Source: Rodentibacter caecimuris
Lineage (GTDB): Bacteria; Pseudomonadota; Gammaproteobacteria; Enterobacterales; Pasteurellaceae
Assembly: GCF_001019715.1 (NCBI RefSeq)
Contig: NZ_BBXJ01000001.1
Location: forward strand, 1,426,001-1,490,000
Length of the DNA: 64,000 nt
Direction of reading: 5' to 3'
The position numbers and the translations under genes were made by a program. Below the pieces are notes generated by a model that made no database searches, was not told the origin of the DNA, and saw nothing but the letters and a program-made list of their open reading frames with translations. Shown piece after piece: positions 1 through 64,000 of the stretch. Position 1 is the first letter of the stretch; each line of letters starts with the position of its first letter.

Positions 1-471
1 AGGAATCAAAACAAGGATTAGCCCGATAGATGTTAATTTACTTACCCAAGCTCCACCTAATAAATTTACAAAAGTGAATAACCAGACTACAGCGATAACT
101 GCAATTGCCGCTGGAATTGGCTGATTAAGAATGGGAAAAAAGACTGAAGAATAAGCAATCGCCGTAATAGCGATGGCAAGATTGCCAATCCAATTAGCGT
201 GATAATACATAATTGAGGTTTGATAACCCAACAGCGGGGAAATTTCGCCTGCATAGGCAACAGGTCCTCCCTCTTGTGGGTTTTTCGTACTCAGCCTCGC
301 AAATACATAGGCAAGTGCTAATGCACCAATGGTAGCAATAATCCAGCCAATAATAGAAATCGATCCTATCTTGGCAAGCCCTGCCGGAAGTAAAGCGATT
401 CCGCTTCCCATCATGTTACCTGCAACCACCGCAATACAGGTAAAAAGCCCTATTTTTTTAGATGATGTCAT
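1..471 (-). CDS. cadB: Lysine/cadaverine antiporter, CadB-like (partial)
   Basis: The first 157 codons of an APC-superfamily basic amino acid/polyamine antiporter are visible; the rest lies left of the window. The start is the ATG whose first base is 471, preceded by AGGAG. The opening (KKIGLFTCIAVVAGNMMGSG) and later segments (NPQEGGPVAYAGEISP, YYHANWIGNLAI) follow E. coli CadB much more closely than PotE or AdiC, from memory of those proteins. Family members are inner-membrane proteins with 12 helices; CadB exchanges external lysine for internal cadaverine in acid resistance. A lysine decarboxylase gene (cadA) would be expected just downstream, outside the window. An FNR-like palindrome lies about 100 bp upstream. 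The exact substrate is inferred. Confidence 0.8.
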   Translation of the reverse strand, partial: MTSSKKIGLFTCIAVVAGNMMGSGIALLPAGLAKIGSISIIGWIIATIGALALAYVFARLSTKNPQEGGPVAYAGEISPLLGYQTSIMYYHANWIGNLAIAITAIAYSSVFFPILNQPIPAAIAVIAVVWLFTFVNLLGGAWVSKLTSIGLILVLIP

Positions 472-782
472 TCATCTCCTCCTTACAATTTCATGAGTAT
501 CGTTTTTGTCAGCCAATACAACGAAATCAGATTGGCTAATCAAATATTATATTGATTAGATAAACTTAACATTGATCATGATCATAATTTTTACTGATAA
601 TTTAATATTAAAAATTAATTTAACTTATAATAAAGTAGTAGGGAGCTTAATTAGACTGAAGAGAAAAATGATTAACATTTAACTGGAACTAAACTGAATT
701 ATAAGAAGATGAAAGAAGTGATTGTTTTGTTCACTTGATAAATCAGATATAATCAACCCAACAATTGTACAGGAGATTCAAT
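472..782. other. Intergenic region between cadB and lysS
   Basis: This 311-bp AT-rich spacer separates two divergent genes and must hold both promoters. On the cadB side it contains a perfect 7-bp inverted repeat (AGCCAAT 511-517, ATTGGCT 531-537), which would form a hairpin in the cadB leader, and an FNR-like palindrome at 572-585. On the lysS side there is an inverted repeat AAGTGA/TCACTT near 716-736. Its 9-bp spacer does not fit CRP. I see no gene here. Confidence 0.6.
572..585 (-). promoter_or_regulatory. Candidate FNR box upstream of cadB
   Basis: TTGATCATGATCAT matches the FNR consensus TTGAT-N4-ATCAA at 9 of 10 defined positions. It lies 100 bp upstream of the cadB start codon, compatible with activation when oxygen is low. 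The central TGATCA is self-complementary, so chance palindromy is possible. Confidence 0.4.
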
Positions 783-2291
783 ATGTCAGAACCACAAACC
801 CCAGAAATTGATCTTCAAGGCGAAATGCTCGTTCGCCGTGAAAAATTAGCTGCGTTACGCGCTAAAGGTAACGCGTTCCCGAACCAATTCCGCCGCGATT
901 CGCTTGCACAAGATTTGCATAATCAATACGAATCAGAAGAAGGCGAAGCATTAAAAGAAAAAAATGTTGAAGTGACTGTTGCCGGCCGTATTATGACCCG
1001 TCGTGCAATGGGTAAAGCAACCTTTATCACATTACAGGATATGAGCGGTAAAATTCAGCTTTATGTAGCTCGCGATAACCTACCGGAAGGAGTGTATAAA
1101 GATGATGTCGGTCAATGGGATTTGGGAGATATTGTCGGAATTAAAGGAACATTATTTAAAACCAAAACTGGCGAGCTTACGGTTAAAGCAAGTGAAGTTC
1201 AACTATTAACTAAAGCACTTCGCCCATTGCCGGATAAATTCCACGGCTTAACAGACCAAGAAATGCGTTATCGCCAACGTTATTTAGACTTAATTTCTAA
1301 TGAAGAATCCCGCCGTACTTTTATCATTAGATCAAAAGTCGTCGCAGGCATTCGTGAATATTTCATTTCAAAAGGTTTCATGGAAGTAGAAACGCCAATG
1401 TTGCAAGCGATTCCGGGAGGAGCATCCGCCCGTCCGTTCGTGACACATCATAATGCTCTTGATGTGGATATGTATTTGCGTATTGCGCCGGAACTTTATT
1501 TAAAACGTTTGGTAGTCGGCGGTTTTGAACGGGTATTCGAATTAAATCGTAACTTCCGCAATGAAGGGGTTTCCGTTCGCCATAATCCGGAATTTACTAT
1601 GCTTGAATACTATCAAGCCTATGCGGATTACCATGACTTAATGGATAACACCGAAGAATTATTACGTAAACTCGCTATTGATATCCTTGGCACAACTATC
1701 GTGAAATACGGTGAATACGAATTTGACTTTGGCAAACCATTTGAGCGTATTACATTACATGACGCAACCATCAAATATGGTGCAGAGAAAGGCATTGTAA
1801 AAGAAGATTTATACGATTTCGACCGAGCCAAAGCTACCGCTGAACGTTTAGGCATTGAGGTGCAAAAATCTTGGGGATTAGGCAGTATTGTCAATGCAAT
1901 TTTTGAGGAAGTGGCGGAACACCATTTAATTCAACCGACTTTCTTAATGGCACATCCCGCAGAAATTTCACCGCTTGCCCGTCGTAATGATGAAAATCCG
2001 GAAGTCACCGACCGCTTTGAATTATTTATCGGCGGACGTGAAATCGGCAATGGTTTTTCAGAATTAAACGATGCAGAAGACCAGAATGAACGCTTTGATG
2101 CTCAAGTTGCAGCAAAAGAAGCAGGGGATGATGAAGCCATGTTTAAAGACGAAGACTTTGTTGTTGCATTAGAACATGGTTTACCGCCAACCGCAGGAGA
2201 AGGATTAGGAATCGACCGTCTAGCCATGCTTTATGCAAATGCGCCGTCTATTCGCGATGTAATCCTCTTCCCGGCAATGCGACAAAGATAA
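783..2291 (+). CDS. lysS: Lysyl-tRNA synthetase
   Basis: Class II lysyl-tRNA synthetase of 502 residues; it charges tRNA-Lys in the cytoplasm. The start at 783 (MSEPQTP) is chosen because AGGAG sits 8 bases before it; an in-frame ATG at 765 lacks such a site. The N-terminal OB-fold anticodon-binding domain spans roughly residues 55-150. The catalytic domain carries motif 2 around Arg256 (RNFRNEG) and motif 3 at 472-479 (GEGLGIDR). Length agrees with E. coli LysS (505). It is a single gene closed by a strong terminator. Its neighbours on both sides are lysine transport genes. Confidence 0.97.
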
Positions 2292-2314
2292 ACGAATTAA
2301 TCTACACTTAAAAA

Positions 2315-2337
2315 GGAAGCCGTTTGGCTTCCTTTTT
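2315..2337 (+). terminator. Rho-independent terminator of lysS
   Basis: A 7-bp GC-rich stem GGAAGCC/GGCTTCC with loop GTTT is followed by five T. It lies 24 bp after the lysS stop codon. Confidence 0.9.
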
Positions 2338-2443
2338 CGTATCAACCATCTAAAAACACCTTTATTTGGCTGTATTTTTCATTTAAAACATCCACTTTAC
2401 TACCGAATAAGCAGCTTAAAGGTACTCAATGCAACAAAATATA

Positions 2444-2478
2444 AAAAAATCTACTCTCATTATGAGTATAGATTTTTT
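2444..2478 (-). terminator. Terminator of the ilvIH operon
   Basis: An inverted repeat (ATCTA-CTC / GAG-TATAGAT) flanked by A-runs on one side and T-runs on the other sits 20 bp past the ilvH stop. Read on the minus strand it ends in a run of T. Confidence 0.75.
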
Positions 2479-2497
2479 CATCAATCAAAAGGATAAA

Positions 2498-2989
2498 TTA
2501 AAGAATATTTTTCTCACCGCGGGAAAGACTGATCAACCCTGAACGAACAATTTCAAGTAGTGTTGTTTCTTCCTTCACTGCCGCCACAAAAGCATCTAAT
2601 TTATCTTTTGTACCGGTTAATTGAACCGTATAAGATTTAGGCGTAACATCCACGATCTGACCACGGAAAATATCGGTAAGACGTTTAATTTCATCACGTG
2701 ATGCCCCCGTTGCACGGATTTTTACCAGTAGAACTTCACGTTCAACATGTTCATGCTCACTTAAATTGATCACTTTAAATACATCAACCAACTTATGTAG
2801 TTGCTTTTCAATTTGCTCCAGCACTTGTTCATCACCCACCGCTTCAATGGTCATCCGTGATAACGTAGGATCATCCGTTGGTGCAACGGTAAGACTTTCA
2901 ATATTGAATGCACGTTGAGAGAATAAACCCACTACTCGTGATAGCGCACCGGACTCATTTTCTAATAAAACAGACAAAATTCTACGCAT
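2498..2989 (-). CDS. ilvH: Acetolactate synthase small (regulatory) subunit
   Basis: Regulatory subunit of acetohydroxyacid synthase III, 163 residues, the same length as E. coli IlvH. The N-terminus ([19 protein letters not shown]) is the ACT domain that binds valine, with the loop ESGALSRVVGLFSQRAFNIE; the C-terminal half is the second ferredoxin-like domain. It binds IlvI and gives feedback inhibition by valine in branched-chain amino acid synthesis. The start codon overlaps the ilvI stop by one base (TAATG), so translation is probably coupled. Confidence 0.96.
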   Translation of the reverse strand: MRRILSVLLENESGALSRVVGLFSQRAFNIESLTVAPTDDPTLSRMTIEAVGDEQVLEQIEKQLHKLVDVFKVINLSEHEHVEREVLLVKIRATGASRDEIKRLTDIFRGQIVDVTPKSYTVQLTGTKDKLDAFVAAVKEETTLLEIVRSGLISLSRGEKNIL

Positions 2990-4713
2990 TATTCATTCTC
3001 CCCTTTTGTTTTACCTAAAATCATTTCATTCATTGCTCCACCACGCACTTGCATAGGATAAACGTGTTCACTTTCATCGACATTGATATCGACAAATACC
3101 AGTTTATTTTTAAGTTTGAATGCTTCTTCTAATTTACTCTTCAACTCATCCGGTGTCGTAATTTTAATCCCCACATGTCCGTAAGACTCTGCCAATTTCA
3201 CAAAATCCGGTAAGGAATTCATATAAGTTTGCGAATGACGCCCCGAATAAATCAAATCTTGCCATTGTTTCACCATACCTAAGAAATGATTATTCAAACA
3301 AATAATGACAATAGGAATACCATATTGGGTTGCAGTAGAAAGTTCCTGAATATTCATTTGGATACTGCCGTCACCGGTAACACAAACAACCTTGGCGTTA
3401 GGTTGGGCAAGTTTTGCTCCTAACGCGGCAGGTAAACCAAACCCCATTGTGCCTAACCCGCCCGAGTTAATCCAGTGACGAGGCTTATTGAACGGGTAAT
3501 GTAACGCTGCAAACATTTGATGCTGTCCTACATCTGAAGCGACATAAGCCTCTCCGTTGGTAATCCGATAAACAGCTTCCATCACTTGTTGAGGTTTAAT
3601 CACACCCGAAGTGCGGTCGAAATCCAAGCAGTTTTTTGCTTTCCATTCATTAATCTGTTTCCACCAATTCTCAAGATGATTTTGCGGGTGGTTTCCCCCT
3701 TCTTCTCCCAATAAACTTAAAAACTCCGTCAGCACATTCTTCGCACTGCCTACAATCGGAATCGCCACTTTCACATTTTTAGAAATCGAGGCCGGATCGA
3801 TGTCAATTTGAATCACTTTTGCATACGGGCAATATTTATCGAGGTTATTTGTCGTGCGATCGTCAAAACGTACGCCAATTCCTAAGATCAAATCACTTTC
3901 ATGCATGGCATTATTAGCTTCATAGGTTCCATGCATCCCCAACATGCCTAAAAATTGCTTATCGCTTCCCGAATAAACACCTAACCCCATTAAAGAAGAG
4001 GTAACCGGTAAATTCAAGCGCTGTGCCAATTGGGTTAATTCCTCGCTACATTCGGCGGCAACCGCCCCGCCACCCACGAATAAAATGGGTTTCTTTGCCA
4101 CTAATAAGGCTTTTAATGCTTTTTTAATCTGTCCTTTATGCCCGTTTACCGTTGGATTGTAAGAACGCATTTCAACAGATTTTGGATATTCATAAGGGAA
4201 TTTATGATTTGGATTTACCGTATCTTTCGGAATATCAACAACAACAGGGCCGGGACGACCGGTTGATGCAATATAAAATGCTTTTTTGATTATTTCAGGA
4301 ATATCTTCCGCTTTTTTTACAATAAAACTGTGTTTTACGACAGGGCGAGAAATCCCAACCATATCACATTCTTGGAAAGCATCACTACCAATTAAATGGC
4401 TCATTACTTGTCCTGAAATCACAACCATTGGTATAGAATCAGCATAAGCCGTGGCGATACCGGTTATGGCATTGGTCGCACCGGGACCTGACGTGACTAA
4501 TACGCAGCCCACTTTACCTGTTGCACGTGCATAACCATCCGCCATATGAACCGCGGCTTGTTCATGACGTACAAGAATGTGTTCAATTCCGCCAAGGGTA
4601 TGAATCGCATCATAAATATCAAGTACTGCTCCCCCCGGATAGCCAAACAAATACTCTACCCCTTCATCACGTAGTGATTGCACTACCATTTCAGCACCGG
4701 ATAATTTTTTCAT
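2989..4713 (-). CDS. ilvI: Acetolactate synthase large (catalytic) subunit
   Basis: Thiamine diphosphate enzyme of 574 residues that makes acetolactate or acetohydroxybutyrate, the first shared step to valine, leucine and isoleucine. The ThDP-activating glutamate is in [14 protein letters not shown] (Glu51). The ThDP/Mg motif starts at Gly447 (GDGSIQMN) and ends at Asn474-Asn475. The middle domain holds the FAD-type Rossmann fold. The start follows an AGGAG with 6-7 base spacing. It is the first gene of the ilvIH operon. I see no obvious leader-peptide attenuator upstream; the E. coli operon is controlled by Lrp, which cannot be judged here. Confidence 0.97.
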
Positions 4714-4907
4714 AATTCACTCCTAAAATTGACCGCTCTTTAATTGATTATTAACTGATATTTTCTGGATTTGTATTCATCATACTGGCAAAAAAATCTT
4801 TGTCTAGATACCCTACCAACATAGGAACCCAAAAATAACAAAATAAAAAACTAAAAAATACTAAAAATAAAACATAAAATAAAATAAATTTAGTTAAAAT
4901 ATAAAAA

Positions 4908-4929
4908 AATGCGACTTTATGTCGCATTT
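4908..4929 (-). terminator. Terminator after the NhaC-family transporter gene
   Basis: AAATGCGAC-TTTAT-GTCGCATTT is a perfect 9-bp stem with a 5-base loop in an A/T-rich flank on both sides. It can act in both directions. It lies between the transporter stop (4985) and the ilvI promoter region. Confidence 0.8.
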
Positions 4930-4984
4930 TATAAAAATAGTAAAATTTTATTTTTTATTTGCTTTTTTGAGCCGGATCACATTT

Positions 4985-6505
4985 TTAACGTTTTTTCACG
5001 ATAAAAACGAGTATAACGAGGGATACTGCCGTTGTAATAAACCCGGCCACTCCGGATTCTGTAAAACCAACCGTGATATAACCGATACAACTTGCCATCG
5101 CAACCGTTAAAGCATAAGGTAATTGGGTTGTGACGTGATCCATATGATTACATTTTGCTCCGGTAGAAGAAAGAATCGTTGTATCTGAAACCGGCGAGCA
5201 GTGATCACCACATACAGCTCCAGCCATTACAGCAGAAAGACAAGGCAACATTAATTCCGGTGCTGCATTCATTGCCATTGAGGCTGCAATCGGTAACATA
5301 ATACCAAAGGTTCCCCAACTTGTACCTGTAGAAAATGCCATTGCCGAAGCAAGAATGAATAAGAGAACAGGTAAAAATTGAACGGGTATATTATCAGAAA
5401 CCAAAGAAGACAAATATTTGCCCGTTTGCACATCACCGACAATTTTATTGATTGTCCAAGCAAAAAATAAAATTGCAATTGCCCCTAACATAGATTTAAT
5501 ACCTAGTTTCCATGCACGAGCATACTCAAAAAAACTGATCTGACCATCCAAGATAATCAAAATCGTTGAGATAACGACCGCACTTGAGCCTCCAATAACA
5601 AGAGAGACACCCACATTAGTATTTTCAAAAGCGCCTAATATGGAAAACCGCACACCGGATTTGGCAAGCGTATCGGCACCACTATAGATCATCATTGAAA
5701 CGGTTATGACGATCAAAATCACTATCGGCAGGATCAGACTCCGCACACGACCTTTCGTTCCCAAATCTTCTTCCAACTCATGATTTTCACGCGCCATTGC
5801 TGCTTTTTCATGACGAGCCATGGAAGCGATATCAAATGAAAAATAAGCAACAAAAAATACCATAAGTAAAGCAAAGATCGCATAGTAATTCATTGCACTC
5901 ATTGCCACAAATGCCCCAATTGGCGTGTATTCAGTAATGGAATAGGTGGTTAATAAACCTGCCACTAAGGTAATAATATAAGCTCCCCAACTTGAAACCG
6001 GCGTCATTACACACATCGGTGCAGCAGTAGAATCAAGGATATAAGCTAATTTTGCACGAGAGACCTTGAAACGATCGGTAACAGGACGGGCAATAGCCCC
6101 TACAGCAAGGCTATGAAAATAATCATCAATAAAGGTAACAAAAACCAAAGAAGCGGCTAATAATTTTGCTCCACGGCGATCCTTAATCCGCTTTTGAGCC
6201 CATTCCACAAATGCACGGTTACTACCGGATACCGTTAAAAGTGCGGTTAAAATACCAAGCAAAAGTAAAAAAAGAACAATATTCATATTTGAATTAATTG
6301 CGCCATCATTGTACACCAAGGAAATAATGTTATCTTTCAGATAAATAAGGGTAGGTAAAATTGAGGCATGATTGAGCATCAACGCACCAACTAAAATCCC
6401 TGCGCTCAGGGAAATTAATACACGACGTGTTGCAATCGCTAGTATAATCGCCAGCAATGCGGGAAAAATAGACCAAATTGAAGAAGAATAATCGATAAGT
6501 TCCAT
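4985..6505 (-). CDS. lysW: NhaC-family transporter under lysine riboswitch control (LysW-type)
   Basis: Polytopic inner-membrane protein of 506 residues with about 11-12 hydrophobic segments; a loop near residues 230-250 is charged. It has the look of the NhaC Na+/H+ antiporter superfamily, including the conserved segments FSTGTSWGTFGIMLPIA and CGDHCSPVSDTTILSS. A similar H. influenzae protein is annotated as an Na+/H+ antiporter. The leader is a lysine riboswitch, so the more likely cargo is lysine; comparative work on lysine-box genes named such NhaC-type candidates LysW. The function is inferred from regulation. The start ATG lies in a hairpin stem (see 6501-6529). Confidence 0.75.
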   Translation of the reverse strand: MELIDYSSSIWSIFPALLAIILAIATRRVLISLSAGILVGALMLNHASILPTLIYLKDNIISLVYNDGAINSNMNIVLFLLLLGILTALLTVSGSNRAFVEWAQKRIKDRRGAKLLAASLVFVTFIDDYFHSLAVGAIARPVTDRFKVSRAKLAYILDSTAAPMCVMTPVSSWGAYIITLVAGLLTTYSITEYTPIGAFVAMSAMNYYAIFALLMVFFVAYFSFDIASMARHEKAAMARENHELEEDLGTKGRVRSLILPIVILIVITVSMMIYSGADTLAKSGVRFSILGAFENTNVGVSLVIGGSSAVVISTILIILDGQISFFEYARAWKLGIKSMLGAIAILFFAWTINKIVGDVQTGKYLSSLVSDNIPVQFLPVLLFILASAMAFSTGTSWGTFGIMLPIAASMAMNAAPELMLPCLSAVMAGAVCGDHCSPVSDTTILSSTGAKCNHMDHVTTQLPYALTVAMASCIGYITVGFTESGVAGFITTAVSLVILVFIVKKR

Positions 6506-6529
6506 TAAGTTACACCTAAAATTAATGGA
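6501..6529 (-). promoter_or_regulatory. Start-codon hairpin, likely riboswitch expression platform
   Basis: An 8-bp perfect inverted repeat (UCCAUUAA and UUAAUGGA in the RNA) encloses the ribosome-binding site (UUUUAGGUGU) in its loop. The start AUG of the transporter (bases 6505-6503) is in the 3' arm. When folded it would hide the start codon, which suggests translational control. No T-run follows, so it is not a terminator. Confidence 0.6.
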
Positions 6530-6554
6530 GACAACGGTAAGAAAACGGGATAAT

Positions 6555-6745
6555 AATGACCCCCACCTAACCGTAGCGCTCCATAGCTATTCACTATGAC
6601 AGTAACGTTCCTTTCAGATACGCCACCAACCAGTTAAAACGACTTTTAACTGATTTCGGCAACTACTCCTTTCCTTTTTCGTCATCGCTATCCACTCGGA
6701 AAAAATACTTATAGTAATCGCACCTCTACTTTGTAAGGAGTCGGA
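6555..6745 (-). promoter_or_regulatory. Lysine riboswitch (L box)
   Basis: On the minus strand the conserved lysine-box blocks occur in order: GUAGAGGUGCG (6729-6719), AGUAGUUGCCGAAAUC, a 9-bp hairpin CAGUUAAAA-GUCG-UUUUAACUG, CUGGUUGGUGGC, GUUACUGUCAUAG and AGCUAUGGAGCGCUAC (ending at 6573). GUAG near the 5' end pairs with CUAC at the 3' end to close P1. The element lies between a predicted promoter and the transporter start. In known members, lysine binding reduces expression of lysine synthesis or uptake genes. Edges are approximate. Confidence 0.93.
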
Positions 6746-6778
6746 AGATTACAGGAAAACAGAAGAAAAATCTAATAA

Positions 6779-6805
6779 ATTCTATAAATCACTTTAATTT
6801 GTCAA
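6779..6805 (-). promoter_or_regulatory. Predicted sigma70 promoter of the riboswitch transcript
   Basis: A perfect -35 TTGACA (6805-6800) is followed by TAGAAT (6784-6779) with a short 15-bp spacer. Transcription would start near 6772, about 40 bases before the riboswitch core. Confidence 0.5.
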
Positions 6806-6967
6806 GATCCATAATGAGATAATAACCATAATAAATATTTAAAAATAACGTTCATCACATCATTTAGCTTAATTTTATTTAAATTTAAGATTTACCTTAT
6901 GAATTAATTTCGTTATCATGAGCAACTAAGGTTTATATTTTTACACATCATAAAATAGAGGTTTATT

Positions 6968-7372
6968 ATGGCTGATTTAATCAAAATATTTACTAACCGT
7001 CACAGCATTCGTGCAGTAGTACGTGATTTAACATTAGAACAAGCTGAAAATACATTAAAAAAACTTGAAGAAGCGATTGCTGAAAAACGTGTACAAATGG
7101 AAGAAATTCAACAAGCAGAAATTGAACGTAAGGCACGTATCGCAAAATATAAAGAATTAATTAAGCAGGAAGGAATTACTGCTGAAGAATTGCAAGCCAT
7201 TATCGGTACTTTCTCGTCGAATTCCCGTAAAAAACGTAAACCGCTCCCTGCGAAATATAAATACACGACTGAAAATGGGGAACAAAAAACGTGGACCGGT
7301 CAAGGGCGTACTCCAAGCGTAATTCAAAAGGCATTGGATGCCGGTAAGTCTTTATCAGACTTTGAAATTTAA
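6968..7372 (+). CDS. hns: H-NS family nucleoid protein
   Basis: Small (134 residues) nucleoid-structuring and silencing protein. Residues 1-65 are highly charged with heptad-like spacing, the coiled-coil oligomerisation region. A basic linker (NSRKKRKP, 86-93) leads to the C-terminal DNA-binding domain, which has the characteristic GQGRTP loop (Gln112-Gly113-Arg114) that reads AT-rich minor grooves. The start follows AGAGG. It stands alone, with its own terminator before purU. Confidence 0.95.
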   Translation: MADLIKIFTNRHSIRAVVRDLTLEQAENTLKKLEEAIAEKRVQMEEIQQAEIERKARIAKYKELIKQEGITAEELQAIIGTFSSNSRKKRKPLPAKYKYTTENGEQKTWTGQGRTPSVIQKALDAGKSLSDFEI

Positions 7373-7390
7373 TTATTTCCTCTCTCTAAA

Positions 7391-7419
7391 GAACCCATAT
7401 ATCTTATGGGTTCTCTTTT
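7391..7419 (+). terminator. Terminator of hns
   Basis: An 8-bp perfect stem GAACCCAT/ATGGGTTC with a 7-base loop is followed by TCTTTT. It separates hns from purU. Confidence 0.85.
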
Positions 7420-7448
7420 ATCTATAATAAAAGCATTGTATTAAGACT

Positions 7449-8285
7449 ATGATCGAAAAGAAAATACTTCTTACCGATTGTCCTGATGATAAAGGGTTGA
7501 TCGCTAAGATTACCAATATTTGTTATAAGCACCAATTAAATATTTTACATAATAATGAATTTGTTGATTTTGAAACAAAACATTTCTTTATGCGTACGGA
7601 ACTTGAAGGGATTTTTAATGAGACAACATTACTTGAAGATCTCAAATATAGTTTACCGAAAGGAACAAATTGTCGATTAATTAGCTCAAAACGCAAACGT
7701 ATTGTCATTTTAGTCACAAAAGAAGCACATTGTCTTGGTGATATTTTAATGAAAAATTATTACGGCGCGCTGGATGTAGAAATCGTCGCAGTTATTGGCA
7801 ACCATGATAATTTACGGGAGTTGGTCGAACGTTTTAATATTCCATTTCATTACATTAGCCATGAAGGTTTAACCCGTGTTGAACATGATAAATTACTTGC
7901 GACAAAAATTGACGAGTATGCCCCTGATTATATTGTATTAGCCAAATATATGCGTGTTCTCAATCCTGAGTTCGTAGAGCGCTATCCAAACAGAGTAATT
8001 AATATTCATCACTCTTTCTTGCCTGCATTTATTGGCGCAAAACCCTATCATCAAGCCTACGAACGCGGCGTAAAAATTATTGGTGCTACCGCACATTTCA
8101 TCAATAATGAGTTGGATCAAGGCCCAATCATTATGCAAAATGTAATTAATGTAGATCATACTTATAGCGCAGATGCGATGATGCATGCCGGTCGGGATGT
8201 AGAAAAAACAGTTCTCAGCCGTGCACTCGATCTAGCACTGCACGATAGAATTTTCGTTTATAAAAACAAAACAGTGGTGTTGTAA
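7449..8285 (+). CDS. purU: Formyltetrahydrofolate deformylase
   Basis: Hydrolyses 10-formyl-tetrahydrofolate to formate and tetrahydrofolate, balancing one-carbon pools and supplying formate for purine synthesis. The 278-residue protein has an N-terminal ACT domain (about 1-80), followed by a formyltransferase-like domain. The catalytic triad can be read as Asn185 and His187 ([10 protein letters not shown]) and Asp223 (ELDQGPI). Length fits E. coli PurU (280). Its stop shares a base with the aroA start, so the two are co-transcribed. Confidence 0.96.
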
Positions 8286-9583
8286 TGGAATCAATTACTC
8301 TCATGCCAATTAAAGCGGTTGAAGGCACAATTAACCTTCCCGGCTCAAAAAGTTTATCTAACCGAGCTCTGCTTCTAGCTGCATTAGCTAAAGGCACAAC
8401 AAAAGTGACTAATTTGCTCGATAGTGATGACATTCGTCATATGTTGAATGCGCTCAAAGCACTCGGAGTCAATTACCAACTTTCTGAGGATAAAACGTCC
8501 TGCGAAATTAAAGGTTTGGATGGTGCGTTTAATATTCAAGGTGGGATTTCTCTTTTTCTTGGTAATGCCGGTACAGCAATGCGCCCGTTAAGTGCAGCAC
8601 TTTGTTTGAAAGGCGAAACAGAGGGTGAAGTGATTCTTACCGGAGAACCCCGAATGAAAGAACGTCCTATTCGACATTTAGTTGATGCGCTTCGCCAAGC
8701 AGGTGCAGACATACATTATTTGGAAAACGAGGGTTATCCTCCTCTTGCTATTCGAAATCGTGGTATCAAAGGTGGAAAAATAAAAATTGACGGTTCAATT
8801 TCATCTCAATTTCTGACCGCACTTTTAATGGCAGCACCCCTTGCAGAGAATGATACGGAAATCGAACTAATTGGAGAGTTAGTTTCCAAGCCTTATATTG
8901 ACATCACGCTGGCAATGATGAAGGATTTCGGTGTAGATGTAAAAAACCACGACTACAAAACTTTCCGTATTCAAGGTAACCAATCTTATCTTTCACCCGG
9001 TACATATTTAGTAGAAGGTGATGCCTCTTCCGCCTCTTACTTTTTAGCGGCCGCAGCGATCAAAGGCAAAGTAAAAATCACAGGTATTGGAAAAAATTCC
9101 ATACAAGGCGACCGTTTATTTGCTGAAATGTTAAAAAAAATGGGCGCTAAAGTAACTTGGGGAGCGGATTTTATTCAGGTGGAAAAATCCAAACTTCACG
9201 GAATTGATATGGATATGAACCATATCCCTGATGCCGCAATGACTATAGCAACAACCGCACTTTTTGCTGAAGGTGAAACAACTATTCGCAATATTTATAA
9301 CTGGCGTGTGAAGGAAACCGATCGTCTCAGCGCAATGGCAACTGAATTAAGAAAAATCGGAGCAGAAGTTGAAGAAGGAGAAGATTTTATTCACATTCAA
9401 CCGCTTCCATTAAACAAATTTCAACATGCAAATATTGAGACCTATAATGATCATCGTATGGCAATGTGTTTTGCTCTTGTTGCTCTGTCAGATACCGCCG
9501 TCACTATTCTTGATCCTCAATGTACGGCAAAAACTTTTCCAACATTCTTTGAAGAATTTGAAAAAATTTGTATAAGGGATTAA
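8285..9583 (+). CDS. aroA: 3-phosphoshikimate 1-carboxyvinyltransferase (EPSP synthase)
   Basis: Sixth step of the shikimate pathway: joins phosphoenolpyruvate to shikimate 3-phosphate. The protein has 432 residues. The substrate-binding N-terminal motif ([20 protein letters not shown]) and the class I signature [11 protein letters not shown] are present, as is [10 protein letters not shown]. The start codon overlaps the purU stop by one base. A consensus uptake signal lies inside the gene near 8817. The gene ends before a bidirectional terminator shared with pcp. Confidence 0.97.
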
Positions 9584-9623
9584 ATAAATACGGGAAATAT
9601 TAGACTGTGTTTAAACAACTAAA

Positions 9624-9650
9624 AAAGCGAACATAATGTTCGCTTTTTTC
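9624..9650. terminator. Bidirectional terminator between aroA and pcp
   Basis: AAAGCGAAC-ATAAT-GTTCGCTTT is a perfect 9-bp stem, with A-run before and T-run after, so it works on both converging genes. Confidence 0.9.
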
Positions 9651-9669
9651 ATGGAATAAAATCCATTCA

Positions 9670-10134
9670 TTAGTTAATTACAGAAACATTGAGTGATGAA
9701 CCGCCAACAATTTGCACTCTTTTCCCAGCGACAAATTTAGGATCTGCTTTTTGCACGACAACAATGCTTTTTCCGTCATCTTTCTTAATTACAAGTTCCA
9801 CAGCATTTACTTGGCTCGCTTTTTCTTCAACTTTGCTACCAACTATAGCACCGGCAATCGCACCTACAGCCGTAGCGATTGCTTGACCGCGACCACCACC
9901 GATTGCACTACCCGCAACACCGCCAAGTACACCACCGCCGACACTACCGATTACGCCCTGATTATCCGCTTGAATTTTTACCGGACGAACAGAAACTAAT
10001 GTACCATAACTAATTGAACGAGCTTCCTTTGCCTGATCGGCAGAATAAACATCACCGCTAAAAATATCAGTATTCGCACAACCTGTTACACCGAGAGTAA
10101 CAGCAAGCACTAATGCTACTGCCATTTTTTTCAT
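9670..10134 (-). CDS. pcp: Outer-membrane lipoprotein Pcp/SlyB
   Basis: Lipoprotein of 154 residues, closely resembling the H. influenzae 15-kDa lipoprotein Pcp. The signal peptide ends in a lipobox (LGVTGC) with the acylated cysteine at residue 19. The middle is a glycine-zipper stretch (GGGVLGGVAGSAIGGG) of the kind that inserts in membranes. The C-terminal half is a short beta domain with FVAGKRVQIVGG. In enterobacteria SlyB belongs to the PhoPQ response and stabilises outer-membrane proteins; whether that holds here is unknown. It is a single gene. Confidence 0.94.
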   Translation of the reverse strand: MKKMAVALVLAVTLGVTGCANTDIFSGDVYSADQAKEARSISYGTLVSVRPVKIQADNQGVIGSVGGGVLGGVAGSAIGGGRGQAIATAVGAIAGAIVGSKVEEKASQVNAVELVIKKDDGKSIVVVQKADPKFVAGKRVQIVGGSSLNVSVIN

Positions 10135-10160
10135 AATTAACCAACCTTATAACTTATAAA

Positions 10161-10460
10161 TTAAATCGGATTTCTTGGAGACCAAGTAGAAATATTTTTT
10201 AAACCGTTTCCATTATCAGACACTTTTACACAAGCTCCCACCACTAAAGTTGAATCATACGCGTGGGTAACTGTTTCTGATTCGCCCTCAACCTTGTAAG
10301 AACAATTATTTTTACGAATAGTCAATTGAAGGTTTTCACCTTTCATTTCACTAAAAATTACTTGACCTTTATACGCACTTTCATCTTTTTGGTTATTTGA
10401 TGAACAAGCTGCCAAACCTAAGCTTAATAAAACGGTCAATGCTAAAGTCATTTTTTTCAT
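10161..10460 (-). CDS. Small predicted lipoprotein of unknown function
   Basis: I do not recognise this 99-residue protein. It begins MKKMTLALTVLLSLGLAACS, a lipoprotein signal with the lipobox LAAC and acylated Cys19, so it should be anchored in the envelope. The mature part has two further cysteines (NNCSYKV and GACVKV) about 40 residues apart that could form a disulfide in a small beta fold. The start at 10460 is chosen for the lipobox and an upstream GAGG. It begins 4 bases after the yecM stop, so the two genes form an operon. Confidence 0.8.
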   Translation of the reverse strand: MKKMTLALTVLLSLGLAACSSNNQKDESAYKGQVIFSEMKGENLQLTIRKNNCSYKVEGESETVTHAYDSTLVVGACVKVSDNGNGLKNISTWSPRNPI

Positions 10461-10464
10461 TGTG

Positions 10465-11031
10465 CTAAACCTCGAGTATTTTTTTAATAGAATAAGGGTG
10501 AACTTTAATACAAGTATCATTTTCGCTTTTATCGACGAAACTCACTGCAATAGAAGGATTTGCTAAACGTTCCCCTTCAGCTTTAGGTTCACTCACTTTT
10601 ATTGTTAATTCGGATAATCGTTGCCATAAAAATTGCTTATTGATTCGTTCAACCCAATCTTCAGTCTGCTCATCTGGAAGGAAAGGAACAACAATCTCAA
10701 TATGCTCCCAAGTTTCTTGAGGATATTGTTTATTTTTAGGAAACGGTAATTCAATAACATCAACAAATTGCCTGGCAAAGGCAAAAGGCTTGTCTAATTG
10801 AATTAAATAGATAGACCGACCGTTAATGATGTTACCGGACAAAATTCTACCGCACTTTAATAAATGTGTCAGCCAATTTTTGGCTTTTTGTTCACTATTT
10901 ACCCGCAAAGCAAGATGATCGATTTCATAATCAGATAAATTAATCTCCATCATATTCGCAAGCTCTTGAATTTTTCGCTCAAACTCCTCTAATTCTTCTT
11001 CAAGTTCGATTAGATTTTCGTTTAATTTCAT
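10465..11031 (-). CDS. yecM: VOC-superfamily protein, YecM-like
   Basis: Protein of 188 residues resembling E. coli YecM, a glyoxalase/VOC-fold protein without an assigned reaction. Matching stretches include DHLALRVNSEQKAKNW, NGRSIYLIQLDKP, VIELPFPKNKQYPQETWEHIE and KVHPYSIKKILEV. Conserved His and Glu residues (DHLAL, WEHIEIV) may bind a metal. The ATG at 11031 is chosen because it follows GGGAG by a few bases; the upstream ATG at 11052 has no such site. It is co-transcribed with a small lipoprotein gene and divergent from argS. Confidence 0.85.
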   Translation of the reverse strand: MKLNENLIELEEELEEFERKIQELANMMEINLSDYEIDHLALRVNSEQKAKNWLTHLLKCGRILSGNIINGRSIYLIQLDKPFAFARQFVDVIELPFPKNKQYPQETWEHIEIVVPFLPDEQTEDWVERINKQFLWQRLSELTIKVSEPKAEGERLANPSIAVSFVDKSENDTCIKVHPYSIKKILEV

Positions 11032-11110
11032 ATTCTCCCTTTGAGAAATCAATAAAGAACGCTATCATAATCCATTATTTTTAATATTCAATTTAAACAC
11101 AGGAAAAAGC

Positions 11111-12844
11111 GTGAATATCCAATCTATTTTATCCGATAAAATTAAACAAGCGATGATAGCAGCCGGTGCTGACGAATCTTGTGACGCACTCGTACGTCAA
11201 TCAGGAAAACCTCAATTTGGTGACTACCAAGCAAACGGTATTATGGCTGCCGCAAAAAAAATGAATTTAGCCCCACGTGAATTTGCACAAAGTGTATTAA
11301 TGAAGGCAAATCTTGCGGATATTGCAGAAAAATTAGAAATTGCCGGTCCCGGTTTTATTAATATTTTCTTAAATCCAAACTGGATTGCAGAACAAATTTC
11401 CCACACACTTAACCAATCTAATTTAGGTATTCAAACTCTAGATAAACAAACTGTTGTGATTGACTACTCTTCACCTAACGTAGCTAAAGAAATGCATGTC
11501 GGCCACTTGCGCTCAACAATTATTGGCGATGCCGTCGCGCGTACGCTTGAATTTCTAGGACACAAGGTGATTCGTGCCAATCATGTGGGAGACTGGGGAA
11601 CCCAGTTTGGGATGTTGATTGCTTATCTTGAAAAAATGCAAAACGAAAACGCAAGTGAAATGGAATTGCAGGATTTAGAAGCCTTCTATCGAGAAGCTAA
11701 AAAACACTATGATGAAGATGAGCAATTTGCTGAGAAAGCCCGTAATTATGTGGTGAAACTGCAAAGTGGAGACGAATACTGCCGTTCTATGTGGAAACAA
11801 TTAGTGGACATCACTATGCAGCAGAATCAGCATAATTATGATCGTTTAAACGTGACCTTAACGGAAAAAGATGTAATGGGCGAAAGCCTTTATAATCCAA
11901 TGTTACCTGGCATTGTCGAGAATTTAAAAAAGCAAGGATTGGCGGTTGAAGACGATGGTGCGCTTGTCGTGTATTTAGATGAATTCAAAAATAAAGAAGG
12001 CGAACCGATGGGGGTCATCGTACAGAAAAAAGACGGCGGTTTCCTTTACACGACTACCGACATCGCTGCGGCAAAATATCGTTATGAAACATTGAAAGCC
12101 GATCGGGCTTTAGTATTTTCCGATACTCGCCAAAGCCAGCATATGCAACAGGCATGGCTGATTACCCGTAAAGCGGGTTACGTACCTGATAGCTTTTCAT
12201 TAGAGCACAAAAATTTCGGAATGATGCTCGGTAAAGATGGCAAGCCATTCAAAACCCGTACCGGTGGAACAGTAAAATTGGCAGATTTATTAGATGAAGC
12301 CATTGAGCGGGCGACAATATTAATTAACGAAAAAAGCAATAATTTGTCTAATGACGAAAAAGCAGCCGTTGCCGAGGCGGTGGGAATTGGTTCGGTGAAA
12401 TATGCGGATCTTTCCAAAAACCGTACCACAGATTATGTATTCGATTGGGATAATATGCTCAGTTTTGAAGGCAATACTGCGCCTTATATGCAATATGCCT
12501 ACACGCGTATTCGTTCAATCTTCAACAAAACTCAGGTGGAATTGACCGCACTTTACAACACTCCGTTAATGCTAATTGATGAAAAAGAGCGTTCCCTTGC
12601 TATCAAGCTTTTACAATTTGAAGAAGCGGTGCAAACCGTTGGCAGAGAAGGTACACCTCATGTCCTTTGTGGTTATTTATATGAATTAGCCGGTGCATTT
12701 TCTTCGTTCTACGAACACTGCCCAATTCTAAATTCGGAAGATGAAACGGTTAAGTTAAGCCGTTTAAAACTGGCTTTATTAACGGAAAAAACCTTAAAAC
12801 AAGGGTTAGATTTGCTAGGTATTAAAACCGTTGAAAAAATGTAG
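11111..12844 (+). CDS. argS: Arginyl-tRNA synthetase
   Basis: Class I arginyl-tRNA synthetase, 577 residues, identical in length to E. coli ArgS. The start is a GTG at 11111 with AGGA upstream. The HIGH motif reads HVGH (129-132) within [17 protein letters not shown] loose KMSK-region ([13 protein letters not shown]) replaces a strict KMSK, as is usual in this family. The C-terminal part is the DALR anticodon-binding domain, and the N-terminal 100 residues recognise the tRNA D-loop. An uptake signal core lies inside the gene near 12544. Confidence 0.97.
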
Positions 12845-12855
12845 TTATTTCAAAT

Positions 12856-12882
12856 AAAGGCACGAAAATGTGCCTTTATTTT
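12856..12882. terminator. Bidirectional terminator between argS and gloC
   Basis: AAAGGCAC-GAAAAT-GTGCCTTT is an 8-bp perfect stem with A/T runs on both sides, between converging genes. Confidence 0.88.
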
Positions 12883-13509
12883 TTACTTTAAGAAAGGATT
12901 AGTGGCTTTTTCACGTTGAATAGTGGTATAAGGGCCATGACCGGCAATAATGATCATATCATTATGAAGCTTAAATAATTTCTCACGGATAGAAGAAATA
13001 AGCTGTTCATGACTCCCTTGAGGAAAATCCGTTCTTCCTACACTGCCCTGAAACAATACATCACCGGTAAAAGCAACTTTTTTCTCTTGCTCAATGAACC
13101 CAATATGGCCGGGAGTATGACCGGGTAAGTGCAAAATATCAAATCGAAAATCCCCAATATTAACCACCTCTCCCTCATTCAACCAACGATCCGGTAAAAA
13201 CGGTTTAATATTTGGTAAACCAAAACGTTCAGCCTGCTCCGGCAGACTATCGAATAGAAACCGATCACTTTCTTGTGAGCCCCAAATTTCGACATTAAAG
13301 TGCTGTTTAATCTGCTCGACCGCACCAACATGATCGAGATGGGCATGAGTCAGTAAAATGGCTTTTAAATTTACTCCGAATTTTTCAATTTGCTGAATTA
13401 GTTTTTCCGCTTCTCCTCCCGGATCAACAATAGCGGCATTTTTTTCATTATCCCAAATCAAACTACAATTTTGTTGGAAGGGAGTAACGGGAATAATCTC
13501 AATATTCAT
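12883..13509 (-). CDS. gloC: Glyoxalase II-type metallo-beta-lactamase fold hydrolase (YcbL/GloC)
   Basis: Hydrolase of 208 residues with the binuclear-metal motif THAHLDH and further ligands in LPGHTPGHIG, TGDVLF and AGHGP. It resembles E. coli YcbL (GloC), a second glyoxalase II that splits S-lactoylglutathione. The start at 13509 is preferred over the ATG at 13521 because GAGG lies 6-7 bases before it. As in E. coli it sits next to mepK and ldtD, though I know of no functional link. A head-to-head uptake-signal pair separates it from mepK. Confidence 0.88.
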   Translation of the reverse strand: MNIEIIPVTPFQQNCSLIWDNEKNAAIVDPGGEAEKLIQQIEKFGVNLKAILLTHAHLDHVGAVEQIKQHFNVEIWGSQESDRFLFDSLPEQAERFGLPNIKPFLPDRWLNEGEVVNIGDFRFDILHLPGHTPGHIGFIEQEKKVAFTGDVLFQGSVGRTDFPQGSHEQLISSIREKLFKLHNDMIIIAGHGPYTTIQREKATNPFLK

Positions 13510-13528
13510 TTTTTTCCTCATAACAAAA

Positions 13529-13546
13529 ACCGCACCAAAGTGCGGT
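13529..13546. terminator. Uptake-signal dyad between mepK and gloC
   Basis: ACCGCACC...AGTGCGGT forms a short inverted repeat made of two uptake-signal cores, with a T-run on the plus-strand side. It may act as a weak intercistronic terminator. Confidence 0.5.
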
Positions 13547-13562
13547 CAATTTTTCAATACTT

Positions 13563-14123
13563 TTACACGCCCCGCCAAGTTCTTACCGAGCCGGTATCCA
13601 CATGGATAAAATTGCTACGCGGATAAAATCCTACCCCACCGTTATTCAGTTTTTCTGCCGTCTGTTTGATTTTCACTAATGATGTACCATCAATACGAAA
13701 ATCCACCGCTTGACCTTTTACATGATAGCTATTGCTTGCAACTCCACGGCTTTGGCGATGACGCATTGCATTGGTAGCCGGAGATCTATAACCACAAATG
13801 ATCTGAATTTCAGCGGTTTGTAGCCCTAAATTACTTTGAATACGATAAAGTTTCAGAAATAAGTTCGGATCCATTCTGTGAATTTGGTTTGTTCGTTTAT
13901 CCCGCATAAAATAATCAAGCTTTTTCAGCATTGATGTTGAAAATCCACCCTTTGATGAAAACACGCCACTTAGACGTTCACCAGTATTAACATTGCGAAG
14001 TGCCAAAATACGGGGTTTAGCAGTAGAAACCATCGCTAAAACCGTATTAGGCACAATACTTGCACCCAATACGATACCGCCTAGAGATAGCCATTTACGT
14101 CGGCTTTGATTAATTTTATTCAT
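13563..14123 (-). CDS. mepK: Murein DD/LD-endopeptidase MepK (YcbK), Tat-exported
   Basis: Peptidase M15-like protein of 186 residues (DUF882). The N-terminus has a twin-arginine signal (QSRRKWLSLGG, Arg8-Arg9) followed by a hydrophobic core, so it should be exported folded. Zinc-site residues appear as His134 and Asp141 (NSYHVKGQAVD) and His174 (FIHVDTG). E. coli MepK cuts the 3-3 crosslinks of peptidoglycan, the bonds made by L,D-transpeptidases. The upstream neighbour is exactly such an enzyme (ldtD), separated by an uptake signal. Function is by family and context. Confidence 0.88.
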   Translation of the reverse strand: MNKINQSRRKWLSLGGIVLGASIVPNTVLAMVSTAKPRILALRNVNTGERLSGVFSSKGGFSTSMLKKLDYFMRDKRTNQIHRMDPNLFLKLYRIQSNLGLQTAEIQIICGYRSPATNAMRHRQSRGVASNSYHVKGQAVDFRIDGTSLVKIKQTAEKLNNGGVGFYPRSNFIHVDTGSVRTWRGV

Positions 14124-14197
14124 TATTTTCTCTCATTTCATTCTTTCGTTTTTCGACTTATAAAGATAAGTCTTAGTTCACTAAAGTGCGGTCAATA

Positions 14198-15661
14198 TTA
14201 CAAATATTTTTTTACGATATTCCAGTTAATTTCACTGTCGCCAATGACACTATCATATTTGTAAATATCCGGTAGCACTTTAGTTTGACCGTTTTCAACC
14301 CATGCCGTGACATAATATAGGAAAACAGGATTATCCGACCGAATACTAGCTGAAGTCGTTTTCTTACTTGCCAAAACACTTTGTTTACGATTATCCGACC
14401 AACCGGCTTCTTTTAATAAAATATCGGCAAGTTGGGAGGATTTTTCCACACGAACACATCCTGAACTTAGTGCCCGATCTTTACGCGAGAAAAGACCACG
14501 ATTCGGTGTATCATGTAAATAAATAGCATCCGAGCTCGGCATATTAAACTTATAATTACCTAATGCGCTATCCCCCGGCGCTTGGCGAATACGGTATGGA
14601 AAATTTTTACCGATTTTATTCCAATCAATGGAATAGGGATCAACGCTATTTCCTTTACTATCAAGAATACTATAGCCGTGTGCAGCCGCATAACCCGGAT
14701 CCCGTCTTAATTTCGGAACAATATCTTCATTAACCAAACGTGTCGGCGCATTCCATGGCGGATTCACAACCACATTACTTAATTTACTGTACATAACCGG
14801 TGTACGGCGCTGATCTTTCCCTACAATGACGCGAGATTCTAATACTAGTCGTCCATCGCGATAATATTGCAACTGATAGCTTGGGATATTCACAAAAATA
14901 CCATTATGAAAATCAGGGATTACCCGCAAACGTTGTGCATTAATCGCTAACTTTTTACCGGTCGGTGTTAAACCCGAACCGGATATCATTGACGACAAAG
15001 CTTGAATAGTTTGTCGATAATGTGAATTATCAGTAGATAAACCTTCCACATAAGTTAAAACGTCATTATTTTTAACCGCACTTAACCATTGTTGAATTTG
15101 CTCATCACTTGGTGTCTGTGGCTTGTATGAATTAGAAGCATACAGCCAACGTTGCGCCTGCTGGCTCACGTTTTTACTGTAATACATATAGTCTAAAAAC
15201 GCGTCAGTCAAAAGTACATCATACGTTAGACCACCGTTCTGCTCTGCTTGACTTAAACTCTCCAAAGACTTAGCCGAACGTTTGGAAATACTACTCGCAA
15301 CCATAGCGGCATATTCCCGCAAAAATTGTTTTTCCGCAGATTTATCTTGCCACAATAAATCATATTTATTATCCGCATAAAGTTTTGCAAGAATAGGTTT
15401 AAACTGTAAATTTTGCTCACCGATCTCGTGAGTAAGAGACATCTCAAGCATAGCTTGCTTTTCAGCCGCCAAACGGACTTGATCTTCTTTGATTTCAGCC
15501 TCTAATTTAGCCCGTTCTTCAGGGGAAAGTTTCGACATATCAAGCGTCGATAGACGAGGAGGTGAAACCGTCTCTTTAGCCCAATCCGCCAACGCACAAC
15601 CTGACACCATCATTGATAATGATAAGGCCAGTGCGCTCAACTTAACCATACCTTTTGACAT
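14198..15661 (-). CDS. ldtD: L,D-transpeptidase (YcbB/LdtD-like), probable lipoprotein
   Basis: Enzyme of 487 residues that forms 3-3 crosslinks in peptidoglycan. The YkuD catalytic motif is SSGCVRVE with nucleophile Cys402, and the partner histidine is in IYLHDTP. A peptidoglycan-binding-like region lies in the first half. It is shorter than E. coli LdtD (615). Unlike the E. coli protein it starts with a lipobox (LSMMVSGC, Cys22), suggesting membrane anchoring. The gene lies between prc and mepK, all on the minus strand. Confidence 0.9.
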   Translation of the reverse strand: MSKGMVKLSALALSLSMMVSGCALADWAKETVSPPRLSTLDMSKLSPEERAKLEAEIKEDQVRLAAEKQAMLEMSLTHEIGEQNLQFKPILAKLYADNKYDLLWQDKSAEKQFLREYAAMVASSISKRSAKSLESLSQAEQNGGLTYDVLLTDAFLDYMYYSKNVSQQAQRWLYASNSYKPQTPSDEQIQQWLSAVKNNDVLTYVEGLSTDNSHYRQTIQALSSMISGSGLTPTGKKLAINAQRLRVIPDFHNGIFVNIPSYQLQYYRDGRLVLESRVIVGKDQRRTPVMYSKLSNVVVNPPWNAPTRLVNEDIVPKLRRDPGYAAAHGYSILDSKGNSVDPYSIDWNKIGKNFPYRIRQAPGDSALGNYKFNMPSSDAIYLHDTPNRGLFSRKDRALSSGCVRVEKSSQLADILLKEAGWSDNRKQSVLASKKTTSASIRSDNPVFLYYVTAWVENGQTKVLPDIYKYDSVIGDSEINWNIVKKYL

Positions 15662-15689
15662 AAGCGTTCCTTTAAAGATTTATAAAACA

Positions 15690-15715
15690 GACCGCACTTT
15701 ATTCAAAGAGCGGTC
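15690..15715. terminator. Imperfect uptake-signal dyad between prc and ldtD
   Basis: GACCGCACTTT and AAAGAGCGGTC face each other across 4 bases, forming an 11-bp stem with one mismatch. One arm is a true uptake core; the other has a substitution. A T-rich stretch follows. Confidence 0.5.
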
Positions 15716-15723
15716 AAAATTTA

Positions 15724-17799
15724 TTATTTTTTTATCACTGATTTATTTGATTCTTGTTGAATATGTGCATTTGGTTTTTCTTGTTTTAAACTCAATTTCA
15801 CCAAATCCGCCGCCATTTTTTCAGCTTCTTTTAAGAAGAAATCCGGTGCTTCATAATCCTTCGGCAAAGCATCAATATTTTTTAATAATTTCTTCCCTTC
15901 GCGTTTAAAACGATCATTGATATTTTTCAAACGTCTCACATCATCACTATCATTTTCGGCTTTACGTTCTTGATAGTTTAAAGACATAAATTTGCGATCA
16001 CGGCGTTCATCACGAATTTTTAATTCTTCATTCAACGCAATAAACTCAGGTTCTTTCTCAACACGAGCTTGGTGTTTTTTCTCTAATTCTGAAATATATT
16101 GGCGAACATTGCCCGTTTCCGAATAAGAGGATGCCGGAATTTTATCCCAAGGCAGTGCATTATCCTCTTTTTCTTCACCATATTCTTTCGCATCAATAAT
16201 TTCAGGGAACTGAATATCCGCAGAAACGCCTTTCAACTGCGTGGATCCACCATTAATACGGTAAAATTTTTGAATAGTATATTGCAAAATACCTAAAGGA
16301 GTTTGATCTAAGTCATAAACAAAATTCAATGAACGGCTTTGCTGTACGGTTCCTTTACCAAAAGTATTTTGTCCAATAACAATACCACGATTGTAATCTT
16401 GCATCGCCGCAGCAAAAATTTCTGAAGCAGAAGCACTAAAGCGGTTAATCATAACCAATAATGGCCCTTTATATTGCTCTGCACGATCATCATCTTCGTG
16501 CACACGGATACGTTGGTAAGCATCACGAACTTGCACCACAGGACCGTCGGTGATAAATAAACCGCTCAATGCCACCGCTTCAGTCAAGGCTCCGCCTCCG
16601 TTCTCACGCAAATCCACAATCAAGCCTTTGACCTGTTTTTTCTCAGCCTGAAGCAATAATTTTTTTACATCTTTCGTTAAACCGATGTAGAAGCTTGGAA
16701 TTTTAATTATCCCGATATTTTCACCCTCGACTTTCTCAACAGTTAATTTAGCAGCTTGATCTTCAATACGTACTTTATCACGCACGAGGGTAATAATACG
16801 TGATTTTCCACCTTTAGCAGGTTCAACCTCAAGACGAACCTTCGTACCTTTTTTGCCTTTAATTTTGTCAACAATATCTTCTAGACGCCAACCAATTATA
16901 TCCTCGATTTCACCTTTTTCCTGTCCGACACCAATAATTTTATCGCCGGCTTTTAATTTTTTGCTACGCTCCGCCGGTGCACCGGGAACAAGCGACTTAA
17001 TGCTGGTTTCATCATCCTCTGATTGCAGTGTTGCACCGATCCCCTCTAATGAAAGATTCATACTTTCGTTAAAGCTTTTTGCGGTACGTGGTGAAAGATA
17101 ACTGGTATGCGGATCAATTTCGCGTGCAAAAGCATTTAGATACACCTGAACAATATCATCCGCTTTCGTTTGCGTTAAACGGCGAATTGCTAAATTATAG
17201 CGTTTTGCCAGTTTGTTTTTAATTTCCGACCATTTTTTATCTTTTAGTTTTAAATTAATTACATCATTTTTTACACGTTCTTCCCAAAGACGGTTTGCTT
17301 CTTCTTCCGTTTTAGGAAAATCCGCTTTTTCACGATCAATTTCAATTTGATCTTTACCGTTTAAATTCGGTTCTTTATCTAACAATGAAAGTGCATAGAC
17401 ATAACGTTCGTAACGACGTTTCATCATTAAATCATAAATTGCAAAGGCGGCTGAAAGATCACCTTGGTTTAACTGATCATCCAACCGCGTACCGTATTTC
17501 TGACGTAATTCATCGATATCCGATTGTAGAAAAGTATTCCGACTATAATCCAAACTTTTGATATAACGATCAAATATCTTCTCTGAAAAAGCATCATCAA
17601 GTTGAAATTTTCGATAATGAGACTGTGTTAAGCGCGTTGTCGCACGTTTTGTCGCCAACAGATTTTCTTCCGTTGCTGAAGGAATCTGAATATCGCTTAA
17701 CTTCAACTTAGATTCGACAGCAAACCCCAAATTGGAGTGAAGGAACAATGCACTTAATATAGCAGTAGCTAAAATACTTTTGGTCATTATCAATTTCAT
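15724..17799 (-). CDS. prc: Tail-specific protease (C-terminal processing peptidase)
   Basis: Periplasmic S41 protease of 691 residues with an N-terminal signal sequence (ILATAILSALFLHSNLGFA). A PDZ domain lies around residues 235-325 (GIGATLQSEDDETSIKSL region). The Ser-Lys dyad is Ser459 (FSASASEIFAAA) and Lys484 (FGKGTVQ). The long C-terminal helical tail is typical of Prc. In E. coli Prc with NlpI controls the endopeptidase MepS and trims PBP3, which fits the neighbouring peptidoglycan genes. The gene follows proQ by 34 bp, as in E. coli, so the two are probably co-transcribed. Confidence 0.96.
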   Translation of the reverse strand: MKLIMTKSILATAILSALFLHSNLGFAVESKLKLSDIQIPSATEENLLATKRATTRLTQSHYRKFQLDDAFSEKIFDRYIKSLDYSRNTFLQSDIDELRQKYGTRLDDQLNQGDLSAAFAIYDLMMKRRYERYVYALSLLDKEPNLNGKDQIEIDREKADFPKTEEEANRLWEERVKNDVINLKLKDKKWSEIKNKLAKRYNLAIRRLTQTKADDIVQVYLNAFAREIDPHTSYLSPRTAKSFNESMNLSLEGIGATLQSEDDETSIKSLVPGAPAERSKKLKAGDKIIGVGQEKGEIEDIIGWRLEDIVDKIKGKKGTKVRLEVEPAKGGKSRIITLVRDKVRIEDQAAKLTVEKVEGENIGIIKIPSFYIGLTKDVKKLLLQAEKKQVKGLIVDLRENGGGALTEAVALSGLFITDGPVVQVRDAYQRIRVHEDDDRAEQYKGPLLVMINRFSASASEIFAAAMQDYNRGIVIGQNTFGKGTVQQSRSLNFVYDLDQTPLGILQYTIQKFYRINGGSTQLKGVSADIQFPEIIDAKEYGEEKEDNALPWDKIPASSYSETGNVRQYISELEKKHQARVEKEPEFIALNEELKIRDERRDRKFMSLNYQERKAENDSDDVRRLKNINDRFKREGKKLLKNIDALPKDYEAPDFFLKEAEKMAADLVKLSLKQEKPNAHIQQESNKSVIKK

Positions 17800-17833
17800 T
17801 TAATCTTTTCCCGATAAAATATCAATATTGCGA

Positions 17834-18475
17834 TTAGGCGAATAAACGATCAGACGTGATATTCATTACTAAGCCATTTTCAAGTTCTACACGTGCCGAA
17901 TCTTTTAATACTTCAACAACAATGCCTTTCTTAGCACGATCGCCTACTTTTACTTTAACAGCCGCACCTTTAGAAAGTGTGGATAAATCAACCGCACTTA
18001 ATTCAACTTTTGGTTTACGCACTGACTTCAAATTATTTTGGCGACGCGGTTGGCGTTTTTGTTGCGCTTTTTTTGCCACCAATTCCGCTTTGCGTTTCTC
18101 AGCAAATTTTGCTTTTGCTTCAGCAAGTTGCTCTGCCGCATGTGCAACATGTTCAGCGTCCAGTACACCCGCCGGATTACCATACAAATCCACACGTTCT
18201 GCCCCTTCACGACAGCCGTGTAAATAACGCCAGTTGGATGTATATTGGCGAAGCGCATGGCGTAATTGCGTTTTACTTACCCGCTCATCTTCCTTTAAGG
18301 CTTCGACTAAATCTTGGAACAAACCGATTTTTAACGGTTTTGCCTCACCTTCTAAAATAAAGCAAAGTGGAAATTTTTCCGCTAAATAAGCAATAATTTC
18401 CTTATTGTTTGTCAGTTTTTGTGGGTTTGATGATGTTTTTTCAGTTTGTTGAACATCAAGTTGGGCATCTGTCAT
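17834..18475 (-). CDS. proQ: RNA chaperone ProQ
   Basis: Protein of 213 residues. The FinO/ProQ RNA-binding domain covers about residues 20-130 (FPLCFILEGEAKPLKIGLFQ, LRQYTSNWRYLHGCREGAERVDL). A basic linker rich in Lys and Gln follows, then a small C-terminal domain (KVGDRAKKGIVVEVL) of Tudor-like type. It binds structured RNAs, sRNAs and mRNA 3' ends. The spacing to prc is 34 bp. An uptake signal core lies inside the gene near 17992. Confidence 0.96.
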   Translation of the reverse strand: MTDAQLDVQQTEKTSSNPQKLTNNKEIIAYLAEKFPLCFILEGEAKPLKIGLFQDLVEALKEDERVSKTQLRHALRQYTSNWRYLHGCREGAERVDLYGNPAGVLDAEHVAHAAEQLAEAKAKFAEKRKAELVAKKAQQKRQPRRQNNLKSVRKPKVELSAVDLSTLSKGAAVKVKVGDRAKKGIVVEVLKDSARVELENGLVMNITSDRLFA

Positions 18476-18685
18476 TTTTTGTCCTAGGATTGAAATAAAA
18501 AACTTGCGTAGTTTATCGCACTTTTATAAGGATTGACAATGTTCCAAACAAGTTTAGAGAACAAGTTATTTGTTACGCTATCAATTTAAATAAACGTTTG
18601 TTCATTTAAACTTCACAAATACAGAGGAATAAGGATAGAATAGTCAATCTTTTTTGACCGCACTTTGTACAGCAAAAATATTATT

Positions 18686-19951
18686 ATGGCGACTACACCG
18701 AATCTTGCAAACATTCACAATAAAATCACTCGTTGCAGTGAATGCGATAAAGTCGTCTCGGTACCTTATCCGTTGCCCGAAAATGAACATGCAGAGTGCC
18801 CTCGTTGTCATCATGTATTAAATACAACAAATCGTTGGTCGTTACATCGCTGTGCGATGATTGCACTCTCAATTCTTATTTTAATGCCCTTTGCCTTAAA
18901 ATTCCCTCTATTAAGCATTGATTTACTCGGTGTAAAAGTGAGTGCCTCTGTATGGGAAGGAATTTGGAAAATGGCGACTGCGGGCTACCAGTACACCGCT
19001 TTTTTGGTATTTATTTGTGCCGTCTTAATGCCGATTTCTTTCGCTCTCTTGGTTTTAATGTTATGGTTCGCTAAGTTACTTAATATGCGTCCACGTAATG
19101 TGTTACTTTTTTTAAGCTATATTAAGCCCTGGGTGATGTTTGATGTTTATCTCGTAGCACTCGGTGTATCAATGTTTAAAGTGCGCGAATATGCTGCATT
19201 GGAAATTGATGTCTATTTACTAGCGTTTATATTTACCGCTCTTTTAACCACATTATTATTTATCAAAATTAATCTGAACGAACTATGGGACGAATTTTAC
19301 CCCGAACACAAGAAAATGCTTTCATCAACAGAAGATAAAACTGAATTATGCACCGCTTGCAATTATTCGTTTCCTCATTCAGACATAAAACAGATAAATA
19401 ACCGGCATATTTGCCCTCGTTGTGACTCACATTTAGATCTCCCCGAGTCAATAAAATTACAGCGTACTTGGGCAACCTTGATTGCCGGTATTATTATGCT
19501 TTTTCCAGCAAACCTATTGCCAATATCCGGTGTTTATCTGACCGGTGTTTTAAGCGAGGATACATTGATGTCCGGTGTAATTTCATTTATTGAAATGAAA
19601 AGCTATTTTGTTGCCTTTGTTGTATTTTTTGCCAGTATTTTTGTGCCAATTAGTAAAATTTTAATTATGCTCTATCTACTTGCCTGCGTTCACTTTAACT
19701 GGCAACACTCTATTAAATGGCAAATACGTTTATTACATATCGTACACTTTATCGGACGTTGGTCCATGCTTGATTTATTCGTTCTTGCGTTAATGATGTC
19801 ACTTGTCACGCGGGGGCAGATTATTAATTTTACAGTGGGGCCGGCAGCTTTTTACTTTGGTGCAGCTGTATTTCTCACAATGATTTCAACCTCACAATTC
19901 GATAGCCGACTTATTTGGAAAATTTATGACCGAAAAACAACAACCGAATAA
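18686..19951 (+). CDS. letA: PqiA-family membrane protein LetA (YebS)
   Basis: Inner-membrane protein of 421 residues, partner of the MCE protein LetB in lipid transport between membranes. Two zinc-ribbon-like Cys4 motifs are visible: CSECDKV...CPRCHH near the N-terminus and CTACNYS...CPRCDS in the middle, each followed by about four hydrophobic helices (the duplicated PqiA domain). The ATG at 18686 is preferred, although the ribosome-binding site is weak and an in-frame TTG lies at 18665. Its end overlaps letB by 26 bp. Gene order next to proQ-prc matches E. coli yebST. Confidence 0.93.
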   Translation: MATTPNLANIHNKITRCSECDKVVSVPYPLPENEHAECPRCHHVLNTTNRWSLHRCAMIALSILILMPFALKFPLLSIDLLGVKVSASVWEGIWKMATAGYQYTAFLVFICAVLMPISFALLVLMLWFAKLLNMRPRNVLLFLSYIKPWVMFDVYLVALGVSMFKVREYAALEIDVYLLAFIFTALLTTLLFIKINLNELWDEFYPEHKKMLSSTEDKTELCTACNYSFPHSDIKQINNRHICPRCDSHLDLPESIKLQRTWATLIAGIIMLFPANLLPISGVYLTGVLSEDTLMSGVISFIEMKSYFVAFVVFFASIFVPISKILIMLYLLACVHFNWQHSIKWQIRLLHIVHFIGRWSMLDLFVLALMMSLVTRGQIINFTVGPAAFYFGAAVFLTMISTSQFDSRLIWKIYDRKTTTE

Positions 19952-22601
19952 TGAACATTCAACGAATCACACTATAAACGTTGATTCGCAATATAAAACG
20001 ATTCAAGCCGTTTTACGTAAAAACCGAAAAGTTTCTCCCTTTTGGTTGTTACCTTTTATTGCCCTTTGTATCGGTGCAATTCTTTTCTTCCAAATTATTG
20101 AAGAACAAGGTAAAACAATCAAGATTACGTTTACAAACGGATCCGGTTTAGTCGCTGATAAGACACCGATTCGCTATCAAGGACTACAAATCGGTGTCGT
20201 CAAGAAAGTCAACTTTACCGATAATATGCAAAAAGTCGAAGTCATTGCCAATATCTACCCTGAAGCGACCGGAGTACTGCGTGAAAATACAAAATTCTGG
20301 GTAGTACAACCAAGCGTCTCGCTTGCCGGTATTTCAGGCTTGGATTCTCTCGTTTCGGGAAACTATATTACGCTACAACCAGGAGACGGCGATACTGAAG
20401 ATCAATTTATTGCCCAAGAAAAAGGCCCTATCGCCCAAGTTTCTCCCGGTGATTTGTTAATTCATTTGGTTGCCGATGATTTAGGATCAATTTCTATCGG
20501 CTCTTCCGTCTATTTCAAAAAATTACCTGTTGGTAAAATTTATGATTATCGCTTTAATGAAAATAATAAAGTTGAAATTGATGTCGTCATTGGCAAAGAA
20601 TATACGCATTTTGTGAAAAAGGACTCACGCTTTTGGAATATCAGTGGCGTGACCGCAAATATTAGTCCGTCCGGTTTAAACTTCAGTATGGAGAGTCTCA
20701 ATGCCGTTGTACAAGGTGCCGTTTCTTTTGATTCACCGGTAAACAGTGCAAATGCAACCGAAAATACAATCTATACACTCTACTCAAGCTTACAAGAGGC
20801 TAAACGTGGCATTGAAGTCCGTATCACGCTACCAAATGTTGCCGGTTTAGAAGCTGGCCGTACAGATGTCTATTTTCAAGAACACAAAGTTGGCGTACTT
20901 TCAGCACTCACTGTTGATGAAAATAATGAAGGTATGCTAAAAGGTACGTTACTTGTTGATCCGAACCAAATAAATTTATTAAAAACCCATACCCATATTA
21001 TTTTTCGTAACAAAAAACCGAGTTTGGCTGATTTAGCCGATCCACAACGTTTTTTCCGAGGCGATTACTTTGAAATCATTCCGGGTGATGGAACAGAAAA
21101 ATTGCAATTTGATGTGGTTAAAGAAAACGAATTACTGTTAAAAGCACCAAACACGCTGGTAATTAAACTCACCGCGCCGGAAAGCTACGGTGTATCGGAA
21201 GGGCAATCCGTTTATTACAACAATATTGCAATTGGTGAAATTGTTAAACAACAAATTAACGTAGAAGGTGTCGAATACCAAGTGGCTATTGGTTCCGCAT
21301 ATCGGAATTTAATTAACCCAAATACGCTTTTTGTCGCGGCCTCAAACTTCGATGTCAATTTAGGCATAGACGGGGTTCGTTTTGAATCCGCCCATCCGGA
21401 AAAATGGCTACAAGGGGGCATTCGTATTATTGCGAAAAAAGGCTTAGGCAATGCACTCAAAACTTACCCGCTTTACAAAAATACACAAAATGCGGAATCC
21501 GGCATTACCGGCAATTTAGTCGAACCTGATATTACGTTAAAAACTTCAACGTTACCAAGTATCAGTAAAGGCTCTCTCATACTGTATCATCAATATGAAG
21601 TAGGTAAAATTACCAATATTCAACCTCAAACAAACCATTTTAATGTGGATGTTTATATTTATCCGCCTTATAAACATTTATTAACGGATAAAAGTATCTT
21701 CTGGGTAGAAAGTGCCGCCCAAGTGGATATTACTCCGAAAGGTATTAGTATTCAGGCAACACCGATTGCCCGCTCGTTAAAAGGAGCAATTAGTTTTGAT
21801 AACAGCGGTTCAGGAAAAAATAACACATTGTATCCAAATGAGCTGCGGGCAAAATCTGCCGGGCAAGTAATCACTCTGACCGCAGATGATGCAACAAATT
21901 TGAGCAAAGGTATGAGCTTACGCTATCTAGGATTGTCTATTGGTGAAGTTGAAAGTATTACGTTAGATCCGAAATCACACAAAATTACCGCAAAAGCCCT
22001 TATCAACCCTAATTATATGGGCATGATTGCTAAAGAAGGGGCAACCTTTAAGATTATTTCACCGCAGATTTCAGCTGGAGCAATTGAAAACTTAGATAGT
22101 TTATTACAGCCCTATATCGATGTGGAAGTCGGAAAAGGAAAAGCTAAAACACAATTTAATCTTGCACAAACTTCGCCGAGCCGTAATAAATATAGCAACG
22201 GCGTACCGTTTATTCTCGAAACCAATGATGCGATGAATTTAACGGAAGGTTCACCTGTGCTTTATCGTGGTGTCGAAGTTGGATCGATACGTAAATTTGA
22301 TCTCAATGATTTAGGTGATCGCGTGCTTATTCATATTGCGATCACACCGAAATACCAACATTTAGTACGTAAAAATTCTGAATTTTGGGTATCGTCCGGC
22401 TATGACTTCAGTTTAGGCTGGAAAGGAGCGGAATTTAACACCGGTAGCGTTCAACAACTACTGAAAGGCGGCATTTCATTTTCTACCCCGTCAGGTACAG
22501 TTGTTCAACCACAAGCCTCGGTAAATCAGCGTTTTTTATTACAAATTAAACGCCCTGTAAAAGCACCTGATTGGAGCTCGGGAGCACTCCCTAATCAATA
22601 A
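19926..22601 (+). CDS. letB: Seven-domain MCE protein LetB (YebT)
   Basis: Envelope-spanning lipid-transfer protein of 891 residues (E. coli LetB has 877). One N-terminal membrane helix (FWLLPFIALCIGAILFF) is followed by seven MCE repeats. Each has a G-x-x-V-x-Y/F-x-x-x-x-V/I-G core, for example TPIRYQGLQIGVVK, SSVYFKKLPVGKI, TDVYFQEHKVGVL, QSVYYNNIAIGEI, SLILYHQYEVGKI, MSLRYLGLSIGEV and SPVLYRGVEVGSI. Seven stacked hexameric rings form a hydrophobic tunnel in the known structure. The overlap with letA points to coupled synthesis. Confidence 0.96.
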   Translation: MTEKQQPNNEHSTNHTINVDSQYKTIQAVLRKNRKVSPFWLLPFIALCIGAILFFQIIEEQGKTIKITFTNGSGLVADKTPIRYQGLQIGVVKKVNFTDNMQKVEVIANIYPEATGVLRENTKFWVVQPSVSLAGISGLDSLVSGNYITLQPGDGDTEDQFIAQEKGPIAQVSPGDLLIHLVADDLGSISIGSSVYFKKLPVGKIYDYRFNENNKVEIDVVIGKEYTHFVKKDSRFWNISGVTANISPSGLNFSMESLNAVVQGAVSFDSPVNSANATENTIYTLYSSLQEAKRGIEVRITLPNVAGLEAGRTDVYFQEHKVGVLSALTVDENNEGMLKGTLLVDPNQINLLKTHTHIIFRNKKPSLADLADPQRFFRGDYFEIIPGDGTEKLQFDVVKENELLLKAPNTLVIKLTAPESYGVSEGQSVYYNNIAIGEIVKQQINVEGVEYQVAIGSAYRNLINPNTLFVAASNFDVNLGIDGVRFESAHPEKWLQGGIRIIAKKGLGNALKTYPLYKNTQNAESGITGNLVEPDITLKTSTLPSISKGSLILYHQYEVGKITNIQPQTNHFNVDVYIYPPYKHLLTDKSIFWVESAAQVDITPKGISIQATPIARSLKGAISFDNSGSGKNNTLYPNELRAKSAGQVITLTADDATNLSKGMSLRYLGLSIGEVESITLDPKSHKITAKALINPNYMGMIAKEGATFKIISPQISAGAIENLDSLLQPYIDVEVGKGKAKTQFNLAQTSPSRNKYSNGVPFILETNDAMNLTEGSPVLYRGVEVGSIRKFDLNDLGDRVLIHIAITPKYQHLVRKNSEFWVSSGYDFSLGWKGAEFNTGSVQQLLKGGISFSTPSGTVVQPQASVNQRFLLQIKRPVKAPDWSSGALPNQ

Positions 22602-22617
22602 AAACGACGAAAAATTT

Positions 22618-22652
22618 AACCGCACTTTTGATGGGGTAATCAAAGTGCGGTT
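22618..22652 (+). terminator. Uptake-signal dyad terminator of letB
   Basis: AACCGCACTTTTGAT and its near-perfect inverted copy AATCAAAGTGCGGTT face each other over a 5-base loop and are followed by ATTTTTT. It combines two uptake cores with a strong stem and T-run. Confidence 0.85.
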
Positions 22653-22680
22653 ATTTTTTCTGCTCTTTTCAAAATGCATA

Positions 22681-22772
22681 AAAAAATCCCCTGCTGAAAC
22701 AGGGGATAAAAAAGGAATTTATGAATAAAATCTCTAAAGTTTAGCTTTATCAAAAGGAATCTCGATAAAACG
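22681..22772 (-). ncRNA. Candidate small RNA of unknown function
   Basis: On the minus strand a promoter-like element precedes about 90 bases ending in a classic terminator. The terminator has stem TCCCCTG/CAGGGGA (22706-22687) followed by seven T. No minus-strand gene lies upstream that it could serve. The predicted RNA has a 6-bp hairpin (UUUAUC/GAUAAA) near the 5' end, a small CUAAA-C-UUUAG fold, and a U-rich unpaired stretch before the terminator. There is no sequence match that I recognise. It could also be a spurious antisense terminator. Confidence 0.4.
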
Positions 22773-22778
22773 CTAGCG

Positions 22779-22807
22779 ATTATATTTACATATCTTTACA
22801 AAAGCAA
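22779..22807 (-). promoter_or_regulatory. Predicted promoter of the letB-potA intergenic sRNA
   Basis: A perfect TATAAT (22784-22779) lies 17 bp from TTGCTT (22807-22802), giving a good -10 and a weak -35. Start of transcription would be near 22772. Confidence 0.4.
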
Positions 22808-23105
22808 GGCAAAAATTTACATTTCTCTTGATATTAGTTATTCAGACATATTTCTGCTATAAATTTCAGCAAAACGCCCATCAATTAGTGAAAAAATCAA
22901 CTCATAAAACAGAAAGTGCGATAGATTTTTCACCTTCTTTTGAACGCGGTAATTTTTTTTATGTTCAAGTGTATGAAATCCTTTTCATTATTAACAATTC
23001 GCTATATCATAGGCGCTTGTTTTTATGTCGCCCCTGCAACTTTGCAGGTCTTTATTTCTACTCAGTACCAACTTATTGGTGAAATTAGGGAGAAAACCAA
23101 AGCTA

Positions 23106-24221
23106 GTGGAAAATCCGGTTCAAAACAAGCCTATCATTGAGCTTCGTTCAGTCAAAAAATCTTACGGTTCTAACACCATCATTAACGATTTTAACTTAAC
23201 CATTAATAACGGTGAATTTGTCACTATTCTTGGCCCTTCCGGTTGTGGTAAAACAACAGTTTTGCGCTTATTGGCAGGCCTAGAGGAACTAGATTCCGGT
23301 CATATTATTCTGGACGGTGAAGACATTACCAATGTCCCTGCAGAAAAACGCCACATTAATACGGTTTTTCAAAGTTATGCGCTGTTCCCACATATGACCA
23401 TTTTTGAAAACGTGGCTTTCGGCTTACGTATGCAAAAAGTACCCGAGGCTGAAATCAAACCGCGTGTGTTGGAAGCCTTGCGTATGGTTCAGTTGGAAGA
23501 GATGGCAGATCGTAAACCGACCCAATTATCAGGCGGTCAACAGCAACGTATCGCTATTGCCCGTGCAGTGGTTAATAAACCGAAAGTATTATTATTGGAT
23601 GAATCATTATCTGCTTTGGATTATAAATTACGTAAACAAATGCAATACGAACTTAAGGTATTGCAACGCCAATTGGGAATTACCTTTATTTTCGTCACCC
23701 ACGATCAAGAAGAAGCGATCACTATGTCCGATCGCATCGTGTTGTTACGTAAAGGGAAAATCGCCCAAGACGGTTCGCCACGAGAGATTTATGAAGAACC
23801 GGCAAACTTATTTGTCGCACGTTTCATTGGTGAAATTAACGTCTTTAATGCAACCGTAATTGAACGTAAATCCGAGAACGTGGTACTGGCAAATGTAGAA
23901 GGTCGTGTCTGTGATATCTATACCGATATGCCGGTAGAAAAAGATCAAAAACTTCAAGTTCTCCTTCGTCCTGAAGATATTGTGATTGAAGAACTTGATG
24001 AAAACGAACAATCTAAGGCAATTATCGGCCATATTATTGACCGCACTTATAAAGGTATGACATTAGAATCTACCGTAGAATTTGACCATAACGGTATGCG
24101 TGTACTTGTGAGCGAATTCTTTAACGAAGATGATCCTCATATGGATCACAGCGTCGGACAACGTGTGGGCGTTACATGGCACGAAGGTTGGGAGGTTGTA
24201 CTCAACGATGAAGATAATTAA
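23106..24221 (+). CDS. potA: Spermidine/putrescine ABC transporter ATPase
   Basis: ATP-binding subunit of the polyamine importer PotABCD, 371 residues from the GTG at 23106. That start matches the N-terminus of H. influenzae PotA as I recall it ([13 protein letters not shown] region) and has GGGAG about 11 bases upstream. An in-frame ATG at 23025 would add 27 odd residues. Walker A is GPSGCGKTT (43-51), the ABC signature LSGGQQQR starts at Leu141, and Walker B is [12 protein letters not shown]. The C-terminal TOBE-type domain ends in [10 protein letters not shown]. Overlaps potB by 14 bp. Confidence 0.94.
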
Positions 24222-25068
24222 TAACAAATTTCAGAAAATTACTGTTGCAATTATCTTCGCTTGGCTAATCTTCTTTGTGCTGATTCCAAACCTATTGGTA
24301 TTAGCGGTAAGTTTTTTAACCCGAGATGGTAGCAACTTCTACACTTTGCCGTTTAACTTTGATAACTACATCAACCTGTTCAACCCGCTTTATGCGCAGG
24401 TGGTGTGGAATTCCTTGTATATGTCCGGCATTGCAACGATTATTTGCTTACTGATTGGCTATCCGTTCGCCTTTATGGTCAGCAAAATTCACCCGAAATA
24501 CCGACCGCTCTTATTGTTTCTTGTGGTATTACCATTTTGGACAAACTCGTTGATCCGTATTTATGGAATGAAAATCTTCCTCGGTGTGAAAGGCGTACTG
24601 AATACTATGCTAATGGAAATGGGGATTTTGAGCGAGCCGATTCGTATTTTGAATACGGAAGTTGCGGTTATTATCGGTTTAGTTTATCTACTTCTACCGT
24701 TTATGATTCTTCCGCTCTACTCTGCCATTGAAAAATTAGACGGACGTTTACTTGAAGCCGCAAAAGACTTAGGCGCAAATGCATTCCAACGTTTCTTCCG
24801 TGTTATTTTGCCATTAACCATGCCGGGTATTGTTGCCGGTTGTTTATTAGTACTATTACCGGCAATGGGAATGTTCTATGTAGCGGATTTATTAGGCGGA
24901 GCGAAAGTCTTGTTAGTAGGGAACGTCATTAAGAGCGAATTCTTGATTTCCCGTAACTGGCCGTTCGGTTCTGCAATTAGTATCGGTTTAACGATTTTGA
25001 TGGCATTGCTTATCTTCGTTTACTATCGTGCAAATAAACTACTAAATAAAAAAGTGGAGTTGGAATAA
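24208..25068 (+). CDS. potB: Spermidine/putrescine ABC transporter permease PotB
   Basis: Inner-membrane permease of 286 residues with six predicted helices. The EAA loop that contacts PotA is visible as [22 protein letters not shown]. The start ATG at 24208 lies inside the end of potA and gives the expected N-terminus [10 protein letters not shown]; the longer upstream frame runs over potA and is not needed. It shares one base with potC (TAATG), so potA, potB and potC form one tightly coupled operon. Confidence 0.96.
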
Positions 25069-25838
25069 TGAGCCGTTTACTACGTAATATCTTTATATTT
25101 GTGGTATACGCTTATTTGTATATCCCAATCATCATTTTGGTAACCAATTCTTTCAATGCCGACCGCTACGGTTTGAGTTGGAAAGGATTTAGTTGGAACT
25201 GGTACGAGCGTTTATTCAATAACGATACCTTAATTCAAGCGGCGATCCATTCGGTAACCATCGCATTTTTTGCCGCCACCTTAGCAACCATTGTGGGTGG
25301 CTTAACCGCAATCGCATTGTATCGTTATCGTTTCCGCGGTAAACAAGCGGTAAGCGGTATGTTATTTATTGTGATGATGTCGCCGGATATCGTTATGGCC
25401 GTGTCTTTGTTGGCATTGTTTATGGTTGTAGGGATTTCATTAGGTTTTTGGTCATTACTCTTGGCACACGTTACCTTCTGTTTACCTTATGTTACCGTAA
25501 CAATTTTCTCCCGCTTAAACGGATTTGATTCCAAAATGCTGGAGGCAGCAAAAGACTTGGGAGCGAGCGAAGTAACGATTTTACGCAAAATCATTATTCC
25601 GCTTGCCTTACCTGCAATCGTTTCAGGTTGGCTATTAAGTTTCACCATCTCACTGGATGATGTTGTGGTTTCCTCATTTGTGAGTGGTGTCAGCTATGAA
25701 ATTTTACCGTTACGTATCTTCTCATTGGTAAAAACCGGCGTAACACCTGAAGTCAATGCACTGGCAACCATCATGATTGTGCTTTCATTAGCACTGGTAA
25801 TTTTAAGCCAACTCATTACTCGTAAAAATAATTACTAA
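25068..25838 (+). CDS. potC: Spermidine/putrescine ABC transporter permease PotC
   Basis: Second permease subunit, 256 residues, six membrane segments. Its EAA loop reads [22 protein letters not shown]. The start overlaps the potB stop by one base. The gene is followed by three consecutive perfect hairpins before potD, two of them with T-runs. So the transcriptional link between potABC and potD is unusual. Confidence 0.96.
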   Translation: MSRLLRNIFIFVVYAYLYIPIIILVTNSFNADRYGLSWKGFSWNWYERLFNNDTLIQAAIHSVTIAFFAATLATIVGGLTAIALYRYRFRGKQAVSGMLFIVMMSPDIVMAVSLLALFMVVGISLGFWSLLLAHVTFCLPYVTVTIFSRLNGFDSKMLEAAKDLGASEVTILRKIIIPLALPAIVSGWLLSFTISLDDVVVSSFVSGVSYEILPLRIFSLVKTGVTPEVNALATIMIVLSLALVILSQLITRKNNY

Positions 25839-25846
25839 GACATAAT

Positions 25847-25867
25847 AAAAGGTTTCACAAACCTTTT
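25847..25867 (+). other. Hairpin 1 after potC
   Basis: AAAAGGTTT-CAC-AAACCTTTT is a perfect 9-bp stem with a 3-base loop, 9 bases past the potC stop. Its weak A/T base pairs and lack of a further T-run make it a poor terminator alone. It could protect the potABC 3' end. Confidence 0.6.
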
Positions 25868-25882
25868 AATATCAAATAGAAT

Positions 25883-25914
25883 ACGCCTTGACGCACAATC
25901 AAGGCGTTTTTTTA
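25883..25914 (+). terminator. Strong terminator between potC and potD
   Basis: ACGCCTTG and CAAGGCGT pair over a 9-base loop and run into eight T. This is a textbook intrinsic terminator 45 bp after potC. Confidence 0.85.
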
Positions 25915-25915
25915 T

Positions 25916-25943
25916 ACCTACAATTCCTGTAGGTGGTTTTTTT
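25916..25943 (+). terminator. Second terminator, directly before the potD ribosome-binding site
   Basis: ACCTACA-ATTCC-TGTAGGT is a perfect 7-bp stem followed by GG and seven T. It ends only about 14 bases before the potD Shine-Dalgarno (CGGAG, 25956-25960). No promoter can fit between it and the gene, so potD mRNA must pass through or start within it. Confidence 0.75.
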
Positions 25944-25971
25944 ACCCCTCTTTTACGGAGAACAAACAAAA

Positions 25972-27054
25972 ATGAAAAAATTTGCAGGTTTAATCACCGC
26001 CGGTTTGGTGGCTGCAACCTTAACAGCTTGTAATGATAAAGAAAGCAAGTCTGAAAATGCAAACGCACCGGCTACTGCTAATGATACTGTGTACTTATAT
26101 ACTTGGACTGAATATGTTCCGGATGGTCTATTGGATGATTTTACCAAAGAAACCGGCATTAAAGTTATCGTTTCAAGTCTTGAATCAAACGAAACCATGT
26201 ATGCAAAACTCAAAACCCAAGGCGCAGCCGGCGGTTATGACGTTATCGCACCTTCTAACTACTTTGTGTCAAAAATGGCACGTGAAGGGATGTTAAAAGA
26301 ACTTGATCACAGTAAATTACCTGTAATTAAAGAATTAGATCCTGATTGGCTCGACAAACCTTATGACAAAGGAAACAAATACTCGCTTCCTCAATTATTG
26401 GGTGCACCGGGTATTGCGTTTAACACCAATACTTACAAAGGGGCGGATTTCACCTCTTGGGGCGATTTATGGAAACCTGAGTTTGCCAATAAAGTACAAT
26501 TACTAGATGATGCCCGTGAAGTATTTAACATTGCACTGTTAAAAATTGGTCAAGACCCGAACACTCAAGATCCGGCTATCATCAAACAAGCCTATGAAGA
26601 ATTATTGAAATTACGTCCAAATGTTCTTTCTTTCAATTCTGACAACCCGGCTAACTCTTTCATCTCCGGTGAAGTAGAAGTCGGTCAGTTATGGAATGGT
26701 TCCGTGCGTATCGCTAAAAAAGAGCAAGCACCATTAGACATGGTATTTCCAAAAGAAGGCCCTGTACTTTGGGTTGATACCTTAGCGATTCCGGCAACTT
26801 CAAAAAACCCTGATGGCGCACATAAACTTATCAACTATATGTTAGGTGCAAAAGCAGCTGAAAAATTAACCCTCGCGATTGGTTACCCAACTGCCAACGT
26901 TGAAGCGAAAAAAGTATTACCAAAAGAAATTACCGAAGATCCGTCAATCTATCCAACAGCTGAAATATTAAAAAATAGCCATTGGCAGGATGATGTAGGT
27001 GATGCAATTCAATACTACGAACAATATTACCAAGAATTAAAAGCGGCGAAATAA
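25972..27054 (+). CDS. potD: Spermidine/putrescine-binding lipoprotein PotD
   Basis: Substrate-binding subunit of the polyamine importer, 360 residues. The start at 25972 has GGAG upstream; an in-frame ATG further upstream (25933) falls in the terminator. The signal peptide ends in LTAC, a lipobox with Cys20, so the protein is probably membrane-tethered, as in H. influenzae. The fold is the PotD/PotF periplasmic binding type (LYTWTEYVPDGLLDDF, EVGQLWNGSVRIAKKE). Conserved Trp and acidic residues for polyamine binding are present in GAPGIAFNTNTY and WVDTLAIP. Confidence 0.95.
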   Translation: MKKFAGLITAGLVAATLTACNDKESKSENANAPATANDTVYLYTWTEYVPDGLLDDFTKETGIKVIVSSLESNETMYAKLKTQGAAGGYDVIAPSNYFVSKMAREGMLKELDHSKLPVIKELDPDWLDKPYDKGNKYSLPQLLGAPGIAFNTNTYKGADFTSWGDLWKPEFANKVQLLDDAREVFNIALLKIGQDPNTQDPAIIKQAYEELLKLRPNVLSFNSDNPANSFISGEVEVGQLWNGSVRIAKKEQAPLDMVFPKEGPVLWVDTLAIPATSKNPDGAHKLINYMLGAKAAEKLTLAIGYPTANVEAKKVLPKEITEDPSIYPTAEILKNSHWQDDVGDAIQYYEQYYQELKAAK

Positions 27055-27075
27055 TCCCGACTAATTCAAACACTT

Positions 27076-27118
27076 TTAAAGTGCGGTCAAAATTTCTTGT
27101 ATTTTTGACCGCACTTTT
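27076..27118 (+). terminator. Uptake-signal dyad terminator of potD
   Basis: AAAAGTGCGGTCAAAAT and its inverted copy ATTTTTGACCGCACTTTT form a long stem across a 7-base loop. The 3' arm ends in TTTT, which is followed by nine C. Confidence 0.8.
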
Positions 27119-27127
27119 CCCCCCCCC
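27119..27127. repeat. Homopolymeric C9 tract
   Basis: Nine consecutive C between potD and torY, immediately after the uptake-signal dyad. Tracts of this length can slip during replication; here it is intergenic, about 70 bp upstream of a candidate FNR box. Confidence 0.9.
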
Positions 27128-27198
27128 AATCATTATAAAAATCACTATATAATGATTTAAGATAAAAACGCTTAAAAATCCTCTTATATCCCACTTCC

Positions 27199-27212
27199 TT
27201 GACTTAGATCAT
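27199..27212 (+). promoter_or_regulatory. Candidate FNR box upstream of torYZ
   Basis: TTGACTTAGATCAT matches TTGAT-N4-ATCAA at 8 of 10 positions and lies about 90 bp before the torY start. Anaerobic control would suit the operon. Confidence 0.4.
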
Positions 27213-27244
27213 CACTCATTAACTCAATTTCTTTAAAATACTGT

Positions 27245-27260
27245 TAACTATTAATAGTTA
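27245..27260 (+). promoter_or_regulatory. Candidate NarP-type 7-2-7 site upstream of torYZ
   Basis: TAACTAT-TA-ATAGTTA is a 16-bp perfect palindrome. Each heptamer fits the Nar consensus TACYYMT at 6 of 7 positions with the required 7-2-7 layout. It lies 40 bp upstream of torY, so it could overlap the core promoter. Confidence 0.4.
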
Positions 27261-27300
27261 TTTATCTTTTTATTATTTTTTATCAATTTGGAGTACATCT

Positions 27301-28398
27301 ATGTCAAAAACAACCAAAATTCTGACCGCACTCTGCTTTATCGGCATAGGGGCAGTGGCGTTGTGGGGAACACAAACAATTATGCATAAAACCAGCTCAC
27401 CGGAATTTTGTGTTAGTTGCCATTCCATGACTCACCCGCAACAAGAATGGGAAGGTTCAACCCATTTTGCGAATGCAAAAGGTATTCGTGCAGAATGTGC
27501 CGATTGTCATGTTCCGCAAGAAGGCTGGCATTATCTGAAAGCGAAATTCATCGCACTGAAAGATGTGTGGTATGAATTGCAAGGCAAACTGGATTCTAAA
27601 CAGAAATACGAAGCACACCGAGCAGAAATGGCACAACGCGTATGGGATGAAATGAAATCAACGGATTCCGAAACCTGTCGTAGCTGCCACAGTTTTGATG
27701 CAATGGAACTTTCCGCACAAGCAAAATTAGCCAAACAAACCCATATTAGCGCAAAAGCCAATGGACAGACCTGTATTGATTGCCACAAAGGTATCGTACA
27801 TTTCTTACCTGAATCTCACGGTGATGAAGGGGCACAATCAGTAACCTCTTTAGGTGGGAATATCACTCAAGATTCATCTATTTATGCAGCAGAAATGACT
27901 TCGGCACAAGGTGAACAAGGCGGTGATATCCGACTAATGCCTTATGCGGAAATAACGAATTGGCAAGCAAAAGGCGAGCAATTACAGGGTACCCTACACG
28001 GCTGGCAACAAGTTGGCGCAGATTCTGTGATTTATCTAGAATTAGGTAAACGCATTACCGTCGCATTAGTCGATGAAGAAGCGCGTAAAGGTATGAAAAT
28101 CCTACAAACCAAACATGATGAAGTAACCAATTCCAATTGGAAAGAAGTGAGCTTTATTGTTTCTGTACCAAAAGAAAAAATGTCGTCAGATTTAACCGCA
28201 CTTAATCAATACGGTAGCCAGTTAAATCAAGCAAATTGTAGTAGTTGCCACGCAGCAATTAGTGCCGATCACTATACGGCAAACCAATGGATTGGTGTAG
28301 TGAATTCCATGAAAGATCGAACTTCTATGAATAAAGATGAAGTGCGTGCTTTAACTATTTATTTACAACGTAGCGCCAAAGATATGGCTGCCAAATAA
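27301..28398 (+). CDS. torY: Membrane-anchored pentaheme c-type cytochrome TorY
   Basis: Quinol-oxidising cytochrome of the NapC/NirT/TorC family, 365 residues. An N-terminal anchor helix (ILTALCFIGIGAVALWG) is followed by five CxxCH heme sites at residues 37-41, 66-70, 126-130, 158-162 and 313-317. The first four form the NapC-like core; the fifth lies in the C-terminal mono-heme domain that feeds the reductase. It passes electrons from the quinol pool to TorZ in the periplasm. The next gene, torZ, follows after 30 bp. Confidence 0.95.
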   Translation: MSKTTKILTALCFIGIGAVALWGTQTIMHKTSSPEFCVSCHSMTHPQQEWEGSTHFANAKGIRAECADCHVPQEGWHYLKAKFIALKDVWYELQGKLDSKQKYEAHRAEMAQRVWDEMKSTDSETCRSCHSFDAMELSAQAKLAKQTHISAKANGQTCIDCHKGIVHFLPESHGDEGAQSVTSLGGNITQDSSIYAAEMTSAQGEQGGDIRLMPYAEITNWQAKGEQLQGTLHGWQQVGADSVIYLELGKRITVALVDEEARKGMKILQTKHDEVTNSNWKEVSFIVSVPKEKMSSDLTALNQYGSQLNQANCSSCHAAISADHYTANQWIGVVNSMKDRTSMNKDEVRALTIYLQRSAKDMAAK

Positions 28399-28428
28399 TT
28401 CACTTCTCATGTTAAAAACGAGGTTGAA

Positions 28429-30909
28429 ATGAAAAAGAATAATATTAATCAAAAACGCCGTGACTTCTTAAAAAATACATCCCTTGGCGTAGCAAGTGCG
28501 TCGCTTTCTAGTGGTATGGTCGGTGCGGTGCTGTCTAAAAGTACGGTTGCAGCAGAGCCTGAATTAAAAACTGTTGTCACCGCCGCACACTGGGGGCCAA
28601 TTGGCGTGGTAGTGCAGGACGGTAAAGCGGTAAAATCCGGCGCAGCCATTGAACCCGCTGTTCCTAATGAATTACAAACCGTGGTCGCCGATCAACTTTA
28701 TAGCGAAACCCGTGTGAAATACCCAATGGTACGCAAAGGCTATTTAGAAAATCCGGGGAATAGTGATACAACCATGCGCGGGCGTGATGAGTGGGTTCGG
28801 GTTTCTTGGGAACAAGCACTTGATCTTGTGCATAATCAACTCCATAAAGTGCGCCAACAACATGGCTCAAGTGCGATTTATGCCGGTTCTTACGGTTGGT
28901 TCAGTAGCGGCGCACTTCATGCCTCCCGTACACTATTACAACGTTATATGAATATTACCGGTGGCTTTGTAGGTTATAAAGGCGACTACTCTACCGGTGC
29001 GGCACAAGTGATTATGCCGCATGTACTTGGCACGATTGAGGTCTATGAACAACAAACCAGTTGGGAAGTATTACTTGAAAGCAGTGATATTATTGTGCTT
29101 TGGGGGGCAAATCCACTCACCACATTACGTATTGCTTGGATGTCTTCGGATCAGAAAGGAATCGAATATTTCAAAAAATTCCAAGCCACAGGTAAACGCA
29201 TTATCTGTATCGATCCGATAAAAAGTGAAACCTGCCAAATGCTCGGCGCGGAATGGATTCCTGTGAATACTGCAACGGATGTGCCACTAATGCTAGGAAT
29301 CGCTCATACCTTAGTAAGCGAAAATAAACACGATAAAGCATTCTTAAAAAAATACACAACAGGTTACAGTAAATTTGAAGATTACCTACTCGGTAAAACG
29401 GATGGTCAACCTAAAACTGCGGAATGGGCAAGCAAAATCTGTGGTGTACCGGTGGAAATCATTAAACAATTAGCAAATGATTTTGTTACCAAACGCACCA
29501 TGCTAATGGGCGGATGGGGAATACAGCGTCAACGTCACGGTGAACAATCCCACTGGATGTTGGTTACCCTTGCCTCGATGCTTGGTCAAATTGGTTTACC
29601 GGGTGGCGGTTTTGGTTTTAGCTATCACTATGCAAATGGTGGTGTACCAACAGCTACGGGCGGTACTATTGGTTCAATCAGTGCAACTCCGTCTGTCGGA
29701 ACGGGTGAAAAAACCTGGCTGGATGACGCGGCAAAATTTTCTTTCCCTGTGGCTCGTATTGCAGATGCCCTACTCAATCCGGGAAAAACCATTGACTACA
29801 ATGGGACAAAAATCACCTATCCAGAGATTAAAGTCGTATATTGGGCGGGCGGCAATCCATTCACACAGCATCAAAATACAAATTTATTAGTAAAAGCGTT
29901 CCAAAAACCGGAAACCTTCATCGTTAATGAGGTAAATTGGACACCAACAGCCCGTATGGCGGATATTGTTTTGCCGGCAACAACAAGTTACGAACGTAAT
30001 GATTTAACCATGGGTGGGGACTATTCTATGTTCTCAATTTACCCGATGAAACAAGTTGTAGCGCCACAATTTGAGGCAAAAAATGACTTCGATATTTTTG
30101 CCGAACTCGCCAAACGCGCAGGGAAAGAAGAGGAATTTACCGAAGGCAAAACGGAAATGGAATGGCTGGAAGATTTCTATAAAACCGCCTTCACTGCCGC
30201 ACGTCACAATCGTGTTGCATTGCCTCGTTTTGAACGATTCTGGGAAGAAAACAAACCGTTAATGTTTGAAGCAAACGAGACAGCAAAAAAATGGGTACGA
30301 TATGCGGAATTTCGTGAAGATCCGCTACTCAACCCACTTGGAACACCATCAGGCAAAATTGAGATTTACTCTGATGTCGTCGCAAAGATGAATTATGACG
30401 ATTGTAAAGGTCATCCGAGTTGGATGGAACCGGAAGAATTTGCCGGTAATACCACTGAAGACTATCCGCTTGCGTTAGTCACACCTCATGCCTACTATCG
30501 TTTACACAGCCAATTGGCTCATACTTCATTACGCCAAAAATATGCGGTGAATGATCGTGAACCGGTATTAATTCATCCTGAGGATGCCAAACCACGCGGT
30601 ATTGTTGATGGGGATATAGTTCGTATCCACAATGTTCGCGGTCAGGTATTAGCCGGTGCAGTGGTTACCGAAGGGATTATTAAAGGCACGCTCGGATTAC
30701 ATGAGGGAGCATGGTATGATCCGCTCGGCCTAGGTGAAAGCGAAAAACCGCTATGTAAAAATGGTAGTCCAAACGTGCTCACCCGTGATGAGGGGACGTC
30801 TAAATTAGCGCAGGGCAACTCGCCGAATACTTGTATTGTTCAAGTGGAAAAATATACGGGTGTCGTGCCGGAAGTGACGGTGTTTAAACAACCTAAATAC
30901 TCGGTATAA
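28429..30909 (+). CDS. torZ: Periplasmic molybdenum S/N-oxide reductase TorZ (MtsZ/BisC type)
   Basis: DMSO reductase-family enzyme of 826 residues carrying bis-MGD cofactor. A twin-arginine signal (NQKRRDFLKN, Arg10-Arg11) directs folded export. The likely molybdenum ligand is Ser188 in GDYSTGAAQ. The family reduces TMAO, biotin sulfoxide or methionine sulfoxide; the H. influenzae relative has been studied as a methionine sulfoxide reductase (MtsZ), so the name TorZ need not reflect the true substrate. It depends on TorY and on the molybdenum cofactor made with moeA/moeB elsewhere in the window. Confidence 0.93.
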   Translation: MKKNNINQKRRDFLKNTSLGVASASLSSGMVGAVLSKSTVAAEPELKTVVTAAHWGPIGVVVQDGKAVKSGAAIEPAVPNELQTVVADQLYSETRVKYPMVRKGYLENPGNSDTTMRGRDEWVRVSWEQALDLVHNQLHKVRQQHGSSAIYAGSYGWFSSGALHASRTLLQRYMNITGGFVGYKGDYSTGAAQVIMPHVLGTIEVYEQQTSWEVLLESSDIIVLWGANPLTTLRIAWMSSDQKGIEYFKKFQATGKRIICIDPIKSETCQMLGAEWIPVNTATDVPLMLGIAHTLVSENKHDKAFLKKYTTGYSKFEDYLLGKTDGQPKTAEWASKICGVPVEIIKQLANDFVTKRTMLMGGWGIQRQRHGEQSHWMLVTLASMLGQIGLPGGGFGFSYHYANGGVPTATGGTIGSISATPSVGTGEKTWLDDAAKFSFPVARIADALLNPGKTIDYNGTKITYPEIKVVYWAGGNPFTQHQNTNLLVKAFQKPETFIVNEVNWTPTARMADIVLPATTSYERNDLTMGGDYSMFSIYPMKQVVAPQFEAKNDFDIFAELAKRAGKEEEFTEGKTEMEWLEDFYKTAFTAARHNRVALPRFERFWEENKPLMFEANETAKKWVRYAEFREDPLLNPLGTPSGKIEIYSDVVAKMNYDDCKGHPSWMEPEEFAGNTTEDYPLALVTPHAYYRLHSQLAHTSLRQKYAVNDREPVLIHPEDAKPRGIVDGDIVRIHNVRGQVLAGAVVTEGIIKGTLGLHEGAWYDPLGLGESEKPLCKNGSPNVLTRDEGTSKLAQGNSPNTCIVQVEKYTGVVPEVTVFKQPKYSV

Positions 30910-30923
30910 AACAACAGAAAAAC

Positions 30924-30963
30924 TAACCGCACTTTTCGAGCAACTCAAAGTGCGGTTATTTTT
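30924..30963. terminator. Uptake-signal dyad terminator after torZ
   Basis: TAACCGCACTTTT and its inverted copy around AAAGTGCGGTTA pair over a short loop and run into TTTTTT. It terminates torZ. Confidence 0.85.
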
Positions 30964-31019
30964 TAGTTACAGTCATTAGAATGACAATTCGTCTTTATAA
31001 AAGAATGTAAAACTGAAAA

Positions 31020-31838
31020 TTATAGTGATAAAGCCTCTTTTAATACTTCTGCAATACCGCCCTCATTATTTGAGGTCGTGATCTGTTTTGCCTGTGCTTT
31101 CACTTCATCTTCCGCATTGCCCATCGCAACCCCTAAGCCGACCGCACTTAGCATACTGATGTCATTATGATTGTCGCCAAAAGCAATAACTTCCTGCGGA
31201 TCAATATTCCACTCTTTTAATAACGCAAGTAGTCTGCCACCTTTTGTATTGCCTGCATTGGCAATATCCACACGATCCACCCAAGACCATTCGCAACTAA
31301 ATTGAGAAATCGGCAGCTCATTAACCACATTATTCATAACATCTTTATTCTCGGCGCTAATGACACACTTCCAAATTGGGTGATGGCAGTCAATCACATC
31401 TTGAATACTGTCCGCTTTACGTACATCAGGGCGCACATCCGCAGGGCAAGTTTCTACCCATTTCAGAAATTTTTCCATGTGAGGATTAAGTTGGGCATAA
31501 TTCATTGAATCTCGGGAATACATCAATAAATGACAATGATGTTTTTCCGCTACATCATAAATTAATTGCGCCTGTTGCTTAGAAAGCGGATTAGCAAAAG
31601 GTGTCGAATCCGTCGCCACATCATAAACATAGGTTCCGTTACAACAAATAATCGGTGTATCTAAATCCAATTCACAATAATAAGGTTTTACGGCAGTATG
31701 GTGTCTGCCCGTTACCAACAAAACTTTAATTCCTTTATTTACAGCGGCTTGAATTGCTAATTGATTTTCCGGCAAAATATGCCCTTCTGAATTTAACAAT
31801 GTACCGTCAAGATCAAAAGCAACGACTTTATAATTCAT
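31020..31838 (-). CDS. ybhA: HAD-superfamily Cof-type phosphatase, YbhA-like
   Basis: Phosphatase of 272 residues. HAD motif I is FDLDGTLLN (Asp9 nucleophile), and motif IV is FGDNHNDISML. The Cof-type cap lies in the middle. Stretches such as GRHHTAVKPYYCELDLDTP, CCNGTYVYD, CEWSWVDRVDIANAGNTKG and GVAMGNAEDEVKA follow E. coli YbhA, reported as a pyridoxal phosphate phosphatase. It is 58 bp from ulaF but beyond that operon's terminator, so it is probably not part of the ascorbate pathway. The physiological substrate is uncertain. Confidence 0.85.
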   Translation of the reverse strand: MNYKVVAFDLDGTLLNSEGHILPENQLAIQAAVNKGIKVLLVTGRHHTAVKPYYCELDLDTPIICCNGTYVYDVATDSTPFANPLSKQQAQLIYDVAEKHHCHLLMYSRDSMNYAQLNPHMEKFLKWVETCPADVRPDVRKADSIQDVIDCHHPIWKCVISAENKDVMNNVVNELPISQFSCEWSWVDRVDIANAGNTKGGRLLALLKEWNIDPQEVIAFGDNHNDISMLSAVGLGVAMGNAEDEVKAQAKQITTSNNEGGIAEVLKEALSL

Positions 31839-31862
31839 TTTTATTCCTCTTAGATAAAAAAC

Positions 31863-31880
31863 GGCGGTTAAAAAACCGCC
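31863..31880 (-). terminator. Terminator of the ulaG-R-E-F operon
   Basis: GGCGGTT and AACCGCC pair over four or five bases; on the minus strand the stem is followed by GTTTTTT. It lies 16 bp after the ulaF stop. Confidence 0.8.
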
Positions 31881-31895
31881 TTATTGATTGGAAAA

Positions 31896-32591
31896 TTACT
31901 GTCCGTAATAGGCATTTTTACCGTGTTTACGGAGATAATGTTTATCCAATAATTCTTGTTGCATAGAGCCTAAACTTGGTCTTAATACTTTACTAAACAG
32001 ATTCATATAAGCCAATTCTTCTAACACAACCGCATTATGCACGGCATTATCCGCATCTGTTCCCCACACAAAAGGCCCGTGAGAATTAACTAATACTGCC
32101 GGAACTTGGTTTGGATCGATATTGCGTTTTTGGAACGTTTCGACAATCACTTTCCCCGTTTCTAATTCATATTCGCCTTGAATTTCAGCCGGTGTCATTT
32201 TACGAGTGCAAGGAATGGTGCCGTAAAAATAATCGGCGTGGGTTGTACCTAATGCCAATAAATCCTCTCCTGCTTGCGCCCAAGTTGTGGCATGGCGGGA
32301 ATGGGTATGCACGATGCCGCCAATGTCTTTAAAGCGGCGATATAATTCAAGATGTGTCGGCGTATCGGAAGACGGTTTTTTACTACCTTCAACCACTTTT
32401 CCAGTAAATAAATCAACGACAACCATATCTTCTGCCGTCATTACCTCATAATCAACCCCCGACGGTTTGATCACGACGAGGTTAGAAGTGCGATCAATTT
32501 CACTCACGTTTCCCCAAGTAAAAGTAACAAGATTGTGCTTTGGTAGCGCTAAATTGGCTTTTAATACTTTCTCTTTTAATGCTTCTAACAT
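31896..32591 (-). CDS. ulaF: L-ribulose-5-phosphate 4-epimerase
   Basis: Class II aldolase-fold zinc epimerase of 231 residues that converts L-ribulose 5-phosphate to D-xylulose 5-phosphate, the last step of ascorbate breakdown. Zinc ligands appear in [10 protein letters not shown] and in NSHGPFVWG. The ATG at 32591 is preferred because GGAGG lies just before it; a longer frame from 32627 has no such site. The start lies inside the end of ulaE (7-bp overlap). AraD and SgbE are close paralogues; the cluster identifies it as UlaF. Confidence 0.93.
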
Positions 32592-33445
32592 TGGAAGCCT
32601 CCTTCTTTCATTTTTTGTTCGATCCAACGGCGGGCATTAATAATTTCCGCAATCGGTTCATCGGCTTTTTCCGTCCACATTTCAATTAAAAATGCGCCGC
32701 GGTAGTTCAGTTCGGCAAGGGTTTTAAAGCAAGCGACAAAATCAACGCAACCGTCGCCAAACGGCACATCACGGAATTGACCTGCACAGGTTTCAGTAAC
32801 CTTATAAGTATCTTTTAAATGAATAGCGGAAATTTTATCCATACCGAGTTTTAATTCTTCGGCAACATTATCATTCCACGCGGAAAGATTGCCTAAATCG
32901 GGATAGACGGTAAACCAAGGCGATTTAATAATCTCATCCCATTTTTTCCAACGGGAAATGGAACTCATAAATTGGGTATCCATAATTTCTACCGCAAGGG
33001 TCACTTGATTGCTGGCGGCTAATTCCACCGCCCATTCTAAACCTTGTTGAAAACGTGCGATAGTGTCTTCGTCTTGTTCTTCATAATAGACATCATAGCC
33101 CGCCAGTTGAATGGTACGAATGCCGGTATCGACAGCGAATTGAATCGCTTTTTGCATAATTTCATAGGCTTTTTGACGGATGGCTTCATCACGGCTGCCA
33201 AAAGGGAAACGGCGATGTCCGGAAAGACACATTGAGGGAATAGTAACGCCCGTATTCACGATAGCTTTAACTAATTGCAACCGCTCTTTTTTACTCCAGT
33301 CTAAACGAGCCAAACGTTCGTCCGTTTCATCAATAGAGATTTCAACAAAATCAAATCCACAGGCTTTTGCGATAGACAGGCGATCTTGCCAACTGATGTT
33401 TTTGGGTAGAGCTTTTTCATAGATACCGAGTTTATGTTTTCGCAT
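32585..33445 (-). CDS. ulaE: L-xylulose-5-phosphate 3-epimerase
   Basis: TIM-barrel epimerase of 286 residues (E. coli UlaE has 284) that turns L-xylulose 5-phosphate into L-ribulose 5-phosphate. Matching stretches include [38 protein letters not shown] and HLKDTYKVT. Metal ligands are expected among conserved Glu, Asp and His (EIMD, PDLGN, HLKD, EMW). It overlaps ulaF by 7 bp, so translation of the two is probably linked. Confidence 0.94.
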
Positions 33446-33480
33446 TTCTGTTCCTTATTTAATGTTGTGGTGGAAAGTCA

Positions 33481-34227
33481 TCAAGTCAAGATGATTTCCA
33501 ACCCTTTATTTCTTAATTTTTCAATGATTTCGGCATCTGCATCTTTGCCGGTAATCAATAAATCAATATGGGCTAATTCGGTAAATAACATCCCCACTTG
33601 TTGCCCCAATTTAGTACAGTCAAGCAATACCACATACTTAGCGGCTTTGGCGAACAACCGTTGTTCCGAATTAGCAATAATCATATCTGTTTTATACAAT
33701 CCCTCAGTGGTAAAACCTTTTCCGCTGGTAAACATAATATTGGCGGCATAAGGGCTTTCATTTTGATTAAGAGAAAGGGTTATTGCTTTATTTCGGTTAT
33801 ATTGCCCCCCCATAATCACAATATCTTCGTGATTGTTTTCAATCAATTTATTGGCAAGCGGAATGAAGTTTGTGATGATCTGCAATTTTCTTCCGCATAA
33901 ATGATCGCCCAACATTTGCATTGTTGAGCCACAAGTTAAAATAACCGAATCGCCCTCTTGGCATAATTGACTCGCTGCCTGAGCAATACGTTGTTTTTCA
34001 TCAATATTATTGATTGCCGCACTGTATTGATAATCTAGTGAAGAGGACTGTATCGACTCTGCGCCATTACGCACTTTCTTTAATCGGCCTTGCTGAGCTA
34101 ATTTATTGATGTCCCGCCTTGCTGTTGCAGGTGAAATATCAAGTTGTTCAACAATTTCCATAGTAGAAAGTGCTTGTTTCTCAAGTAACAATTGTAAAAG
34201 CCGTCTATGGCGATAATTTTCGTTCAT
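33481..34227 (-). CDS. ulaR: DeoR-family repressor of ascorbate genes
   Basis: Regulator of 248 residues. The N-terminal winged helix-turn-helix is clear (MEIVEQLDISPATARRDINK), followed by a sugar-phosphate-sensing domain (ILTCGSTMQMLG, IMGGQYNRNKAITLS, FTSGKGFTTEGLYKTD, LITGKDADAE). These agree well with E. coli UlaR, which is released by L-ascorbate 6-phosphate. Unlike in E. coli, where ulaR is separate, it lies within the ulaG-R-E-F gene row. It probably acts on the ulaG/ulaA divergent promoter region. Confidence 0.93.
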   Translation of the reverse strand: MNENYRHRRLLQLLLEKQALSTMEIVEQLDISPATARRDINKLAQQGRLKKVRNGAESIQSSSLDYQYSAAINNIDEKQRIAQAASQLCQEGDSVILTCGSTMQMLGDHLCGRKLQIITNFIPLANKLIENNHEDIVIMGGQYNRNKAITLSLNQNESPYAANIMFTSGKGFTTEGLYKTDMIIANSEQRLFAKAAKYVVLLDCTKLGQQVGMLFTELAHIDLLITGKDADAEIIEKLRNKGLEIILT

Positions 34228-34274
34228 TATATTTTCCTTGCTATTTCTCTGATGCGAATAATGAACAAAAAACT

Positions 34275-34307
34275 AGCCACCTTCAAGTAAAAAGGTGGCT
34301 TTTTTTT
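34275..34307. terminator. Hairpin between ulaG and ulaR
   Basis: AGCCACCTT and AAGGTGGCT form a perfect 9-bp stem with an 8-base loop. On the minus strand it is followed by AGTTTTTT; on the plus strand by eight T. It should dampen read-through from ulaG into ulaR-E-F. Confidence 0.8.
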
Positions 34308-34308
34308 G

Positions 34309-35400
34309 CTATAACATTGATTTGAATTGGATATTAGGCTCGTGTTCAAAACAGTCATCAAAACCACGAGGATGATGATATTCAATTAAATCTTTATCAC
34401 GCGGATAAACATATTTACCGCCCACTTCCCAAATAAACGGATGGAATTTGTATTGCAAGCGTTCTTTACGCATTTTCCACAATTGAATAATTTCATCAGT
34501 ACTTGCCATAAAGTTTGTCCAAATATCGTGATGAACCGGAATAATCACTTTACAACGCAAACTTTCTGCCATACGCAATAAATCCACAGAGGTCATTTTA
34601 TCTGCGATACCGACCGGATTTTCGCCATAATTATTTAACGCGACATCAATATCAAATTGTTTACCGTGTTTGGCAAATTGAATAGAGAAGTGAGAATCCG
34701 CACCATGATAAATATTACCGCCCGGCGTTTTAAACACATAGTTCACCGCTTTGCGCCCCATTTCTTCGTCAGACGGGCAAAGACCGGCTAACTCACCGCC
34801 TCGCTCTTCCGCACCTTCAACCGGTAAAGTCACCAAACAAGTGCGGTCAAAAGAATCAAGGGCGTGGATTTCCACATCTTTTAATTTCACTACATCACCC
34901 GGTTTTACAATAATAATGCGCTCTTCCGGTACACCCCATTTTTTCCATAGTTCCGCACAATGCCAAGGGCCGACAAATTTCACGTGATCCAATTTCGGAT
35001 TATTGACAATCGCCGCCGCCACATTCACATCAATATGATCGCTATGGTAGTGAGAAGCAAGAATAAAATCCACTTCATTAATCGCAAACGGGTCTAACAC
35101 CATTGGTGCAGCACGCAAGTTTGGTTGCAATTTACGCACACCCGCCATATTTGCCATTTGGTGACCGCGTACCATATCTTTTACTTTTTTGGTGCTTTTC
35201 CCACGTCCGCACCACAAATCCATACAAAGATTTGCTCCACCCGGGGTTTTGATCCAAACGCCGACACAACCCAGCCACCACATCGCAAAATTACCTTCCG
35301 GAACAACCTCTTGCTCAATTTCTTCGTTTAACCAAGTGCCCCATTCAGGAAAAGTAGAAAGAATCCAACTTTCACGCGTGATTTCTTGAATTTTGCTCAT
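34309..35400 (-). CDS. ulaG: L-ascorbate-6-phosphate lactonase
   Basis: Metallo-beta-lactamase fold lactonase of 363 residues (E. coli UlaG has 354) that opens the ring of L-ascorbate 6-phosphate to 3-keto-L-gulonate 6-phosphate. The metal motif is SHYHSDHID with His117, His119, Asp121 and His122. Other conserved stretches are [25 protein letters not shown] and [10 protein letters not shown]. It is the first gene of the minus-strand operon and divergent from ulaAB. Confidence 0.95.
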
Positions 35401-35761
35401 TTTAACTCCTTCCGTTTACTTAAAAAATCAAATAACAATCAAAACAAATCATATCAAATCATTTTATTTTGTAAAATATTTTTTCTAGATTTTATGATCT
35501 AGATCTAAATCTATTCTTTTCACTCATTTAATAAACTTTAAAGGTAAGCCATTACCTAAATAACATTAAATTTATTTTACTTAACATAACAAGAACCTAT
35601 TAGAAAAATAAAATGTGATTTTGCTCACAAAAAATCAAATTCAATCTTTTTTATTCATAGATAATTGCTATTATTTAGCGGATTTCTTTTTCGACACTCT
35701 TCGAAACAGACTCAAACGTTAAGTTTTTCCCATTTTAAACAATGTCAACAGAGGTTCTGTT
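35401..35761. promoter_or_regulatory. Divergent ula control region
   Basis: This 361-bp AT-rich spacer separates ulaG and ulaAB. It holds a perfect CRP site (35614-35629), two CAAATCAT direct repeats exactly 10 bp apart (35445-35452 and 35455-35462) plus related copies nearby, and the palindrome GATCTAGATC (35496-35505) inside a larger TCTAGA repeat pair. In-phase direct repeats suit a DeoR-family repressor, but I cannot assign the UlaR operator with certainty. Confidence 0.6.
35614..35629. promoter_or_regulatory. CRP-binding site
   Basis: TGTGATTTTGCTCACA is a perfect match to TGTGA-N6-TCACA. It lies 133 bp upstream of ulaAB and over 210 bp from ulaG, so catabolite control of ascorbate use is likely. 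Confidence 0.88.
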
Positions 35762-37576
35762 ATGGAAACATTATTAGATTTATTTATCGTCTTTAGAGAT
35801 CAGGTGCTAAATAAAGCGCCACTACTCTTAGGTATCGTGGCCTGTATCGGTTACATTCTTTTACGCAAAGACACCACGACCGTGATTAAAGGGACGATAA
35901 AAACAATTGTCGGCTTTATGTTAGTCCAAGTGGGCGCCGGCGAATTAGTCAAAGGTTTCAAACCGATTATTACCAAATTATCCGAATATCACGGCTTAAC
36001 CGGCGCGGTAATCGATCCTTACACCAGTATGCAAGCAACCATTGAAACCATGGCGGATAACTACGCATGGGTCGGTTATGCGGTGTTATTAGCCTTAGCG
36101 CTAAACATTTTACTTGTAGTATTCAGACGCTTTACCGGTATTCGCACCATTATGCTGACCGGACATATTATGTTCCAACAGGCGGGATTGGTTGCCGTAT
36201 TCTATATGCTGATCGGCGCGTCGATGATGGAAACCATCATTTATACCGCCATCATTATGGCATTATACTGGGGGATTTCATCCAACATTATGTATAAACC
36301 GACTCAAGCCGTCACAGGCGGAGCCGGTTTTTCTATCGGACATCAACAGCAAATTGCTTCTTGGATCGCCGTAAAGCTCGCACCAAAACTCGGTAATAAA
36401 GACGACAGTGTTGACAATATGAAATTACCGAAATGGTTACATATTTTCCACGACAGTATCTCTGCCACCGTATTAGTGATGACCGTCTTCTTCGGCATTA
36501 TTCTGCTCTCTTTCGGGTTGGATAACCTACAAACCATGGCGGGCAAAACCCACTGGTCAATCTATATTTTTGAAACCGGCTTAAAATTTGCTGTTGCGAT
36601 TCAAGTGATTGTTATCGGGGTGCGGATGTTCGTTGCAGAATTGTCCGAAGCCTTTAAAGGTATCTCCGAACGCGTGATTCCTAATGCGGTATTGGCGATT
36701 GACTGTGCGGCAATTTACGCTTTCTCACCAAATGCTATGGTATTCGGCTTTATGTGGGGGGCAATCGGTCAATTCGTTGCAGTCGGTCTATTACTTGGCT
36801 TTGATGCTTCCGTATTAATCATTCCGGGCTTTATTCCAATGTTCTTCTCCAATGCAACCATCGGCGTATTTGCCAACCATTTCGGCGGCTGGCGTGCGGT
36901 GATGAAAATCTGTTTTGTCATGGGGATCATCGAAGTATTAGGTTCGGCGTGGGTGATTCACCTGTTAGCAACCCAAGGCGCAACCTTTAACGGTTGGATG
37001 GGCATGGCAGACTGGGCATTATTCTTCCCACCGGTATTACAGGGTATCGTCAGCGTGCCATTCTTCTTCTTTGTTATCTTAGCGGCTGCCTTTGTTTATA
37101 TGGCATTTGCTGCGAAAAAATTACGCGCAGCGGAAGCTGCTGCAGCGGCTGCGGGTAAAACCCTTGAACAAATGGACGGCTATGGTGCGGAAGAAAGCGA
37201 ACAAGAATCAGTTGTTGCTCAAGAACATTCACCTCAAAGTGCGGTCAAAAATGACGATGTTTCTGATGATGCGACAAAACCGGTGCGTATTCTCGCTGTC
37301 TGCGGTTCGGGTCAAGGTTCTTCAATGATGATGAAAATGAAGATCAAAGGTTATTTGGATAAACGCGGTATTCCTAACATTATGGATTCCTGTGCGGTAA
37401 CCGACTATAAAGGCAAACTGGATAGCACGGATATTATTGTTTCGTCAAAACATTTAGCCGGTGAAATTCAAGTCGGTGAAGGGAAATATGTGTTGGGCGT
37501 ACAAAATATGCTAAACCCAAATTCCTTTGGTGACGAATTAATCGAACTCATCAACAAATTTCAAAACAGCAAATAA
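35762..37576 (+). CDS. ulaA: Ascorbate PTS permease, fused EIIC-EIIB (UlaA-UlaB)
   Basis: One protein of 604 residues carries both the membrane EIIC (residues 1 to about 460, polytopic, UlaA-like) and the cytoplasmic EIIB (about 505-604). The EIIB phosphocysteine is Cys514 in VCGSGQGSS. The linker between them is Ala- and Glu-rich, and one stretch of it (SAV) is encoded by an uptake signal core near 37237. In E. coli these are separate genes. It imports and phosphorylates L-ascorbate with UlaC. The start follows AGAGG. ulaC follows after 77 bp. Confidence 0.94.
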
Positions 37577-37653
37577 GGCTTAATTAAAGTGCGGTCGGTT
37601 TTCGACGAGAATTGATCGCACAACTTCACACTACATAGTTTAAGGATCTCAGT

Positions 37654-38121
37654 ATGTTAAAAGAATCTCTTATCGCCAACAATTCAATCAAACTCAACCA
37701 AACCGCAGCAGATTGGAAAGCCGCAATTAAAATCGGTACGGATTTATTAGAGGCGTCAGGCGCAATCGAACCGCGTTATTACGATACCATTATCAGCAAT
37801 ATCGAAAAAATGGGGCCTTATATCATTTTAGCGCCGGGGCTTGCGATGCCGCACGCCCGTCCGGAAGAAGGCGTAATTAAAACGGCGTTTGCTTTAGTCA
37901 CCTTAAAAGAACCGATTTATTTTGACGGAGAAGAGGATCCGGTATATGTGTTAATTACCCTTGCCGGCAGTGATTCCGATCAACATATGCAAGGTTTAAT
38001 GGAAATTACCCAAGTCCTTGATGATCCTGACAGCGATGACGGCGTGGATTTAAACCGTTTCCGCCATTGTAATAATGCCGATGAAGTTTATGCGGCGATT
38101 GATAAAGCGCTAAACAGTTAA
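37654..38121 (+). CDS. ulaC: Ascorbate PTS EIIA component
   Basis: Phosphotransfer protein of 155 residues (E. coli UlaC has 154). The phosphorylated histidine is His67 in LAMPHARPEEGV. It receives phosphate from HPr and hands it to the EIIB domain of the upstream fusion. The start has AAGGA upstream. The preceding spacer contains one uptake signal. Confidence 0.95.
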   Translation: MLKESLIANNSIKLNQTAADWKAAIKIGTDLLEASGAIEPRYYDTIISNIEKMGPYIILAPGLAMPHARPEEGVIKTAFALVTLKEPIYFDGEEDPVYVLITLAGSDSDQHMQGLMEITQVLDDPDSDDGVDLNRFRHCNNADEVYAAIDKALNS

Positions 38122-38135
38122 TCTAACCCAATTCA

Positions 38136-38165
38136 AAAAGTGCGGTCAAAATTAACCGCACTTTT
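38136..38165 (+). terminator. Uptake-signal dyad between ulaC and ulaD
   Basis: AAAAGTGCGGT and ACCGCACTTTT face each other over 8 bases, giving an 11-bp stem ending in TTTT. It lies inside the operon and may lower ulaD expression relative to the PTS genes. Confidence 0.6.
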
Positions 38166-38195
38166 CCCCTTTTCAAATTAACAGAAGGAATAAGT

Positions 38196-38876
38196 ATGTC
38201 TAAACCATTACTACAAATCGCCCTCGACTCTCTCTCTTTAGAAAAAGCCGTCGCCGATGCCAAACAAGCGGAAAATTTAGTGGAAATTATTGAGGTTGGC
38301 ACTATTTTAGCCTGTGCGGAAGGTATGAAAGCCGTCAGCACCTTGCGCGCCTTACACCCAAACCACATTATTGTGTGTGATTTAAAAACCACCGACGGCG
38401 GTGCAATCTTGGCAAAAATGGCATTTGAAGCAGGCGCTGACTGGCTGACTGTCTCCGCAGCCGCTCACCCTGCAACCAAAGCGGCTTGTAAAAAAGTGGC
38501 GGATGAATTTAATGCCGCTCACCCTGAGCTAAAAGTCAAAAAAGAAATTCAAATTGAAATCTACGGTAACTGGACAGTCGAAAAAGACGCCAAAGAATGG
38601 GTTGAATTAGGCGTAAAACAGGCGATTTATCATCGTTCGCGCGATGCGGAATTAGCCGGCAAAGGCTGGACAGCGGAAGATGTGGAATTAATGAAAAAAT
38701 TATCCGCTCTCGGGCTTGAATTATCCATTACCGGCGGTATTGTGCCGGAAGATATTCAGCTGTTCAAAGAAATTAAAAATGCCAAAGCCTTTATCGCAGG
38801 TCGGGCATTAGTCGGCGAAAAAGGTAAAGCCACTGCCGAAGCAATCCGTGCCGAAATTGAAAAACACTGGGCATAA
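38196..38876 (+). CDS. ulaD: 3-keto-L-gulonate-6-phosphate decarboxylase
   Basis: Enzyme of 226 residues in the orotidine 5'-phosphate decarboxylase suprafamily; it makes L-xylulose 5-phosphate from 3-keto-L-gulonate 6-phosphate. Active-site positions known from E. coli UlaD can be read here: Asp11, Glu33, Asp62, Lys64 and Asp67 (CDLKTTDGG). The phosphate-binding end is visible as SITGGI and FIAGRALVG. It is the last gene of the plus-strand ula operon. Confidence 0.94.
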   Translation: MSKPLLQIALDSLSLEKAVADAKQAENLVEIIEVGTILACAEGMKAVSTLRALHPNHIIVCDLKTTDGGAILAKMAFEAGADWLTVSAAAHPATKAACKKVADEFNAAHPELKVKKEIQIEIYGNWTVEKDAKEWVELGVKQAIYHRSRDAELAGKGWTAEDVELMKKLSALGLELSITGGIVPEDIQLFKEIKNAKAFIAGRALVGEKGKATAEAIRAEIEKHWA

Positions 38877-38894
38877 TTAACCTATCAAACAAAA

Positions 38895-38928
38895 ATCGGA
38901 TAAACCTTAGGGTGTTATCCGATTTTTT
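38895..38928 (+). terminator. Terminator of the ulaAB-C-D operon
   Basis: ATCGGATAA and TTATCCGAT form a perfect 9-bp stem with an 11-base loop and a following run of T. Confidence 0.85.
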
Positions 38929-38942
38929 ATCCATTTAAACGG

Positions 38943-38987
38943 AAAATTAACCGCACTTTTGATTAAACCCAAAGTGCGGTTAATTTT
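38943..38987. terminator. Long uptake-signal palindrome between ulaD and tldD
   Basis: AAAATTAACCGCACTTT and AAAGTGCGGTTAATTTT are inverted copies separated by about 11 bases. The stem lies between converging genes and can stop transcription from either side. Confidence 0.8.
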
Positions 38988-38991
38988 GGGA

Positions 38992-40440
38992 TTAATTTGT
39001 TCCGCCTACTGTGATTTCATCAATCTTCAATGCCGGCTGCCCTACCCCAACAGGTACGCTTTGCCCGTCTTTACCACATACGCCAACGCCTAAATCCAAT
39101 TCGCTTTTATCGGCAACCATGGAAATTTTCTGCATCACCTCAATACCGCTACCAATTAAAGTTGCCCCTTTTACCGGCTTGGTGATTTTACCCTTTTCGA
39201 TAAGATAGGCTTCCGAGGTGGAAAACACAAATTTGCCTGAGGTAATATCCACTTGCCCACCACCAAAGTGCGGTGCATAAATACCGTGATCAACGGAAGT
39301 AATTAAATCCTCAAAGTGACTCTGTCCCGCCAACATATAAGTGTTTGTCATACGTGGCATCGGTAAGTGGGCATAAGACTCGCGACGCCCATTCCCTGTC
39401 GGTTTGACACCCATCAATCGTGCATTCATTTTATCTTGCATATACCCCTGCAAAATGCCCTCTTTAATGAGTACATTACATTGACTCGGCACCCCTTCAT
39501 CATCAATCGTCAGCGAACCACGACGGTTGGCAATCGTGCCGTCATCCACAATCGTACACAATGGTGAAGTAACCAATTCGCCGATCTTACCGGTAAAGAG
39601 CGAACTTTCCTTGCGGTTAAAATCGCCCTCCAACCCATGCCCTACCGCTTCATGTAATAATACGCCAGGCCAGCCAGCGCCCAACACAACCGGCATTAAT
39701 CCGGCCGGTGCGGCAACCGCAGTTAAATTAACCAATGCCTGACGAACCGCTTCTTTCGCAAAATTCACCGCTCGAATATCGCCGTCAACCGTCTCAAAGA
39801 ACCAATCTAGTCCAAAACGCCCGCCTGAACCGCAGCTTCCACGTTCACGCTTGCCGTTTTCTTCCACTAAAACGGAAATCGACAAACGTACAAGCGGTCG
39901 AATATCTGCCGCTAATGTACCGTCCGTTGCCATCACCAACACTTCTTCATAAACGGCACTTAAACCGGCAGAAACTCGGGTGACACGCGGATCTTCCGCC
40001 CGAGCAGCACGATCAACCAAATGTAATAACTCAACTTTCTTCTCTTTAGAAAGGCTTTCCAGCGGATTAATCGCGGCATAGCGTATAATGGGATTAACCG
40101 TATTGAGTGTAGTTGGCACAATAATATTGCCTTGTTTGTGTTGCGCAATCCCTTTCACCGCATTAGCACATTGTTGCAGTGAGGCAAGGCTGATGTGATC
40201 CGAGTAAGCAAAACCGGTTTTCTCACCGGATACCGCACGAACGCCAACCCCGCGATCAATGTGAAATCCCCCTTCTTTGATAATGCCGTCCTCCAAAACC
40301 CAGTTCTCGTCTTGACTAAGCTGAAAATATAAATCGGCATAATCAATATTTCGATGTGACATCATGTCAAAAATATTCATTAATTCTTTGGTGGATAAAT
40401 CGCTTGGGGTAAGTAATGTGTTTGAAACTTGGTTTAGCAT
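38992..40440 (-). CDS. tldD: Metalloprotease subunit TldD
   Basis: Protein of 482 residues. The metal site is HEAVGH (His263, Glu264, His268), the HExxxH signature of the TldD family. With TldE it forms a heterodimeric protease that cuts unfolded peptides; in E. coli it matures microcin B17 and degrades the antitoxin CcdA. Its partner tldE is present 20 kb downstream on the same strand. An uptake signal core lies inside near 39265. Confidence 0.95.
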
Positions 40441-40520
40441 TTGTTCTCCGAAATTTATAAAATTCGTTGTCGTCTCTCAATCAATTTTCACTATAAAAAC
40501 GAAAATATTTGAGGTAAATA

Positions 40521-41369
40521 TTAGTTAAAATTATTCAATCCAAATTGGTATAGGGCGTTTTTCTTGTAACCATACAATTCAGCAACAATGGACGCCGCTT
40601 TTTTAAGCGGTAATTCTTGCGTAATCAAGCTTAAGGCCTTAATCGCTTGAGGAGAGAATTCCCCTTTATTTTCTTGCTTAGGTTTACCTTCTACGATCAA
40701 GACCATTTCACCTTTAGTCCGGTTTGGCGATTCGGCTAACCATTTTCGTAAATTCCCAACCTTATCACCCATAATGGTTTCCCAAGTTTTGGTTATTTCA
40801 CGGGCTAGTACCACATAACGATCTTTGCCCAATACATCTTGCATATCCGCAAGGGTATCCAAAATACGGTGAGTGGATTCATAAAAGATTAAAGTGCGGT
40901 CTTCTTCTGACAAGTTTTCTAACTTATCCTTGCGTGCTTTCGTTTTCGCCGGTAAAAAGCCTTCAAAACAAAAACGATCCGAAGCAATACCGGAAGCACA
41001 AAGTGCGGTAATCGCCGCGCAGGCGCCCGGCACAGGCACTACTTTGATCCCCGCCTCACGGCATTGACGCACTAAATGAAAACCGGGATCACTAATTAAA
41101 GGCGTACCGGCATCGGATATTAACGCAATATGGCTCCCCTGTTTTAATTTTTCCACCAACACAACCGCTTTTTCCTGTTCGTTATGATCGTGCAATGCAA
41201 AAAACGGCTTTTTAATCCCATAGTGACTAAGTAGCAAACCGCTATGGCGTGTGTCTTCCGCCGCGATTAAATCCACTTGTGAAAAAATATCCAAAGCACG
41301 TTGGGTAATATCTTGCAGATTACCTATCGGTGTTGCCACGATATATAAAATTCCGGTTACATTATTCAT
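40521..41369 (-). CDS. rsmI: 16S rRNA (cytidine-1402-2'-O)-methyltransferase
   Basis: SAM-dependent tetrapyrrole-methylase fold enzyme, 282 residues, that methylates C1402 in the ribosomal decoding centre. Family motifs are [35 protein letters not shown] and [13 protein letters not shown]. Two uptake cores lie within the gene (about 40889 and 41000). It is divergent from lpoA, the usual arrangement. Confidence 0.95.
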
Positions 41370-41444
41370 TTTGTTTGCTTTTAAGGTTTGAGATAAGTAA
41401 GATCACTTCATTATTGATTCGTTCATAATGGAGCAAAAGCGAAT

Positions 41445-43166
41445 ATGTCTATTCTATTACAAGGCACAGGTTTTAAAAAACGTTTAATGCCAATTTTATT
41501 ATCCGTGGCGTTAGCCGGCTGTTCCAATTTATTCGGCAGCAGCTTCACCGAAACACTTCAACGTGATGCCAACGCCAGTTCTGAATTTTATATGAACAAA
41601 TTGGAACAAACCCAAAGTGTTGAAGATAAAGAAACCTATAAATTACTCGCTGCGCGCGCATTCATCACAGAGAATAAAATCGCCCAATCCGAGGCAATAT
41701 TATCTGAATTAGGCGAATTAAATGAGGCACAAAAACTTGACCGCTCATTAATTGAAGCCCGTCTCTCTGCTGCGAAAGGCGCAAATGAAGTAGCGGAAAG
41801 CCAATTGCATTTAATTGACTTAAATAAGCTGAGCGCCTCGCAAAAATCCCGTTATTATGAAACGCAGGCTGCCATTTTTGAAAACCGTAAAGATGTGATT
41901 GAGGCAGTAAAAGCACGGATCAAAATGGATAGCAATCTCACCGATGTACAACGCCGCCAAAGCAACGTAGATAAAACTTGGGCGTTACTGCGTTCGGCAA
42001 ATACGGGGGTGATCAACAATGCACCGGATGACGGCAGTGTGGCATTAGGCGGTTGGCTTACTTTAATTAAAGCCTATAACGACAATATTCGTCAGCCTGT
42101 GCAGTTAAGCCAAGCCCTACAACAGTGGAAAAGCGCTTATCCAAACCATGCCGCCGCCACTCTCTTTCCAAAAGAATTACAAAGCCTGTTGAACTTTCAA
42201 CAAACCAATCTTGCGCAAATCGGTTTAATCTTGCCGATTAGCGGAGACGGGCAAATTTTAGGTAATACTATTCTATCTGGTTTTAATGATGCCAAAGGAA
42301 ATTCCACCATTCCGGTGCAAATTTTTGATTCATCGACTTATTCCATTGACGAGATTATCGCACAAGCCAAACAAGCCGGTGTGAAAGCCTTAGTAGGGCC
42401 GCTTTTAAAACAAAATGTGGATGCGGTCATTAATAACCCTGTATCAGTGCAAGGAATTGATGTATTAGCCTTAAACTCAACACAGAATACCCGTGCCATT
42501 AACCAAATGTGCTACTACGGTTTATCGCCGGAAGATGAAGCCGAATCGGCCGCAACCAAAATGTGGAATGACGGAATACGCCACCCCGTTGTTGCGATGC
42601 CGCAAAATGAGCTAGGTCAGCGTGTCGGTAATGCCTTTAATGTTCGTTGGCAGCAATTAGCCTCAACGGATGCCAATATTCGCTATTATAATTTACCGGC
42701 TGACGTACCTTATTTCCTGCAAGAAAACGGTACAAATTCAACCGCACTTTATACTATTGCAGCCCCTGATGAATTGGCGGAGATCAAAGGTTATCTTGCA
42801 AATAGCGCACCAAATTTAAAAATCTACGCAAGTTCACGTTCTAATGCGGCAAGCAATTCTGCCGAATATGTAGCGCAAATGAACGGCGTACAATTTAGCG
42901 ATATTCCGTTTTTCAAAGAATCTACATCGGCACAATATCAAAAAGTGGCGGGCTCAACCGGTGGTGAATATCAGCTAATGCGTTTGTATGCCATGGGTTC
43001 GGATGCGTGGTTGTTAATCAATCATTTCAATGAATTACGCCAAGTACCGGGCTATCAATTAAGCGGTTTAACCGGCATCTTAAGTGCAGGGCCAAACTGT
43101 AATGTAGAGCGCGATATGACTTGGTTCCAATATCAAGACGGTCAAGTGATACCGGTAGCCAACTAA
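41445..43166 (+). CDS. lpoA: Penicillin-binding protein activator LpoA
   Basis: Outer-membrane lipoprotein of 573 residues that activates PBP1A. The lipobox is VALAGC with Cys26. The N-terminal half is helical (TPR-like); the C-terminal half has the periplasmic-binding fold ([28 protein letters not shown]). The start at 41445 follows AGCGA only loosely, but the lipobox position supports it. yraN begins one base after its stop, giving the operon lpoA-yraN-diaA. Confidence 0.94.
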
Positions 43167-43167
43167 T

Positions 43168-43527
43168 ATGTTTTCGTTAAAACGTCAACAAGGAGCGGGC
43201 TTTGAGCATCAAGCCCGCCTTTTTTTGGAATCAAAAGGGCTGAATTTTATTGCAGCAAATCAGTATTTCAAATGTGGCGAATTAGATCTTATTATGCAAG
43301 ACGGACAAACGATTGTGTTTGTAGAAGTACGACAACGTTCAAATGCGCACTTTGGCTCGGCTATCGAGAGTGTTGATTGGAACAAACAACAAAAATGGCT
43401 TGATGCCGCCAATCTGTGGCTTGCCAATCATAATCTTAGCTTAGAAGATGCCGATTGCCGTTTTGATCTCGTCGCTTTCGGCAAAACTACACAAGATATT
43501 CAATGGATTCCTAATTTTCTCGACTAA
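43168..43527 (+). CDS. yraN: YraN (UPF0102) nuclease-fold protein
   Basis: Protein of 119 residues with the restriction-endonuclease-like core: [10 protein letters not shown] followed by FVEVRQRS, giving the usual Glu, Asp, Glu and Arg positions. The molecular role in this family is not established. It sits between lpoA (1-bp gap) and diaA (14-bp gap), as in many gammaproteobacteria. Confidence 0.9.
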
Positions 43528-43541
43528 TTTTATTTTCAATT

Positions 43542-44126
43542 ATGTTACAACAAGTTAAAGACATTTATAGCGAAAGTATTCAAATTCAAATTTCCGCCTC
43601 CAGTTTACTCACAGAAAATATTGCCAATGCAAGCCAAAAGGTCATTCAATGCTTACTTGGCGGCAATAAAGTCATTGCTTGCGGCATTGCACGCTCTTAT
43701 GCCAACGCACAATTTTTAGTGTCCAACCTGCTTAACCGCTATGACATTGAAAGACCAAGCTTTCCCTCCGTACTGCTGAGTCTGGAAAGTGCGGTCGGAT
43801 CTTCATTAGTTTTCGATCATTCACCGGAAAATCTCTATCAACATCAATTTAACGCCATGGCAAAACCCGGCGATTTACTTATTGCGTTTGCTCCGCTTGG
43901 CGTGGAAAAAGCCGTACTAAACACCATAGCCAATGCGGTGAGTAAAGAAATTAATGTCATTGCTTTAACTGGTTCAAATAATGATGCTATTCAAGGTCTA
44001 TTAGCAGAACAAGATTTGGAAATTTCCATTCCCACCAATAAAGAAAGCCGTATTTTAGAAAATCATTTATTTGTGATTAATGCGCTTTGCGAATTGATTG
44101 ATCAAACACTATTTCCAAGAGTTTGA
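43542..44126 (+). CDS. diaA: SIS-domain protein DiaA
   Basis: Single SIS domain protein of 194 residues. In E. coli DiaA forms a tetramer that binds DnaA and promotes timely initiation at oriC. It resembles phosphoheptose isomerase GmhA, with which it is often confused; the position after lpoA-yraN favours DiaA. Typical stretches are KVIACGIARSYANAQFL and GDLLIAFAPLG. The usual GNGGSA-type loop of GmhA is replaced by CGIARSY, consistent with a non-enzymatic role. A short palindrome (44145-44160) follows. Confidence 0.88.
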   Translation: MLQQVKDIYSESIQIQISASSLLTENIANASQKVIQCLLGGNKVIACGIARSYANAQFLVSNLLNRYDIERPSFPSVLLSLESAVGSSLVFDHSPENLYQHQFNAMAKPGDLLIAFAPLGVEKAVLNTIANAVSKEINVIALTGSNNDAIQGLLAEQDLEISIPTNKESRILENHLFVINALCELIDQTLFPRV

Positions 44127-44144
44127 TAGAATGCCGATTATCAT

Positions 44145-44160
44145 TAGGGGCCGGCTCCTA
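44145..44160. repeat. Short GC-rich palindrome between diaA and dolP
   Basis: TAGGGGCCGGCTCCTA reads almost the same on both strands, with one mismatched pair. It could be a weak terminator or a protein site; no T-run follows. Confidence 0.4.
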
Positions 44161-44219
44161 AACTATTTCACCATTTATTTGACTAACTAACTGATTCATT
44201 TAAATAAAGGAGAGAGAAA

Positions 44220-44801
44220 ATGAAACTAACCTCATTTAAAAAACTGGCATTTATTATAAGCGCCTCCGTTCTGTTACAAGGCTGTGTCGCCGCAGTACTG
44301 GGCGGTGCCGCAGCAGGCACAAAAGTGGCAACGGATCCGCGTACAATGGGTACACAGGTAGATGATGAAACCCTTGAATTTAAGGTAGAAAATGCCCTAG
44401 ACAAAGATGAACAAATCAAATCTGAAGCACGTGTAAATGCCATCTCTTACAGTGCGCGCGTATTGTTAATCGGTCAAGTACCGAGTGAGAGTACAAAGGA
44501 AACCGCCACTAGTCTGGCAAAAGGTGTAGATGGCGTCACCGATGTCTATAATGAATTACGAGTCGGCGCTAAAATCACTATCGGGCAAATTAGCAAAGAC
44601 AGTTGGATCACCACGCAAGTTAAATCCAAAATGTTGATTGATGATCGTGTGAAATCGACGGATGTCAAAGTGATCACCGAAAACGGCGAAGTATTCTTAC
44701 TCGGCAATGTCACCCAATCACAAGCGGATGCCGCCGCCGAGATCGCCAGCAAAATCAGCGGCGTGCAAAAAGTCGTTAAAGTATTCAAATATTTAAACTA
44801 A
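44220..44801 (+). CDS. dolP: Outer-membrane BON-domain lipoprotein DolP (YraP)
   Basis: Lipoprotein of 193 residues with lipobox SVLLQGC (Cys19). Two BON domains follow (about 48-115 and 125-193), with the pattern ISYSARVLLIGQVPSE and VITENGEVFLLGNVTQ. E. coli DolP binds anionic lipids at the division site and supports outer-membrane integrity and BAM function. The start has AGGAGAG upstream. It ends before a long uptake-signal dyad. Confidence 0.93.
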   Translation: MKLTSFKKLAFIISASVLLQGCVAAVLGGAAAGTKVATDPRTMGTQVDDETLEFKVENALDKDEQIKSEARVNAISYSARVLLIGQVPSESTKETATSLAKGVDGVTDVYNELRVGAKITIGQISKDSWITTQVKSKMLIDDRVKSTDVKVITENGEVFLLGNVTQSQADAAAEIASKISGVQKVVKVFKYLN

Positions 44802-44830
44802 TCTTCCTAAAATAAATCATTTTATTCATC

Positions 44831-44870
44831 AAAGTGCGGTCAAAAACAAGGCAATTTTCGACCGCACTTT
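44831..44870 (+). terminator. Uptake-signal dyad terminator of dolP
   Basis: AAAGTGCGGTC and GACCGCACTTT pair over an 18-base loop and are followed by TTTTGTATTTTTT. Confidence 0.75.
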
Positions 44871-44991
44871 TTGTATTTTTTCAAGAAAAAATTCATATCT
44901 TTACAATTATCAAAAAAGTATTTGTTTTTTAATAACAAATTTTTTGTCAATCGTTTTAACAAAAAATTTATTGCTTGATCTGACCTAAAAA

Positions 44992-45007
44992 ACACATTAT
45001 CTTGTGC
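44992..45007 (+). promoter_or_regulatory. NrdR box 1 upstream of nrdA
   Basis: ACACATTATCTTGTGC resembles the NrdR consensus (acaCwAtATaTwGtgt) with three differences. It starts 31 bp before box 2, three helical turns, the usual spacing of paired NrdR boxes. Confidence 0.75.
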
Positions 45008-45022
45008 ATCATTATTTTTATA

Positions 45023-45038
45023 ACACTATATATTGTGT
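45023..45038 (+). promoter_or_regulatory. NrdR box 2 upstream of nrdA
   Basis: ACACTATATATTGTGT matches the NrdR consensus at every position. It ends 37 bp before the nrdA start, so it probably overlaps the promoter and lets the ATP/dATP-sensing NrdR repress nrdAB. Confidence 0.9.
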
Positions 45039-45075
45039 TCAAAAACATATCATAGCAATTGCAGGGGTCGTATTC

Positions 45076-47346
45076 ATGAACAAGAGTTTAAAGGTTACCA
45101 AGCGTGATGGTTCGCAAGAACAAATCAATCTTGATAAAATTCACCGAGTGATTACTTGGGCGGCAGAAGGATTAGAAAATGTTTCCGTCTCTCAAGTGGA
45201 GTTACGTTCACATATTCAGTTTTACGAAGGCATTCGTACTTCCGATATTCACGAAACCATCATCAAAGCTGCGGCAGATTTAATTAGTAAAGATACTCCG
45301 GATTATCAATATCTTGCTGCTCGTTTAGCGATTTTCCATTTGCGCAAAAAAGCTTACGGTCATTTCGATCCGCCCCGTTTATATGATCACGTCAAAAAAC
45401 TCGTGCGCATGGGCAAATATGATCATGCTCTTTTAGACGATTACACCCGTGAAGAATGGGATGAAATGGACGGTTTTATCGATCACTGGCGTGATATGAC
45501 CTTTTCTTATGCGGCAGTAAAACAACTGGAAGGGAAATATTTAGTACAAAACCGTGTAACTGGTGAGATTTACGAATCTGCACAATTCCTGTATTTATTG
45601 GTCGCGGCGAGTTTGTTTTCAAAATATCCGCAAGAGACCCGCTTGGACTATATCAAGCGTTTCTACGATGCGACTTCTACATTTAAAATTTCCTTGCCGA
45701 CCCCAATTATGGCGGGGGTAAGAACGCCAACTCGTCAGTTCAGTTCTTGCGTATTAATTGAATGTGGCGACAGCTTGGATTCCATCAATGCCACCGCTTC
45801 TGCCATTGTGAAATATGTTTCCCAACGGGCGGGAATCGGGATTAATGCCGGTGCAATTCGTGCCCTGGGCAGTGAAATTCGTGGCGGTGAGGCTTTCCAT
45901 ACCGGTTGTATTCCGTTCTATAAGTATTTCCAAACGGCGGTAAAATCTTGTTCACAAGGCGGTGTGCGTGGCGGTGCGGCAACGGTTTACTACCCGTTAT
46001 GGCATTTAGAGGCTGAAAGCCTATTGGTATTGAAAAATAACCGTGGTGTGGAAGATAACCGTGTGCGCCACATGGACTACGGTGTGCAATTAAATAAATT
46101 AATGTATCAACGCTTAATTAAGGGCGGTGATATTACCTTATTCAGTCCTTCCGATGTACCGGGACTTTACGAAGCCTTCTTTGCCGATCAAGAGAAATTT
46201 GAAGAACTTTACCTCAAATACGAGCAAGATCCGAGCATTCGTAAGCGTTCCGTTAAAGCGGTTGAAATTTTCTCTTTGTTAATGCAAGAACGCGCCTCAA
46301 CCGGTCGTATCTACATTCAAAATGTGGATCACTGTAATACGCATTCACCATTTGATCCGCAAGTGGCACCGGTACGCCAATCTAACTTATGCTTAGAAAT
46401 TGCCTTACCAACCAAACCATTGAATCATATTCATGATGAAAACGGTGAGATTGCCCTTTGTACTCTTTCCGCATTTAACTTAGGCAAAATTGAAAATCTT
46501 GATGAATTGGAAGAATTAGCAAATCTTGCCGTTCGTGCATTAGACGCCTTATTAGATTATCAAGACTACCCTGTTGCCGCAGCAAAACGCAGTTCCCTTG
46601 CCCGTCGTTCTCTCGGTATTGGTGTAATTAACTATGCCTATTACTTAGCGAAAAATGGCGTACGTTACTCTGATGGCAGTGCGAATGACTTAACCCACCG
46701 CACTTTTGAAGCGATTCAATATTATTTATTGAAAGCTTCAATGAATTTAGCCAAAGAACAAGGTGCCTGCGAATATTTCAATCAAACCACCTACTCACAA
46801 GGTATTTTACCGATTGATACCTATAAAAAAGATTTGGACTCGCTCACACAAGAGCCGTTGCACTACGATTGGGAAAGTTTGCGTAAAGATATTCAAGAAT
46901 TCGGCTTACGTAACTCGACCCTCACCGCACTAATGCCGTCAGAAACGTCATCACAGATTTCTAACGCCACCAATGGTATTGAGCCGCCGCGCGGTCATGT
47001 CAGCGTGAAAGCCTCAAAAGACGGGATCTTAAAACAAGTGGTGCCGGATTACGAAAACTTAAGCGACAATTACGAATTGCTGTGGGATATCCCAAACAAT
47101 GACGGCTATCTCCACTTAGTCGGTATTATGCAAAAATTCGTGGATCAAGCGATTTCCGCAAACACTAACTACGATCCAAAACGTTTTGAAGACAGTAAAG
47201 TCCCAATGAAAGTACTATTAAAAGACTTATTAACCGCTTACAAGTACGGCTTAAAAACCCTTTACTACCAAAACACCCGCGACGGCGCTGAAGATGCCCA
47301 AGAAGATCTTGATGATGGTTGCGCAGGTGGGGCGTGTAAAATCTAA
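45076..47346 (+). CDS. nrdA: Class Ia ribonucleotide reductase, alpha subunit
   Basis: Large subunit of 756 residues that reduces ribonucleoside diphosphates. The ATG at 45076 gives the usual start (MNKSLKVTKRDGS), where the ATP-cone allosteric domain begins; an upstream in-frame start falls inside the NrdR region. Active-site segments (RQFSSCVLIECGDSLDS, RQSNLCLEIALP, ALMPSETSSQISNATNGIEP) are intact. The C-terminal shuttle cysteines are Cys749 and Cys754 (GCAGGACKI). nrdB follows after 66 bp. Confidence 0.97.
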   Translation: MNKSLKVTKRDGSQEQINLDKIHRVITWAAEGLENVSVSQVELRSHIQFYEGIRTSDIHETIIKAAADLISKDTPDYQYLAARLAIFHLRKKAYGHFDPPRLYDHVKKLVRMGKYDHALLDDYTREEWDEMDGFIDHWRDMTFSYAAVKQLEGKYLVQNRVTGEIYESAQFLYLLVAASLFSKYPQETRLDYIKRFYDATSTFKISLPTPIMAGVRTPTRQFSSCVLIECGDSLDSINATASAIVKYVSQRAGIGINAGAIRALGSEIRGGEAFHTGCIPFYKYFQTAVKSCSQGGVRGGAATVYYPLWHLEAESLLVLKNNRGVEDNRVRHMDYGVQLNKLMYQRLIKGGDITLFSPSDVPGLYEAFFADQEKFEELYLKYEQDPSIRKRSVKAVEIFSLLMQERASTGRIYIQNVDHCNTHSPFDPQVAPVRQSNLCLEIALPTKPLNHIHDENGEIALCTLSAFNLGKIENLDELEELANLAVRALDALLDYQDYPVAAAKRSSLARRSLGIGVINYAYYLAKNGVRYSDGSANDLTHRTFEAIQYYLLKASMNLAKEQGACEYFNQTTYSQGILPIDTYKKDLDSLTQEPLHYDWESLRKDIQEFGLRNSTLTALMPSETSSQISNATNGIEPPRGHVSVKASKDGILKQVVPDYENLSDNYELLWDIPNNDGYLHLVGIMQKFVDQAISANTNYDPKRFEDSKVPMKVLLKDLLTAYKYGLKTLYYQNTRDGAEDAQEDLDDGCAGGACKI

Positions 47347-47360
47347 TTAATCAAACCTTT

Positions 47361-47392
47361 AAAAGTGCGGTTAAAATCGACCGCATTTTTTT
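47361..47392 (+). terminator. Hairpin between nrdA and nrdB
   Basis: AGTGCGGT and ACCGCATT pair over 8 bases and are followed by a run of T. It is an uptake-signal-like dyad with one degenerate arm, placed inside the operon, so it may only partly stop transcription. Confidence 0.55.
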
Positions 47393-47412
47393 AAAAAACA
47401 GAGGAAACCCAA

Positions 47413-48543
47413 ATGGCATATACCACTTTCTCACAAACCAAAAACGACCAACTCAAAGAGCCTATGTTCTTTGGTCAAAATGTAAACGTGGCACGTTACG
47501 ATCAACAAAAATATGAGACTTTTGAAAAGCTCATTGAAAAACAACTGTCTTTCTTCTGGCGTCCGGAAGAAGTGGATGTGTCGCAAGATCGTATCGATTA
47601 CGCTGCGTTGCCGGAACATGAAAAACATATTTTCATCAGTAACTTAAAATATCAAACCTTGCTGGATTCTATCCAAGGTCGTAGCCCGAATGTGGCATTA
47701 TTGCCATTGGTATCCATTCCGGAATTGGAAACTTGGATTGAAACATGGACGTTCTCTGAAACCATTCACAGCCGTTCTTACACCCATATTATTCGTAATA
47801 TTGTGAATGATCCGTCTATCGTCTTTGATGATATCGTCACCAACGAAGAAATTATCAAACGTGCACGAGATATTTCTTCTTACTATGATGATTTAATCCG
47901 TGATAGCCAACTTTATAGTTTATACGGAGAAGGCACTTACACGGTAGATGGCAAAGAATGTGTCGTTACCTTACGTAACCTCAAAAGACAGCTTTATCTT
48001 TGCTTAATGAGCGTAAATGCCCTTGAAGCGATCCGTTTCTATGTGTCTTTTGCCTGCTCTTTTGCTTTTGCGGAACGCCAATTAATGGAAGGTAACGCAA
48101 AAATTATTAAATTTATCGCCCGTGACGAAGCGCTACACCTAACTGGGACACAGCATATTTTAAACATTATGGCGGCGGGTCAGGATGATCCTGAAATGGC
48201 GGAAATTGCTGAAGAATGCAAACAGGAAGCCTATGATTTATTCCTTGCTGCGGCGGAACAGGAAAAAGAATGGGCGGATTATTTGTTTAAAGACGGTTCA
48301 ATGATCGGCTTAAACAAAGATATTTTGGTTCAATATGTAGAATATATCACCAACATCCGTATGCAGGCGGTTGGCTTACCATTGCCGTTCCAAGCACGTT
48401 CCAACCCAATCCCTTGGATCAATGCTTGGTTGGTTTCCGATAACGTACAAGTGGCACCACAAGAAGTCGAAGTGAGCTCTTATCTTGTGGGTCAGATTGA
48501 TTCTAAAGTGGATACCAAAGATTTTGGCGATTTCGATCTTTAA
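47413..48543 (+). CDS. nrdB: Class Ia ribonucleotide reductase, beta subunit
   Basis: Diiron-tyrosyl radical subunit, 376 residues. Metal and radical residues can be placed by the motif [12 protein letters not shown]: Glu116, His119 and the radical Tyr123. The second helix pair ([15 protein letters not shown]) supplies Glu and His ligands. The start has AGAGGAAA upstream. The ferredoxin gene yfaE that follows nrdB in E. coli is absent here. Confidence 0.97.
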
Positions 48544-48560
48544 TTAAGATGATAGCTAAA

Positions 48561-48585
48561 AGAGCCGGTTTTGCCGGCTCTTTTT
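48561..48585 (+). terminator. Terminator of nrdAB
   Basis: AGAGCCGG and CCGGCTCT form a perfect 8-bp GC-rich stem with a 5-base loop and a T-run. Confidence 0.92.
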
Positions 48586-48754
48586 ATATTCTAAATGATC
48601 GTAATCATTAAAATACTAACCCTTTCAATTATTCACTCTTAGTAAATAATCTTTTAACAAAGATCGTCTTTTTCTTTTTTAAGAAAGCGTAGCATACGCC
48701 ACATCAAGAACGCACAGCAATGTGTAGCTTATTTTAAAAAGTTAAGGAGTATCT

Positions 48755-49426
48755 ATGAAAACTGTATTTCATTCAGCAAATTCTCATGGTAACGCAGATC
48801 ACAGCTGGTTAAAAAGCCGTCATACGTTTAGTTTCGCCAATTATTACGATCCTGATCGTATTCACTTCGGTGCATTACGTGTAATCAATGATGACTTTGT
48901 CTAGGGCGGACGCGGTTTTGGTACACACCCACACGATAATATGGGTAACGGCAGTGTCATTCATCACGGCGATATTCAAGTGATGTCTGCCGGTACAGGT
49001 ATTACCCATAGCGAAATGAATCCAAATGCGGATATACCGGTGAAATTTTTACAAATTTGGGTGTTCCCAAATAAACGTAATGTGACACCGCGTTATCAAC
49101 AAATAAGTATTGCGGAGGGCGCAAAACCAAACGATTTCCAACAAATTTTATCGCCAAATGCAGACGATGAAGGGGTATGGATTCACCAAAATGCATGGTT
49201 CAACTTGGCAAAATTTGACAAAGGTACAAAGAAAGAATACCGCTTAAACGACACGAAAAATGGTGTCTATGTCTTCGTCATTAAAGGTACCGCAAAAGTA
49301 GCTGGTTTCGATCTTTCCGAACGTGATGGCTTAGGCGTTTGGGATGTTGAGAACTTCAACGTGGAAGCAACAGACGATGCTGAAATTTTGTTGATGGAAG
49401 TACCAATGGAACTTAGCATGGCGTAA
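48755..49426 (+). pseudogene. Pirin-family gene, disrupted
   Basis: The reading frame starts MKTVFHSANSHGNADHSW with AAGGAG upstream, then meets an in-frame TAG at 48902-48904 (codon 50). It continues in the same frame as GGRGFGTHPHDNM and on to a normal end at 49426. Compared with E. coli YhhW it also lacks about 18 codons: the text jumps from HPHDNM straight to GNGSVIHHGD, where relatives have a further strand ending in a similar DNMGN. Metal residues of the cupin fold (HPH, and THSEMN) survive. A downstream start at 48941 would give only a truncated cupin. Confidence 0.85.
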
Positions 49427-49440
49427 GACGGCAAAGCCTC

Positions 49441-49464
49441 AATGAGCGGTGATTACCGCTCATT
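49441..49464 (+). terminator. Terminator after the pirin pseudogene
   Basis: AATGAGCGGT-GATT-ACCGCTCATT is a perfect 10-bp stem with a 4-base loop, 15 bp past the stop; the T-run is short. Confidence 0.7.
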
Positions 49465-49604
49465 TATAGCCCTTCTTGCCAAGCCCTTTAAAATCACTAA
49501 AATGACATTTTTCATTTTAGTCGGTCGGTAAATTCAATATCCCAAATTCGTTGGATTTTCCGAACGCACTTTTACTCGACGATTTTATCAACCATAATCT
49601 TATT

Positions 49605-50185
49605 AGGAGATTTAATAAAAAAAAACAACACTTGCTTACATATTATCGGTTACTAGTAGCAATCTTTATACGAAAGCCGACAATAAAGTGGATATTGCCG
49701 AATCGTTTAACGCAACAGTGTTAGTCGATGGCTTGGAAAGCTCTTGAGAAATACTTTGGGAAGGATAACCGACTTTGGATTACCGATCGTCAAGGCAAAA
49801 ATATTGTTAAAATCGATCCAAAAAGCGGAAAACGTACCGTTTTATATTATTCTTATGCTGGCCGACCATTGCGCCGTCAAGCATTATTTACTACCCGAAA
49901 GACGGGGCGATCAAAGAGTGGCAAAATTCCTTGTTAATCACCACCTTAAAGAGCGGTGCGATTTATCGTGTTAAATTAGACGGCAAATCGGAACAAGTGC
50001 AAGGCGATTTCAGCAAACACTTCAAAACCGATAACCGTTACCGTAATGCGGTAATCAGTCCGGATACACGCAAAATCTATGTGGCGACCGATGCGGTTGG
50101 TTATGGTTTAGGTAAAAACGGCAAGCCGAACACCGAAATGCAAAATAAAGGCGCTATTGTCGTGTTTGAATACACCGGTAAATAA
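49605..50185 (+). pseudogene. PQQ-dependent soluble aldose dehydrogenase, remnant
   Basis: Only the two ends of this gene survive. After AGGAG the start codon is lost in an A-rich run; the frame KKTTLAYILSVTSSN looks like a decayed signal peptide. A frame change near 49740 gives DNRLWITDRQGKNIVKIDP. At about 49855 the text jumps, with another frame change, to APSSIIYYPKDGAIKEWQNS and then LLITTLKSGAIYRVKLDG...NNRYR-like ...GAIVVFEYTGK. Both ends line up with the soluble PQQ glucose dehydrogenase of Acinetobacter as I remember it; some 300 central residues are missing. Confidence 0.8.
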
Positions 50186-50235
50186 TCCTAACTCTTATAA
50201 ACGGTCTGTTCTCGACCAAAATTTGTAAATATTTC

Positions 50236-50263
50236 AAGGCATCGTTAAAGATGCCTTTCTTTT
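50236..50263 (+). terminator. Hairpin between the sugar dehydrogenase and pqqU remnants
   Basis: AAGGCATC-GTTAAA-GATGCCTT is a perfect 8-bp stem followed by TCTTTT. It ends three bases before the next start codon. Confidence 0.75.
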
Positions 50264-50265
50264 AA

Positions 50266-52307
50266 ATGAAGAAAACGGTTATCGCAACATTGATTGCCTC
50301 TAGCGCAGTCAATAGTTTTGCCAACAATGAAACAACATTAGATGAAATTACCGTAACCGCTGTTCGAGCAGAAATGAACCCTTTTAGTACCCCTGCTTCC
50401 ATTGATGTAATCGAAGGAGAGGATGTGCGCCAAAAAAGCGGAATGAATGTCAGCTTAAGCGAAGCTTTGCAAGGCATTGCCGGTTTGGTTGCCGTGGATC
50501 GGCATAATTATGCACAAGATATTAATCTTTCCACGCGCGGTTCTCGTATGGGGGGGGGCGGCGTACAGTTATATGTGGACGGCATTCCCGCCACCATGCC
50601 GGACGGTCAAGGGGTAACCAGTCATATCGATCTTAATTCCCTCGGACGCATTGAAATACTTAAAGGCCCTTTTTCATCGCTTTACGGCAATTCTTCGGCA
50701 GGCACAATTTTAGTACACAGCCAAAAAGGACAAAACCCACCGAGCATTGAAACCAGTGTGGACGGCGAGAGTAACGGTACATGGCATTATAGTTTCAAAG
50801 CACAAGGTGGTGGCGACAATAAATATGTACCGGCGTATGTATTGAGCGTTAATCGTTTCACAACGGAAGGTGAGCGGGATCACAGCGCCGCACGCAAAAA
50901 TCAGGTGAATTTCAAAGCGGATTGGACAACGGAAAACCAAGCGGAAGTGGACATTACTTTCAACCATAGCGATATTAAAGCATAAGATCCAGGAGCATTA
51001 AGCTACGAACAATGGAAAGCAAACCGTAATCAAGTTGCGACCAATCTTGAAATGTTTAATGCACGCAAAAACGTGCGTCAAACTCAACTTGGCTTGAGTT
51101 ATCGCCAAAAATTAGATGAAAAAATCGTTTGAATTTAACCGCCTACCTTGGTGAACGCAGTCTTGAACAGTATTTGCCCATTCCCCGCATTACCCAAATC
51201 CGTAACGCCGGGCACGCTGGCGGCGTGATTGACTTCACCCGCTATTATGCCGGTACGGATGTGTATTTACAGCACGATTTTACCGACAACTTTAATGTGA
51301 TCACAGGTCTTGCATTCGACTATATGCAAGATAAACGTAAAGGCTATGAAAATTTTAACGGCACGATCAATGAGGTAAAAGGTGCGTTACGCCGTGATGA
51401 AACCAATAAAATTTACAACATCGAGCCCTATGTGCAAACACAATGGGCATTCTTGCCGAATTGGGTTTTCACAGTGGCTTGCGATACAGCACGACTACAT
51501 TTAAATCGAAGGATCACTATCTACGCAACGGCGATGACAGCGGGCGCAAAAAAGATGAAAAATGGCTGCCAAGTATCGGGCTAAGTTGGCAGGGGCTGGC
51601 AGATACCAATCTCTATGCCTCTTACAGCCGTGGCTTTGAAACAGGCACATTCTTATCGTCCGGACGGGCAATCCGGCTTGAATTTCGACCTCAAACCGCT
51701 TACTACAGATAATTATGAAATCGGGCTGAAAAAAGGCTTGGGCGATGGAATACTGACAATGGCACTTTACCGTACCGACAGTAAAGATGACATTGTTTCG
51801 GCAGGTACCATGGGCGGTCGGGCAACCTTCCGTAATGCCGGCAAAACCCGTCGTCAAGGTGCGGAATTGGCTTGGAGTGGTACGCTTTGGCAAGATTTAA
51901 AAATGCAATTAAGCTATACTTTTGTGGACGCTCGTTTCCGCCAAACTGTCGGAGCGAATATTCGCCAAGGAAATCGTATTGCCGGCGTAGCGAAGCATAA
52001 TGTCTACGCAAGCCTTGGCTGGCACGACCAACAAGGCTGGCGCATAGGTGCAGATGCCCGTTATCACGGCAGAGTAGCGGTCAATAACGCGAATAGCGAA
52101 TACGCCCCAAGCTACACCGTAGTGGGAACTTATGCGGGCTACTTGTGGGAAAAAGGCAACTGGCAGATTGATCACCACTTACGTGTCAATAATCTATTTG
52201 ATAAAGATTATGCCAATGTGGTTATCAATGACGCCAACGGCCGCTATTACGAACCGGCACTAAAACGCAATTTTAATGTTGGAATGAATGTAAAATATGC
52301 ATTCTAA
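50266..52307 (+). pseudogene. TonB-dependent receptor of the YncD/PqqU type, disrupted
   Basis: A signal peptide, TonB box region and plug domain are clear (LDEITVTAVRAEMNPFSTPA, LYVDGIPATMPDGQG, ILKGPFSSLYGNSSAG). The frame is then broken by TAA at 50983-50985, a frameshift near 51125, another near 51475 and another with lost sequence near 51640, where RGFET changes frame into HSYRPDGQSG. The rest runs to the C-terminal phenylalanine strand (GMNVKYAF). The order of motifs matches E. coli YncD, now known as the PQQ receptor PqqU. A G9 run lies in the plug region at 50550-50558. Confidence 0.88.
50550..50558 (+). repeat. Homopolymeric G9 tract in the receptor plug domain
   Basis: Nine consecutive G encode part of RMGGGGVQLYVDG. 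The present length keeps the frame. Runs like this are prone to slippage and drive phase variation in many Pasteurellaceae surface genes. Confidence 0.9.
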
Positions 52308-52339
52308 CGACTAAAAGTGCGGTTAGTTTTAGCGAAATT

Positions 52340-52391
52340 TTGGCACAATGTCGGCGATATCTAAAATTGGATATATTGGGCATTGTGCCAA
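52340..52391. repeat. Long inverted repeat upstream of mdaB
   Basis: TTGGCACAATG and CATTGTGCCAA are perfect 11-bp inverted copies 30 bp apart, with a nested ATATC/GATAT pair between them. No T-run follows, so it does not look like a normal terminator. It lies 60 bp before the mdaB start. Confidence 0.75.
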
Positions 52392-52451
52392 CGCCAAACA
52401 ATCGAAAAATCTAACCACTTAAGCTATTATTAAACCTATCAGGAGAGCAAA

Positions 52452-53033
52452 ATGAACATTTTATTATTAGACGGTGGAAAAACCTTTGGTCATTCTAACG
52501 GGCAATTAAACCATACCCTGCACGCCACGGCACGCGAAGTATTGGCAAACTTGGGGCATCAAGTGCAAGAAACTGTCATTGAGCAGGGCTATGAGATTAC
52601 GACGGAAATCGAAAAATTTTTATGGATGGACGCGGTAATTTGGCAAATGCCCGGCTGGTGGATGGGCGAACCTTGGACAGTAAAAAAATACATTGACGAA
52701 GTATTTACCGCAGGACACGGCAAATTATATCAAAGCGACGGTCGTCACCGTGTTAATCCGACAGAGGGATACGGCACAGGCGGTTTATTGGGCGGTAAAA
52801 AACATATGTTGTAGCTCACTTGGAATGCGCCGATTGAAGCCTTTAGCCGTGAAGGGGATTTCTTTGAAGCACAAGGTGTGGACGGGGTTTATTTACATTT
52901 CCACAAAGCCAATGAGTTTATTGGCATGACCGAGCGCTTACCGACATTTATATGTAATGATGTGATTAAATCACCTGATGTGCCGAAATACATCGCTGAT
53001 TACAAAGCGCATTTAAATCGCGTGTTTGGTTAA
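52452..53033 (+). pseudogene. mdaB: NADPH:quinone reductase MdaB, interrupted by one amber codon
   Basis: The frame begins MNILLLDGGKTFGHSNG with AGGAG upstream and reads through the flavodoxin-like fold (WQMPGWWMGEPWTVKKYIDE). It stops at TAG 52812-52814 within GGLLGGKKHML-stop-LTWNAPIEAF. The same frame then continues to a normal end (KAHLNRVFG). E. coli MdaB has Ser at the stop position (MLSLTWNAP), so one base change from TCG would explain it. Apart from this codon the gene looks complete (193 codons). The enzyme normally reduces quinones with two electrons. Confidence 0.85.
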
Positions 53034-53621
53034 TATTGGTGCTCATCACTATCATATTGAAAACAAAAAGGCTCGGGATTTCCCCAGCTTTTTTACTCAA
53101 TAAAAATTAACCGCCTAAACGTGCTTTGATACGAGCGGATTTATCCAGACGTTACCCTAAGGAATAAAATTTTGCTTTGTAAACGTATTGTTACGTTTAA
53201 CGGCAATACTGCCGACTATCGGGCAGTGAATTTAGAATACGTATTCAACGCCTCTATTTTGTATAGATTTTTTTATTTTGTGCGTTTTAACATAACGTTG
53301 GACAATTTTACAAATTCACATAAAAAATTGACCGCTCTTTTTTTGTTAAATATTTCCTTATCGAAGAGACTTTCACATCATCTTAACTATTTTTTCTCTC
53401 ACCATTTCGCCTAACTGACTTTCTTGATTAAGAAATTACATTTTTATCCGTTAAACTTTTTATAAGATTATTTACAACATCAAAATTTTTTATTTTTTAC
53501 CCAACCTTTTAACCTGCCGTTATTTGTTAAAATCATTTGATCTAAATTATAAACTCTGTTAAAAGCCTAATTGGGAAATATACAATTTAATAACAAAAAA
53601 CTTCATAATGGAGGTTATACA
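53034..53621. other. Intergenic region between mdaB and the DASS transporter
   Basis: This 588-bp AT-rich stretch has no supportable gene. It opens with a terminator-like repeat (AAAGGCT ... AGCTTTTTT, about 53066-53095). At 53108-53155 the minus strand encodes RLDKSARIKARLGG followed by a stop, possibly the broken end of a lost gene that I cannot name. An open frame at 53172-53414 has Phe-rich, low-complexity content and no ribosome-binding site, so I do not call it. The final 150 bp presumably holds the next promoter. Confidence 0.5.
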
Positions 53622-55004
53622 ATGCAAAAAACAACATATTTTTCCAAATATAAAGGTTTAATTATACTCGCCTTAGATTTTATGCTAATACTTGTTTTAA
53701 TTAAGATTCTACCCTTCTCCCCACAAGAAAATCGTGGTCTTGCTTTGCTGGTTTTTGTCGGGATTTTATGGCTGACCGAGGCATTTAATATTACTGTAAC
53801 CTCCCTTATGGTGCCGATCGTAGCCATTGGTTTGGGGTTGATTAATACACAAAAAGCCTTAGCACCGTTTTCCACACCGATTATTTATATGTTTTTTGGC
53901 GGATTTGTTGTTGCTGCGGTTCTACAAATCCAAAATCTCGACAAAATTATCGCTAACTACATTATCCGCTTGGCGAAAGGTAATTTAAAGTTATCCGTCG
54001 CCTATCTGTTCGGTGTAACAATTTTTCTTTCTATGTGGATAAATAATACCGCCGTTGCCGCAATGATGTTACCTCTGACGATGGGTATGCTAAAAGGCAT
54101 TAATGCTCAGAAAAATTATCGCCTCTATTGTTTCGTATTACTCGGAATGGCATTTAGTGCAAATATTGGTGGTATCGGAACGCTTGTCGGCAGTGCCCCT
54201 AATGCCATTTTAGCCTCTCAAATTCAGGTTACGTTTACCGAATGGTTAGCCTATGGATTTCCGGTGATGCTGCTCTTAATTCCATCTATGATTTTTGCAT
54301 TATGGGTTGTGTTACGTCCTGATTTTTCGGTCGATTTTTCACCGTCAATCGAAAAAGTGGAACTCAATCAGAAAAATATACTTACCCTTGGCATTTTTAT
54401 TTTTATGACCATTTTATTATTGTTTGGATCGGTGATTAACCCCTTGATCAGTCAATTCTTAGCACTCCCGAAAAACATTGAAAATTTCGATACGGTCATT
54501 GCCCTACTCGTCGTTATTTTAATTTGCATTTCTGGGGTTGCCCGCTGGAAAGAAATTCAAGAGCGTGTAGAATGGGGCGTGCTTTTACTCTTTGGCGGCG
54601 GCTTAACCCTCAGCATTGTGATGAAAGATTCAGGGGCGAGTAAAATTATGGCGGATACTATCGTACAATTTGTACAGGAGAAACCGCTTTGGGTACTATG
54701 CTTTGCGATTGCCGGTTTCATTATCTTTTTAACGGAATTTACCTCTAATACGGCAAGTGCCGCATTAATTATTCCTATTGTTATTTCCGTTGCACAATCT
54801 ATGGCTCTACCGCCGATTGCACTTGCGGCAATTATTGCCTGCGGTGCCAGCTGTGCCTTTATGCTTCCTATCGCAACGCCACCTAATGCCATTGTTTTCT
54901 CGACAGGGCACGTTAAACAAATTGATATGGCAAAAGTCGGCTTAATTCTGAACTTATTCTGTATTGCAGTGATTGGCGGATTCGCCTATTTTATGTGGCT
55001 CTAA
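53622..55004 (+). CDS. DASS/SLC13-family sodium:anion symporter
   Basis: Inner-membrane transporter of 460 residues with about 11-12 hydrophobic segments, resembling the H. influenzae transporter HI0608. Two conserved SNT-like motifs of the divalent anion:Na+ symporter family are present: WINNTAVAAMMLPL in the first half and EFTSNTASAALIIPI in the second, with the closing MLPIATPPNAIVF. Substrates in the family are di- and tricarboxylates or sulfate; I cannot tell which applies here. The start at 53622 follows GGAGG; an upstream in-frame codon at 53571 has no such site. Confidence 0.88.
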   Translation: MQKTTYFSKYKGLIILALDFMLILVLIKILPFSPQENRGLALLVFVGILWLTEAFNITVTSLMVPIVAIGLGLINTQKALAPFSTPIIYMFFGGFVVAAVLQIQNLDKIIANYIIRLAKGNLKLSVAYLFGVTIFLSMWINNTAVAAMMLPLTMGMLKGINAQKNYRLYCFVLLGMAFSANIGGIGTLVGSAPNAILASQIQVTFTEWLAYGFPVMLLLIPSMIFALWVVLRPDFSVDFSPSIEKVELNQKNILTLGIFIFMTILLLFGSVINPLISQFLALPKNIENFDTVIALLVVILICISGVARWKEIQERVEWGVLLLFGGGLTLSIVMKDSGASKIMADTIVQFVQEKPLWVLCFAIAGFIIFLTEFTSNTASAALIIPIVISVAQSMALPPIALAAIIACGASCAFMLPIATPPNAIVFSTGHVKQIDMAKVGLILNLFCIAVIGGFAYFMWL

Positions 55005-55022
55005 AATAAAACCACAAAAAAC

Positions 55023-55052
55023 GACCGCACTTTAATTGCTTAAAGTGCGGTC
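55023..55052. terminator. Uptake-signal dyad between the DASS gene and folE
   Basis: GACCGCACTTTA and TAAAGTGCGGTC are perfect 12-bp inverted copies with a 6-base loop, between converging genes. Confidence 0.8.
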
Positions 55053-55069
55053 ATTTCTAATAACGTTTT

Positions 55070-55726
55070 TTATTTTTGGATTGAGGCTAGAAACTCTTTG
55101 CGGGTTTCACGATCTTCCAAAAAGACACCGCCATAAGCGGACGTCACCGTATAACTATTGGTATCTTTTACCCCACGGGCTTTTACACAAAAATGGGTCG
55201 CTTTCACATAAACGGCAACATCGTCAGTTTCCAAAATAGTTTGAAAAGCCGTTAAAAGTTGCTCGGTTAAACGTTCCTGTACCTGCGGGCGCTGTGCAAA
55301 AAAAGCAACGATTCGATTAATTTTAGAAAGCCCGATTACCCAATCTTTCGGGTAGTAAGCAACAGCAACATTGCCATCAATGGTGACAAAATGATGTTCG
55401 CAAGTACTGGTGAGGGTAATATCATTGACTTGCACCATTTCACTGACTTTCATTTGATTTTTAATTTTTGTCATTTTAGGGAAATTGGCATAATCCATTC
55501 CGCTAAAAATTTCATCAACGAACATTTTTGCCAAACGATTCGGCGTTTCTTCTAAACTATCATCGCCTAAATCCAGCCCAATCAGTTTCATCACCTCTCG
55601 CATATGGCTGGCGATACCGGAACGGCGTTCGTCTTTATTTGGGTTAAGGGTTATCATTGGAGTTTCTATGCCCTTGGCAACCAGGGCATCACGCACATTT
55701 AGCGCATCTTGTGAAATATTGCTCAT
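55070..55726 (-). CDS. folE: GTP cyclohydrolase I
   Basis: Enzyme of 218 residues that opens folate synthesis by converting GTP to dihydroneopterin triphosphate. The zinc site includes Cys and His in [11 protein letters not shown] and Cys in [10 protein letters not shown]. Other signatures are [20 protein letters not shown] and the C-terminal [12 protein letters not shown]. It is a single gene, divergent from moeA. Confidence 0.96.
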
Positions 55727-55906
55727 TTACTTTCCGTTCCTAAAAAATAATGCGGCATTCTAGCAAAATATAAGTACATCGTAAAATGAGAAAAATCACC
55801 AATATTTATTGATCTCATTCATCATTTCAGAATTTAATCCTTAAATTAGAAACGATTTCACGATAAAATACCCGACAAATTTTCTCAACGTTTACACAGG
55901 ATTTTT

Positions 55907-57124
55907 ATGCTTTCGTTAGATCAAGCTTTGAACCAGATGCTTAGCCGGCTTCCTTTCCCGACACAATGCGAAACGCTTTCTTTAAGCGAGGCGACAAACC
56001 AGGTATGTGCCGAAGATGTGGTATCCCCAATCAATGTTCCTTCCTTTGATAATTCGGCGATGGATGGCTATGCGGTACGTTTAGCGGATTTGGCGCAATC
56101 ATTAACCCTCTCCGTTGCCGGCAAGTCTTTTGCGGGCAATCCTTTCAACGGTGAATGGATAGCGCAAAGTGCGGTGCGTATTATGACCGGTGCAATGATT
56201 CCTCCAGGTACGGATGCAGTAGTTATGCAGGAACAAGTTGTCGTCAATGAGGACGGTACGATCACACTAAACGAATACCCGAAAGCCAACCAAAACATTC
56301 GCCGTATTGGTGAAGATATAAAAAAAGGTGATATTGTCTTACAACAAGGTGATGCGCTGAATGCCGTGTCCTTACCATTGCTTGCCTCACTCGGTATTGC
56401 TGAAGTAAAAGTTTATCCTCGTTTAAAAGTTGCAGTACTTTCTACCGGAGATGAATTAGTCCAGGTCGGTCAACCATTAAAAGAGGGGCAAATCTACGAC
56501 ACAAACCGTTTCACTATAAAACTTATGCTGCAACAATTAAATTGTGAGGTATTGGATTTGGGTTTATTAGCCGATAACGAAGTTGAATTTGAAAAGGCAT
56601 TTGTTGAAGCCCAACGCCAAGCCGATCTAGTCATTACCAGCGGCGGGGTTTCCGTAGGCGAAGCGGATTTCACCAAAGCCGTGTTAGAAAAAGTCGGTAC
56701 GGTTAATTTCTGGAAAATCGCCATGAAACCGGGCAAACCTTTTGCCTTTGGAAAATTGCAAAATGCTTGGTTCTGCGGATTACCGGGCAATCCGGTTTCA
56801 GCCTTGGTCACGTTCTATCAGCTCGTACAACCGGCAATTTTGCAATTAAGCGGTCAAAAACATCCGAAAAAACAACCGCACTTTACCGCCATCGCAACAA
56901 CCAATTTGAAAAAAGCGCCGGGTCGTTTAGATTTCCAACGGGGTTACTATCAAATGAATGAGAACGGACAAATCGAAGTTCAACCGGTCGGATTCCAAGG
57001 TTCGCATTTATTCAGTTCTTTTGTGAAAAGTAATTGTTTCATCGTATTAGAAAAAGATCGCGGTAATGTTGCTGCCGGTGAAACCGTTACTATTGAACCG
57101 TTTAATCATCTATTGGGGCAATAA
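55907..57124 (+). CDS. moeA: Molybdopterin molybdenumtransferase MoeA
   Basis: Protein of 405 residues that inserts molybdate into adenylylated molybdopterin. Conserved segments include SFDNSAMDGYAVR, GEDIKKGD, TGDELV, TSGGVSVGEADFTK and the GLPGNPVSALVTF motif. The domain order (I-II-III-IV) is complete. It overlaps moeB by one base. Its product is needed for TorZ in this window. Two uptake cores lie inside (about 56166 and 56875). Confidence 0.96.
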   Translation: MLSLDQALNQMLSRLPFPTQCETLSLSEATNQVCAEDVVSPINVPSFDNSAMDGYAVRLADLAQSLTLSVAGKSFAGNPFNGEWIAQSAVRIMTGAMIPPGTDAVVMQEQVVVNEDGTITLNEYPKANQNIRRIGEDIKKGDIVLQQGDALNAVSLPLLASLGIAEVKVYPRLKVAVLSTGDELVQVGQPLKEGQIYDTNRFTIKLMLQQLNCEVLDLGLLADNEVEFEKAFVEAQRQADLVITSGGVSVGEADFTKAVLEKVGTVNFWKIAMKPGKPFAFGKLQNAWFCGLPGNPVSALVTFYQLVQPAILQLSGQKHPKKQPHFTAIATTNLKKAPGRLDFQRGYYQMNENGQIEVQPVGFQGSHLFSSFVKSNCFIVLEKDRGNVAAGETVTIEPFNHLLGQ

Positions 57125-57855
57125 TGTCAACACTAAGCCATGAAGAAGAATTGCGTTATAACCGCCAAATTATTATGAAATCGATTGATTTTGACGGGCA
57201 AGAAAAACTAAAAGGCAGCAAAATGTTGATTGTCGGCTTAGGCGGTTTAGGGTGTGCCGCAGCACAATATCTTGCGGCTGCCGGTGTGGGGCATTTAACC
57301 CTGCTGGATTTTGATCAGGTTTCGCTTTCTAACCTCCAGCGTCAAATACTACATTGTGATGCAAGACTTAATATGCCAAAGGTTGATTCTGCCAAAATTG
57401 CCTTGCAGCAAATCAATCCGCATATTGAGATTGAGACAATTAACGATAAATTGGACGAAGAAAAACTCGGTGAAATTATACCGCACTTTCAGGTTATTCT
57501 TGATTGTACCGATAATGTCGATATCCGTAATCGGCTTGATCGCCAATGTAAGAAAAATCATGTTCCGCTAATTTCCGGTGCAGCAATTCGTATGGAAGGA
57601 CAAGTATCTGTCTTTACTTATGAACCTAACACCCCGACTTACCATGATCTCAGCCAACTTTTCGGGCAAAACGTGTTAAGTTGCGTGGAAGCAGGCGTGC
57701 TCGCACCAATCGTAGGGATTGTAGGTTCGATTCAAGCATTAGAGGCGATTAAGGTTAGATTAAACATTGGTGAGAATTTATCCGGTCGCTTGTTAATGAT
57801 CGATGGGATGACAATGAAAATAAGAGAAATGAGATTACCGATAAAAACGGCTTAA
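57124..57855 (+). CDS. moeB: Molybdopterin-synthase adenylyltransferase MoeB, lacking the zinc cysteines
   Basis: ThiF/E1-type enzyme of 243 residues that adenylates the C-terminus of MoaD. The ATP site is GLGGLGCAAAQYLAAAGVGH, with Arg finger LSNLQRQ and Asp in DCTDNV. E. coli MoeB has two CxxC pairs binding structural zinc (CYRC and CEVC). Here the first is TYHDLS and the protein ends before the second (MRLPIKTA). The conserved LSCVEAGVLAP remains. The gene is otherwise complete and coupled to moeA, so it is probably functional; as I recall H. influenzae MoeB has a similar length. Confidence 0.92.
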   Translation: MSTLSHEEELRYNRQIIMKSIDFDGQEKLKGSKMLIVGLGGLGCAAAQYLAAAGVGHLTLLDFDQVSLSNLQRQILHCDARLNMPKVDSAKIALQQINPHIEIETINDKLDEEKLGEIIPHFQVILDCTDNVDIRNRLDRQCKKNHVPLISGAAIRMEGQVSVFTYEPNTPTYHDLSQLFGQNVLSCVEAGVLAPIVGIVGSIQALEAIKVRLNIGENLSGRLLMIDGMTMKIREMRLPIKTA

Positions 57856-58095
57856 TATTTTTTTATTTCGGCTCGCTATTGTAACGAAAATACTCAAAAT
57901 CACGGGTCATAACTATCAACTTATAGCATTAATATTTTAATTACCCTTATCATATCAATAAACAATGGGGCGTTTATATGTCTCCCTATTGTCAAACTAG
58001 AATCGGCTTTCTCTTTGATTTATTCAATGAACGTCTAAGAGAAAATTCACCATAATTGATATGATTCGTCGGTTAATTTCGGAAAGTATCTAAAA

Positions 58096-59166
58096 ATGAA
58101 TATTCAAAATGTAATTTTATGGCGGCGTTTTTTCTCCGGTATCGCTTATACCGCCATGCAAAGTGTCTTTTTCATCTACTTACAAGGCAATAAAGGTTTC
58201 GATACCGCTCAAATTACTACTGCATTTTCCCTATTGGTGTTTGCCAGCCAAGTTTTCTCTTTATTCGCTGGATATTGGGGCGATCGTTTCGGCCGTTCAA
58301 AAATGATGTTGATCGGCTGTTTAATGGATGCAATTGCCTATATTTTACTTATCACCACGGATTACTACCCGCTTTTACTCTTAACCACCTTCTTTTTTGG
58401 TTTGGGTAGTACACTGTTTGGTACAAATGCTCGTGCCCTACTCCTTTCTACCGCAGCAAATAATTACCAAGATAAAGCGAAAGCCCAAGGTAAATTTTTA
58501 CGTATTCAAAGCCTAGCTTCAATGTTTGCACCGTTACTTGCTTTACCCTTTTTACAGTTTCAACTGCCTGAAATGTTGATTTGGGTCAGTTGTGGTATTG
58601 AAGTGGCAATGCTAATTTTTATGTTGCTAACCGTGCAAGAAACCTCATGCACAGTACGGGCAACCCGATTTCGGCTAAGCCATATCCGCCAAGTATTAAG
58701 CAAACGCTTTGTTTTTGCTCATTTGTTATTATTTATTCCATTGGCTATGGGAACTTCGTTTTATATTATTTTCCCCTATATTTTCAGCAATCTATTAGAT
58801 AATCCGGAATCGATCCCTATTGCTTTTTTTATTAATAACCTAATTGCCGTGCTATTTCAGAGCCATTTCTCTCGAAAATTAAGTTTTGGCGTTGTAAAAC
58901 TAACTTATATTGCCCCGCTCTTAGTCATTACACTCATTGTGCCATGGTTCTACGTGATTGATTTTCTGTCATTTATAACAGCCTATATTTATTTGATTAT
59001 CTTTGCCTTTGTAGGATTATTCGCCAATACCGCCCTAGCAAATATGTTAGTGAAATTGGATAAAGGCGTTAATCAAGGCTTGATGTTCGGCACCTCAAAA
59101 CTTATCTTGGCCGGTACAACAGCCCTTGTGATGAATATTATTCCTGTCGTTTTTTTAATTTGGTAG
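58096..59166 (+). CDS. MFS transporter of unknown substrate
   Basis: Inner-membrane protein of 356 residues with 10-12 hydrophobic helices. The loop 2-3 signature of the major facilitator superfamily is visible as GYWGDRFGRSKMMLIG. The short length and the MFS_1 look suggest a drug or metabolite exporter, but I cannot name a substrate. The central cytoplasmic loop is short (TVQETSCTVRATRFRLSHI). The next small gene begins 5 bases after its stop, so the two are translated from one mRNA. Confidence 0.8.
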   Translation: MNIQNVILWRRFFSGIAYTAMQSVFFIYLQGNKGFDTAQITTAFSLLVFASQVFSLFAGYWGDRFGRSKMMLIGCLMDAIAYILLITTDYYPLLLLTTFFFGLGSTLFGTNARALLLSTAANNYQDKAKAQGKFLRIQSLASMFAPLLALPFLQFQLPEMLIWVSCGIEVAMLIFMLLTVQETSCTVRATRFRLSHIRQVLSKRFVFAHLLLFIPLAMGTSFYIIFPYIFSNLLDNPESIPIAFFINNLIAVLFQSHFSRKLSFGVVKLTYIAPLLVITLIVPWFYVIDFLSFITAYIYLIIFAFVGLFANTALANMLVKLDKGVNQGLMFGTSKLILAGTTALVMNIIPVVFLIW

Positions 59167-59171
59167 ATAAA

Positions 59172-59660
59172 ATGAAGTTACGTCATATTTTCTTTTCGCT
59201 ATTGCTATCACTTACCATCAGTATAATCGCAATTGCCCCCGCCCTTTATGATCTGCAAAATCGGGAAACCGAACAGGCTGAATTAGCTGATTTATACTCA
59301 CAACTTGTCACCTCTCTTGAAAAGGGAAATTACATTGAGCTGGATAAATTACTCTCTGACGATTTTGTACTCACCGTGATTCGCGACTCGAAACGGAAAC
59401 GTTTTGCGAAAACCGACTGGATAAACAATTTAAAAGACGGCACGCTATACTACGATATGCTAACCGCAATTAAAGTGTTACCGATTGGTAAAAACCGATT
59501 AACCGCAACCTATGATTTAAAAGCGTCTTTCTTGGGTGAAAAAATTGAGGCAATGAAAATAAAAATGTATTTTCGTACGAAAATGCAAGACGGGGAACAT
59601 AAAATCCAGAGAATGTGGATTGATTGGGATAAAAATGCCGAACATTCACTCAGCCGGTAA
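59172..59660 (+). CDS. Small secreted or anchored protein with an NTF2-like look
   Basis: I do not recognise this protein of 162 residues. It starts with a hydrophobic segment (FFSLLLSLTISIIAIAPALY) that could be a signal peptide or an anchor. The rest is soluble: a helical part with LYSQLVTSLEKGNYIELDKL, then strands (FVLTVIRDSKRKR, MLTAIKVLPIGKNRLTATYD), reminiscent of NTF2-like/SnoaL folds by pattern only. The ATG at 59172 is used; it lies 5 bases after the MFS gene. The context suggests a helper of that transporter, but this is a guess. Confidence 0.65.
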   Translation: MKLRHIFFSLLLSLTISIIAIAPALYDLQNRETEQAELADLYSQLVTSLEKGNYIELDKLLSDDFVLTVIRDSKRKRFAKTDWINNLKDGTLYYDMLTAIKVLPIGKNRLTATYDLKASFLGEKIEAMKIKMYFRTKMQDGEHKIQRMWIDWDKNAEHSLSR

Positions 59661-59667
59661 AAACAAT

Positions 59668-59714
59668 GTGCGGTCAAAAACAAAGTATCATAACTTCATT
59701 AAAATTGACCGCAC
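59668..59714. terminator. Uptake-signal dyad between the NTF2-like gene and hpt
   Basis: GTGCGGTCAA and TTGACCGCAC face each other with a 27-base spacer, between converging genes. The stem is 10 bp. Confidence 0.6.
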
Positions 59715-59730
59715 TTTCTATGTTGAAAAC

Positions 59731-60270
59731 TTACTCTTCCAATACAACCTTGCCAATATAGCCTAAGTTGCGATATCGTTGGGCATAATCAATACCGCAG
59801 CCCACAACAAATTCATCAGGAATTTCAAAGCCGACCCATTCCACCGGCACACTAACTTCTCTTCTCGACGGTTTGTCTAATAATGTGCAAATCGCCAAAC
59901 TCGCCGGATCACGTAAATTCAAAATTTCACGAACTTTCTCAAGCGTATAACCGGTATCAATAATGTCTTCGACAATAAGTACATGTTCGCCTCGAATATC
60001 GCCTTCTAAATCTTTGCTGATTTTTACATCATGGTTGGTTGTCATCCCACTACCGTAACTTGATGTTGTCATAAACTCAATTTCTATCGGCAATGCCAAT
60101 TCACGTACTAAATCAGCCATAAAAATAAATGAACCGCGTAATAAGCCAACAACAATCAGTTTATTGACCTGTTTTTGCTGATAAAAAGCCGTAATTTCCT
60201 CTCCCAATGAGGCAATACGCGCTTTCACATCGGCTTCAGAAATTAATACATCAACATGATGTTTTTTCAT
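59731..60270 (-). CDS. hpt: Hypoxanthine phosphoribosyltransferase
   Basis: Purine salvage enzyme of 179 residues. The PRPP-binding motif is [15 protein letters not shown], with the flexible loop [11 protein letters not shown] and the hydrophobic purine-contact segment [20 protein letters not shown]. coli Hpt has the same length within a few residues. A TATAAT at 60318-60313 upstream is its probable -10. The candidate sRNA gene lies just upstream on the same strand. Confidence 0.96.
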
Positions 60271-60330
60271 TTTTTGTCCTTAAATTAAATAATGAGATCA
60301 ATTAGTCCGCCCATTATACAAAGAAAAACA

Positions 60331-60428
60331 AAAAAAAGCTGAAGTTTAAATCTTCAGCTTTTCAACACGGATGAATTTACTTTTACTCTCTACCTGTTGG
60401 AGCAATCTGCAATCGCATCTAAACAGGT
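60331..60428 (-). ncRNA. Candidate Fur-regulated small RNA, RyhB/HrrF-like
   Basis: About 98 bases on the minus strand between tldE and hpt have all parts of an iron-regulated sRNA. A TTGACA/TACTAT promoter overlaps a Fur-like box. The RNA contains GCGAUUGCAGAUUGCUCCA (60416-60398), close to the RyhB core with its doubled AUUGC followed by UCCA. This core sits in the loop of an 8-bp stem (UACCUGUU/AACAGGUA, 60429-60391), then a linker, then a strong terminator (60359-60337). HrrF is a Fur-controlled sRNA known in H. influenzae; I cannot check whether this is its counterpart. Confidence 0.7.
60337..60359. terminator. Terminator of the sRNA and tldE
   Basis: AGCTGAAG and CTTCAGCT pair over 7 bases (perfect 8-bp stem). 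On the minus strand it is followed by seven T. Confidence 0.9.
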
Positions 60429-60434
60429 ATTTGC

Positions 60435-60462
60435 ATAGTAGCAGAATCAATTATTTTGTCAA
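60435..60462 (-). promoter_or_regulatory. Predicted promoter of the Fur-linked sRNA
   Basis: A perfect -35 TTGACA (60462-60457) is followed, after 16 bp, by TACTAT (60440-60435). Transcription would start near 60428. Confidence 0.6.
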
Positions 60463-60476
60463 TAAGAATTATTCTC
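60458..60476 (-). promoter_or_regulatory. Candidate Fur box overlapping the sRNA promoter
   Basis: GAGAATAATTCTTATTGAC scores about 12 of 18 against the three-hexamer Fur model and is an imperfect palindrome. It overlaps the -35 element, where Fur with iron would block RNA polymerase. It lies between the tldE stop and the sRNA. Confidence 0.6.
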
Positions 60477-60481
60477 AAAAA

Positions 60482-61837
60482 TTAATTACCTGAGACTTTC
60501 ATTTTATCTAACAAAATTGAGCCGGTTTGGATATTAGAACGATGCTCCACATCATCACTAATCGCTACGATATTTCTCAGCATATCCGGCAATTGTCCTG
60601 CAATGGTAATCTCAGATACCGGATATTGAATTTCTCCGTTTTCCACCCAAAAACCTGACGCACCACGGGAATAATCACCGGTCACAATATTCACGCCTTG
60701 TCCCATCACATCCGTGACTAATAATCCGGTTCCCATTTCACCTAAAAGTGCGGTCAATCCGCCGGTTAAATTGGGCTGAACCAACCAGTTATGAATCCCA
60801 CCGGCATGACCGGTGCTTTTCATGCCCATTTTTTTACCGCTGTAATGAGTCAATAAATACGTCTGTAAAATACCGTCTTGTACGATTTCCAAATCTTGTG
60901 TGCGTACGCCTTCGCTGTCAAAAGGAGTTGAGGCCAAACGGCTCAACAAATGCGGACGTTCACTAATATTAAACCATGTCGGTAACACTTGTTTCCCTAA
61001 ATGATCTAACAAGAAACTTGATTTACAGTATAAACTTCCCCCACTAATAGCGGCGGCAAAATGTGAAATAATACCTGTCGCCACATCATTTAAAAAGATC
61101 ACCGGTACTTCTCGGGTGGTGAGTTTTTGTGGATTCAAACGGGCAACGACTTTTTTCGCACTATTTTTCCCGACCCATTCTGCCGATTCCAATTTGTTAA
61201 AATTGCGTGAAACTGTATATTCATAGTCATTTTCCAGCCCATCTTCCACCCCACCGATGACCGAACAAGATAAAGAATAACGGCTTGATAAATAACTTTG
61301 CAACATTCCGTGCGTATTGCCATATACACGTACACCCGTATGGGAGTTAAAACTCGCTCCGTTACTATTAACAATTCGTTTATCTGCCTCCAATGCGGCC
61401 TTTTCTGCTTGCAACGCAAGTGCCGTAGCCTTCTCTACATCAATATCAGCAGCGTGATAAAGGGCTAAATCGGCAGCCTCAAATGCCATTAATTCTTTTT
61501 CGGCTAAACCGGTACAATCATCCGGCGAAGTACATTTAGCAATCGCCAAAGCCGCTTCAACGGTATTTTTAATCGCCTGTTCGCTTAAATCGGAAGTTGA
61601 AGCATTGCCTTTTTGTTGTCCTAAATAGACTGAGATCCCAAGTGCGCCGTCATTGGTAAATTCCACGTTTTCAATTTCCTGCAAACGGGTTGAAACGGAT
61701 AACCCGCTCACTTTCGTAACGCCAACCTCGGCGGTCGCTCCGGCTTTTTGGGCGACTGCAAGGGCGACCCCCACCGCTTGACGCAATTCTTGCTCCTGTT
61801 GTTTCAAAAGTGCGGTCTGATTTTCTGCTGTTTTCAT
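60482..61837 (-). CDS. tldE: Metalloprotease subunit TldE (PmbA)
   Basis: Protein of 451 residues, partner of TldD in the heterodimeric protease. TldE itself lacks the HExxxH metal motif, as here, and serves a structural and substrate-channel role. Recognisable stretches are [37 protein letters not shown] and [19 protein letters not shown]. Two uptake cores lie inside the gene. It is divergent from darP. Confidence 0.95.
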
Positions 61838-61925
61838 TCTGTTTTCCCGTTAAAAATTTTTCGCATTTTATCTTATTTTCAAAGTTTATGCTAAAATGCG
61901 CACTAAATTTCTAAGAAGGAATAAC

Positions 61926-62462
61926 ATGGCAAAGCGTAAGAAAAAAGAAGTATTTGATTGGGAAGAGGAACAACAAGAAGAAATCATTTGGGTAAGTAAA
62001 AGTGAAATCAAACGTGATGCTGAGGAGCTAAAACAACTCGGTGAAAAGTTGGTGAACTTAACCAAAACCAATCTGACTAAAGTGCCACTTGATGATTCAT
62101 TATTAGAAGCCATTGAGTTGGCGCAACGTTTGCAAAAAGAAGCGCGCCGCCGCCAATTGCAGTATATCGGCAAATTATTACGTGGCACTGATGTTGAACC
62201 GATTCGCGAATCCTTAGATAAAATTGAGAATAAACATAATCTACAACAGGCAATGCTGCAAAAATTGGAAATATTGCGTGATGAGTTGGTCGAACAAGGG
62301 GATACAGCACTCAGCGATTTACTCAATGAATATCCAACAGCTGATCGCCAGCAATTACGCAATTTAATTCGAGCGGCGCAAAAAGAAAAAGCACAAAATA
62401 AACCCTTGAAAGCTTATCGTGAAATTTATCAGGTATTGAAAGAGATTATTTTACCGGATTAA
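61926..62462 (+). CDS. darP: Ribosome assembly factor DarP (YjgA)
   Basis: Protein of 178 residues, helical and strongly charged, with the conserved opening [17 protein letters not shown] and later [15 protein letters not shown]. coli DarP (YjgA) binds late 50S subunit precursors. The ATG at 61926 follows AAGGA; an in-frame codon at 61896 would add a short tail with no ribosome-binding site. It is divergent from tldE, the arrangement also found in E. coli (yjgA-pmbA). Confidence 0.93.
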
Positions 62463-62474
62463 AAAATTATTTTT

Positions 62475-62499
62475 GACCGCACTTGGTTTTAGAGCGGTC
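62475..62499 (+). terminator. Partial uptake-signal dyad after darP
   Basis: GACCGC and GCGGTC pair over a 12-base loop next to one good uptake core. No long T-run follows, so termination would be weak. Confidence 0.4.
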
Positions 62500-62550
62500 T
62501 CAAAATTATGGTATGATTCGCCCCCATTTTAAACAGGACAAACTATTTTT

Positions 62551-63156
62551 ATGAATATTCGTTGGAATATTATTCTCGGTATTATGGCACTTTGCCTGCT
62601 TGGTTGGTATTATTCACTAAATCAAGATCATGGTGATTTACAAAGTTTGGTCAAAGCACCGGATAGCCCTGATTATGTCGGACAAAAAATGGAAACAACC
62701 ATCTTTTCACCGGACGGCAAAAAACAATATTTAGCGATTTCAGACGAAGTTGAACATTTTAGTCATGACGGGAAAACAAATTTTACCGCTCCGCTCGTTT
62801 ATCTTTTTGATACCACCGACGATAATCAAAAACAGAAAAACGAAACGGCAAAATTACTGGAATCGCAAAGTTGGAAGTTAAGTGCGCAAAAAGCTGTTTT
62901 AACAAAAGATGAAATCCTTTATTTAGAGGGAAACGTCGTAGCAGAAAGCCTAGAACCGACTTCCCGACTTCAACGCGTAGAAACACAATCGGCTGTCGTT
63001 AATTTAAAAACACAAGATATTACATCCGACACAATGGTAAAAATTAACGGACAAAATTTTAATTCCACCGGCTTAAAAATGGTGGGTAACTTGCGCCAAC
63101 AAGTGGCAACTCTAAAGGAACAGGTAAAAACATATTATGAAATCAGTAACCCGTAA
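62551..63156 (+). CDS. lptC: LPS transport bitopic protein LptC
   Basis: Inner-membrane-anchored periplasmic protein of 201 residues with one N-terminal helix (IILGIMALCLLGWYYSL) and the beta-jellyroll domain. The family motifs PDYVGQKMETTIFSPDGK and LYLEGNVVAES are visible. It receives LPS from LptBFG and passes it to LptA. It overlaps lptA by 20 bp. Confidence 0.94.
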   Translation: MNIRWNIILGIMALCLLGWYYSLNQDHGDLQSLVKAPDSPDYVGQKMETTIFSPDGKKQYLAISDEVEHFSHDGKTNFTAPLVYLFDTTDDNQKQKNETAKLLESQSWKLSAQKAVLTKDEILYLEGNVVAESLEPTSRLQRVETQSAVVNLKTQDITSDTMVKINGQNFNSTGLKMVGNLRQQVATLKEQVKTYYEISNP

Positions 63157-63652
63157 GATTCTTCTCACTACAACATTGGCGATGGTCTCCCTTTCAGCTT
63201 TCGCCCTAAAAGATGATACAAATCAACCGATTAACATCGTCTCCGATAACCAATCTTTGGATATGGAAAACAGTGTGGTTACTTTCACTGATAATGTGGT
63301 AATTACGCAAGGTTCCATTCTGATTAAAGCGAATAAAGTGGTCATCACCCGACCGCCTGAAAACTCCGGTAAAAAAGAAACCGTAGAAGCTTTCAGCACG
63401 CCGGTGACTTTCCACCAATTATTAGACGATGGCAAACCGGTGGACGGCAAAGCAAACCAAGTACATTATGATCTCGGTACGGAATTTTTAACGCTAACAG
63501 GCAATGCGGAGCTCAGACAACTTGATAGTAAAATAAATGGCGAACGCATTACTTATGATGTGAAAAAACAGCAGCTAAAAGCAAATGGCGGTAAATCGCG
63601 TGTTAAAACCGTATTAATTCCGACCCAATTACAACAAAAAGGTAAAAAATAA
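63137..63652 (+). CDS. lptA: LPS transport periplasmic protein LptA
   Basis: Periplasmic bridge protein of 171 residues. A signal peptide (cleavage expected after SAFA, residue 23) precedes the OstA-like beta-jellyroll (PINIVSDNQSLDMENSVVTF, DNVVITQGSILIKAN). It polymerises head-to-tail between LptC and LptD to carry LPS. The start lies inside the lptC end. lptB follows after 3 bases. Confidence 0.95.
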   Translation: MKSVTRKILLTTTLAMVSLSAFALKDDTNQPINIVSDNQSLDMENSVVTFTDNVVITQGSILIKANKVVITRPPENSGKKETVEAFSTPVTFHQLLDDGKPVDGKANQVHYDLGTEFLTLTGNAELRQLDSKINGERITYDVKKQQLKANGGKSRVKTVLIPTQLQQKGKK

Positions 63653-63655
63653 CTG

Positions 63656-64000
63656 ATGTCCGTATTACATGCTGAATTTTTGGCTAAAAGTTATAAAAAT
63701 CGTAAAGTTGTTTCTGATGTCAGCCTTACGGTTAATTCTAATGAAATCGTCGGGCTATTAGGTCCGAATGGTGCCGGCAAAACCACCACATTCTATATGG
63801 TCGTAGGGCTTGTGCGCCAAGATCAGGGTAAAATTACTATTGACGGTGAAGACATTAGTCTCTTACCAATGCATAACCGTGCACAACGCGGCATAGGCTA
63901 TCTTCCGCAAGAAGCGTCAATTTTTCGCCGTTTAAGCGTTTACGATAACTTAATGGCGGTGCTGGAAATTCGCAAAGATCTCACACCTGAACAACGCAGG
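63656..64000 (+). CDS. lptB: LPS export ABC transporter ATPase LptB (partial)
   Basis: The first 115 codons are visible; the gene runs off the right edge. Walker A is GPNGAGKTT (36-44), followed by the family hallmark [19 protein letters not shown] that includes the Q-loop. LptB powers extraction of LPS by LptFG. Together with lptC and lptA it forms the conserved lpt operon; the usual full length is about 241 residues. Confidence 0.96.

Follow-up and report, generated by a model that had tools for sequence, protein, structure and literature searches.

A small RNA between tldE and hpt of Rodentibacter caecimuris, very probably the orthologue of HrrF from Haemophilus influenzae

Results

Organization of the locus

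The window, i.e. the whole 64,000-nt stretch of Rodentibacter caecimuris DNA analysed here, has the following features around the tldE-hpt gap:

60482-61837, minus strand: tldE (pmbA), the upstream neighbour
60463-60477, minus strand: Fur-like box TGAGAATAATTCTTA, immediately next to the -35 element, 11 of 14 matches to TGATAATNATTATCA
60457-60462, minus strand: -35 element TTGACA, kept in relatives
60435-60440, minus strand: -10 element TACTAT, 16-bp spacer to the -35 element, similar in relatives
60331-60430, minus strand: hrrF, small RNA (sRNA) of about 100 nt (RF02728), model positions 1-116 of 116, 74.3 bits, below the gathering score of 77
60392-60428, minus strand: 5' hairpin with the closing stem ACCUGUU/AACAGGU and an inner stem-loop GCGAUU-GCA-GAUUGC (the "RyhB-like" piece)
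60373-60393, minus strand: conserved core, mostly unpaired, here GUAGAGAGUAAAAGUAAAUUC
60333-60363, minus strand: intrinsic terminator, a 12-pair stem-loop followed by a T run
59731-60270, minus strand: hpt, the downstream neighbour

Both gene names are taken from the published locus, and we take PmbA to be an alternative name of TldE. Two open reading frames of at least 30 aa are listed in the gap: one of 34 aa at 60346-60450, which starts with TTG and is on the minus strand, and one of 40 aa at 60371-60493 on the plus strand, which extends into tldE. A sequence-only reading of this DNA had described a Fur-like palindrome, TTGACA, a -10 element at 16 bp and a terminator, all on the minus strand, and all are present as first described. 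It also counted about 98 bases of spacer. If the 5' end corresponds to the homologous, mapped start in nontypeable H. influenzae (NTHi), it would be at 60430 or 60428, 52-54 nt past the tldE stop, and the RNA would be about 98-100 nt long. Right after the hrrF terminator and ahead of hpt there is a TATAAT at 60318-60313 (minus strand), and similar elements are seen by eye in relatives, which suggests that hpt has its own predicted promoter, whose upstream part overlaps the hrrF terminator.

Taken singly, these signals are no commoner than chance: we counted 5 promoter-like sites (4.3 expected) and 2 terminator-like sites (1.1 expected) in 59800-61200, and 12 Fur-box-like sites with at most three mismatches in the 64-kb window (8.4 expected). 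Their weight comes from their conservation in relatives. The predicted fold of the hrrF RNA beats 200 of 200 shuffles (z -4.5).

Identification of the RNA as HrrF

HrrF is known as a Fur-regulated sRNA of NTHi strain 86-028NP, encoded between pmbA and hpt and conserved in Pasteurellaceae; it is about 97 nt long, begins 63-65 bp past the pmbA stop, is upregulated by iron chelators and by loss of fur according to Northern blots, and has a stability independent of Hfq (PMC4144887). A Fur pull-down supports Fur control, a 41-bp stretch starting 11 bp past the pmbA stop contains three predicted Fur boxes, and scrambling of box 1 led to a loss of Fur control (PMC4144887). A homologue in Aggregatibacter actinomycetemcomitans is reported to be upregulated on iron restriction and to be a member of the direct Fur regulon.

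At relaxed limits, the RF02728 model matches 60430-60331 (minus strand) from end to end with an E-value of 1.7e-13. The sequence-only reading had proposed a comparison with the published HrrF sequence. The score is 2.7 bits under the Rfam gathering score, and scanning the window with Rfam's default limits therefore misses hrrF and reports the lysine riboswitch alone (see below). The gathering score is an annotation threshold and not a biological trait, and a genuine HrrF can escape such a default scan. We nevertheless file the RNA as an orthologue, since the scores are 90.0-111.7 bits in the ten congeners whose DNA at this locus is 80-90% identical. As published for HrrF, the gene is located between pmbA (tldE) and hpt and is preceded by a predicted Fur box (11/14), and a Fur-family gene is present in the window's genome. 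It shares with HrrF of 86-028NP the locus, the length (about 97-100 nt), the upstream Fur-like box, the 5' closing hairpin, the terminator and the core pieces GUAGAG and AAAGUAAAUUC, but differs from it by a one-base insertion and substitutions in the core and by its predicted start, which is 52-54 instead of 63-65 nt from the stop of the upstream gene.

Sequence identity, locus, promoter and terminator of hrrF are established in the window, and the best explanation is that 60430-60331 is, very probably, the Rodentibacter orthologue of the published HrrF of H. influenzae. The earlier idea of a Fur-controlled sRNA is upheld at the level of sequence and can be narrowed to the HrrF of this lineage by the full-length match, the published locus and the family-wide matches. 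The HrrF family is already known and published, and this copy adds a member; no report of a Rodentibacter HrrF was seen among the papers listed on HrrF and Haemophilus, on Rodentibacter sRNAs, or on Pasteurellaceae sRNAs, RyhB and Fur.

Conservation in the family

Near-full-length matches to the DNA of the tldE-hpt gap (80-90% identity) were found in 11 of the 60 other genomes searched, ten of them among the 14 congeners; with fragments included, 23 of all 61 genomes match. Of 140 family genomes, 109 have an RF02728 match at E ≤ 0.01, and none of 14 controls has one; some of the 109 are weak matches (E 0.001-0.01) and perhaps terminator look-alikes, with the congener G001 among them, and 62 of the 140 are firm, i.e. 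above the cut-off. At E ≤ 10, the model also matches 11 of the 14 controls. Among 20 named loci that were scanned (a subset of 80; four of the 20 are from outside the Pasteurellaceae), six reach the gathering score, those of H. influenzae, H. parainfluenzae (two), Aggregatibacter kilianii, Pasteurella canis and Rodentibacter sp., and R. caecimuris, Histophilus somni and others stay below it. In Volucribacter the core is visible by eye, although the locus is below the gathering score.

The core follows tldE in 75 of 90 loci with tldE (some genomes are represented repeatedly), and 68 of the 75 also have hpt within 900 nt. A Fur-like box with at least 11 of 14 matches is present in 43 of 49 relatives' loci, picked from the 90 to cut repeats, and abuts the -35 element in 42 of the 43. 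The misses are L017, L018, L093, L098, L100 and L101, of which L101 certainly and L100 possibly is an effect of sequence cutting. Fur-like box, promoter and terminator are kept in the tldE-hpt gap of relatives; the sequence-only reading had proposed to check core, box and terminator there. L019 (G018) and L020 (G024) retain Fur box and promoter after tldE and also the tail of the core (AUAAAUUCGUUAGG in L019, GUAAAUUCGUUAGG in L020) but differ in the terminator and over the RNA's 5' half.

The 5' hairpin and the conserved core

The sequence-only reading had placed a RyhB-like core, two AUUGC units and then UCCA, in a hairpin loop. This needs correction: GCGAUUGCAGAUUGC folds into a stem of 6 bp closed by the loop GCA, and most of the two AUUGC units lies in the arms of the stem, not in the loop. 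Of the 38 aligned HrrF RNAs, 15 have the pair of units and 23 lack it; the motif is deleted in L056, and in the remaining rows without it other sequence takes its place. In the closing stem CUGUU/AACAG, 96.9% of cells are paired. One pair has changed from C-G to U-A in 7 of 37 distinct rows, and two pairs have changes on both sides. This covariation is modest, since related rows inflate the counts, 123 of 500 shuffles reach this number of doubly changed pairs, and the 5' end of L100 is predicted to fold differently.

After the hairpin follows GUAGAGUAGAAAGUAAAUUCGUUAG, 25 bases that are exact in 29 of the 38 aligned rows, with AAAGUAAAU exact in 38 of 38. This stretch is mostly unpaired in the predicted folds of the window's RNA and of four relatives. 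Judged by alignment and predicted folding, the real core is this mostly unpaired sequence and not the AUUGC units, and attention shifts from the RyhB-like hairpin to it. Two loci outside the 38 aligned rows vary even in AAAGUAAAU: L019 reads AAAAUAAAU, and L047 reads AAAUUAAAU and was for this reason counted as lacking the core.

In the original report, nt 29-64 of HrrF are given as 100% conserved in the strains that its authors queried (PMC4144887). Compared to this segment, the window's RNA has kept GUAGAG and AAAGUAAAUUC; a single inserted base and several exchanged ones lie between these two pieces and behind them. The inserted base in GUAGAGAGUAAAAGUAAAUUC is seen in only one of the 38 aligned rows. 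In addition, GUUAGGGUU is changed to AUCCGUGUU, a change common to L002 and partly to L003, the nearest congener rows. Some core change is tolerated elsewhere, since 9 of the 38 rows deviate somewhere from the exact 25 bases. The RNA described here is an ordinary family member, slightly worn in its best-conserved stretch.

Loss and replacement of hrrF

In 4 of the 14 congeners (G001, G004, G005, G009), hrrF is absent at the locus, together with a rearrangement of the locus (read after tldE in L070-L073 and upstream of hpt in L103, L106, L104 and L105, respectively). In G004, G005 and G009, tldE is followed by a different, converging frame, presumably ArsC-like, and in G001 the contig stops 212 nt past tldE in unrelated sequence. 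In all four, hpt is found elsewhere, behind a frame that by eye resembles the window's 57124-57855, which we take to be MoeB-like; an HrrF-type terminator is left ahead of hpt in G001, G005 and G009 and part of one in G004. All four retain the Fur gene. The best weak RF02728 match in G001 was considered as a relocated hrrF and rejected as a terminator look-alike, and near a 14-base core match in this genome neither promoter nor hairpin nor terminator could be made out by eye.

Beyond these four, tldE and hpt are still adjacent in G095, with a terminator-like hairpin alone between them, and the gap measures 62-63 bp in G136 and G137. G025 (L075) has kept the Fur box after tldE, along with TTGACA and a -10-like element, but the RNA body, which contains CCTCCCCCC, is not recognisably HrrF; possibly, a different Fur-controlled RNA is encoded at this position.

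Search for target sites

When the hrrF region was deleted in NTHi, expression of modABC, asnA, asnC and nrdB changed, and the published HrrF regulon has modABC down and asnA, asnC and nrdB up (PMC4144887). We compared each genome's own HrrF with positions -120 to +60 of modA (12 genomes), asnA (12) and nrdB (11; G076 was left out because its best match was scored unlike the others) by duplex energies, each start being set at the first Met in its open frame; a conserved pairing site was not recovered in these three genes. Four of the 35 comparisons gave p ≤ 0.03 (modA in G013 and G076, asnA in G012 and G085), among them the asnA leader of G012, which has a long match to the core of G012. We take these four as chance, since the best sites are at differing places across genomes and the 12 asnA leaders have no common site by eye. 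The test is weak because it ignores RNA folding, uses 100 mononucleotide shuffles and tends to long gapped duplexes. The complement of the core (one mismatch allowed) occurs 410 times in 12 genomes and the reversed pattern 393 times, no clear excess. The nrdB gene itself is located in the window at about 47503-48408 (plus strand), about 12 kb from hrrF.

Discussion

Expression, regulation and targets of hrrF in the window's genome are inferred here by analogy with NTHi. With plentiful iron, Fe(II)-Fur would occupy the box beside the -35 element and block transcription. When iron is short, an RNA of about 100 nt would be made from the tldE-hpt gap and end at its own terminator. Its 5' hairpin and terminator would flank the mostly unpaired core GUAGAG...AAAGUAAAUUC, and it is this core that most likely pairs with target mRNAs, whatever the species.

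The sequence-only reading favoured a RyhB-family RNA that spares iron through a core of the type AUUGC...UUGCUCCA. What hrrF shares with RyhB (RF00057) is Fur-type control by a predicted box and a loose likeness across one stretch of 19 columns, where the top local alignment to real RyhB loci brings together columns of the type AUUG..CA.AUUGC.UCCA. But this alignment, done on the sense strand against eight RyhB loci, has a score of 15 that is reached by 8-13% of 1000 mononucleotide shuffles (p 0.08-0.13 for all eight loci), and HrrF relatives do not generally keep the motif. A conserved RyhB core was thus not found in the window's RNA. Nor did the RyhB model, the check suggested at the time, match at E ≤ 10 in 60250-60560 or, with stricter filters, at E ≤ 0.01 in the window's genome. 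Of 148 genomes taken from across the order, 55 have RyhB, and none of these belongs to the window's family; among the misses listed are the window's genome and eight family genomes, and there are 73 further misses. The discoverers of HrrF, in the accessible part of their report, stated no similarity to RyhB (PMC4144887). We therefore reject membership in the RyhB family, which we consider highly improbable, and the likeness is best taken for a coincidence within a single sub-lineage. An iron-sparing function also becomes doubtful, since the published regulon, which concerns molybdate uptake, asparagine synthesis and nrdB, is unlike classical iron sparing. Equally hard to believe is that the region is only an iron-responsive leader of hpt and the sRNA a terminated by-product. 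hrrF is on the strand of hpt and directly upstream of it, but the strong terminator is followed by a separate TATAAT ahead of hpt, the NTHi deletion affected modABC, asnA, asnC and nrdB, and in L020, L032, L033 and L035 the RNA is present but hpt is not found within 900 nt of tldE (L090, L097 and L098 are also counted so, on stretches too short to judge).

An orthologue of HrrF could also be degenerating, i.e. still transcribed but with a drifting core and a weakened or rewired regulation in this lineage. The core insertion found in a single aligned row, the change after AAAGUAAAUUC shared in whole or part by L002 and L003, and the four congeners without hrrF at the locus speak for it; against it, box, promoter, hairpin, GUAGAG, AAAGUAAAUUC and terminator are all present, and deviations from the exact core are seen in other rows, too. 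We regard decay as conceivable, though rather unlikely. With intact, altered and absent states within one genus, it is tempting to speculate that the HrrF regulon of Rodentibacter is being dismantled or rewired, because four of 14 congeners lost the gene and the window's lineage is altered in a core that hardly varies elsewhere in the family; this, too, is a tentative reading with the odds against it. Be that as it may, congeners with HrrF, without it and with an altered core are a natural series for finding its direct targets.

Elsewhere in the window, the lysine riboswitch (RF00168, 133.1 bits) is at 6566-6736 on the minus strand, just upstream of a 506-aa membrane-protein frame (4985-6505) that presumably encodes a lysine-responsive transporter.
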